The position numbers and the translations under genes were made by a program. Of a stretch of DNA of 37,897 nucleotides, positions 1-37,897 are shown piece after piece. Origin of the DNA: a bacterium (lineage in GTDB: Bacteria; Babelota; Babeliae; Babelales; Chromulinivoraceae); assembly GCA_947377595.1 (NCBI GenBank), contig CANCGK010000002.1:1-37897 (forward strand). Reading direction: 5' to 3'. Each line of letters opens with the position of its first letter. The stretch's first letter is position 1. The notes beneath the pieces are model-generated. The model was not told where the DNA came from, made no database searches, and saw nothing but the letters and a program-made list of their open reading frames with translations.

Positions 1-1950
1 AATAACTGCACGCACTGCATCTGGATTATATTTATCTCCAAAGAATGCGATAATACCACGACTGGTTGCATCTTTTAATGTTGTATGATCAACCTGAACA
101 GGAATATTATCCCAAATTTTTTGGTTAACAAGATCTTCGATCTTTGTAATATCATCTGCTGACATTGGTTGATGATAGGTATAATCGAAACGTAAATAGT
201 CTGCAGTAACAAGAGAACCCGCTTGCTTGACTTGCTTACCTAAAATCGTTTGTAATGCAGCCTGCAGCAAATGTGTTGCTGTATGGTTTTTCATCGTATG
301 TAAACGAGCATATTCATTCACTTGTAACTCAACAACATCACCAATTGCTATGTCAATTGGAGCAATGCAAGAAATTAACGTAACATTATCAACTTTTTGC
401 AAACCAATTAAAGCTGTTTGTTGTGCTGCAAAAGTTATTGTTCCTTGATCATCAACTTGTCCACCGCAAGCGACATAAAATGGAGATTTTTCTACAACAA
501 ATGAACAAGTTTGGCCAGCTTTAACAGTATCAACAATACGATTATCACAAACCAAAGCTGTAATCTTGGACTTTTCATACAATGACTCATACCCAGTAAA
601 AACTGTTTTTAATGATGGATCGAATACCAGCGCTTGTTCAGTTTGTCTCATTTTTTTACCAGACTTTTGACGCTGTAGTTCCATTTGTTCTTCAAACCCT
701 GCAACATCAACCGAACAACCGTGATCTGCAGCTACTAACTGTACAACTTCAAGTGGAAAACCATAAGTATCATACAATGTAAAAGCTTGCAATCCAGAAA
801 CTGTTTTATGATTACCGTTGCTTTCAATATATCCTTGTAAAATTTGCTTACCACGAACTAAGTTGTCAGAGAATCGTTCGATTTCAACTTGTAAAACAGA
901 GATAACTCGCTCTTTATTCAATTCTAAATCTGGATAAAATTGCTTCATTTCTTGAATAAACACTGCTGACAATTCTGGAAAAATATTTTTATCAGTCAGC
1001 TTTTGAGCAAACAATGCAGCTCTGCGAATAATTTTACGAATCACATAACCACGACCTTCGTTAGAAGGCGCGCAACCATCAGAAATTAAAAATGATGTCG
1101 AGCGAACATGATCAAGCAATACATTAAATGCAGCTTTAATAATACCGGTTGATTCATGATATTTATGACCTGTTAATTCTTCAATTTTACGAATACATGG
1201 CTGAAACATATCAATATCAAAGACTGATTCTTTACCTTGCATAACAACGCACAAACGCTCAAGACCCATGCCTGTATCAATACCTGTTTGCTGTAACGGA
1301 ACATCTGATCCATCTGGTTGTTTTTCGTACTGCATAAAGACAACGTTCCATACTTCTAAAAAGCGATCGCAACCACACGGAACATTACATTCAGCGCTAC
1401 CACAACCATATTGCGGTCCGCGATCAAAGAAAATTTCGGTGCATGGACCACACGGACCAACATCACCCATCTGCCAAAAATTATCTGCCCCAAGACGGAA
1501 AATTTTATGTTCAGGCACACCGATTTCATCACGCCAAATAGCAAAAGCTTGATCATCAGAATGATGCACAGAAACGGATAATTTTTCTTGATTAATACCA
1601 ACTTCTTGTGTTAAAAAATTCCAAGCAAAAGGAATTGCATCTTTTTTAAAATAATCACCAAACGAAAAATTGCCCATCATTTCAAAAAATGTCAGATGGC
1701 GTTGCGTAAAGCCAACATTATCTAAATCGTTATGTTTACCACCGGCACGCACACATTTTTGAATCGTCACGGCACGATTATAGCTACGTTTTTCTTTACC
1801 AAGTAAAACATCTTTAAATTGATTCATACCCGCGTTGGTAAATAAAATAGTTGGATCTTGTGCTGGAATTAATGATGAACTTGCAACTTGTTCATGCCCT
1901 AATTTTTTAAAATAATCGAAAAATTTTTGTCGAATAACTGATGATTTCAT
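1..1950 (-). CDS. alaS: Alanyl-tRNA synthetase, C-terminus cut off by window start
   Basis: Open reading on - strand from ATG at 1950 (MKSSVIRQKFFDYFKKLGHEQVASSSLIPAQDPTILFTNAGMNQFKDVLLG...), with class II AlaRS motifs (FTNAGMNQFK, FFEMMGNFSFGDYFK). Runs off the left edge, so absent from the ORF track. Confidence 0.96.
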   Translation of the reverse strand, partial: MKSSVIRQKFFDYFKKLGHEQVASSSLIPAQDPTILFTNAGMNQFKDVLLGKEKRSYNRAVTIQKCVRAGGKHNDLDNVGFTQRHLTFFEMMGNFSFGDYFKKDAIPFAWNFLTQEVGINQEKLSVSVHHSDDQAFAIWRDEIGVPEHKIFRLGADNFWQMGDVGPCGPCTEIFFDRGPQYGCGSAECNVPCGCDRFLEVWNVVFMQYEKQPDGSDVPLQQTGIDTGMGLERLCVVMQGKESVFDIDMFQPCIRKIEELTGHKYHESTGIIKAAFNVLLDHVRSTSFLISDGCAPSNEGRGYVIRKIIRRAALFAQKLTDKNIFPELSAVFIQEMKQFYPDLELNKERVISVLQVEIERFSDNLVRGKQILQGYIESNGNHKTVSGLQAFTLYDTYGFPLEVVQLVAADHGCSVDVAGFEEQMELQRQKSGKKMRQTEQALVFDPSLKTVFTGYESLYEKSKITALVCDNRIVDTVKAGQTCSFVVEKSPFYVACGGQVDDQGTITFAAQQTALIGLQKVDNVTLISCIAPIDIAIGDVVELQVNEYARLHTMKNHTATHLLQAALQTILGKQVKQAGSLVTADYLRFDYTYHQPMSADDITKIEDLVNQKIWDNIPVQVDHTTLKDATSRGIIAFFGDKYNPDAVRAVI

Positions 1951-2004
1951 AGTTTCTAATCCTCATTTCATTTTTAATTTTTTGTTTAAAATTTGAATTA
2001 TTTT

Positions 2005-2517
2005 TTAAATATTTAAAGCATCAAATGCAGGCTTTATATTATTATAAATTTTTTCTAAATCGACAGATACATTTTTTGTATTGCCAATGACTGTAATAAA
2101 ACTGGTATCCCCAACCCAACGCGGAACAACATGAAGATGCAAGTGGGATGGAATCCCTGCGCCACTTGCCCTGCCAAGATTCATACCAGCATTAACACCT
2201 TGGGCTTGCAACACATTTTTTAAAATAACAATACTTGCAGACATAAGTTCCATAAGCTCATAACGAACATCCTTTGATAGATCTTCTAGATTGGCTACAT
2301 GTTGTAATGGCAAAATTAAAAGATGACCGCCATTGTATGGATATAAATTTAAGATAACAAGAGCGTGCTGCGTTCTTTTTAAAATAAATTCTTGAGAATC
2401 TAGATTCGTTTGAACTATTTTCTGACAAAAAACACACATCTCTTCTTCTTGCGTGCTTTTACCTTCTTTACTATTTGTTACATACTTATCGCGCCACGGA
2501 GCATATAAAATATCCAT
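2005..2517 (-). CDS. HIT family hydrolase (Ap4A phosphorylase-like)
   Basis: MDILYAPWRDKYV...CVFCQKI...HLHLHVVPRW: HIT motif HLHLHVVPR and CxxC-like CVFC. The ORF track extends to 2616 but the ATG at 2517 fits family N-termini (APWR). Confidence 0.9.
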   Translation of the reverse strand: MDILYAPWRDKYVTNSKEGKSTQEEEMCVFCQKIVQTNLDSQEFILKRTQHALVILNLYPYNGGHLLILPLQHVANLEDLSKDVRYELMELMSASIVILKNVLQAQGVNAGMNLGRASGAGIPSHLHLHVVPRWVGDTSFITVIGNTKNVSVDLEKIYNNIKPAFDALNI

Positions 2518-2686
2518 TGAAACTCCTTGCAAACATGCTATGATTTTACCTGATATTGTATCAAAAATCAGATATTTTTCACGATATCTTTTCGGTAAGC
2601 CTAATAAACTTGCCAAAATAATAAGCAGTTCAACGAATTATAACCAAGGCTCATCTACTACCAGATCAACCGAGGAGATCCTTTTT

Positions 2687-4852
2687 ATGAGACAAGTATT
2701 TTTAAACAAAGGAGCAATAGCTTTAAAAGAAGTTTGTCAACCTGCTCTCAATGATCACTCAATGTTAATATCAGTCTATCATTCTTTAATTATTCCAGAA
2801 ACAGAACAAGCGGTTATATCCGCATCCCAACAAGAAAAAATATTTAAAAATATTCCAGAAAAAATTCGCCTTATTTTTAATTCTATTTCAACAAAAAATA
2901 TCGAAGGTCTAACTGACCTGATTAAAAGTAATTTTTATGGCAGTATTAAATCATTAGGACACTCGTGCTCTGGCAAAGTGATTGCCGTTGGAAGTAAAGT
3001 GACTCAATTTCGGCCAGGAGACTATGTTGCATGCGCTGGCAATGGATTTGCCAATCACGCAGACATTGTATGCATCCCAGAAAACTTTGCCGTAAAATTA
3101 AAAAATAAATCTATCCTACAACAAGCAAGTTTTGTAACAGTCGGCGGCCTTGCCTTTGATAATATCAAAAAAGCACAGTTACAAATTGGGCAAACAGTAT
3201 GTATTGTCGGGCTTGATATTTTAGGCCAATTAACAGCTCAAATTGCAAAGCTGTCAGGTTGTAAAGTTATTGCGATCGACACCAATGAATTTCATTTAAA
3301 AAAAGCTTATGAAATGGGTATTACGACGACTTTAAATCCCAAAACTGATAACTTAGAGCAAGAGATTAGTTACTTAACCAATCATACTGGTGCTGACTGT
3401 ACAATTATTACAAAATATATTGATCAAACACTGCAACAAGCAATTAATTTTTCGAAACATCAAGGTCGCATTGTTTTATCTCAATATAAAAAATCAATTA
3501 ATTTAAATTATGATCAACTTCATTTAAAAGAGATTAATATTGTCAGTATTCCATCAACCATGGAAGATGAACTTTTTTTATCCCAACAACAATTTGACGT
3601 TCCGGAAAATATTCCTTGTGCCGTACAAGAGCACTGTAAAAGTTTAACAAACTTTATTACGTTATTAGAAGATGGACTTATTTGCACAAAGCCATTAATT
3701 TCTCATGCACTGAGTATTAATGACGTTTCTCAAGCATATAAAATCGTCGAAAATAAAGACGTACTTGGCATGCTTTTAAATTTTTTACCAAAGCCAGACA
3801 ATATATCACCAGTATTATCTCAAACAACCGCTGGTTATATCCCTGCAAAAAAAACTTCAGTACATGTTGGAATTATTGGAGCAGGAGAACAAAATAACAA
3901 TAACTTACTTCCTATATTGTCAAAAATTAAAGGTGTAAAAATAGAAACAGCGGTCGATAAAAATATTGTAAAATCACTCAATGTTGCACAGGTTTATGGC
4001 GCACGCAAAACAACTATCAACGAAGATGAACTTTTTGATGATACCGATATTAACGTTGTTGTTATGAATATTAAAAACCGCTCTCATTGTCAAAAAGCAA
4101 TACAAGCAATGGAAAAAGGTAAAGCTGTTTTCTTAGAAAAGCCACTTGCTACAGACCTTGATCAATTACACATGCTTTCTGAATATTTACAAAAAAATCC
4201 TTCTGCTCAGTTATGCGTTGATTATAATCGATCATTTGCTCCATTTATCAAAAAAATAGATCATTATACCAAAATGAGAACGTCTCCATTAATTATTTCT
4301 TATCGAATTAACGTTGGTTTTATAGCAAAAGAGCAATGGCTGGCACGACAAATGGGATCTGGAAGATTAATTGGCGAAGCGTGTCATATTTTTGATATGT
4401 TTTTACATCTTGTCAATGCTCAACCCATTGCAGTGTCGGTAGAATCTTTAAAACCCACTCATAATTATTTGTTTCCAACAGATAATTTTACTGCTCAAGT
4501 GAGCTTTTCTGATGGCTCAATTTGCACCTTGCTTTACACTTCATTAGGTCATGTTGGCATGGGAAAAGAGCGTATGGAAATTTATTTTGATTCAAAAACA
4601 ATTATTATGGATGATTACGTATCCCTGGAAGGATTTGGTTTACCATTTTCTTTTAATGAAAATGTAAAACAACAAAATACCGGACAAGAGTCATTGCTGC
4701 ATAATTTTTTCCAAGCTATAAAAGAAGATACCTATGTACCTCCAATTAGCACAGAACGATTAACTCTAGCCACTGAATTAACTTTAATTGTCGATCAACT
4801 TGCTCTACAAGGTGGTGGTGAAAAACTATTACCACAAAAACAACTTGCATAA
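2687..4852 (+). CDS. Bidomain oxidoreductase: MDR/zinc-type alcohol dehydrogenase domain fused to Gfo/Idh/MocA domain
   Basis: ATG at 2687 after gaggag RBS. N-terminal GHSCSGKVIAVGS...FRPGDYVAC and Rossmann segment; C-terminal VGIIGAG...EKPLA...GEACHIFDMFLHL typical of Gfo/Idh/MocA. Confidence 0.88.
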   Translation: MRQVFLNKGAIALKEVCQPALNDHSMLISVYHSLIIPETEQAVISASQQEKIFKNIPEKIRLIFNSISTKNIEGLTDLIKSNFYGSIKSLGHSCSGKVIAVGSKVTQFRPGDYVACAGNGFANHADIVCIPENFAVKLKNKSILQQASFVTVGGLAFDNIKKAQLQIGQTVCIVGLDILGQLTAQIAKLSGCKVIAIDTNEFHLKKAYEMGITTTLNPKTDNLEQEISYLTNHTGADCTIITKYIDQTLQQAINFSKHQGRIVLSQYKKSINLNYDQLHLKEINIVSIPSTMEDELFLSQQQFDVPENIPCAVQEHCKSLTNFITLLEDGLICTKPLISHALSINDVSQAYKIVENKDVLGMLLNFLPKPDNISPVLSQTTAGYIPAKKTSVHVGIIGAGEQNNNNLLPILSKIKGVKIETAVDKNIVKSLNVAQVYGARKTTINEDELFDDTDINVVVMNIKNRSHCQKAIQAMEKGKAVFLEKPLATDLDQLHMLSEYLQKNPSAQLCVDYNRSFAPFIKKIDHYTKMRTSPLIISYRINVGFIAKEQWLARQMGSGRLIGEACHIFDMFLHLVNAQPIAVSVESLKPTHNYLFPTDNFTAQVSFSDGSICTLLYTSLGHVGMGKERMEIYFDSKTIIMDDYVSLEGFGLPFSFNENVKQQNTGQESLLHNFFQAIKEDTYVPPISTERLTLATELTLIVDQLALQGGGEKLLPQKQLA

Positions 4853-4895
4853 GAATATAGGGATCACATTTTGAAAATAGATTAATACAGCCTGC

Positions 4896-5133
4896 GATTT
4901 TGTTATCACAAAATCTCCGGAAATGGATGGGCGGCGGCCCATAATGCGCTCAATAAAAAGCGTTTTACCCCCACCAAGGTCACGTGTCCCGGAGGTTGCA
5001 TGGCAACCGTAGGGTTCTTAAAAAGTCTAAAATCAGAATAGATCTCTATATCTACATTAGACAGCTGCTTTGCACAATATTTTTTAGGCAAAGCAGCTGT
5101 GATAAGAATTCTTGCAATGTAGAATTTTTTTTT
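4896..5133 (+). ncRNA. Candidate structured non-coding RNA of unknown class
   Basis: Intergenic, locally GC-rich. Hairpins: 4896-4903/4908-4915, 4927-4932/4937-4942, outer stem ctccgg 4915-4920/ccggag 4989-4994, ggttgc/gcaacc around 4994-5008, strong stem 5061-5073/5088-5100, then a T9 run 5125-5133. Confidence 0.45.
5061..5133 (+). terminator. Rho-independent terminator-like hairpin
   Basis: 13-bp perfect inverted repeat acagctgctttgc/gcaaagcagctgt (5061-5073/5088-5100), nested in tctacatt/aatgtaga (5051-5058/5116-5123), followed by T9. Confidence 0.55.
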
Positions 5134-5168
5134 ATTTACTGTATGATACAAAAGAGTATACAGTAAAT
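5134..5168. repeat. 11-bp inverted repeat atttactgtat/atacagtaaat
   Basis: 5134-5144 and 5158-5168, 13-nt loop; between the terminator-like hairpin and the GT2 gene. Confidence 0.8.
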
Positions 5169-5258
5169 CATAAGCAACAATGCTTGCAAGTATAGCTCTA
5201 CTCAATTGTGACCATTCAAGAAAAATTATATAGTATTCATTACCTATGAAAATACATT

Positions 5259-6227
5259 ATGAAGCAAGTTTCTTTTCTCTTTAAAAATCAACTTATTACT
5301 GCATTTTTTTGTTCATTATTAGCGCTTACAACATCAATTATTTCTCATCAACATGCTCCAGTTTTTGAACTGCCTGCAATGTGTCCAATTAACAAAGCTT
5401 GTAGTTTAGTTATTGTCATTCCAGCTCATAACGAATCCAATCGAAATATTCCGACAATAGAAAGCTACGTGCAATATTTTAAAATGTGTAAAAATGTTCA
5501 AGCTCATCTCTTAGTAGTATGTAATAATTGCTCAGATAACACCGTTGAAATTTGCAAAACATTAAAGAAAAAACATGCACAATTTGATTTTATGGATTTA
5601 AAGCCAGGCGGAAAAGGCTTTGCTGTAAAACAAGGTTTTTTAAAAGCATTAGAATATAAGAATATAGATTATATTGGTTTTGTAGACGCAGATATGTCAA
5701 CAACGCCTCCTTATTTTTATGAATTAATCGCAGAAATGAATCAACATGATGGAGCCATTGCAAGCCGTTATAAAAAAGGCGCTCGAGTATGGCCAAATAG
5801 ACCATTTATCAAAAAAATTGGTGGCAGATTTTATAATTGGGTATTACGCCATAAATTTCATTTAGATATTCGTGATACACAATGCGGAGCTAAATTATTT
5901 ACCTATCAAACTATTGCAGATGTCGCTGAACATATGCAAGAAAAAGGCTTTGCTTTTGACCTTGAACTCTTATATTTATGCCAATTATTTGATGCAGATA
6001 TTGTCGAAATTCCTACAACATGGGTCGACGCTCCCGGTAGTAAATTAACTATTTCTGGTTGCTATAAAGAATTTATATCATCTCCTATTCGTATAAAAAA
6101 AGCTCACAAAGAACTTGCTGCGCGGCTGGAAAAAGAAAAATTAGAACAAATAAATGCACATAAAAAACAAATGCGTTTAGAAAAAAAACATCATCATCGT
6201 AATCCTGTATTAATGGCCTCAAAATAA
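5259..6227 (+). CDS. Glycosyltransferase family 2 (dolichyl-phosphate glucosyl/mannosyltransferase-like) with N-terminal hydrophobic segment
   Basis: LVIVIPAHNESNRNIPTIESYV...GGKGFAVKQGFL...DYIGFVDADMSTTP...RDTQCGAKLF; GT2 DXD-type motif (DADMST). Confidence 0.9.
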   Translation: MKQVSFLFKNQLITAFFCSLLALTTSIISHQHAPVFELPAMCPINKACSLVIVIPAHNESNRNIPTIESYVQYFKMCKNVQAHLLVVCNNCSDNTVEICKTLKKKHAQFDFMDLKPGGKGFAVKQGFLKALEYKNIDYIGFVDADMSTTPPYFYELIAEMNQHDGAIASRYKKGARVWPNRPFIKKIGGRFYNWVLRHKFHLDIRDTQCGAKLFTYQTIADVAEHMQEKGFAFDLELLYLCQLFDADIVEIPTTWVDAPGSKLTISGCYKEFISSPIRIKKAHKELAARLEKEKLEQINAHKKQMRLEKKHHHRNPVLMASK

Positions 6228-6233
6228 AAACGT

Positions 6234-6470
6234 ATGCAAAAAATAATCTCCGCAATAATATTAATTATAACAACATCAAGTATGTACACCAGTGATAGTG
6301 ATAATACAAGCTTATCAACAACTATTCCTTTACGAAGAACTGATAGTATGACTATAGATCGTCGATATCAAATTATTCTAAGAGAAATTAGAGAAAGTAG
6401 TATAAGTCCAACGAATATAACTCGAGAAACAACATTAAAAAATAGCTCTTTAAATTTGCCAAAAAATTAA
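6234..6470 (+). CDS. Short secreted hypothetical protein
   Basis: 78 aa with N-terminal hydrophobic segment MQKIISAIILIITTSSMYTSD, co-directional between neighbours. Confidence 0.55.
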   Translation: MQKIISAIILIITTSSMYTSDSDNTSLSTTIPLRRTDSMTIDRRYQIILREIRESSISPTNITRETTLKNSSLNLPKN

Positions 6471-6475
6471 ATTTT

Positions 6476-7240
6476 ATGAAAAAAATAATCATTTATCTGA
6501 GCGTCATATGCATTATATTAACTTCATATTATGCGTATGTTCAACAATCACAACAAACCTGCACTCGTCATGATTTTATTGTCGGTATATCACCAGATTA
6601 CCCTCCTTACGCTCAAATAGATTTAGAAACAGGACAAATAGTTGGATTTGAAGTCGATATTGTCAATCAGATTGCAAGCAGACTTGGCAAAAAATTAATC
6701 ATAAAAGATATGCCTTTTAATTCGTTAATTATAGAATTAATAGCTGGTCAAATTGATGCAATTGCAGCTGGTCTAACACCAACACCTGCACGTAAAAAAA
6801 ATATTTTATTTAGCCATCCATACATGGATGATGACGAAAATATAGCAATTAGCAAAAAAAATAATCTTGATATCACTGGACTACATAGTTTATATGGTAA
6901 AAATGTGGCTGTTAACATTGGTTATACTGCAGACACTTATTTATCACAATATCCAGAAATTAATCTCATTCGTTTAAAATCCCCATCTGATGGATTTATG
7001 GCATTACAATCTGATAGTGTTGACGCATTTGTTGTTGCTCGATCTTCTTTTGAAAATTACCAAAAAAATAATACTGGTTACGAATTTCAAACATTTACAC
7101 TGCCTAACTCTGCTGACGCTTGCGCCTTAGCCTATGCAAAATACAGCACACAACTTCAAGCGCAAATCGACCCTATTATTGACGCTATGATCGCAGATGG
7201 AACTATGTTAACAATTAAAACAAAATGGGGGCTTGCATGA
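6476..7240 (+). CDS. Amino-acid ABC transporter substrate-binding protein
   Basis: FIVGISPDYPPYAQIDLETGQIVGFEVDIVNQIASRLGKKL...DAIAAGLTPTPARKKNILFSHPY: SBP family 3 signature. Stop overlaps permease start (ATGA). Confidence 0.92.
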   Translation: MKKIIIYLSVICIILTSYYAYVQQSQQTCTRHDFIVGISPDYPPYAQIDLETGQIVGFEVDIVNQIASRLGKKLIIKDMPFNSLIIELIAGQIDAIAAGLTPTPARKKNILFSHPYMDDDENIAISKKNNLDITGLHSLYGKNVAVNIGYTADTYLSQYPEINLIRLKSPSDGFMALQSDSVDAFVVARSSFENYQKNNTGYEFQTFTLPNSADACALAYAKYSTQLQAQIDPIIDAMIADGTMLTIKTKWGLA

Positions 7241-7896
7241 TTAATTTCGATCTTTTACTTCAATACTACCCACTCTTACTCCAAGGAGTTATGACCAGCT
7301 TGCAGATCGCTTTTACGAGTTGTGCTATTGGCGCAATCGTAGGAACTGGTCTTGGCATTATTCTTGCGGGCAAAAATAGTTATGCAAAACTTTTTGCTCA
7401 AACTTATGTTTCGATTATTCGTGGCACACCTATGCTTATTCAAGTTATGGGAACATATTTTGTTTTGCGCAGCATAGGTATTCCTATACCAGCATTATGG
7501 TCAGCAATCATATCAATTGGCTTAAATAGTGCAGCATACTTAAGCCAAACCATCTTATCTGGGATAACATCTGTCAGCAAAGGACAAATTGAAGCCGCAA
7601 AAGCTTTGGGTTTTACACCAGCTCAAACAATTCGCTACATTATTTTTCCTCAGGCTATTCGTGCCGTCCTTCCTAATTTAGAAAGTGAAATTGTTACGCT
7701 TATTAAAGATTCTAGCTTAGCATCAACCATTGGTGTCTATGAACTGACTCAACAAGGACAAGTGGTCATGAGTCAGACTTATGACATGCCTTCTATATAT
7801 TTTGCAGTAGGCATCATATATTTAATTTTAACAACGACGGTAACTATTTTAATGTCTCTTTTAAATAAAAAGATAAATTACCATGCTCAGCCTTAA
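7237..7896 (+). CDS. Amino-acid ABC transporter permease
   Basis: MINFDLLLQYYPLLLQGVMTSLQIA...RGTPMLIQ...AAKALGFTPAQTIRYIIFPQAIRAVLPNLESEIVTLIKDSSLAS: HisM/GlnP-type motif. ATG at 7237 overlaps the SBP stop. Confidence 0.93.
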   Translation: MINFDLLLQYYPLLLQGVMTSLQIAFTSCAIGAIVGTGLGIILAGKNSYAKLFAQTYVSIIRGTPMLIQVMGTYFVLRSIGIPIPALWSAIISIGLNSAAYLSQTILSGITSVSKGQIEAAKALGFTPAQTIRYIIFPQAIRAVLPNLESEIVTLIKDSSLASTIGVYELTQQGQVVMSQTYDMPSIYFAVGIIYLILTTTVTILMSLLNKKINYHAQP

Positions 7897-8599
7897 AAAT
7901 ATTCTTAAAAACTTTCAGCATAAAATAGTGGTTGATGATGTCAGCTTTGATGTACAACCAGGACAAGTCATTGTATTGCTTGGCAAATCTGGCGTTGGAA
8001 AATCTACAATTTTACGTATTTTAGCCGGCCTTGAAACAAGTGATGGTGGATCAATTACTCTTAATGGTCAACCAATGCAGCAACAATCAGTAGGCATGGT
8101 TTTTCAAGATTTTAATCTATTTCCTCATTTAACGGTAGAAGAAAACATCACACTTCCCTTACAAATTGTAGGCAAAAAAACTTCTGATCAAGCACAAACG
8201 ATTGCTCAAAAGCTTTTAAAAACTTATGAACTAACAGCACTTGCTCATCTACGACCACAAAGACTTTCTGGAGGGCAAAAGCAACGCGTTGCTTTTGCGC
8301 GGGCTTTAGCAATGAATCCAACAATTTTATGCTGCGACGAACCTACTTCAGCTCTTGATCCAATGTTAACCGGTAAAATTGCACAAGAAATTAATAAGCT
8401 TGCATCAAATGGTTTAATGATTATTTTAGCGACACATGATACAGAGCTTATTAAACAAATTGCATGCACTATTCATCTCATGCAACATGGAAAAATCATT
8501 GAAACAACTACTTCTGCTCAATTAGCTGAAAATGCAGAAAAATTTCCTTACATTAAAAACTTTACACAAGGCCTTACATCTGATACAACTAACAACTGA
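7883..8599 (+). CDS. Amino-acid ABC transporter ATP-binding protein
   Basis: Walker A GKSGVGKST, signature LSGGQKQR, Walker B ILCCDEPTSALDP. Confidence 0.95.
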   Translation: MLSLKNILKNFQHKIVVDDVSFDVQPGQVIVLLGKSGVGKSTILRILAGLETSDGGSITLNGQPMQQQSVGMVFQDFNLFPHLTVEENITLPLQIVGKKTSDQAQTIAQKLLKTYELTALAHLRPQRLSGGQKQRVAFARALAMNPTILCCDEPTSALDPMLTGKIAQEINKLASNGLMIILATHDTELIKQIACTIHLMQHGKIIETTTSAQLAENAEKFPYIKNFTQGLTSDTTNN

Positions 8600-8627
8600 A
8601 GTTCTAGAAAGTCTTTTTTAGACGAAC

Positions 8628-8656
8628 TTGACATAAAAAACTTAACTTGATAATCT
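8628..8656 (+). promoter_or_regulatory. Putative sigma70-like promoter
   Basis: TTGACA at 8628-8633; GATAAT (8649-8654) or TAATCT (8651-8656) at 15-17 bp spacing. Confidence 0.45.
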
Positions 8657-8715
8657 TTTGCAAGAAAAAATGTCCCTAATCGAACGATACTCTACAATGT
8701 ATTGTTCACCCCCCT

Positions 8716-8751
8716 AACCCTTCAGCTTTTTATTGAGTTGAAGGGTTTTTT
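8716..8751 (+). terminator. Rho-independent terminator or attenuator in leader of the 8768 gene
   Basis: aacccttca (8716-8724) / tgaagggtt (8739-8747) followed by T-run. Confidence 0.7.
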
Positions 8752-8767
8752 ATACAAGGAGCATGAC

Positions 8768-9349
8768 ATGAATCAATCCCTAATTTTTTGTTATTTTTTT
8801 ATAACAATTTCCTCTTTATTATTTTCTTCTGCTCAAGAGCGCCCATGGATCGCTGTATATAATACAACAAAACTTGATATGCAAATTATGCTTGAAGCGC
8901 AATATATTTTTGAAGAAAATCCAGATAGTCAAATACAACTCAATTTTGAAGATTATGATACTATATATGTAAAATATGCATGTAATAAAAATAGCAATGG
9001 CCAACCTGTTTTAGATGTATACATATTTTTTACGTGTGATGCACAAGATCAACAAATCATAAATAATATTTTTTTTCTTAATAAAAAACCATATTATCTT
9101 GCAATAAAATCTATTCGGTGCATTCAAAATTATGCACAACTTCAAACCTCATACAATTTTTTAAATCACCCTTTAGAAAAAATAATGATTTGCTATAATC
9201 CTGAGCATGGAATTAAAATAGAACCTCAATACATTTCAATTTTTAAACAATCTTTAACATTTTGTGATAACCTTATACAAAATATGACAGCAATAACTTC
9301 AAATTTTATAGCTAAAGTAAAAGGATATACATGCAAACACAGTCTATAA
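8768..9349 (+). CDS. Secreted hypothetical protein
   Basis: ATG at 8768 after aagga; signal peptide MNQSLIFCYFFITISSLLFSSAQE. No recognised domain. Confidence 0.65.
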   Translation: MNQSLIFCYFFITISSLLFSSAQERPWIAVYNTTKLDMQIMLEAQYIFEENPDSQIQLNFEDYDTIYVKYACNKNSNGQPVLDVYIFFTCDAQDQQIINNIFFLNKKPYYLAIKSIRCIQNYAQLQTSYNFLNHPLEKIMICYNPEHGIKIEPQYISIFKQSLTFCDNLIQNMTAITSNFIAKVKGYTCKHSL

Positions 9350-9576
9350 AATATATGATATGTATCTCTTTATGCCTTGCAACAACACAAATATTTACAA
9401 TAAAACATAAAGTAATAGATACAACGAAATCTTACAAGTCTCAACAATACTCAAAACTTACTCATTTCGATAACAATTTTAAAGTATTAATGTGCAAGCT
9501 AGATAAATTAGAAAAAGCAGAAGAACTATATAATCAAAAAAATAAAAATAAAAAGATTACGACTAAGATAATTTAA
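9331..9576 (+). CDS. Short secreted hypothetical protein, overlaps upstream gene
   Basis: MQTQSIKYMICISLCLATTQIFTIKHK signal-like N-terminus, same strand, short overlap with the preceding ORF. Confidence 0.5.
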   Translation: MQTQSIKYMICISLCLATTQIFTIKHKVIDTTKSYKSQQYSKLTHFDNNFKVLMCKLDKLEKAEELYNQKNKNKKITTKII

Positions 9577-9593
9577 GCAAGAATAAGGATTTT

Positions 9594-10118
9594 ATGCGCC
9601 AGTTATCTATCATCATATTCATGGTATGCATTATTGCATATACTTGCATACAAGCTAAACAATCGCTTTTAGGAAAAAAAGCTCCTTTATTTACAGGCCA
9701 AGCAATACTTCCTGATGGATCAAATGCAACGTTACATCTTAAAGATTATAAACATCAAAATGTTGTTATTTATTTTTATCCAATGGATAATTCTCCCGTG
9801 TGCACGCTGCAAGCAAAAAAATTTCGCGATGAATTTTCTCGATTAAACGAACGCAATATTATGGTGATTGGCATAAGCCCTGATTCAATAGAATCGCATC
9901 TAAAATTTCACACCAAGCTCAATTTGCCTTATCCGTTAATCGCTGATGTCGACCGCAAACATTCAATTTCTAAAAAATACAACACTCATGGTTTTTTATT
10001 TAATAAACGCCAAACTTTTTTAATCAATAAAAAAGGTATTATCTTTAAGATTTTTCAGGACATTGATATTAACAACCAAATTAATGATATTATAGATGCA
10101 TTTACAGCGCAAAGTTAA
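9594..10118 (+). CDS. Bcp/AhpC-TSA family peroxiredoxin with predicted signal peptide
   Basis: KAPLFTGQAILPDGS...VVIYFYPMDNSPVCTLQAKKFRDEF: peroxidatic Cys context of BCP-type peroxiredoxins; N-terminal hydrophobic leader. Confidence 0.88.
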   Translation: MRQLSIIIFMVCIIAYTCIQAKQSLLGKKAPLFTGQAILPDGSNATLHLKDYKHQNVVIYFYPMDNSPVCTLQAKKFRDEFSRLNERNIMVIGISPDSIESHLKFHTKLNLPYPLIADVDRKHSISKKYNTHGFLFNKRQTFLINKKGIIFKIFQDIDINNQINDIIDAFTAQS

Positions 10119-10121
10119 AAT

Positions 10122-11345
10122 TCAAGAAAACAATTGAGCCATAAATGCATGTACCTCTTCTTTGATACTATCCAGCACTTGAGGTTGATTGCAATTTTTA
10201 ATAGCACGATCAATCAGATGAATAATGGTTATCATATCTGATTCTTGAGCACGACATGTTGTAATAGCTGCAGTTCCAATACGAATGCCCGATGGTGATA
10301 ATGGTGGTTGTCTATCAAAAGCAATTGCGTTGCGATTTACAAAAATATCAACTGACTCAAGAATTTCTTCAACTTGGCGACCATTCAATCCAATCGACTG
10401 CACATCAATTAAAAACATATGATTATCTGTTCCACCAGTTAACACGCGATATCCTAATTTCATACATTCTTGAGCAGCAACCTGCGCATTTTTTATAACT
10501 TGCTTTTGATATAATAAAAACTCTGGTTGACTCACTTGCAATGCTGCTACAGCTTTTGCAGCAACATGATTCATCAAAGCTCCACCTTGCATTCCAGGCA
10601 TCAACATTTTATCAATTTTTTGAGCAAACTGTTGTTTACACATAATCACACCACCACGAGGCCCTTGAAATGTTTTATGAGTCGTCATCGTAATAACATC
10701 AGCAAAGCCTACAGGAGATGGATGAAGCCCAACTGCTATTAATCCTGCAAGATGAGCTATATCAGCTAAAAACAATGCACCTACTTTGTCTGCAATCTGT
10801 GCAAATTTTTCAAAATCAATGATACGAGAATAGGCTGAAGCTCCTGCAATGATTAACTTTGGTTTGCAAGCTATCGCTAAAGCTTCGATCTGATCATAAT
10901 TAATCTGATAGGAGATAGGATCTACGCCATACGATACAATGTTATAAAATTGATGCGTCCAATTAACTTTATGACCATGAGAAAGATGCCCTCCTGCAGC
11001 AAGATCCATACTTAATATGGTATCACCTGGCTGCAAAAGCGCTAAATAAACTGCTGCATTTGCTTGTGAACCAGAATGGGGTTGTACATTAACATGATCT
11101 GCTTTAAAAATTGATTTAAAACGATCTATTGCTAATTGTTCGATCTGATCATACACACCGCAACCACTATAATATCGCAGTCCAGGATAGCCTTCGACAT
11201 ATTTATTACACAATACAGAACCGGAAACATTCATAACTTCTTGCGAAGCATAATTTTCAGATGCAATTAAATTAATTCCTTGTCTTTGGCGTAGCTGCTC
11301 TTTTTCTAACAATGCTTGTAACTGAATATCTAAATTTTTTTTCAT
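10122..11345 (-). CDS. glyA: Serine hydroxymethyltransferase
   Basis: NLIASENYASQEVMNVSGSVLCNKYVEGYPGLRYYSGC...TMTTHKTFQGPRGGVIMC: SHMT PLP-Lys motif. Confidence 0.97.
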   Translation of the reverse strand: MKKNLDIQLQALLEKEQLRQRQGINLIASENYASQEVMNVSGSVLCNKYVEGYPGLRYYSGCGVYDQIEQLAIDRFKSIFKADHVNVQPHSGSQANAAVYLALLQPGDTILSMDLAAGGHLSHGHKVNWTHQFYNIVSYGVDPISYQINYDQIEALAIACKPKLIIAGASAYSRIIDFEKFAQIADKVGALFLADIAHLAGLIAVGLHPSPVGFADVITMTTHKTFQGPRGGVIMCKQQFAQKIDKMLMPGMQGGALMNHVAAKAVAALQVSQPEFLLYQKQVIKNAQVAAQECMKLGYRVLTGGTDNHMFLIDVQSIGLNGRQVEEILESVDIFVNRNAIAFDRQPPLSPSGIRIGTAAITTCRAQESDMITIIHLIDRAIKNCNQPQVLDSIKEEVHAFMAQLFS

Positions 11346-11349
11346 ATTT

Positions 11350-11913
11350 TTATTTTCTTTTTGCCAAAGTGCTATGCAATAATGATTCTTGAAGCGCTGG
11401 TGCTGATGGAATCATATCAACAGGATATGCTTGAATTATTAGAGAATCTTGAAATGGTGCTTGTCCACGCTTTATAGATTCGTAGACAGATTGATTTTCT
11501 TCTTTTATAATTTCGTCAATAATATCATAAAGACTTTGCGCTTCTCTGGCAATTGTACTCTGAAAAACCCATGGTTTGCAGCAACAAGGAAATCGTCGTG
11601 CATGATTTTTTCTAATCTCTTCTAAATTATCTAAAATGCGCTGATCTGCTAGCGTAAGCTCTGCTTTTAAAAATAACCCATTGCGTAAAGTAATACGCAC
11701 CTGTTTAAATTGCGACCTGTTCAATCGTTCTTGTAATTGATGCACAGCTGTTAATAAAACTTGATTTCGGGTATCTATGATTGCTTGTTTTTTTTCAATA
11801 TCTCGTTGTAAATAAGTCGCTAATTGTATCTGAGTTGGCGTCAACGCTTGCTGGCAAGATTGCATACAATAACTATATAATAAAAATGTAATACTTATGC
11901 TCATTTTTTTCAT
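11350..11913 (-). CDS. Secreted hypothetical protein, possibly lipoprotein-like
   Basis: MKKMSISITFLLYSYCMQSCQQALT N-terminus; no recognised domain. Confidence 0.6.
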   Translation of the reverse strand: MKKMSISITFLLYSYCMQSCQQALTPTQIQLATYLQRDIEKKQAIIDTRNQVLLTAVHQLQERLNRSQFKQVRITLRNGLFLKAELTLADQRILDNLEEIRKNHARRFPCCCKPWVFQSTIAREAQSLYDIIDEIIKEENQSVYESIKRGQAPFQDSLIIQAYPVDMIPSAPALQESLLHSTLAKRK

Positions 11914-12088
11914 ATATATTCCTTGATTAAATCACATTGATTGAAACTTTTAAAGTATACTCTCATAGAAAAATAGAAAGCAAGGCTTGCTATAAATCTT
12001 TTCAATGCGTCGCTGTGTTGATTTTTTTTCTACATCATTTTATACTTACATAAGAGAGTTAAATTTCCCTATTTTGAAGGATAAATCT

Positions 12089-12652
12089 GTGGTATCGACG
12101 TCTGATTTTAAAAAAGGTCGTAAAATTCTGTATGATAATGCACCATACATGGTCATCGATTTTACTCACGTAAAACCTGGTAAAGGTGGAGCGTATGTAC
12201 GAACAAAAATGAAAAATATGATCACTGGTCTTATGCACGAAGTGACATTTCACTCAGGCGAAAAATTCGAAGATCCAGGTCTTGAATACAAAGATATGCA
12301 ATATCTTTACAATGAAGGACCATTATATCACTTCATGGATTTAGACTCTTTTGAACAAGTTTCTTTAAATAAAAATCAAATCGAAGAAGCTTTAGATTAT
12401 TTAAAAGAACAATCTATCTACAATGCTTTATATTTTCAAAATAAATTAATCGCAATTGCAGCTCCAATGTTTATGGAACTCAAAGTAACTGATGCTCCAC
12501 CTGGGGTAAAAGGTAACACAGCTCAAGGCGGTGCTACCAAACCTGTTACCTTAGAAACTGGATTTGTAATTCATGCGCCACTTTTTGTTGAAGAAGGCGA
12601 TATTTTAAAAATCGATACACGCACTGGTGATTATATCGAACGTATTAAATAA
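12089..12652 (+). CDS. efp: Translation elongation factor P
   Basis: STSDFKKGRKILYDNAPYMVIDFTHVKPGKGGAYVRTKMKN...TGDYIERIK. Likely GTG start at 12089 with gaagga RBS; the ORF track start at 12005 adds a non-EF-P extension. Confidence 0.93.
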   Translation: MVSTSDFKKGRKILYDNAPYMVIDFTHVKPGKGGAYVRTKMKNMITGLMHEVTFHSGEKFEDPGLEYKDMQYLYNEGPLYHFMDLDSFEQVSLNKNQIEEALDYLKEQSIYNALYFQNKLIAIAAPMFMELKVTDAPPGVKGNTAQGGATKPVTLETGFVIHAPLFVEEGDILKIDTRTGDYIERIK

Positions 12653-12665
12653 GTAGGCATATTTC

Positions 12666-13184
12666 ATGAGCGAGCAAATTAATGATCAAAAACCCGTTGT
12701 GATCGAAGATGAATTAGCATCACAACTTGTTTCTCAAAATATAACAACTCGCAGAAAAATGCGTTCTTTGTTGTTTCACGTATTATATGCAGCAGATGCA
12801 TTTGATTACGAAACATCAGCAACTGAAATTGCAATTAACTTCAATAGAGAATATGAAACTGATATTGATTTACATGGCGAAATCATTACAACCGTTAATG
12901 AAATTGCAAAACGTCGTGACGAACTTGATGAACAAATTATACCATTTTTAGAAAATTGGAAATTTGATCGTATTGGTCGATGTACATTATTAGTTTTACG
13001 TTATGCAATTTGGGAGATGTTATACACAACAACTCATCATAGCATTGTTATTAACGAAGCTATTGAACTTGCAAAATGCTTTGCTGAACAAGATTCTTAT
13101 AAATTCGTCAATGGTATTTTAGATAAAATTTACAATAGTCTAAAACCAGAAGATGATACAGAATCGAATTCTGAACTTGAATAA
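12666..13184 (+). CDS. nusB: Transcription antitermination factor NusB
   Basis: TRRKMRSLLFHVLYAADAF...IGRCTLLVLRYAIWEMLY...INEAIELAKCFAEQDSYKFVNGILDKI; follows efp. Confidence 0.92.
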   Translation: MSEQINDQKPVVIEDELASQLVSQNITTRRKMRSLLFHVLYAADAFDYETSATEIAINFNREYETDIDLHGEIITTVNEIAKRRDELDEQIIPFLENWKFDRIGRCTLLVLRYAIWEMLYTTTHHSIVINEAIELAKCFAEQDSYKFVNGILDKIYNSLKPEDDTESNSELE

Positions 13185-13220
13185 ATTTCATATCATATGA
13201 AATGTAAGAGTAAAAAATTA

Positions 13221-13256
13221 AGCGCTACCATCATAAAAGATTGTAGCGCTTTTTTG
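13221..13256 (+). terminator. Rho-independent terminator after nusB
   Basis: agcgctac (13221-13228)/gtagcgct (13243-13250) followed by T-run. Confidence 0.85.
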
Positions 13257-13290
13257 TATAAAACTTTGTTCAAAAAACAAATTGCTATAC

Positions 13291-13533
13291 TTATCTATTT
13301 TTGTATGTATCAGCCTTTAATCCACGATTACCTCGGCTTGTGTTTTCTTTTACAAAGACAGATTCATCACTACCATAATGTAAAATTTTGGCATTGCGAG
13401 CAGCTATCTTACCATTTTGAGTATTAAGCTTTTTGCAACTATTTTTAACTTTATGATGATCACCTTTGCCATTTGCTACTACTGCTAAAGGACTAAGCAT
13501 TGATAACATGAGCAATATATTCATTTTTTTCAT
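13291..13533 (-). CDS. Short secreted hypothetical protein
   Basis: MKKMNILLMLSMLSPLAVVANGKGDHH signal peptide; preceded by AGG-containing RBS region. Confidence 0.55.
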   Translation of the reverse strand: MKKMNILLMLSMLSPLAVVANGKGDHHKVKNSCKKLNTQNGKIAARNAKILHYGSDESVFVKENTSRGNRGLKADTYKNR

Positions 13534-13620
13534 AAATACCTTTCAATCAATTGATTCAATTTATATAACTCTCAAGAATTAAAATTCTATCAAATTGAAA
13601 GCATCATGACAAAATAAATT

Positions 13621-14154
13621 TTAAGGCCTATCTAGATCTGATACTGGTATAGATGTCGTCATTGTTTGGTCATGTAATGTATGACTTACATGCAAAGATT
13701 GAACACCTCGCTCCATTTTTATAACTTCAGGCCCAGCATGAATAATAGTAGAAGCACCGACTCTGTTGTCTTGACGACGTTGTTCTAAAAATTTTTGCGC
13801 ATGTTGACCCGTAAAAAATCCAACTAATAACTGTTTATTATCAAAAGGATGATGAACCATTACAAGTATAGGCACTAATTTTTTTTTAAAAAAGCGATTT
13901 TTATGATCGTCAGTTAACGTTGCTGTAATTTTCTTTAATATTACTGGATTGCTCAATGGACTATATAATTTATTATCGGGTATTGATACAAGAAAATTTT
14001 TGTTTGGATTCTTTGATGCATAACAGATTGCTTTAAAAATAAATTCTTGACAAAATTCTTCTCTTTCTTTAATGCTTCTTGTAGTTGTGTCGCTACACAT
14101 CACAAAAATTGACAGCGAATAAAACGTCAAAAGCAAAGTATATAATTTTTTCAT
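13621..14154 (-). CDS. Secreted hypothetical protein
   Basis: MKKLYTLLLTFYSLSIFVMCSDTTT signal-like N-terminus, 177 aa. Confidence 0.6.
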   Translation of the reverse strand: MKKLYTLLLTFYSLSIFVMCSDTTTRSIKEREEFCQEFIFKAICYASKNPNKNFLVSIPDNKLYSPLSNPVILKKITATLTDDHKNRFFKKKLVPILVMVHHPFDNKQLLVGFFTGQHAQKFLEQRRQDNRVGASTIIHAGPEVIKMERGVQSLHVSHTLHDQTMTTSIPVSDLDRP

Positions 14155-14210
14155 AATTTTAATTACAATTTTTTATTTTATTAATAGATTATCTAGATAA
14201 ATAAATATAC

Positions 14211-14252
14211 AAAAAGGGATAAACAAGCTTTTACTCTTGTTTATCCCTTTTT
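14211..14252. terminator. Bidirectional-type terminator, likely for ndk/rpsA (- strand)
   Basis: 17-bp perfect inverted repeat aaaaagggataaacaag/cttgtttatcccttttt (14211-14227/14236-14252). Confidence 0.85.
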
Positions 14253-14311
14253 ATCTTTAAATAACTTCTAACTTGCGTTGTACATTATCTAACTATTTTT
14301 TATTGAACGAA

Positions 14312-14716
14312 TTACAGTCCAGGAAAAAATATTGCTAATTCTCTTGCAGCACTTGCTAAAGAATCTGAACCATGAGCAGCATTTGCTCCAATATTTGCAC
14401 CAAACAATGCACGAACTGTGCCTGCTGCTGCATCTTTTGGATTTGTTGCACCCATAAGATCTCTCCATGCTACTACAGCATTTTCTTTTTCAAGAGCCAT
14501 AATAACGATTGGAGATGCTGTCATAGCGCCAACCATTTCACCAAAGAATGATCGTGCGCTGTGTTCTTTGTATAATTCGTTTGCTTGTTCTTGAGTCATA
14601 GTGATTTTTTCCATCCCTACAACATTAAAACCTGCAGTTTCGATCATATCAATAATTTTACCAGCATTTTTAGCTGCTACTGCATCTGGTTTAATAATTG
14701 CAAATGTGATTTCCAT
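14312..14716 (-). CDS. ndk: Nucleoside diphosphate kinase
   Basis: MEITFAIIKPDAVAAKNAGKIIDMIE...NAAHGSDSLASAARELAIFF: NDK active-site HGSDS. Confidence 0.96.
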   Translation of the reverse strand: MEITFAIIKPDAVAAKNAGKIIDMIETAGFNVVGMEKITMTQEQANELYKEHSARSFFGEMVGAMTASPIVIMALEKENAVVAWRDLMGATNPKDAAAGTVRALFGANIGANAAHGSDSLASAARELAIFFPGL

Positions 14717-14727
14717 GTTTGTCCTTA

Positions 14728-16605
14728 TTATTTAGATGCTTTTTTAGAAGCTTTTTCTGCTTTTTCTGTAGAAGCTGTTTCTTCAGCAGCACCAGCCATA
14801 TGGCGTTCTAATTCTAATTGGAAAGCAGATTTTGCTTTTGAAGAATCAGAAGATGTTGATGTAAACGAAACAGGCTTTGCATTTTCTTTTTTAGGAGCTG
14901 CTTTTTTCTTAGGAGCTGCTGCTGGAGCTGAAGCAGATGCTGCTGGAGCAACTTCTTTTTTAGGCTCAGCTTTTTTAGCTTCTAAAGATAAACTTAAGCC
15001 AAGTTTGCGTTCTTCTGCGCTTGCATTAATCACACGCAATTGACGTTCTTGACCAGGTTTTACAGGCTCTTCTTTTTGTTCAACTAGTTCAGAATTGTAG
15101 ATTAAACCTTCAATACCTGTTGCTAATTTAACAAATGCACCATAATTTGTAATCTTAGTTACAGTACCTTTAACAATAGATTCTACAGGAAAATCTGTTT
15201 CAACAGTTTTCCATGGATCTTGTTTAAGTTGTTTGATACCAAGAGCTACTTTTTTGCTATCTTCATCGATAGAAAGAATTACAGCTTCGATTTTATCGCC
15301 ACGTTTGTATAAATCACCTGGATGTTCGATATGTTCAGTCCATGATAAATCAGAAACGTGAACTAAACCGTCAACGCCTGGCATTAATTGAACAAAGATA
15401 CCAAAATCAGTAACGTTGCTAATTACACCTTTAATCGTTTGACCTGCTTTAAAATCTTCGCTTACAGCAGTCCATGGATTTTTTTCTAATTGTTTAATGC
15501 TCAATGACATTCTACGATTATCAACATCAAGAGAAACTACTAAAGCTTCGATTTCTTGTCCTACAGTAAATCTATCTTGTAAGTTAGAAATTCTATCAGT
15601 CCAAGAGATTTCTGAAATATGGATAAGACCTTCTACGCCTTTTTGTACTTCAACAAAAACGCCGTAATCAGTAATGCTTGCAACTTTACCTTTAACACGT
15701 GATCCAACTTGAACCGACGCATCAAGACCTTGCCATGGATTTTTGTCCATTTGTTTCATACCAAGAGAAACTTTGAAGTTTTCTTTGTCGATAGAAAGAA
15801 CTTTAACAGAAATAGTTTCACCGATGCGTACAATTTCGCTTGGGTGAGAAATTCTGCCCCATGTCATATCAGTGATATGCAACAAGCCGTCTACGCCGCC
15901 GACGTCAATAAATACACCATAGTTGGTGATATTTTTAACAACGCCTTGAATAATTTTGCCAACTTCAAGATTTGCAAGAACAACTTTTCTTGATTCATCA
16001 CGACGTTCAGCAAGGAATTTGCGACGAGAAATGATAATATTTCCACGTTTTTTATTAATTTTGATAATTTCTGCTGTAACCAATTGGCCAACATATTGAT
16101 CAAAATCAGTAACACGGTGTAAGTCAACTTGTGAACCTGGCAAGAATGCTGGAATACCAACGTCTACGCTCAAGCCACCTTTAACTTTATGTAATACCAT
16201 ACCTTCAACAGGAAGACCTGCTTCTTGTAATTTAGCAATGCGATCCCAAGCTTTAACAGCTTTAGCTTGCTCGTATGATAAGACAACATCACCATTAACG
16301 TTTTCGATTTCATCGATCATAACTTCGATATCAGATCCAGCTTTTAATGCTTTTAATTCATGCTCTGGAAACTCATACGCAGGTACAAATCCATTTGATT
16401 TGTAATCGATATCAACTAAAACGCCACTTGCATCAACTTCAAGAACTTTACCTGTAATCAATTGTCCAGCAGAAAATCTTCCTACTGTACCATCGTACAA
16501 TTCTTGCATATCTTGCAACTGTTCTGCGCTTAATTTGAATTCTTGTTCGATTTGAACAACATTAGCCTTAGCAAATTGCTTTGGCTTAATAAACTCTTTT
16601 GACAT
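14728..16605 (-). CDS. rpsA: 30S ribosomal protein S1, multi-S1-domain, with Ala/Lys-rich C-terminal tail
   Basis: Repeated S1 domains (GVFIDVGGVDGLLHITDM, GVFVEVQKGVEGLIHISEISW, GIFVQLMPGVDGLVHVSDLSW, GAFVKLATGIEGLIYNSEL). Start MSKEFIKPK at 16605 preferred. Confidence 0.95.
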   Translation of the reverse strand: MSKEFIKPKQFAKANVVQIEQEFKLSAEQLQDMQELYDGTVGRFSAGQLITGKVLEVDASGVLVDIDYKSNGFVPAYEFPEHELKALKAGSDIEVMIDEIENVNGDVVLSYEQAKAVKAWDRIAKLQEAGLPVEGMVLHKVKGGLSVDVGIPAFLPGSQVDLHRVTDFDQYVGQLVTAEIIKINKKRGNIIISRRKFLAERRDESRKVVLANLEVGKIIQGVVKNITNYGVFIDVGGVDGLLHITDMTWGRISHPSEIVRIGETISVKVLSIDKENFKVSLGMKQMDKNPWQGLDASVQVGSRVKGKVASITDYGVFVEVQKGVEGLIHISEISWTDRISNLQDRFTVGQEIEALVVSLDVDNRRMSLSIKQLEKNPWTAVSEDFKAGQTIKGVISNVTDFGIFVQLMPGVDGLVHVSDLSWTEHIEHPGDLYKRGDKIEAVILSIDEDSKKVALGIKQLKQDPWKTVETDFPVESIVKGTVTKITNYGAFVKLATGIEGLIYNSELVEQKEEPVKPGQERQLRVINASAEERKLGLSLSLEAKKAEPKKEVAPAASASAPAAAPKKKAAPKKENAKPVSFTSTSSDSSKAKSAFQLELERHMAGAAEETASTEKAEKASKKASK

Positions 16606-16711
16606 TAAAGACTCCTGATCCAATTTTTTATCTAACTAAAAAACTGTAAAAATGTAAAAAAACAGATAACTATCACTTTTAAATCTATCAAAATATCATC
16701 AACTAAGCAAA

Positions 16712-17098
16712 TTACACAATTGATATTCGATACTTTTTTAGCCCATTTTGTAACGCTTGCAAGGGTAACATACCACACTGCATTCTTTTAATTCCAAGCT
16801 GAGTTTTTAGCAATTGTTCGACCAATTCATCAGAACAAGCTAAAATTTCATCAATTGTTTTATTTTGTGCAAACAGAGTCAACATCGAAGCCATAGCAAG
16901 ACTAATAACACATCCTTTACCTTCAAAGGCAATGTGCGTAATAATATTTTCGGCAACCATTCCATTTATCGTGACACTATCTCCGCACGATGGATTATAC
17001 ATAGGTGATATAAAATTAAACTCAGCAAGCAATCCAAAATTTCTTGGCTGCTGATAATGATCTAAAATTTCTTGCTCATATAAATTCTGCATACGCAT
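16712..17098 (-). CDS. sufU: SufU/IscU-like iron-sulfur cluster scaffold
   Basis: LYEQEILDHYQQPRNFG...NPSCGDSVTI...GKGCVISLAMASML...RMQCGMLPLQALQNGL: three conserved Cys contexts of NifU-N/SufU. Confidence 0.87.
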   Translation of the reverse strand: MRMQNLYEQEILDHYQQPRNFGLLAEFNFISPMYNPSCGDSVTINGMVAENIITHIAFEGKGCVISLAMASMLTLFAQNKTIDEILACSDELVEQLLKTQLGIKRMQCGMLPLQALQNGLKKYRISIV

Positions 17099-17232
17099 AA
17101 AAAATAAAGTCCTTTCTTGTTGGCATACTCAATGGATTAAAATCCTTTTTACCTAGAATAGCAAAAGTCTTGATTATTCAGCATAAAAAATCATAGATTT
17201 TATTAAATTTATTTTCAAAAGGGGGAAAATTT

Positions 17233-18345
17233 ATGAAACATGCTATCTATACTTTATCCATATTTTTAAGAATTATCATCATAACGTCTTGTACAAAAAT
17301 TTATACAGCAGATAAATTGCAACCTGTACGAAAAAGATCTCACAGTCAACCTATTTATTCGTCGCCAGCAAAAACTATATTTTGTTCCAACGTATCTGAA
17401 AGTTCTTCATCACAATATTCTGGATCTATACATTCATTATCACCAATTAATAGTACTAATCGCTCTCGAGCAAACTCTTTTCAATCATTAGCATCACATG
17501 ATACAATTCCATCTGCACAAGCAGGTCTTATTTCAACTCCTACAAGAGAAATTGTCAACGACATGAGCCCTATACAACATAGTTCATCTGAAAATTTTCG
17601 ACCTGTATCGCCTGCACAACTTTTAATACCCGGACCAGGTGCATTTAACTGGCAAGCAAAATCACAAGAATTTGATGAAAAAATGTTACTTAAAAACGAA
17701 CAAGATAAAGAAAAAAATGACAAATTGCTTAAAGAATTACAAAAAAAATTTAGAAATAAAAGTTTGATAGCTGCAGGAGCTTGCCTAACTATAGGCCTAA
17801 CAGCTCTACAATTACAATCAATGACAACAAAAGCTTTAGAACAAGAACAAGCGCATCGCTTTATTGGTGGCATGTTCCTGGCTCATTCTGCTATTACAAC
17901 AATCTTACCAACGATACTCAGCCTTGCCAGTGCTGCTTATGGTATGCATATTCTTAATAATTGGCTGTATGGAGACATTCATAATAACATTAAAGATCTG
18001 AGAAATGAACTTTTAGAAGAAAAAAAAGCGCGAATTTCAGGAGATAAAAATTCACTAGATAGACTGATAAAAATAGCGGATGATTCTCAACAAGCTAGAC
18101 ATCTGCTTTCACAAGTTACATCAAGCATAACGCAACTTAAATCTAATAACCGTGAGATTCAACAAAAATTAGAACGTATACATCCTTTAATTGCTAATAT
18201 TCAACTACAAACACAAGGATTGCATGAAATTATAGCGATTCAAGATATATCAACTGCTTTACCTGGTACAAGCACTGCACCGGCAGAAAAAAAAGCTACT
18301 CAAAAGCATTGGAAAGTGCGTCTACCTAATCCTTTTGGTAGATGA
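17233..18345 (+). CDS. Hypothetical membrane/coiled-coil protein with Ser-rich N-terminal region
   Basis: N-terminal hydrophobic segment, Ser/Pro-rich stretch, two hydrophobic segments near aa 180-240 and a coiled-coil-like C-terminal half; RBS gggggaaaattt. Confidence 0.65.
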   Translation: MKHAIYTLSIFLRIIIITSCTKIYTADKLQPVRKRSHSQPIYSSPAKTIFCSNVSESSSSQYSGSIHSLSPINSTNRSRANSFQSLASHDTIPSAQAGLISTPTREIVNDMSPIQHSSSENFRPVSPAQLLIPGPGAFNWQAKSQEFDEKMLLKNEQDKEKNDKLLKELQKKFRNKSLIAAGACLTIGLTALQLQSMTTKALEQEQAHRFIGGMFLAHSAITTILPTILSLASAAYGMHILNNWLYGDIHNNIKDLRNELLEEKKARISGDKNSLDRLIKIADDSQQARHLLSQVTSSITQLKSNNREIQQKLERIHPLIANIQLQTQGLHEIIAIQDISTALPGTSTAPAEKKATQKHWKVRLPNPFGR

Positions 18346-18365
18346 ACATTTTAAAAAAAACAAAT

Positions 18366-18407
18366 ATGGCAACGATTTATCAGTCTTATCGTTGCCATAC
18401 TTTTTTT
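18366..18407 (+). terminator. Rho-independent terminator
   Basis: atggcaacgat (18366-18376)/atcgttgccat (18388-18398) followed by T7. Confidence 0.88.
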
Positions 18408-18432
18408 AGTTACTCATCATTCCTGATAAAAA

Positions 18433-18708
18433 TTATCGAAAATCATCATGCTCTATACGCAAAGGCTCAACTTTTGAATACTTTCGTGGATAGCGATGAT
18501 ACAACTCAGAAAACATTTTTTGAGTTTCTTGCTGAGAATTATACATATGTGCAGATCGCGAACACTGTGTTTTTTTATGATACTTTACAGATTTACCAGA
18601 TGAGACATGAACTTTTTTGTTCAAGTTGCTTGATGTTTTGTTATGAGCACATACTTGAAAATTTACACAAACAAATACTAAAACAAGCAAGAATAATGAT
18701 TTTTTCAT
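18433..18708 (-). CDS. Short secreted hypothetical protein
   Basis: MKKSLFLLVLVFVCVNFQVCAHNKTSS signal peptide, AAGGAG RBS; preferred over the overlapping + strand ORF. Confidence 0.6.
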   Translation of the reverse strand: MKKSLFLLVLVFVCVNFQVCAHNKTSSNLNKKVHVSSGKSVKYHKKTQCSRSAHMYNSQQETQKMFSELYHRYPRKYSKVEPLRIEHDDFR

Positions 18709-18769
18709 GACGCGCTCCTTTTGTAGCACGGATATTATTTATTTTTTTATATACCAAATCATAGAAAAA

Positions 18770-19627
18770 TCAAATGATTTTTTGCAATAAAAATGAGATA
18801 GATTTTACATGAATACGTTCATGCTTGATAACATGAGCTTCAGGCAAGCTATTTGTACAATATAATGCAACAACTCCAAGATTAAAAAGTTCCATCCAAA
18901 TCGTCCCATGAAAAAATGCATGCGTAACAAAAATAACAATTTCTTGAACACCCATTAATTGTAAAGCCTTACAAACCTGAACTAAAGTTTGCCCCGAATC
19001 TAAAATATCATCATACACTATCACTTGAGAGCCAATACTACCTTGAAATGAAAGTAGCTCAATCATCTCTTCATGCCGTTTTTTTTCAAAAGAATGATGT
19101 ATAGCTAAAGGAAATATTTCCAACAACCATCGATGTCGAAGAAAAGCTCCACGATCAGGAAAAACAAATTCAAACCCTTGTGCAACGAAAGAAGCAAGGT
19201 CATCTTGAAATATCAATTGTTCGCTCAACATAGTTACAGGAGTCTTAAGTTCATGTAAAATCTCTAGATTATGCGGAGTTATCGTAACAATTTCATCAAC
19301 TCCTACTGCTGACAAAAGATCATCGGCGAAGAATAAACCTTGTGATATTCCTATAACTTTTTTATCTTGACGCTGATATCCCAAGTATGGAGAAAATAAC
19401 ACAACCTGAGCTGCTCGAGATTGCTTTAAAGTCGATAGCAATAATAGTAGGCTTACAACAAGATCTGCTCTTGCAGTTAAGCTTCCAATGACAATGCATT
19501 TTTTATTGAAAGTATCTGCTGGTATAAGAATTTGAAATTCTTGATGAGCAAACTGACCTATCACATACACATTGTGTTGCACTGATGGAAGTGTAAGATA
19601 TTGATATTGGTCTTGAATAAATAACAT
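18770..19627 (-). CDS. Divergent ribose-phosphate pyrophosphokinase (PRPP synthetase)-like protein
   Basis: PYLGYQRQDKK (cf. PYFGYARQDRK) and PRPP-loop-like VIVYDDILDSGQTLVQ; 285 aa with altered DLHxxQ region (TPHNLE). Confidence 0.82.
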   Translation of the reverse strand: MLFIQDQYQYLTLPSVQHNVYVIGQFAHQEFQILIPADTFNKKCIVIGSLTARADLVVSLLLLLSTLKQSRAAQVVLFSPYLGYQRQDKKVIGISQGLFFADDLLSAVGVDEIVTITPHNLEILHELKTPVTMLSEQLIFQDDLASFVAQGFEFVFPDRGAFLRHRWLLEIFPLAIHHSFEKKRHEEMIELLSFQGSIGSQVIVYDDILDSGQTLVQVCKALQLMGVQEIVIFVTHAFFHGTIWMELFNLGVVALYCTNSLPEAHVIKHERIHVKSISFLLQKII

Positions 19628-19647
19628 AATCTATCTTTACGCATAAA

Positions 19648-19683
19648 ATAAAGACCAAGAGTCTTAAAACTTTTGGTCTTTAT
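19648..19683. terminator. Terminator-like hairpin
   Basis: ataaagaccaa (19648-19658)/ttggtctttat (19673-19683). Confidence 0.65.
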
Positions 19684-19715
19684 GTACATATCAGATAATC
19701 TCAGCTTTAAAATTA

Positions 19716-20003
19716 TTATTTTTTAGCTTGATCTTTTGATTTTTTTACATCTTTTTTATCTGCATGTTTTTTAGGTTCAACTTTTTTTGGTTGAGCTTTT
19801 TTTGCAGATTCTACTTTTTTAGCATCATGCTTTACAGCAACTGATTTTTTAGTTTCTAATTGAGTTGGACCTTGTTTTTTTGCTTTTTGTTTCTGAGCTG
19901 CTACTTTATTTTCATGCTTTTTTGCTTGAGGCTGTTCTTTTTTTTGGCAACCAGCAACAAAAACCATTAAGCTTAAAAACACTAAACTATTTAGATATTT
20001 CAT
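19716..20003 (-). CDS. Lysine/alanine-rich small lipoprotein
   Basis: MKYLNSLVFLSLMVFVAGC lipobox, then low-complexity K/A/Q repeats (AKKVESAKKAQPKKVEPKKHADKKDVKKSKDQAKK). Confidence 0.7.
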   Translation of the reverse strand: MKYLNSLVFLSLMVFVAGCQKKEQPQAKKHENKVAAQKQKAKKQGPTQLETKKSVAVKHDAKKVESAKKAQPKKVEPKKHADKKDVKKSKDQAKK

Positions 20004-20126
20004 ACTACACCTCAATTTCAACATACACATTTTAACACTTAAAAATGTGTTCGATTAAATAATATTTTACATCATCTGCAAACCTACACAAAAACCATAT
20101 CGATTGTAAACGGTTTGCTCGAAATA

Positions 20127-20303
20127 TTAAGCTTCTAAGTCTTCTTCAAAATCTGAGCAATCTTCTTGGGTTGGGTCACAAATTGCATTCAAATTTTGTT
20201 CAACTTTTTCTATTTCAGCATTAAACAATCCTTGTTGATATGCATAAAAACATCCTGCTGCAAGCACAACAACAAAAAACATCATGATTATATTTTTGTT
20301 CAT
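20127..20303 (-). CDS. 58-aa small lipoprotein-like protein (not in supplied ORF track)
   Basis: MNKNIIMMFFVVVLAAGCFYAYQQGLFNAEIEKVEQNLNAICDPTQEDCSDFEEDLEA*; aaggagag RBS just upstream and LAAGC lipobox-like motif; acidic tail. Confidence 0.65.
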   Translation of the reverse strand: MNKNIIMMFFVVVLAAGCFYAYQQGLFNAEIEKVEQNLNAICDPTQEDCSDFEEDLEA

Positions 20304-20333
20304 TACTCTCTCCTTTTTAATTATTAATGTAAC

Positions 20334-22958
20334 TTAAATTCTACCTACTTTAATGACTACTAATCGATCTGTCGATAAGATATTTTTAACAGCATCAGTA
20401 ATTTCTTTTGCTGTTATTTTTTGTAGAGTTTCTACACGTTTTTCAAAATAGTCAAATGGTAAATCATACTTCTTTAAAAAAAGTAATGTATTTGCTTTTT
20501 GCTCATTAGATTCATACAAAGAATCAAATGAATTAATCAATGCATTTTTTGCTTCTTGCAATTCTTCTTGCGGTAAATAATCAATTGCTTCGTTGAGTAC
20601 TTTGCCAATAGCTTGCACTGCTTGGTCTACACGATCTGCAGAAACCGTAGTACGGATTAATATCATTCCAGGTTGTTTACCTGATCCATAAACTAACGAT
20701 CCCCCTATACCATAAAACAAACCACTTTGTTCACGCAATTCAAACAAACGAGAACTCATTGAACCCAAAACCCCACCAGTTAAAATTTGTTCAAAAATCA
20801 AAATTTTATCATAGTCTGGATGCAAATATTCAACTGACAATCCTGCAAATGCTACAACAACTTGATCCCTATTTATATAAGAAATAATTTCTTGTGATTG
20901 CAATGGTTTTAATTGAGGATATACCAATTCTTCAATCACAGGACCTTGCCATGCGCCAATAGTATTCATAATGCTCTGTTGTATTGTTGAAGCATCAAAA
21001 TTACCAACTAAAGCTAAACGAGCTGCCTGAGGAGATATCATCCTTTTATAATAATCAATACAATCTTGTAACGTAATTGCATCAATACTTTCTTGGCTGC
21101 CGAGCATCATTTTAGAAAATGGATGATTTTTATACACTTGTTGACGAACTAATTGCATACTAAAAGAACTTGGGTTGTCCCAAAATTTCTTTAATTGCAC
21201 AGTAACTTGAGCTTTTACTTTATCTAAAGCGGCTTGAGTAAATAGTGCGTTAGTGAGCATGTCTGTTAAAAATTCAAGTCCTTTTTCTACATCTTGACGT
21301 AACATCGTTGTACTGATACTTCCAGCTGAAATAGAAAATGACATGCCATACGATTCAATCAAATCAGAAAATTTTTGACCTGGATAGTTACATGTACCTT
21401 CTAACAACATCTTGCTGACAATATGTGCAATTCCTTGTACATTTTCTGGATCATAATAATGCTTTGCTTTCAATTCTAGTTGACATTCTACTGTGTCAAC
21501 AACATCAGAATGCAACCAAACAGCCTGCAATCCATTCGATAAGGTCATTTCTTCTGGTTTTGCATAACAGGCCTGTTTTTTAGGATTTAAGGTTATCGTA
21601 TGAACATAGGAACCCTCTTCGACCACGCTATCTCGTTGAATCGATTGCAGTATAGCAAAATCTTCTTGGTCTGAAATTTCCTGCAATTCTTGTAATCGAA
21701 TCTTATCTTCTTGAGGAATAGCCAAAACTTGTCCTTGATGACGTAAGACGCGGGAACAATATTTTGCTGCTAAATTTTGAATTTTTTGCTGCAATAGTTC
21801 TGATGATACATTGCCATACGTAAATGGATACAAAGCATCTTGCGTTGCAATAAAAGATTTACCAATTGCATAAGCTTGGCTTTGTGTATCTTCTAATAAT
21901 TGTTGGTGTTCGATTTGAGCAAATCGTTGCGCACGTTCAACTTCTGCCAATGTCGGTCCATTTTTTGCAAGATCATCAATTTCTTGTTGTATTCTATCAA
22001 CAATCATAGAGATATCAGCTTGCTGTTTTGGATTAAATTCAACAAAAAGCATTGCTTTATCAAACATATCATAAATCATCGCGCAAACACTGACCGCAAC
22101 TTGTAATTCATCAACTAAAATTTTATAAAGCCGAGAACCTCTGCCGTTTGCTAAAATATAGGTCATTGATTCAAGTTCAAATTCATTTTGAGTGACAATG
22201 CCAGGCATAACAAAAGTTATAACACATGTAGACTGCTGAACGTCACGATATAATGTAAGATTTTTAGTTTTAATATCTTCATTAATATAAAATTGTTCAT
22301 TATTCCAACCTTGACCTGCAGGAATATGACCAAACTCTTTTTCGATTTTTTCGTGAACAGATTTTGGATCAACATCTCCAACGATAACCATGCACGCATT
22401 ATCTGGAGTATAATATTTTTTATAAAATTCCAACAATGTTGTACGATTAACAGACCATAAATCTTGTTTAAATCCGATGGTTGAATAATGATATGGGTGT
22501 GATTCAAAAATATTAGAAATTAAATCTTCACGCAAATGACGCACATAATTATCTTTACCCATTTTTAATTCTTGAATAACAGCTTTAACTTCTGAATTTA
22601 AATGATCTTGCTCAAACGTACAATTTTGCATGCAATCTGCCATGATCGGCAAAACTTTATCCCAATTTGCAACAGGAATATCAAATAAATAGCCTGTATA
22701 ATCATACCAAGTAAAAGCATTGCACATACCAGACAATTTACTTGTCGTTAAATTAATATCAGATTCTGTCAGCGTATCAGTCCCTTTAAAAATCATGTGT
22801 TCAATAAAATGAGCAATACCGCGCTGACCACTTTTCTCGTGTTTAGAGCCAACTTTATACCATAATTGAATGGATACAACAGCTGCATCTTTCTTTGGAC
22901 AAACGAGTAATGTTAATCCATTACTTAATTTTGTTTCTACAACTCTATGATTTTGCAT
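20334..22958 (-). CDS. M16 family zinc metallopeptidase, tandem double-domain
   Basis: HxxEH in RGIAHFIEHMIFKGT; second M16-like half (EEMTLSNGLQAVWLHSD...). 874 aa, no obvious signal peptide. Confidence 0.92.
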   Translation of the reverse strand: MQNHRVVETKLSNGLTLLVCPKKDAAVVSIQLWYKVGSKHEKSGQRGIAHFIEHMIFKGTDTLTESDINLTTSKLSGMCNAFTWYDYTGYLFDIPVANWDKVLPIMADCMQNCTFEQDHLNSEVKAVIQELKMGKDNYVRHLREDLISNIFESHPYHYSTIGFKQDLWSVNRTTLLEFYKKYYTPDNACMVIVGDVDPKSVHEKIEKEFGHIPAGQGWNNEQFYINEDIKTKNLTLYRDVQQSTCVITFVMPGIVTQNEFELESMTYILANGRGSRLYKILVDELQVAVSVCAMIYDMFDKAMLFVEFNPKQQADISMIVDRIQQEIDDLAKNGPTLAEVERAQRFAQIEHQQLLEDTQSQAYAIGKSFIATQDALYPFTYGNVSSELLQQKIQNLAAKYCSRVLRHQGQVLAIPQEDKIRLQELQEISDQEDFAILQSIQRDSVVEEGSYVHTITLNPKKQACYAKPEEMTLSNGLQAVWLHSDVVDTVECQLELKAKHYYDPENVQGIAHIVSKMLLEGTCNYPGQKFSDLIESYGMSFSISAGSISTTMLRQDVEKGLEFLTDMLTNALFTQAALDKVKAQVTVQLKKFWDNPSSFSMQLVRQQVYKNHPFSKMMLGSQESIDAITLQDCIDYYKRMISPQAARLALVGNFDASTIQQSIMNTIGAWQGPVIEELVYPQLKPLQSQEIISYINRDQVVVAFAGLSVEYLHPDYDKILIFEQILTGGVLGSMSSRLFELREQSGLFYGIGGSLVYGSGKQPGMILIRTTVSADRVDQAVQAIGKVLNEAIDYLPQEELQEAKNALINSFDSLYESNEQKANTLLFLKKYDLPFDYFEKRVETLQKITAKEITDAVKNILSTDRLVVIKVGRI

Positions 22959-23157
22959 ATTTCCCCTTAATTTTTCTATCGAATAGTCACATGAATAAAG
23001 GTACTATCAAAAATTAATTCATACAACTCTTGCTTATCTGTGCATCTGTTCATGACTGCTTACATATTTATTAAAAAAAATTACAAACTCTTTATTTTTA
23101 CAAAAAGAAAATGCTACAGTAATTACGAATAGAAAAAAACAAAAAAAAGGAGTAACG

Positions 23158-23793
23158 ATGAAAATTATCAAAAAAATGTTATGTATGACCATGATAAGCT
23201 TTGCAATGAATTCAATTGATGCACGATCAAAAGAATCTATTACTATGAAAAATGAATATGGAGCACCTATTTATGTCAGTCTAGAATTTAGATCAAAAGT
23301 TGGCCTTCACATGCATAGTAGTGAGCGTCGTATATTAGAAAAAAATGAAACTATGACAGTAATAGCAAATAGTTTTGATGATACATTCTATAAAATTTAT
23401 ACAGCCCCTCTAGCTGCAGTCAATCCCGGAGCTCAGATAGGTATCATAGGTGTTAGTGCAGGTTATGGTGCCGCTCTATTTACTACATCAGCAGTTGCTG
23501 CTACAGGCGTAGGAGCTGCTGTCATGGCAGGAGGCATTGCCGCAGGCGCAGCTACTGCAGAAATATTAAAATCTTTAAATAATGCATCTCGAAAAGCGCA
23601 TGGTAATAAGTTTTTTGTTATCAGTCATAACTCTAAACAATCAAAACTTGCAGGCACAAAGCAAATTGTCATCACAGGATATCCATCGCAAGCTGACTAT
23701 GAAACAACAAAAAATACTCTAGAAGTACCGCAATCTAAAAAATCAAATTCTCAAGAAGAATCAACAAAAGAATCTCAATTAGCTCAACAATAA
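23158..23793 (+). CDS. Secreted hypothetical protein, paralog A
   Basis: MKIIKKMLCMTMISFAMNSIDARSKESITMKNEYGAPIYV...KQIVITGYPSQADYE; ggagtaacgATG RBS shared with next gene. Confidence 0.68.
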   Translation: MKIIKKMLCMTMISFAMNSIDARSKESITMKNEYGAPIYVSLEFRSKVGLHMHSSERRILEKNETMTVIANSFDDTFYKIYTAPLAAVNPGAQIGIIGVSAGYGAALFTTSAVAATGVGAAVMAGGIAAGAATAEILKSLNNASRKAHGNKFFVISHNSKQSKLAGTKQIVITGYPSQADYETTKNTLEVPQSKKSNSQEESTKESQLAQQ

Positions 23794-23824
23794 ATGTTAA
23801 ACGTTAATAAAAAAAGGAGTAACG

Positions 23825-24598
23825 ATGAAAATTATCAAAAAAATAATGACTTATCTCGTCCTTGCCAGCTATTTTTATGCTATAGATGCAAAAAATAAAC
23901 AACAAATCTTTTTGAATAATGAATATGGTGATGATGTATTAATAAAGGCAACTTGGCAATCAACAAGCTTTCCTTATTTTTTTAAAACAGAGCCTATTCA
24001 ACTGCGTGAGCATGATAAACATTTAATGCTCAAAGCTCCTTATTCTTATTATAAGCTTGTTGGGTTAAGCGCTAGTCCACAAGACTCTCTTGATAGCAAT
24101 ATAGATTTAATAGATCATGAAATGCCTTACGAAATCCCATTAATTGCCAGCAATGAAGATGTTTTAGATGAAAAACACGTAGGTAATAATACCTATTTTA
24201 TCGTCAAGGCATCGCATAAAAATTCTGATATTCCAGGGCAAAAGAAAATTTATATTCAAGGTTATACTTCTCAACAAAAATATGTTGCTCAAATAGCAAA
24301 AACAACCGAACAAGAAAAATTAGCTCAAGCTCAACAATATAATCAACAAAAAAAACTTGCTCAAACTCAACAAAAAATACAAGAAGAAAAAATGGTGCAA
24401 GCTCAGAAGCTACAAGAAGCTCAACAGAAAATACAAAATGAAAAACTTGCTCGAGCTCAACAAATCTGGCAAAAAAATCAAGAAATGCAGATGAAATCAG
24501 TAAAAAATACTGCTCTTGAATACGAATCCCAGGAGACTCCAGACAACACTGATTTATTATTACAATCTAATCATATAGATCTTTACTCTCTTGAATAA
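23825..24598 (+). CDS. Secreted hypothetical protein, paralog B with Gln-rich coiled-coil tail
   Basis: MKIIKKIMTYLVLASYFYAIDAKNKQQIFLNNEYGDDVLI...KKIYIQGYTSQQKYV, followed by repetitive KLAQAQQ/KIQEEKMVQAQ. Confidence 0.68.
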   Translation: MKIIKKIMTYLVLASYFYAIDAKNKQQIFLNNEYGDDVLIKATWQSTSFPYFFKTEPIQLREHDKHLMLKAPYSYYKLVGLSASPQDSLDSNIDLIDHEMPYEIPLIASNEDVLDEKHVGNNTYFIVKASHKNSDIPGQKKIYIQGYTSQQKYVAQIAKTTEQEKLAQAQQYNQQKKLAQTQQKIQEEKMVQAQKLQEAQQKIQNEKLARAQQIWQKNQEMQMKSVKNTALEYESQETPDNTDLLLQSNHIDLYSLE

Positions 24599-24631
24599 AA
24601 ACTTTCTAGATAAGGTAATTTTTTACACTTT

Positions 24632-24666
24632 AGGTAGTATGCATCTGTACATACTACCTTTTTTTG
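24632..24666 (+). terminator. Rho-independent terminator after paralog pair
   Basis: aggtagtatg (24632-24641)/catactacct (24650-24659) followed by T-run. Confidence 0.88.
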
Positions 24667-24813
24667 CTCAAGCCAAATGCCGCGTTTCGTAATTAAATTG
24701 ACTGCGGATAGTCGTGTTGTCTTCACTTCAAAGAAATTCAAATAGAAATAAATTAGATTTTTTGATATAATTATTTACGATATCATTGTATTAAACTTAT
24801 TTTCATAATATTC

Positions 24814-25911
24814 ATGTTATTACGCCAATTTAGAACTCAACATTTAAGCTACATTGTTGCTTCATTAATAGCTGGAATTACGTCTGTTGAGTATCTTATC
24901 CCAGGATTAATCCTATTGGTTATAACAACTGGAATGATTATATTTAATACTTCAAATAAGCTTAATATCTTAATTATAACATTCTGCTTTTTTTTTATTG
25001 GTTCAACGCGTTATCATCAATATCATGCTGCATACTTTGATCATGGTGAATGTTTGCATAAAAACTGTTCTATCATTGCCACTGTTCAGGAAATTTTGCC
25101 AAGATTTGAAAATAATGAACCAATATGCATTCTTTTACACATATCTCAAGTTTTTATAGGTCAAAAACAACATACTCTTCATAAAAAAATCTATTTATTT
25201 TTACCTTTTTATACCAAGCTGTGGGTAAAGCCGCATCAAATTATAGAAATTAAAAATATTATTTTAAAGCACCCTAACTCTGCTTCTTACCAAGAATACT
25301 TAATACGAGAAAATATTTGGGCGATTGCGCATCCAAAATCATTCACCTATACAACATGTAAAAAACCAAGCTTGTTTATGCAATACATACAAACCTTAAA
25401 CTCCATGCCTTTGCATATAACTGATCATGCCATATCTCAATTAACACATAGTTTATATCTATCTATTTTTTGTGGAAAAAAAATTAAAAGTCCTACAACA
25501 ACCAAATTAAAAGAACTTTTTTCATACTGGGGCCTATCTCATCATCTTGCACGCTCAGGACTTCACCTAGTTATTTTGATGAGCTTGCTCTTGTTTTTGC
25601 TATCTTGCATACCTTGCAGTTCTCTTCTTAAACAAAGAATATCAATTCTCTTATTGTTTTTTTACTACATAATGACTTATCCATCAGTAGCATTTATGCG
25701 AGCATTTTATATGTATCTAATCTACACGCTGTGCAAACAATTATACGTCCCTACTCATGCAATTCATATCTTACTCATTACGACACTGCTGACATTAATG
25801 CTCAATCCATGTCATCTTTTTTTTCTCGATTTTCAATTAAGTTTTAGCATAACATTACTTATTTTATGGTTTTCTCAAGTGACTAAAAATAGAAAAACTA
25901 TTGCTTTGTAG
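24814..25911 (+). CDS. ComEC/Rec2-like competence-domain protein, apparently truncated
   Basis: LFSYWGLSHHLARSGLHLVIL matches ComEC G-[IL]-x-H-[LI]-x-A-[VR]-SG-x-H motif, plus DFQLSFSITLLILWF. Stops at 365 aa without remaining TM segments or beta-lactamase domain. Confidence 0.78.
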   Translation: MLLRQFRTQHLSYIVASLIAGITSVEYLIPGLILLVITTGMIIFNTSNKLNILIITFCFFFIGSTRYHQYHAAYFDHGECLHKNCSIIATVQEILPRFENNEPICILLHISQVFIGQKQHTLHKKIYLFLPFYTKLWVKPHQIIEIKNIILKHPNSASYQEYLIRENIWAIAHPKSFTYTTCKKPSLFMQYIQTLNSMPLHITDHAISQLTHSLYLSIFCGKKIKSPTTTKLKELFSYWGLSHHLARSGLHLVILMSLLLFLLSCIPCSSLLKQRISILLLFFYYIMTYPSVAFMRAFYMYLIYTLCKQLYVPTHAIHILLITTLLTLMLNPCHLFFLDFQLSFSITLLILWFSQVTKNRKTIAL

Positions 25912-25970
25912 TTCACTCTTTTTTTATTGTCAATTCAAAATTATTGATTCTCCATTAAAAAGGATTTGTT

Positions 25971-27473
25971 ATGTACAAAACTCTTAAAAAACATGAATTT
26001 ATCAATATTATAAGCTTAATGAGCTTGATATTGTCTTTTCATAATATCATAACAAATGATAGCGTTCTTATTTCAAAACAAGAGTATACCAGTCTTATGC
26101 ACGAGCAAGACAATGATGAATTATATTGCACCATGGCAACTGAGGAAGAGCTGACTCAATTGCGCTCGATCAATCCTAAAAAGGCATACACTATCATCAT
26201 GTACATCGCTGCAGATAATGATTTACATCCCTTTGCTTGGAAAAATATTAAACAAATGGAAGCAATAGGCTCAAACGATAACGTCAATATCATCGTACAA
26301 CTCAACACCCCTGGATATCTTAACCCAACAAAACGATATATTATCAAAAAAGGCAAAAGGTTATTAATTCCAGCAGATGGAATCAACCCTACTCAAAAAT
26401 TAAATAGCGGCGACCCTCAAACATTGATTGATTGTGCTGCCTGGGCAATGCATTACTATCCTGCAGACAATTTAGTGATTAATTTGTGGGACCATGGATC
26501 TGGCGTATACGACCCAATTTCTGCACGGATTGTCAATTCATATGATCTTTTTAAATTTAATCAAGAAACTCAAGAACTTGAGCTTGATCGTACCATTGGT
26601 TACACGCAACGCATGGATGAATTCGCTCAATTAAGCCATGAAGACAAAGAAGACCACAGACAAAATAGCCGTGGTATTTGCTTTGATGAAACTTTTAAAA
26701 GCTACATGAACAATCAAGATTTAAAGTATGCTTTAAGTGAAATTCAAAATACCGTTTTAGGAGGAAAAAAAATTAGCATACTCTGGTTTGATGCATGTTT
26801 AATGGCAATGCTCGAAATTGCAAATTTAGCAAAAGATCACGTTGATTATCTGGTAGGTTCAGAAGAAGTAGAATTTGCATCAGGATCAAATTATGAATTA
26901 GTTTTAAGTGCGCTCATTGACCAAGCTATTTCACCACAAGATTTTGCATGTCACATTGTCGATAGTTACGAAAAAGCATATCAATTTATTACGCGAGACT
27001 TTACTCAATCAGCTATGGATTTATCGAGCATTGATGCTGTTGAGGCAAATGTTCATGCCGTGGCAACTCAAATTTTAATAGCACTACAAGAACAAAAGGG
27101 CAATTGCGTAACCAAACTCCTACAGCAATGCAAAGCTCGCCCTATGTGCACATGCTTCGAAGAACGCTCATATATCGATTTACGTCATTTTTACATGAAT
27201 CTGCAAGCAAATTTACAAAATATAAGCCTTACCAATTCTACAAGAGAAGGTATGGTAAAATTTACATTACTGCGACTCCTTGATCAAGGCATTAACCTCA
27301 TTAATTCAGCTGTTATTGATAATAAAGTTGGCAGCAATCTACCAAAAGCTGGTGGTATTGCTATTTATTTCCCAGAACGAGGGATGTTTCAATCATATCC
27401 AAAATGTGAATTTGCAAAAAGTAATAATTGGAGCGCCATGATCGCTCAATATTTACTGCGCAGAAAACTTTAA
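25971..27473 (+). CDS. Clostripain-family (C11) cysteine peptidase
   Basis: KKAYTIIMYIAADNDL...NLWDHGSGV...ISILWFDACLMAMLEIA...DYLVGSEEVEFASG: catalytic His (DHGSG) and Cys (DACLMA) contexts of C11. Confidence 0.9.
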   Translation: MYKTLKKHEFINIISLMSLILSFHNIITNDSVLISKQEYTSLMHEQDNDELYCTMATEEELTQLRSINPKKAYTIIMYIAADNDLHPFAWKNIKQMEAIGSNDNVNIIVQLNTPGYLNPTKRYIIKKGKRLLIPADGINPTQKLNSGDPQTLIDCAAWAMHYYPADNLVINLWDHGSGVYDPISARIVNSYDLFKFNQETQELELDRTIGYTQRMDEFAQLSHEDKEDHRQNSRGICFDETFKSYMNNQDLKYALSEIQNTVLGGKKISILWFDACLMAMLEIANLAKDHVDYLVGSEEVEFASGSNYELVLSALIDQAISPQDFACHIVDSYEKAYQFITRDFTQSAMDLSSIDAVEANVHAVATQILIALQEQKGNCVTKLLQQCKARPMCTCFEERSYIDLRHFYMNLQANLQNISLTNSTREGMVKFTLLRLLDQGINLINSAVIDNKVGSNLPKAGGIAIYFPERGMFQSYPKCEFAKSNNWSAMIAQYLLRRKL

Positions 27474-27491
27474 TAAACCAAAGAAGACTAA

Positions 27492-27546
27492 AAAAAGTAT
27501 AAGGGCTATCTTAAAAAATAAGCCCTTATACTTTTTACCAAAATGC
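27492..27546. terminator. Terminator after clostripain gene
   Basis: 16-bp perfect inverted repeat aaaaagtataagggct/agcccttatacttttt (27492-27507/27531-27546). Confidence 0.82.
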
Positions 27547-27733
27547 CTAGATTTCAACAATAAGATCATATTTTTCACGAAACAATCAAAAACTTGTAAT
27601 ATTTGCCAATGCGACCAAAAATCAAAAAAACATAGAAGCTCAAACACTTTTACAAAACAGCAATTCTATTTGAATAATTAAAATTATCAAAATGAAAACA
27701 CATTTTAGTGGGCATTGTCAGATTGTAATAAAA

Positions 27734-27775
27734 TGTGGATAAGTGGTGGATAAGTGGTGGATAAGTGGTGGATAA
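27734..27775 (-). repeat. Left DnaA-box array, 4 units, 11-bp period
   Basis: tgtggataa gt ggtggataa gt ggtggataa gt ggtggataa. Confidence 0.9.
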
Positions 27776-27874
27776 CTTTCGACCCTATGTGCAATAATAG
27801 CTCTGAATCAATATAATGAGTAGCTTACCTCTGAAAACCTCGACCCAGAGCCTGTTTCCAGAGGTGAAAAAAAC

Positions 27875-27917
27875 TTATCCACATAGTTATCCACCACTTA
27901 TCCACCACTTATCCACA
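27875..27917 (+). repeat. Right DnaA-box array, 4 units, 12/11/11-bp spacing, inverted relative to left array
   Basis: ttatccaca tag ttatccacc ac ttatccacc ac ttatccaca. Confidence 0.9.
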
Positions 27918-28155
27918 TAAGTTTAAATTTTCAAAACATTGATCTGGAGAATGTTTTCGAATATTTTTTTTGAGTTATCCACCAAAAAAGTGTTCATCTA
28001 TTATTACTATTATTTTTTATATATATAATATAAGAATTATGAAGTTGAAGGAAAAACCTAAAAAGAATGTGAAATTTTCTTTTTTTGATTTTTTCTGCTA
28101 TCTTATAAATATATTCATTATTATATTATTAATTGTTGTAAGAAATATTTAAACT

Positions 28156-29235
28156 ATGTTACATAACGTAATATCAGAACTTGTTGATGAAAAAGGTTTA
28201 AAAAAATCTGATCTCAATGAGATTATCAAAGAAGGCATCTTAGCTGCATATTTAAAAAAATATCCAGAAGCTATTTTGCGTATAGAATTTGACAGATCTG
28301 GAGCTGTTACAGTTGAATCAGAAAAAAAAGTTGTCAATGAGTCCGATAACGAATTAACTCAAATCAGTATTCGTAAAGCTCGCTTTATAAAAAAAGGCGT
28401 GCAGTTAGATGAAACCATGTGGATTCCATTTGATGGAACTATTGGTCGAGTTGAAATTTTAAAAGCAAAACAAGTGATAGCCTCAAGAATTCGTGACGTT
28501 GAAGCTCTTAATGTTTATAACGAATTTATTGATAAAAAAGGCTCTATTGTGCATGGCACAGTTCATAAATGTGAAAATAGTGGCACGACAGTTATGCTAC
28601 GTGACACTCTTGCTTTTTTACCAAGATCTTTATCTATTCCAGAAGAAAGACATGTTGCTGGACGTCCAATTAAAGCCTTGTTGAAAGATGTTTATGCTGA
28701 ATATAGAGCTGGCGGACAACTTATTTTAGACCGTTCTTCAGGTGATTTTTTAATTAAATTACTTGAATTAGAAATTCCAGAAATTTATGACAAGCTTATT
28801 GAAATCAAAGGCGTTGCTCGTCAAGCTGGTTATAAATCAAAAATTATTGTAGCTTCAAATGATGCTAATATTGATCCGGTTGGAACATGTGTTGGTGTCG
28901 GCGGCGGTCGCATTAAGCCAATTTTAAAAGAATTGTGTACAGAAAAAATAGATGTTATTTCTTGGGTTAATTCAAAAGAAGAGCTTGTTAAAAATGCCCT
29001 TCGCCCAGCAGAAGTGAATAAAGTTGAAATTATTGACGGTCAAGCAAATGTTTGGTTGAGTGAAGATCAAAGAGCTTTTGCTATTGGTAAGATGGGGCAA
29101 AATATAGGTCTTGCAGCGCAATTGCTTGATGTTAACATTAATTTAATTTCATCTGGAAATTCAGAAAAATCAAGTGCTTTTGAGCACTCTGAGCAAGACG
29201 TTAATTATGACGTCGAAAATAATGACAATAACTAA
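28156..29235 (+). CDS. nusA: Transcription termination/antitermination protein NusA
   Basis: GILAAYLKKYPEA...S1-like GTVHKCENSGTTVML..., KH region NIDPVGTCVGVGGGRIKPILKEL, AIGKMGQNIGLAAQL; directly upstream of infB. Confidence 0.93.
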   Translation: MLHNVISELVDEKGLKKSDLNEIIKEGILAAYLKKYPEAILRIEFDRSGAVTVESEKKVVNESDNELTQISIRKARFIKKGVQLDETMWIPFDGTIGRVEILKAKQVIASRIRDVEALNVYNEFIDKKGSIVHGTVHKCENSGTTVMLRDTLAFLPRSLSIPEERHVAGRPIKALLKDVYAEYRAGGQLILDRSSGDFLIKLLELEIPEIYDKLIEIKGVARQAGYKSKIIVASNDANIDPVGTCVGVGGGRIKPILKELCTEKIDVISWVNSKEELVKNALRPAEVNKVEIIDGQANVWLSEDQRAFAIGKMGQNIGLAAQLLDVNINLISSGNSEKSSAFEHSEQDVNYDVENNDNN

Positions 29236-29253
29236 GTACAAGTAGGGTTGTGA

Positions 29254-31137
29254 ATGCATATATACGAGTTTGCTAAAAAGTTTGATGTCGCTATAAAAGA
29301 CATCGTTGAACTCCTTAAAGAGCGTGGCGTTCGTCGAGCTGATGCAGAGTTCTCGCTATCAGAATCACATATTTCTTTTTTAAAGAAGCGCTTGCATTTA
29401 GGTGTTGTTAAAGAAGTTGTTGCGACAACGCGCGTTGATGTAGATATTGTTGATAAAGAAACATCTCTTGGTGATTTGGCTACTCAATTAGGTAGACCGG
29501 CAAGCGAAATTATAGTTTTTTTATTAAAACGTGGCATTGTTGCAAATATTAACAAGTTATTATCAAAAGATATGGTTTCTCTTGTTGCTCAAGAATACGG
29601 TGCAACAATTGTTGAGACTGCTAAAGACACAACAAATAAAAGTGGTGTTGTTAAGCAATCTTTAGAACGTGAACAAGTTGAACAAGAAAAGCGCGATCCA
29701 GTCGTTGTTATTGTTGGGCACGTTGATCATGGAAAAACTACATTGCTCGACTATATTCGTAAAGCAAAGGTTGCTTTAGGTGAAGCTGGAGGCATTACGC
29801 AGCATCTTGGAGCTTATAGCGTTGCGACAAAAAATGGCAACGTTGTGTTCCTTGATACTCCGGGTCACGAAGCTTTTTCGGTCATGCGTGAACGTGGTGT
29901 GAGTGTTGCTGATGTGGTTGTTCTTGTTGTTGCGGCTGATGATGGTGTAAAGCCTCAAACAATTGAAAGTATTAAAGCTGCTCAGTCATTGCAAGCTTCA
30001 ATCGTTGTTGCGATTAATAAAATTGATAAAGTTGATCAATCTCGCATTGATGTTGTAAAAAGAGATTTGTCTCAGTACGGATTGTTATCTGACGAATGGG
30101 GCGGACAAACTCCTTATGCGTTGATTTCTGCTAAAACAGGTGCTGGAGTTGATGATTTATTGGATTTATTAGCTTTACAAGCTGATATGCTTGATTTAGT
30201 TACTAATTCAAAAGTTGCCGCACGAGGTTACATTTTAGAATCACAAGTTAAAAAAGGCCGCGGTGCTGTTGCCTCATTGCTCTTGCATTGTGGTACATTA
30301 AGTGTGGGCGATTATTTCATTTGTGGAAATGTTGACGGAAAGATTAATTCTATCGTTGATGGTGCTGGCAATGTATTAAAATCTGTCGGACCTTCTCATC
30401 CGGTTTTGGTTTCTGGTTTTTCAGATTTACCAAAAGCTGGTGATTTGTTACATATTGCGACTCAAAAAGATATTAAAGTTCATCAGCAAGAAGTGTTAAG
30501 AGCTGCTGAAAATAAACAAATGTATGATGCATCTCAGCAGGCTTTAAATGTTATTGTTAAAGTTGGATCATTTTCATCTAAAGATGCAGTTATTTCATCT
30601 TTGCAAGCTATCCCGAGCTATAGATCATTGCCTATTCGTGTTATATCATCTGGTGTTGGCGATATTACCGTTAGTGACATTGAATTTGCAGAACAAGCTA
30701 AAGCGACGATTTATGGCCTTGATGTTAAATTAGAGCGTAATGCAGCTATTTTAAAAAGCGAAGTGCCAGTTAAGATTTATAATATTATTTATAAATTGAT
30801 TGATGATGCTCGCCAAGCTGTCCTTAAAACAAGACAACCTGAGTACATTGAAACTCAAGTCGGTAAAGCAACAGTAAAAGCAGTATTTAGAGTTAATTCA
30901 TCTATTATTGCTGGTGCTGGCGTTACTGATGGCGCTATGAAAAAAGGTTTGTTGGTTGCGATTTATAGAAATAGTAAAAAAATTGGCGAAGGCGTTGTTA
31001 AAAGTCTTCAAAAAGAAAAACGTGCTGTTGATATTGCGCCACAAGGATTTGATTGTGCGTTTCGTGTAGAATCGTTTGAATCTTGGAAAGTTGGCGATGA
31101 AGTTGTTTGCTTTAGTCGCGAAGAAAAGCCTTTTTAA
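29254..31137 (+). CDS. infB: Translation initiation factor IF-2
   Basis: VVIVGHVDHGKTTLLDYIRKAKVA...GGITQHLGAYSV...FLDTPGHEAFSVMRERG...NKIDK: IF-2 G motifs. Confidence 0.97.
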   Translation: MHIYEFAKKFDVAIKDIVELLKERGVRRADAEFSLSESHISFLKKRLHLGVVKEVVATTRVDVDIVDKETSLGDLATQLGRPASEIIVFLLKRGIVANINKLLSKDMVSLVAQEYGATIVETAKDTTNKSGVVKQSLEREQVEQEKRDPVVVIVGHVDHGKTTLLDYIRKAKVALGEAGGITQHLGAYSVATKNGNVVFLDTPGHEAFSVMRERGVSVADVVVLVVAADDGVKPQTIESIKAAQSLQASIVVAINKIDKVDQSRIDVVKRDLSQYGLLSDEWGGQTPYALISAKTGAGVDDLLDLLALQADMLDLVTNSKVAARGYILESQVKKGRGAVASLLLHCGTLSVGDYFICGNVDGKINSIVDGAGNVLKSVGPSHPVLVSGFSDLPKAGDLLHIATQKDIKVHQQEVLRAAENKQMYDASQQALNVIVKVGSFSSKDAVISSLQAIPSYRSLPIRVISSGVGDITVSDIEFAEQAKATIYGLDVKLERNAAILKSEVPVKIYNIIYKLIDDARQAVLKTRQPEYIETQVGKATVKAVFRVNSSIIAGAGVTDGAMKKGLLVAIYRNSKKIGEGVVKSLQKEKRAVDIAPQGFDCAFRVESFESWKVGDEVVCFSREEKPF

Positions 31138-31189
31138 GTGACGTTGCGCAAAGTTGCAATTTGTTGCATACATTAATATATGCTCATTA

Positions 31190-31214
31190 AAAGCCCCTTC
31201 TAGTAAGGGGCTTT
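31190..31214 (+). terminator. Terminator after infB
   Basis: aaagcccctt (31190-31199)/aaggggcttt (31205-31214). Confidence 0.8.
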
Positions 31215-31348
31215 GTTGTTGTTGCTTTTTTTGTTGTCAAAAGAATTTTGTACATTTGTATGATAATTATTTAATTTTAATTTCAGATCTCTGGCTATAA
31301 AATATTTGAAAAGATATTAAAGGTAGTATGGTTTGAGAACTGCTTATT

Positions 31349-31398
31349 AACAAGATGGGACTTATGGCTTTTAAGCTGCAAGTCCCATCTTGTTTTAT
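31349..31398. terminator. Terminator-like hairpin between infB and nfo
   Basis: 15-bp perfect inverted repeat aacaagatgggactt/aagtcccatcttgtt (31349-31363/31380-31394), T-run on + side. Confidence 0.75.
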
Positions 31399-31435
31399 AT
31401 GACTTTTGTATGTGTGCGAAAATTTTTAATATGAG

Positions 31436-32302
31436 TTATGCAAGTAAAGAGAGCAGTGTTTGTAGGTTTCTTTGGTGATCTTTTATTTCATTTTCTGTAA
31501 CAGGCGTTTCTAAAATTTTTGGTATATCAATAAATCGTGGATCGTTCATAATGAAGGTAAATCCTTGCAGTCCAATAGTGCCTTTACCAATATCTTCGTG
31601 GCGATCAACATGAGAGCCTCGTTCTTTTTTAGAATCATTGATATGAAACATTTTAAGATAATGTAATCCAATAATCTGATCAAAATGTTGAAATGTTTCT
31701 TCATAAGAATTTTTTGTTGATATATCATATCCTGCAACAAATGCATGACATGTATCAAAACATACTCCAATTCTTTTTTTATTTTCAACTTGATCAATCA
31801 TAGAAGCAATTTCTTCAAATATACTGCCGATACTTTTGCCTTGTCCGGCCATTGTTTCTATTAAGACTGTCGTTGAGCAATCAGATGTTGCTTGTAACGC
31901 TTGGTTAATATATTGACCAGTTCGTTTGATAGTTTCTTTTTTATTTGATAGTTCTGCTGTGCCAGGATGCAAAACAAGATAAGGAATCCCTAATTTTTGA
32001 CAGCGCTTTATTTCGTCAATAAGTGCGATATATGATTTTTCTTGCACTTCTGGAGTTATAGATCCTAGGTTAATTAAATATGATGCGTGAGCAACGATTA
32101 AAGATATATTCGAATTCTTTTTTTGCTCTGTAAGCGCCTGAATATCATCATCAATTATGGCTTTTGCTTTCCATTGACGATTACTTTTTGTAAAAATTTG
32201 TATTGCTGTGCAACCAATTTCTATGCCTTCATCAATTGCTTTAAAAAAACCTCCCGATATAGAAACGTGACAGCCAATAAGAATATTGTCTTTTTTTATC
32301 AT
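31436..32302 (-). CDS. nfo: Endonuclease IV (AP endonuclease)
   Basis: IGCHVSISGGFFKAIDEGIEIGCTAIQIFTKSNRQW...IGVCFDTCHAFVAGYD...FHINDSKKERGSHVDRHEDIGKGTIG; start MIKKDNILIG at 32302 preferred. Confidence 0.95.
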   Translation of the reverse strand: MIKKDNILIGCHVSISGGFFKAIDEGIEIGCTAIQIFTKSNRQWKAKAIIDDDIQALTEQKKNSNISLIVAHASYLINLGSITPEVQEKSYIALIDEIKRCQKLGIPYLVLHPGTAELSNKKETIKRTGQYINQALQATSDCSTTVLIETMAGQGKSIGSIFEEIASMIDQVENKKRIGVCFDTCHAFVAGYDISTKNSYEETFQHFDQIIGLHYLKMFHINDSKKERGSHVDRHEDIGKGTIGLQGFTFIMNDPRFIDIPKILETPVTENEIKDHQRNLQTLLSLLA

Positions 32303-32451
32303 AAAAAACCTAATTTTAAGATGAATATAAAGTAAGCATCGATCATCATAGCCCGTTTCATAAATTTGACAAATTTCCATATATTATAGAAACTTAAAAT
32401 ACAAGACTTTTCTTATAATTGACAAAAATTCCCTTTATATTCAGGATTTTC

Positions 32452-34542
32452 ATGAAATTTTTTCATACAAAAAAGCTGCTATCGGCTTTATTGCTATCTG
32501 CGTCATTATGTTTATTTGCTCAGCAAGCTGAGCAATCAGTGTACATTGCATCTCAAGATCAAGTGAGTGCTGATAAAAATAAAAAAAATATGACTGCAAA
32601 AAAGAATCAAAGCAAGCCTTACAAGCAAAATAAAAATAAAAAAAATGCTGACACTGACAAACAGTTTAAAAATAAAGCTGCGTCATCTGACCAAGAATCT
32701 GTAAAATCAACAAAGCAAGACATTAAAACTATTACAGTTCAGGCTGCAGAAAAAAATCCTATGAAGTCTATTGCTCCAGCGCAAGGGTCTAATCAAGCTA
32801 TTAAAGCAACTGGAAAGATAGTTAAAGAGGTCTACGCTAATCGCAATATGATTTTTTTGAATAATGCAAATCCATATGATCGTGCATTTAGGTATCGTAC
32901 TACAGCTGATGGAATTTTGGTTACAACCTACGGGGATAATAAAAAAAATCCAATGCTTGATGCTAAAATAGCTGTGCGATTTCGTTATGATGGTGGTACT
33001 GATGCATTAGTTCGTACATCTCCAACTCCAGTGACACTTGCAGGAGCTCCTCTTGTAATTCCTGGCTCAAGTATTCAAAAATCAACATTGTGGTTACGTG
33101 AATTATTTATGAAAATTTCTCTTGATCAAAATCAAGATGAATCATTGTATTACTTAAAATTTGGTAGTTTTCCTTATGAACTTGGTCGTGGTATTGCGTT
33201 GGGTTCTGCTTACAATTCTGGTGGATTTTTGGGACTTGATCCGCGATTCTCAATTGATCAATTTGCTCCAGGTGGGTTGTTGCATGCGGATATTGTAAAA
33301 GGTACATTATCAGGAGATTTATATTATGCAATGCTATCAAATCCAAATTCATCATTTAAAGAAAATACAGAAGTGATTCGGTTGAATGAATTAACTGAAT
33401 ATTCTTCAAATGGTTATCGTGGGTTGAATCGTCAGGTTTGGGTAACCTCAGGAGCATTGCATTGGAAAGCTATTAATCTTAAAGATTTAAAATTAAATGT
33501 TGATCCTTATGCTTATATGTTTGTATCACCAGATCAAAATTTAGAATTTCCTGCAGATTCCGATAGTCAGTTGTATGCTATTGGTACAGCATTAGAAATG
33601 AAAAATGGCAGATTTGAATGGGGTTTTGACACAGCGTTTCAAGGTGGACAAACTCGTGTGAAAGCATGGGATAGAAATTATACCAAATTAGTCAATAATG
33701 ATGGGACAGTTTCTGTTCAGTATACAAAAATTTATACTGACCCTGCATTTACTACATTTGCTATTGCAACTAATGATAATAAAGCAGCAATTGCAGCAGC
33801 TCCAAAAGGATTTGATCAAAATGGATTGGAAATTGGAACAAGCGGCTTGTATAATGGGCCAGATCGATTCCGTCCTGCTCAAAAATTCTTCTATCATGGT
33901 TATTTCTTTGTGACTGATGCTTCATATGAATTAATTGCAAAACAATTAAAAATTTGTGCAGATACAGGTTTTGTTTCTGGTCATTTAGATAATTTTAATG
34001 ATATTAATTCATTTACCCAAGCTCAAATGGAGCATCAAAATTTTAACGGCTTTATTCCTTTACAATCTGTTTATTCAGGTAAAAGAATTCAGCATCTTGT
34101 CATGCTTAATACAGGCGTTCCTCGATTTACTGTACAAGATCCAACCGTTCCATTAAGCCAACAACATGTTGCATCAAGAATTACAGGAGTTGCAACTTTA
34201 ACTGACAAATTTACAAATCTTGCGTACACTGGTCTTGGTTTAGAATGTACACCTGCTAAATTTGCTGATCAAAAGGCAACGATCAAGCCTGTAGCCTTAT
34301 ATTATTGGATGGCTCAAGCTCCAACATTAGCAGATGGAACTATAGCATCACATGCTTTAGGTACTGCCTTAAGTCTTGAGTTTATGGCGACGATTAAAGA
34401 ATGTTTGGATATGGGTGGTTATGCTGGTTGGATGATACCAGGCAAACAGTATCAACAATTTGCGGGCACTCAATTAAAAGATGGTAAGCTTGGCAGTGAC
34501 GTTGCGTATGTTTTAAACTTTACAATGACATATAAATTTTAA
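32452..34542 (+). CDS. Outer-membrane/beta-barrel-like protein with Lys/Asn-rich N-terminal linker
   Basis: Signal peptide MKFFHTKKLLSALLLSASLCLFAQQ; low-complexity KNKKN linker; long amphipathic body ending ...YVLNFTMTYKF (C-terminal Phe typical of OMPs). Confidence 0.72.
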   Translation: MKFFHTKKLLSALLLSASLCLFAQQAEQSVYIASQDQVSADKNKKNMTAKKNQSKPYKQNKNKKNADTDKQFKNKAASSDQESVKSTKQDIKTITVQAAEKNPMKSIAPAQGSNQAIKATGKIVKEVYANRNMIFLNNANPYDRAFRYRTTADGILVTTYGDNKKNPMLDAKIAVRFRYDGGTDALVRTSPTPVTLAGAPLVIPGSSIQKSTLWLRELFMKISLDQNQDESLYYLKFGSFPYELGRGIALGSAYNSGGFLGLDPRFSIDQFAPGGLLHADIVKGTLSGDLYYAMLSNPNSSFKENTEVIRLNELTEYSSNGYRGLNRQVWVTSGALHWKAINLKDLKLNVDPYAYMFVSPDQNLEFPADSDSQLYAIGTALEMKNGRFEWGFDTAFQGGQTRVKAWDRNYTKLVNNDGTVSVQYTKIYTDPAFTTFAIATNDNKAAIAAAPKGFDQNGLEIGTSGLYNGPDRFRPAQKFFYHGYFFVTDASYELIAKQLKICADTGFVSGHLDNFNDINSFTQAQMEHQNFNGFIPLQSVYSGKRIQHLVMLNTGVPRFTVQDPTVPLSQQHVASRITGVATLTDKFTNLAYTGLGLECTPAKFADQKATIKPVALYYWMAQAPTLADGTIASHALGTALSLEFMATIKECLDMGGYAGWMIPGKQYQQFAGTQLKDGKLGSDVAYVLNFTMTYKF

Positions 34543-34559
34543 ATAAAAAGTGAGTTTTT

Positions 34560-36335
34560 ATGATGAACATGAAGCGAACTACTTATTGTGGATTGATAAC
34601 ACAAGAATACTTGCATCAAGAAATATCATTAACCGGTTGGGTTAATAAACGCAGAGATCATGGCGGATTAATATTTGTTGATTTGCGTGACCGACAAGGT
34701 ATTATGCAAATTGTTTTTAATCCAGATTTTAATGTTGACGCACATTTACAGGCGCAAGTTTTACGTAATGAATATGTCATTTGTGTGCAAGGAAAAGTTG
34801 TTGCGCGCGATGAAAATCTTATTAATCCAAATCTTGCAACAGGTAAATTTGAATTACAAGTAACGCATTTAACAATTTTAAATAAAGCAAAAACATTGCC
34901 ATTCTCTCTTGAAGAGGGTGAATCTGTTGATGAAGAAACTCGTTTGAAGTATCGTTATTTAGATCTTCGTCGTCCAGAAATGTTTAAAAAGTTTCAATTG
35001 CGTCATGATATTATTTTTGCTATGCGCGAATATTTTCATGCACAAGGGTTTATTGATGTTGAAACTCCAATTTTAACAAAAAATACTATGGAAGGGGCAC
35101 GCGAATTTGTCGTTCCTTCACGTATTCATGAACAAAGTTTTTATTCATTACCTCAGTCTCCACAAATGTATAAACAACTTTTGATGGCTGCAGGTTTTGA
35201 TAAATATATGCAAATTGCTCGTTGTTTTAGAGATGAAGATTTGCGTGCAGATCGTCAACCTGAATTTACACAACTTGATCTTGAAATGTCGTTTATTAAC
35301 GAAGAAGATATTATTGCGGTTATTGATGGCTTTTTTGAATTTTTATTAAAAAAAGTTATGAATATTCAGGTACAAATTCCTTTTAAAAGAATTACGTATG
35401 ATTATGCATTCTCTAACTTTGGATCTGACAAACCAGATTTGCGTTTTGATTTAAAAATTCAAGATTTTTCTTCTTTGTTTGCAAACACAGAATTGAAATT
35501 TTTAAAATCAGTTTTATCTCAGGGTGGTAAAGTTGGTGGATTACATGTTTCTGGTAAAGCATATTCTCGTTCAGAACTTTTAAAATGGGTTGATGAAGCG
35601 GTAAAATTTGGCGCTAAAGGCTTGTTGTGGATTCGTTTTAACGAAGAATGTAAACATGAATCTCCAGTTGCAAACTTTTTGCCAGAAAATTTCTTTGATC
35701 TTGTAAAAGCATCTTTATGCCCAAATCTTAAAGCTGGTGATACAATTTTCTTAATTGCCGGTGAGTACGAAGAAGCATGGACATTGCTAGGTCGTTTGCG
35801 TTTAGAAGTAGCGCAAGATTTAAATATTATTCCACATGATGAATTAAACTTCTCTTGGGTGACAGATTTTCCAATGTTTGAATATAACAAAGATGATAAA
35901 CGTTGGTATTCAAAGCATCATCCGTTTACATCACCACAGGCTGGCTGGGAAAATTTAGAACAAAAAGATATTAAAGCTCGTGCATATGATTTAGTTTTAA
36001 ATGGCATTGAACTTGGCGGCGGATCGATTCGTATTCATGATTCAATCATTCAAAAGAAAATTTTTAATATGATTGGTATGTCTGATCAAGCAGCACAAAG
36101 TTATTTTGATTTCTTGTTAGAAGCTCAAGAAATGGGATATCCACCAGAAGGCGGCATAGCTTTTGGGGTTGATCGTCTTGCGATGTTATTGACTGGATCA
36201 AAATCTATACGTGATGTTATTGCATTTCCAAAAACTCAACGTGCATCTGATCCAATGATGAAATCACCATCACAAGTTGAAGAGCAAAAACTTGAGCTTT
36301 ATGGTTTAAAATTTCTTCCAAAAAAAACTAAATAA
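34560..36335 (+). CDS. aspS: Aspartyl-tRNA synthetase (bacterial type)
   Basis: LTGWVNKRRDHGGLIFVDLRDRQGIMQIVF...PQSPQMYKQLLMAAGFDKYMQIARCFRDEDLRADRQPEFTQLDLEMSF...GVDRLAMLLTGSKSIRDVIAFPKTQ. Confidence 0.97.
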   Translation: MMNMKRTTYCGLITQEYLHQEISLTGWVNKRRDHGGLIFVDLRDRQGIMQIVFNPDFNVDAHLQAQVLRNEYVICVQGKVVARDENLINPNLATGKFELQVTHLTILNKAKTLPFSLEEGESVDEETRLKYRYLDLRRPEMFKKFQLRHDIIFAMREYFHAQGFIDVETPILTKNTMEGAREFVVPSRIHEQSFYSLPQSPQMYKQLLMAAGFDKYMQIARCFRDEDLRADRQPEFTQLDLEMSFINEEDIIAVIDGFFEFLLKKVMNIQVQIPFKRITYDYAFSNFGSDKPDLRFDLKIQDFSSLFANTELKFLKSVLSQGGKVGGLHVSGKAYSRSELLKWVDEAVKFGAKGLLWIRFNEECKHESPVANFLPENFFDLVKASLCPNLKAGDTIFLIAGEYEEAWTLLGRLRLEVAQDLNIIPHDELNFSWVTDFPMFEYNKDDKRWYSKHHPFTSPQAGWENLEQKDIKARAYDLVLNGIELGGGSIRIHDSIIQKKIFNMIGMSDQAAQSYFDFLLEAQEMGYPPEGGIAFGVDRLAMLLTGSKSIRDVIAFPKTQRASDPMMKSPSQVEEQKLELYGLKFLPKKTK

Positions 36336-36358
36336 ATATAAGCGATAGTCTATAAAAT

Positions 36359-36392
36359 AAAAAGCGACTTTGCTAGCCAGAGTCGCTTTTTT
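36359..36392 (+). terminator. Terminator after aspS
   Basis: aaaaagcgact (36359-36369)/agtcgcttttt (36381-36391), T-run. Confidence 0.85.
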
Positions 36393-36462
36393 GTCAGTTA
36401 AAAAAATAATAAACAATAATGATAAAATATATAAACTTTTTACGTTACATGAAAGATGTTGT

Positions 36463-37059
36463 ATGATGAAAAAAATAACATTACAGCTTGCAATAGGGCT
36501 TGTTGTTTTAGGACAAAATTTAAATGCAGAAGTTGAAGCTTTGCAATTACGACAAACAACTTCAAATGTTGTTGCAAAACAACAAAATAATACAATGCTA
36601 TCTGGTGTTAATAATGCTTTACGTCAGCAAACAGCATTTGAATTATCTTTAGCAGGAGCGCTTACTGCTGGAATTGCAACTGCTGAAATATGTCAAAGAA
36701 TTGTAACATATTCTAAGATTGTTAGTACTGAGACTGGCGATATTGTTGGAGAGAATGTTTTTGCTTGTACGGTATTGCCAACCCTTCTTACAGGATTCAA
36801 CGGTAGTAATCATTATTTAAAAAAAGCACAAGATTCTGTACTTTTTTCTTCACCTGTTGTTCAAACTGTAACATACGGGGCAGCTTCTGTCGGGTTATTT
36901 GTTTTAGATGGAATTGCACTAAACTTTCTGACTAATCTTAGTCTCGAGGATAATGATAACAAACCAGCGGATATTTCAGCTTTAATTAAGCTAGGGGCTG
37001 CTGTAACCATTGTTAATGGAGCGCTTGGAGCAGTTGGTTTGTATGGCAATTGTAAATAA
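36463..37059 (+). CDS. Secreted/membrane hypothetical protein
   Basis: ATG at 36463; signal peptide MMKKITLQLAIGLVVLGQNLNAEVE; hydrophobic segments later. Confidence 0.62.
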   Translation: MMKKITLQLAIGLVVLGQNLNAEVEALQLRQTTSNVVAKQQNNTMLSGVNNALRQQTAFELSLAGALTAGIATAEICQRIVTYSKIVSTETGDIVGENVFACTVLPTLLTGFNGSNHYLKKAQDSVLFSSPVVQTVTYGAASVGLFVLDGIALNFLTNLSLEDNDNKPADISALIKLGAAVTIVNGALGAVGLYGNCK

Positions 37060-37065
37060 AATTAT

Positions 37066-37416
37066 TTAGTGTGCGGGTGTATGGGTTTGATGTACAAGCC
37101 CTACATGATAACCGAGTATGATAACTGCTGTGCATGCCATGCAAGTTGATAGGCAAATTGCTGTTTTAAAAAGGTTTTCGCATGTTGAATTTTCTAAAGT
37201 TTGTGAATCATGACTTATTGTTCTTCTTAGTTGAGAAGGTTGTATTTTGCGTTTGATTAAGCATACTTGTGGATTGTAATCAGTATCTCGATTTTTTGTA
37301 TGTGCATGAAAAGTGATAAAGTTATTTTCAGGTTGTTGGTGTTTTAGAACAGGATGGTCGAAAGCTGCTATCGATAGTGAGCATATAAAAAAAATATGTA
37401 AAATAAAGATATGCAT
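37066..37416 (-). CDS. Secreted hypothetical protein
   Basis: MHIFILHIFFICSLSIAAFDHPVLK signal-like start at 37416; a C-terminal TM-like segment ICLSTCMACTAVIILGYHVGL. Confidence 0.5.
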   Translation of the reverse strand: MHIFILHIFFICSLSIAAFDHPVLKHQQPENNFITFHAHTKNRDTDYNPQVCLIKRKIQPSQLRRTISHDSQTLENSTCENLFKTAICLSTCMACTAVIILGYHVGLVHQTHTPAH

Positions 37417-37581
37417 TATGTTGCCAGTATAAATATTATTATAAATTTGTTGAAGTTTCATTGTAGTTTTGTCGATTGTAATTAATTGGTCTATCATGTA
37501 TTCTCATTATGAGTTTAATGGGAGTTATAAAAACTATCAATAATCATAATTTTAATTTATTTACTATGATGCAGGCGTGCT

Positions 37582-37897
37582 ATGATGAAACGTTCTTTTT
37601 ATATACATTTTATAGTTATAATAAGTCTATTGCATGTCAAAAACTTGTCATGCGGTGATATTTATGTTCAGCCTGGAGCAAATTTAACGATTAATAATCA
37701 TGCTCCAAGTGGTAGTGTTGTCGAAGTGACAACCAACGTAGCAACCGACCAAAAAACCGACCAAAAAACCGACCAAAAAACCGACCAAGATCAAGGCGGG
37801 CAAAATCAAACTGCTTGTGCTCATGCACAATCTGATGCAACTGCGACGAATTTAAATCTGGCTGAAGTATTATCTGATATGAAATCTCATTGTGTAT
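37582..37897 (+). CDS. Secreted hypothetical protein, truncated by window end, with TDQK tandem repeats
   Basis: MMKRSFYIHFIVIISLLHVKNLSCGDIYVQPGANLTINNHAPSGSVVEVTTNVATDQKTDQKTDQKTDQDQGGQNQ..., open at the right edge, absent from ORF track. Confidence 0.65.
   Translation, partial: MMKRSFYIHFIVIISLLHVKNLSCGDIYVQPGANLTINNHAPSGSVVEVTTNVATDQKTDQKTDQKTDQDQGGQNQTACAHAQSDATATNLNLAEVLSDMKSHCV
37744..37788 (+). repeat. 12-bp tandem repeat (accgaccaaaaa), about 3.7 units, in-frame
   Basis: accgaccaaaaa x3 then accgaccaa, encoding TDQK TDQK TDQK TDQ. Confidence 0.92.

What the first reader, a model, noticed from the sequence alone, without database searches (positions are those of the whole stretch)
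27734..28035. Candidate oriC: two mirror-image DnaA-box arrays plus DnaA-trio-like tract upstream of nusA
Seen directly: four 9-mers TGTGGATAA/GGTGGATAA at exact 11-bp period (27734-27775), then a ~99-bp spacer, then four TTATCCACA/TTATCCACC (27875-27917) in opposite orientation, with a ninth TTATCCACC at 27975. A 32-nt block, GTTATCCACCACTTATCCACCACTTATCCACA, in the right array matches the reverse complement of the left array apart from one fewer repeat unit. TTATCCACA is the consensus DnaA box. 15 bp after the ninth box comes CTATTATTACTATTA (27998-28012; complement TAATAGTAATAATAG = consecutive TAA/TAG trios), then a T/AT-rich tract. Box, trio and AT-rich order matches the basal unwinding module described for bacterial origins. 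Inference: this is oriC, with a symmetric helically phased layout and no dnaA/dnaN/gyrB in the visible neighbourhood.
Basis: partly seen in the sequence, partly recalled or inferred. Interest (0 to 1): 0.92.

Follow-up and report, generated by a model that had tools for sequence, protein, structure and literature searches.

The report
Mirror-array replication origin beside nusA
This is almost certainly the chromosome replication origin of a tiny parasitic bacterium of the Babeliales (phylum Dependentiae); its layout of two opposed rows of initiator-binding sites is kept across most of the group, and where the sites' spelling has changed the initiator protein has often changed with it.

Summary
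In detail: four DnaA boxes at an exact 11-bp period, a 99-bp gap, four boxes in opposite orientation, one solo box, five DnaA-trios and an AT tract. The oriC reading is strongly supported. GC skew flips at the array, and of the 16 longest contigs of this genome only this one flips. The published presumptive origin of the congener Chromulinavorax destructans holds the same array beside nusA, so the location is not new. The layout recurs upstream of nusA in 30 of the 31 Babeliales loci read first. In 40 measured origins the solo box lies 65-68 bp after the right array; trios mostly start 13-14 nt after it; the inter-array gap steps by about 11 bp. Order, polarity and box-to-DUE distance match E. 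coli oriC, but nearly all boxes here are consensus or near it, and dnaA lies elsewhere. Apparently new: several lineages re-spelled their boxes in concert, and the base-contacting DnaA residue Asp433 became Asn at least five times; Asn433 never occurs with TTATCCAC array boxes. The location is published; the order-wide geometry and the box/initiator link are the interesting part. No experiment was possible: DnaA binding, unwinding and firing are inferred.

The parts
27734..27775 (-). Left DnaA-box array: four boxes (TTATCCACA, then three TTATCCACC on the minus strand) at exact 11-bp period
   Evidence: homologous arrays of mostly 4-5 boxes in relatives
27776..27874 (.). 99-bp gap between the opposed arrays
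   Evidence: Gap length steps by about 11 bp across 40 origins
27875..27917 (+). Right DnaA-box array: four boxes, opposite polarity (steps 12, 11, 11)
27918..27974 (.). 57-bp spacer of conserved length but poorly conserved sequence; inferred site of DNA bending
   Evidence: Array-to-solo start distance 65-68 bp in 40 origins; low information content between families
27975..27983 (+). Solo, DUE-proximal DnaA box (TTATCCACC), counterpart of E. coli R1
27984..27997 (.). 14-nt spacer between solo box and first trio
   Evidence: 13-14 nt in most relatives; 13 nt in E. coli
27998..28012 (-). Five consecutive DnaA-trios (plus strand CTATTATTACTATTA; 3'-GAT/AAT on the minus strand)
   Evidence: consensus 3'-GAT-5' (PMC8287927)
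28013..28035 (.). AT-rich tract, likely unwinding element
   Evidence: Sequence
28156..29235 (+). nusA, conserved neighbour of the origin
   Evidence: Pfam NusA_N and KH_5
29254..31137 (+). infB, next gene rightward
   Evidence: Pfam IF-2 domains

Best explanation
27734-28035 is the chromosomal oriC of a Babeliales bacterium of the same genus as Chromulinavorax destructans, with forks leaving in both directions. DnaA would bind the right array and the solo box, which all point toward the AT tract. A bend in the fixed 57-58-bp spacer, by an HU/IHF-family protein, would place the solo-box protomer against the array filament, which would then engage the trios on the minus strand and open the AT tract. 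The left array, of opposite polarity, would carry a second filament, probably helping to load the other fork's helicase. Shown by sequence: the anatomy, its conservation, the spacing constraints, the skew flip, and the correlated change of boxes and DnaA residue 433. Inferred: DnaA binding, bending, unwinding, and the role of the left array.
For: Nine boxes against 0.70 expected, no other cluster in the assembly. GC skew mean -0.106 left and +0.135 right of the element; of the 16 longest own contigs only this one changes sign. In 20 relatives, 19 have the local cumulative-skew minimum within 600 bp of the nusA start. Sampled skew along G001 and G018 gives one minus-to-plus flip, at the array, and one reverse flip. 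Published presumptive origin of C. destructans contains the array. Opposed arrays upstream of nusA in 30 of 31 loci. Solo box at 65-68 bp in 40 origins. At least three trios in register in 26 of 39 origins against 0.18 expected. Same polarity and box-to-DUE distance as E. coli. HU/IHF-family genes in 33 of 33 genomes.
Against: No replication or binding data. The own genome is a draft about 85% complete and dnaA was not found in it. One relative (G024) lacks the arrays and has weak skew. The Babela massiliensis origin was reported upstream of dnaA. The spacing rule used to collect the 40 origins admitted only 55 or 65-69 bp, so outliers would be missed.
Confidence: 0.95

Rival explanations
1. 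A DnaA titration or nucleotide-exchange site (like datA or DARS), or a DnaA-regulated nusA promoter, with the true origin elsewhere.
For: It is a dense box cluster just upstream of a gene; such DnaA clusters outside oriC exist in E. coli.
Against: The skew flip coincides with the cluster in this genome and in 19 of 20 relatives; trios and an AT tract at fixed distance; no other cluster in the assembly.
Confidence: 0.03
2. Only the right array, solo box and trios form the origin; the left array is a separate element, for instance a titration or control site.
For: A basal unwinding system needs only boxes next to trios. Left array copy number varies, up to about 21 boxes in G101, and it is separated by about 100 bp.
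Against: The left array is kept with the same polarity across families, changes spelling together with the right array, and its distance to the right array is quantised.
Confidence: 0.2
3. The correlation between DnaA residue 433 and box spelling is a by-product of shared descent or of other residues (such as 423), not re-coding through residue 433.
For: Only five to six independent contrasts exist; sign test p is 0.0625 at best. G064 has TTATCAAC boxes with Asp433 and G051 reads Ser. Gln423 goes with many TTATCAAC lineages.
Against: Asn433 needs at least five changes on supported branches; 4-5 of 5 independent pairs agree and none oppose. All 7 Asn433 genomes with arrays lack TTATCCAC array boxes, against 1 of 29 Asp433 genomes. 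Residue 433 contacts bases.
Confidence: 0.35

Closest known systems
Presumptive origin of Chromulinavorax destructans, 651641-652233 (PMC6561590)
   Same: Same genus, same place upstream of nusA, same opposed arrays, solo box and trios
   Different: Published on skew and the presence of the box; in the passages read the arrays, their mirror layout, the trios and the nusA linkage are not mentioned
Escherichia coli oriC
   Same: Left-half and right-half boxes of opposite polarity; one box next to the DUE, separated from its same-orientation array by a bend-site spacer; 13 nt from that box to CTA
   Different: E. coli arrays are mostly low-affinity boxes with 2-4-bp separations; here nearly all boxes are consensus or near it at an 11-bp period, there is no R2-like middle box in most, and the trio run is longer
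Basal unwinding system (BUS) of Bacillus subtilis
   Same: DnaA box, spacer of at most 16 bp, then at least three trios
   Different: One solo box next to the trios rather than a recognised pair; distant same-polarity array kept at fixed length
Babela massiliensis origin (PMC4378268)
   Same: Same phylum; called by GC skew
   Different: Reported 152 nt upstream of dnaA; here beside nusA with dnaA unlinked

Membership tests
Bacterial oriC | Dense cluster of DnaA boxes, unique in the genome | tested here: met
   9 boxes here, 8 scattered singles elsewhere in the assembly
Bacterial oriC | Minus-to-plus GC-skew switch at the site | tested here: met
   Window and sampled own contigs; relatives
Bacterial oriC | AT-rich unwinding element beside the boxes | tested here: met
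   28013-28035 after the trios
Bacterial oriC | Replication starts there in the cell | not testable with these tools
   Needs marker-frequency or initiation mapping
Bacterial oriC | Cognate DnaA encoded by the organism | tested here: inconclusive
   Not found in the incomplete own assembly; present in 29 of 33 genomes of the set, congeners included
Basal unwinding system (box plus DnaA-trios) | Box, spacer of at most 16 bp, at least three trios | tested here: met
   14-nt spacer and five trios; rule from PMC8287927
Basal unwinding system (box plus DnaA-trios) | DnaA-dependent strand separation | not testable with these tools
   Needs a strand-separation assay
E. coli-type oriC | Two half-arrays of opposite polarity with the DUE beyond one of them | tested here: met
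E. coli-type oriC | Low-affinity boxes discriminating ATP-DnaA | tested here: not met
   All nine boxes are TTATCCACA or TTATCCACC; their affinities were not measured
E. coli-type oriC | IHF-type bend between R1 and the array | tested here: inconclusive
   Spacer length fixed and HU/IHF-family genes present, but no conserved motif seen and no binding data

The most novel reading that the evidence does not exclude
Babeliales share an ancestral origin design of strong, helically phased, opposed DnaA-box arrays beside nusA, and its box alphabet has been rewritten several times, all boxes together, in step with a change of DnaA residue 433: a natural series of initiator-origin re-codings.
Probability: 0.55. 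Interest if true: 0.7.

Novelty: new variant of a known kind. Interest (0 to 1): 0.55.

Why it matters
Bacterial origins differ so much in layout that working rules are hard to see. Here one order keeps a very regular layout across at least 18 families, giving fixed distances to test. The repeated joint change of box spelling and of DnaA residue 433, described as highly conserved among bacteria (PMC8235120), offers matched natural pairs for asking how an essential initiator changes its recognition site without losing its origin.

Tried and rejected
Chance clustering: rejected. Titration or promoter site with the origin elsewhere: disfavoured by the skew flip and trios. Loss of the origin in relatives lacking TTATCCAC tandem boxes: mostly rejected, since many had changed box spelling; five of 18 such loci (G041, G042, G052, G081, G097) remain unclear. 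dnaA in the own assembly: not found by Pfam domain or by the congener's protein; the second search had no positive control. A conserved protein-binding motif in the 57-bp spacer: none seen. Two paper searches for a nusA-linked origin and for DnaA/box coevolution showed nothing on those subjects in the titles and opening abstracts listed; most of those papers were not read.

Full report
What is there. The nine boxes, the 99-bp gap, the 32-nt mirror block, the trio run and the AT tract are at the stated places. The ninth box is 14 nt, not 15, from the first trio, and the right array starts with a 12-bp step. Nine boxes stand against 0.70 expected by shuffling. The other 8 sites in the 965-kb assembly are single and near the control level. 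nusA and infB follow on the right; a clostripain-family peptidase gene lies on the left.

Whose genome. The window is contig C2 of a 120-contig draft, 965 kb, about 85% complete. Its nearest named relative by NusA is a Candidatus Babeliales genome at 84% identity. A single-contig genome of the same genus group, G001, is 1,174,272 bp long, exactly the published length of Chromulinavorax destructans.

Is it the origin. Skew averages -0.106 left and +0.135 right of the element. Of the 16 longest contigs of this genome only the window's contig changes sign; the remaining contigs were not examined. Of 20 relatives, 19 have their local cumulative-skew minimum within 600 bp of the nusA start, G024 being the exception. 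Ten-kb samples along G001 are minus up to 652 kb, plus after it, and go from plus to minus between about 70 and 120 kb. G018 behaves alike: a flip at its array near 965 kb and the reverse flip near 375-420 kb. The C. destructans paper puts the presumptive origin at 651641-652233 on skew and the box TTATCCACA; the tandem boxes found here lie at 651690-651871. The location was therefore already proposed for a congener.

Conserved anatomy. Of 31 nusA loci read first, 28 show opposed arrays with boxes within one mismatch of TTATCCAC; G025 and G032 show them with TTATGAAC boxes; G024 does not. I then took 26 genomes, 25 of them without exact TTATCCAC tandem boxes and one (G101) with very many. Eighteen had nusA, and by my reading 13 of these show arrays. 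In 40 origins from 18 families that passed a fixed rule, the solo box starts 65-68 bp after the last right-array box (67 in 23, 66 in 12, 68 in 3, 65 in 2). That rule admitted only 55 or 65-69 bp, so the narrowness is partly built in; seven of 47 loci failed it. The spacer's sequence is little conserved between families. After the solo box, [CT]TA peaks at offsets 13/14, 16/17, 19/20 and 22/23 and is absent at 15, 18 and 21. At least three consecutive trios in that register occur in 26 of 39 origins, against 0.18 expected from shuffles; the other 13 have fewer or shifted trios. The inter-array gap clusters near 99-102, 110-116, 121-125 and 133 bp. A period of 11-11.5 bp gives R = 0.67, p = 0.0002 against jittered gaps, and with one genome per family p is about 0.0007. 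Helical phasing and gain or loss of whole 11-bp units both fit.

How it probably works. E. coli oriC, read from a deposited genome, has TTATCCACA, 13 nt, then CTAATAAGAG. Its half-arrays have opposite polarity, with an IHF bend site between R1 and the array. The Babeliales origin matches in order, polarity and box-to-DUE distance. HU/IHF-family proteins were found in all 33 genomes searched, two in most, so a bending protein is available. The path I favour, a DnaA filament from the right array through the solo box onto the trios, with the left array serving the second helicase, is inference by analogy.

Box and initiator change together. In several lineages most or all boxes share another spelling: TTATCAAC (G013, G017, G026, G064, G066 and others), TTATCGAC (G014), TTATGAAC (G025, G032), TTATGCAC with TTATCAAC (G020, G100), TTATCAAC with TTATCGAC (G048, G049). 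Residue 433, which contacts bases and is described as highly conserved, is Asn in G011, G014, G020, G025, G032, G048, G049 and G100 and Asp in the other 42 aligned; G051, not in that alignment, reads Ser there. Of 36 genomes scored for both traits, 8 have no TTATCCAC array box: all 7 Asn genomes, plus G064 with Asp. I saw the link in the first genome set and then looked at the second. There G048, G049 and G100 fitted (G100 shares a genus with G020), while G064 and G051 show that Asn is not required for TTATCAAC boxes. On a DnaA tree built without domain IV, Asn433 needs at least five changes on supported branches. Of five independent pairs 4-5 agree and none oppose, but five pairs cannot take the sign test below p = 0.0625. 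So the association is suggestive and repeated rather than proven; the own genome cannot be placed in it because its dnaA is missing.

Where dnaA is. It was not found in this assembly or in G004. In G018 it lies within about 60 kb of the reverse skew flip and in G001 about 60-120 kb from it, far from oriC in both; in G019, G010, G030 and G021 the sampled contig carrying dnaA also has a plus-to-minus flip within roughly 100 kb. Sampling was coarse.

Novelty. A real oriC of a known general kind, at a site already proposed in a congener. The very regular consensus-box layout shared across the order and the box/433 association are what I did not see described, in a limited search of open papers.

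Noticed in passing
G001:C1:1117 (L112), G018:C2:371111 (L101), dnaA contigs of G019, G010, G030, G021: dnaA is far from oriC, and in these relatives lies near the sampled plus-to-minus skew flip, i.e. toward the terminus.
   Followed up: partly
G000 (own assembly) and G004: No DnaA C-terminal domain found in either; probably an assembly gap, but both are in the same family.
   Followed up: partly
L221:6480-7600 (G024:C12): Upstream of nusA only a degenerate solo box (TTGTCCACA) with trios, and between it and nusA a frameshifted fragment of DnaA domain IV; no arrays and weak skew.
   Followed up: partly
L359 (G101), upstream of nusA: Minus-strand box array expanded to about 20 TTATCCACC boxes at 11-bp period.
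   Followed up: no
Babela massiliensis, PMC4378268: Its origin is reported 152 nt upstream of dnaA, unlike the nusA-linked origins here; could be a true lineage difference or a mis-call.
   Followed up: no
window 28070-28120 and relatives: A T-rich element followed by a TAnAnT-like hexamer recurs upstream of nusA in several families; possibly the nusA promoter (seen by eye).
   Followed up: no
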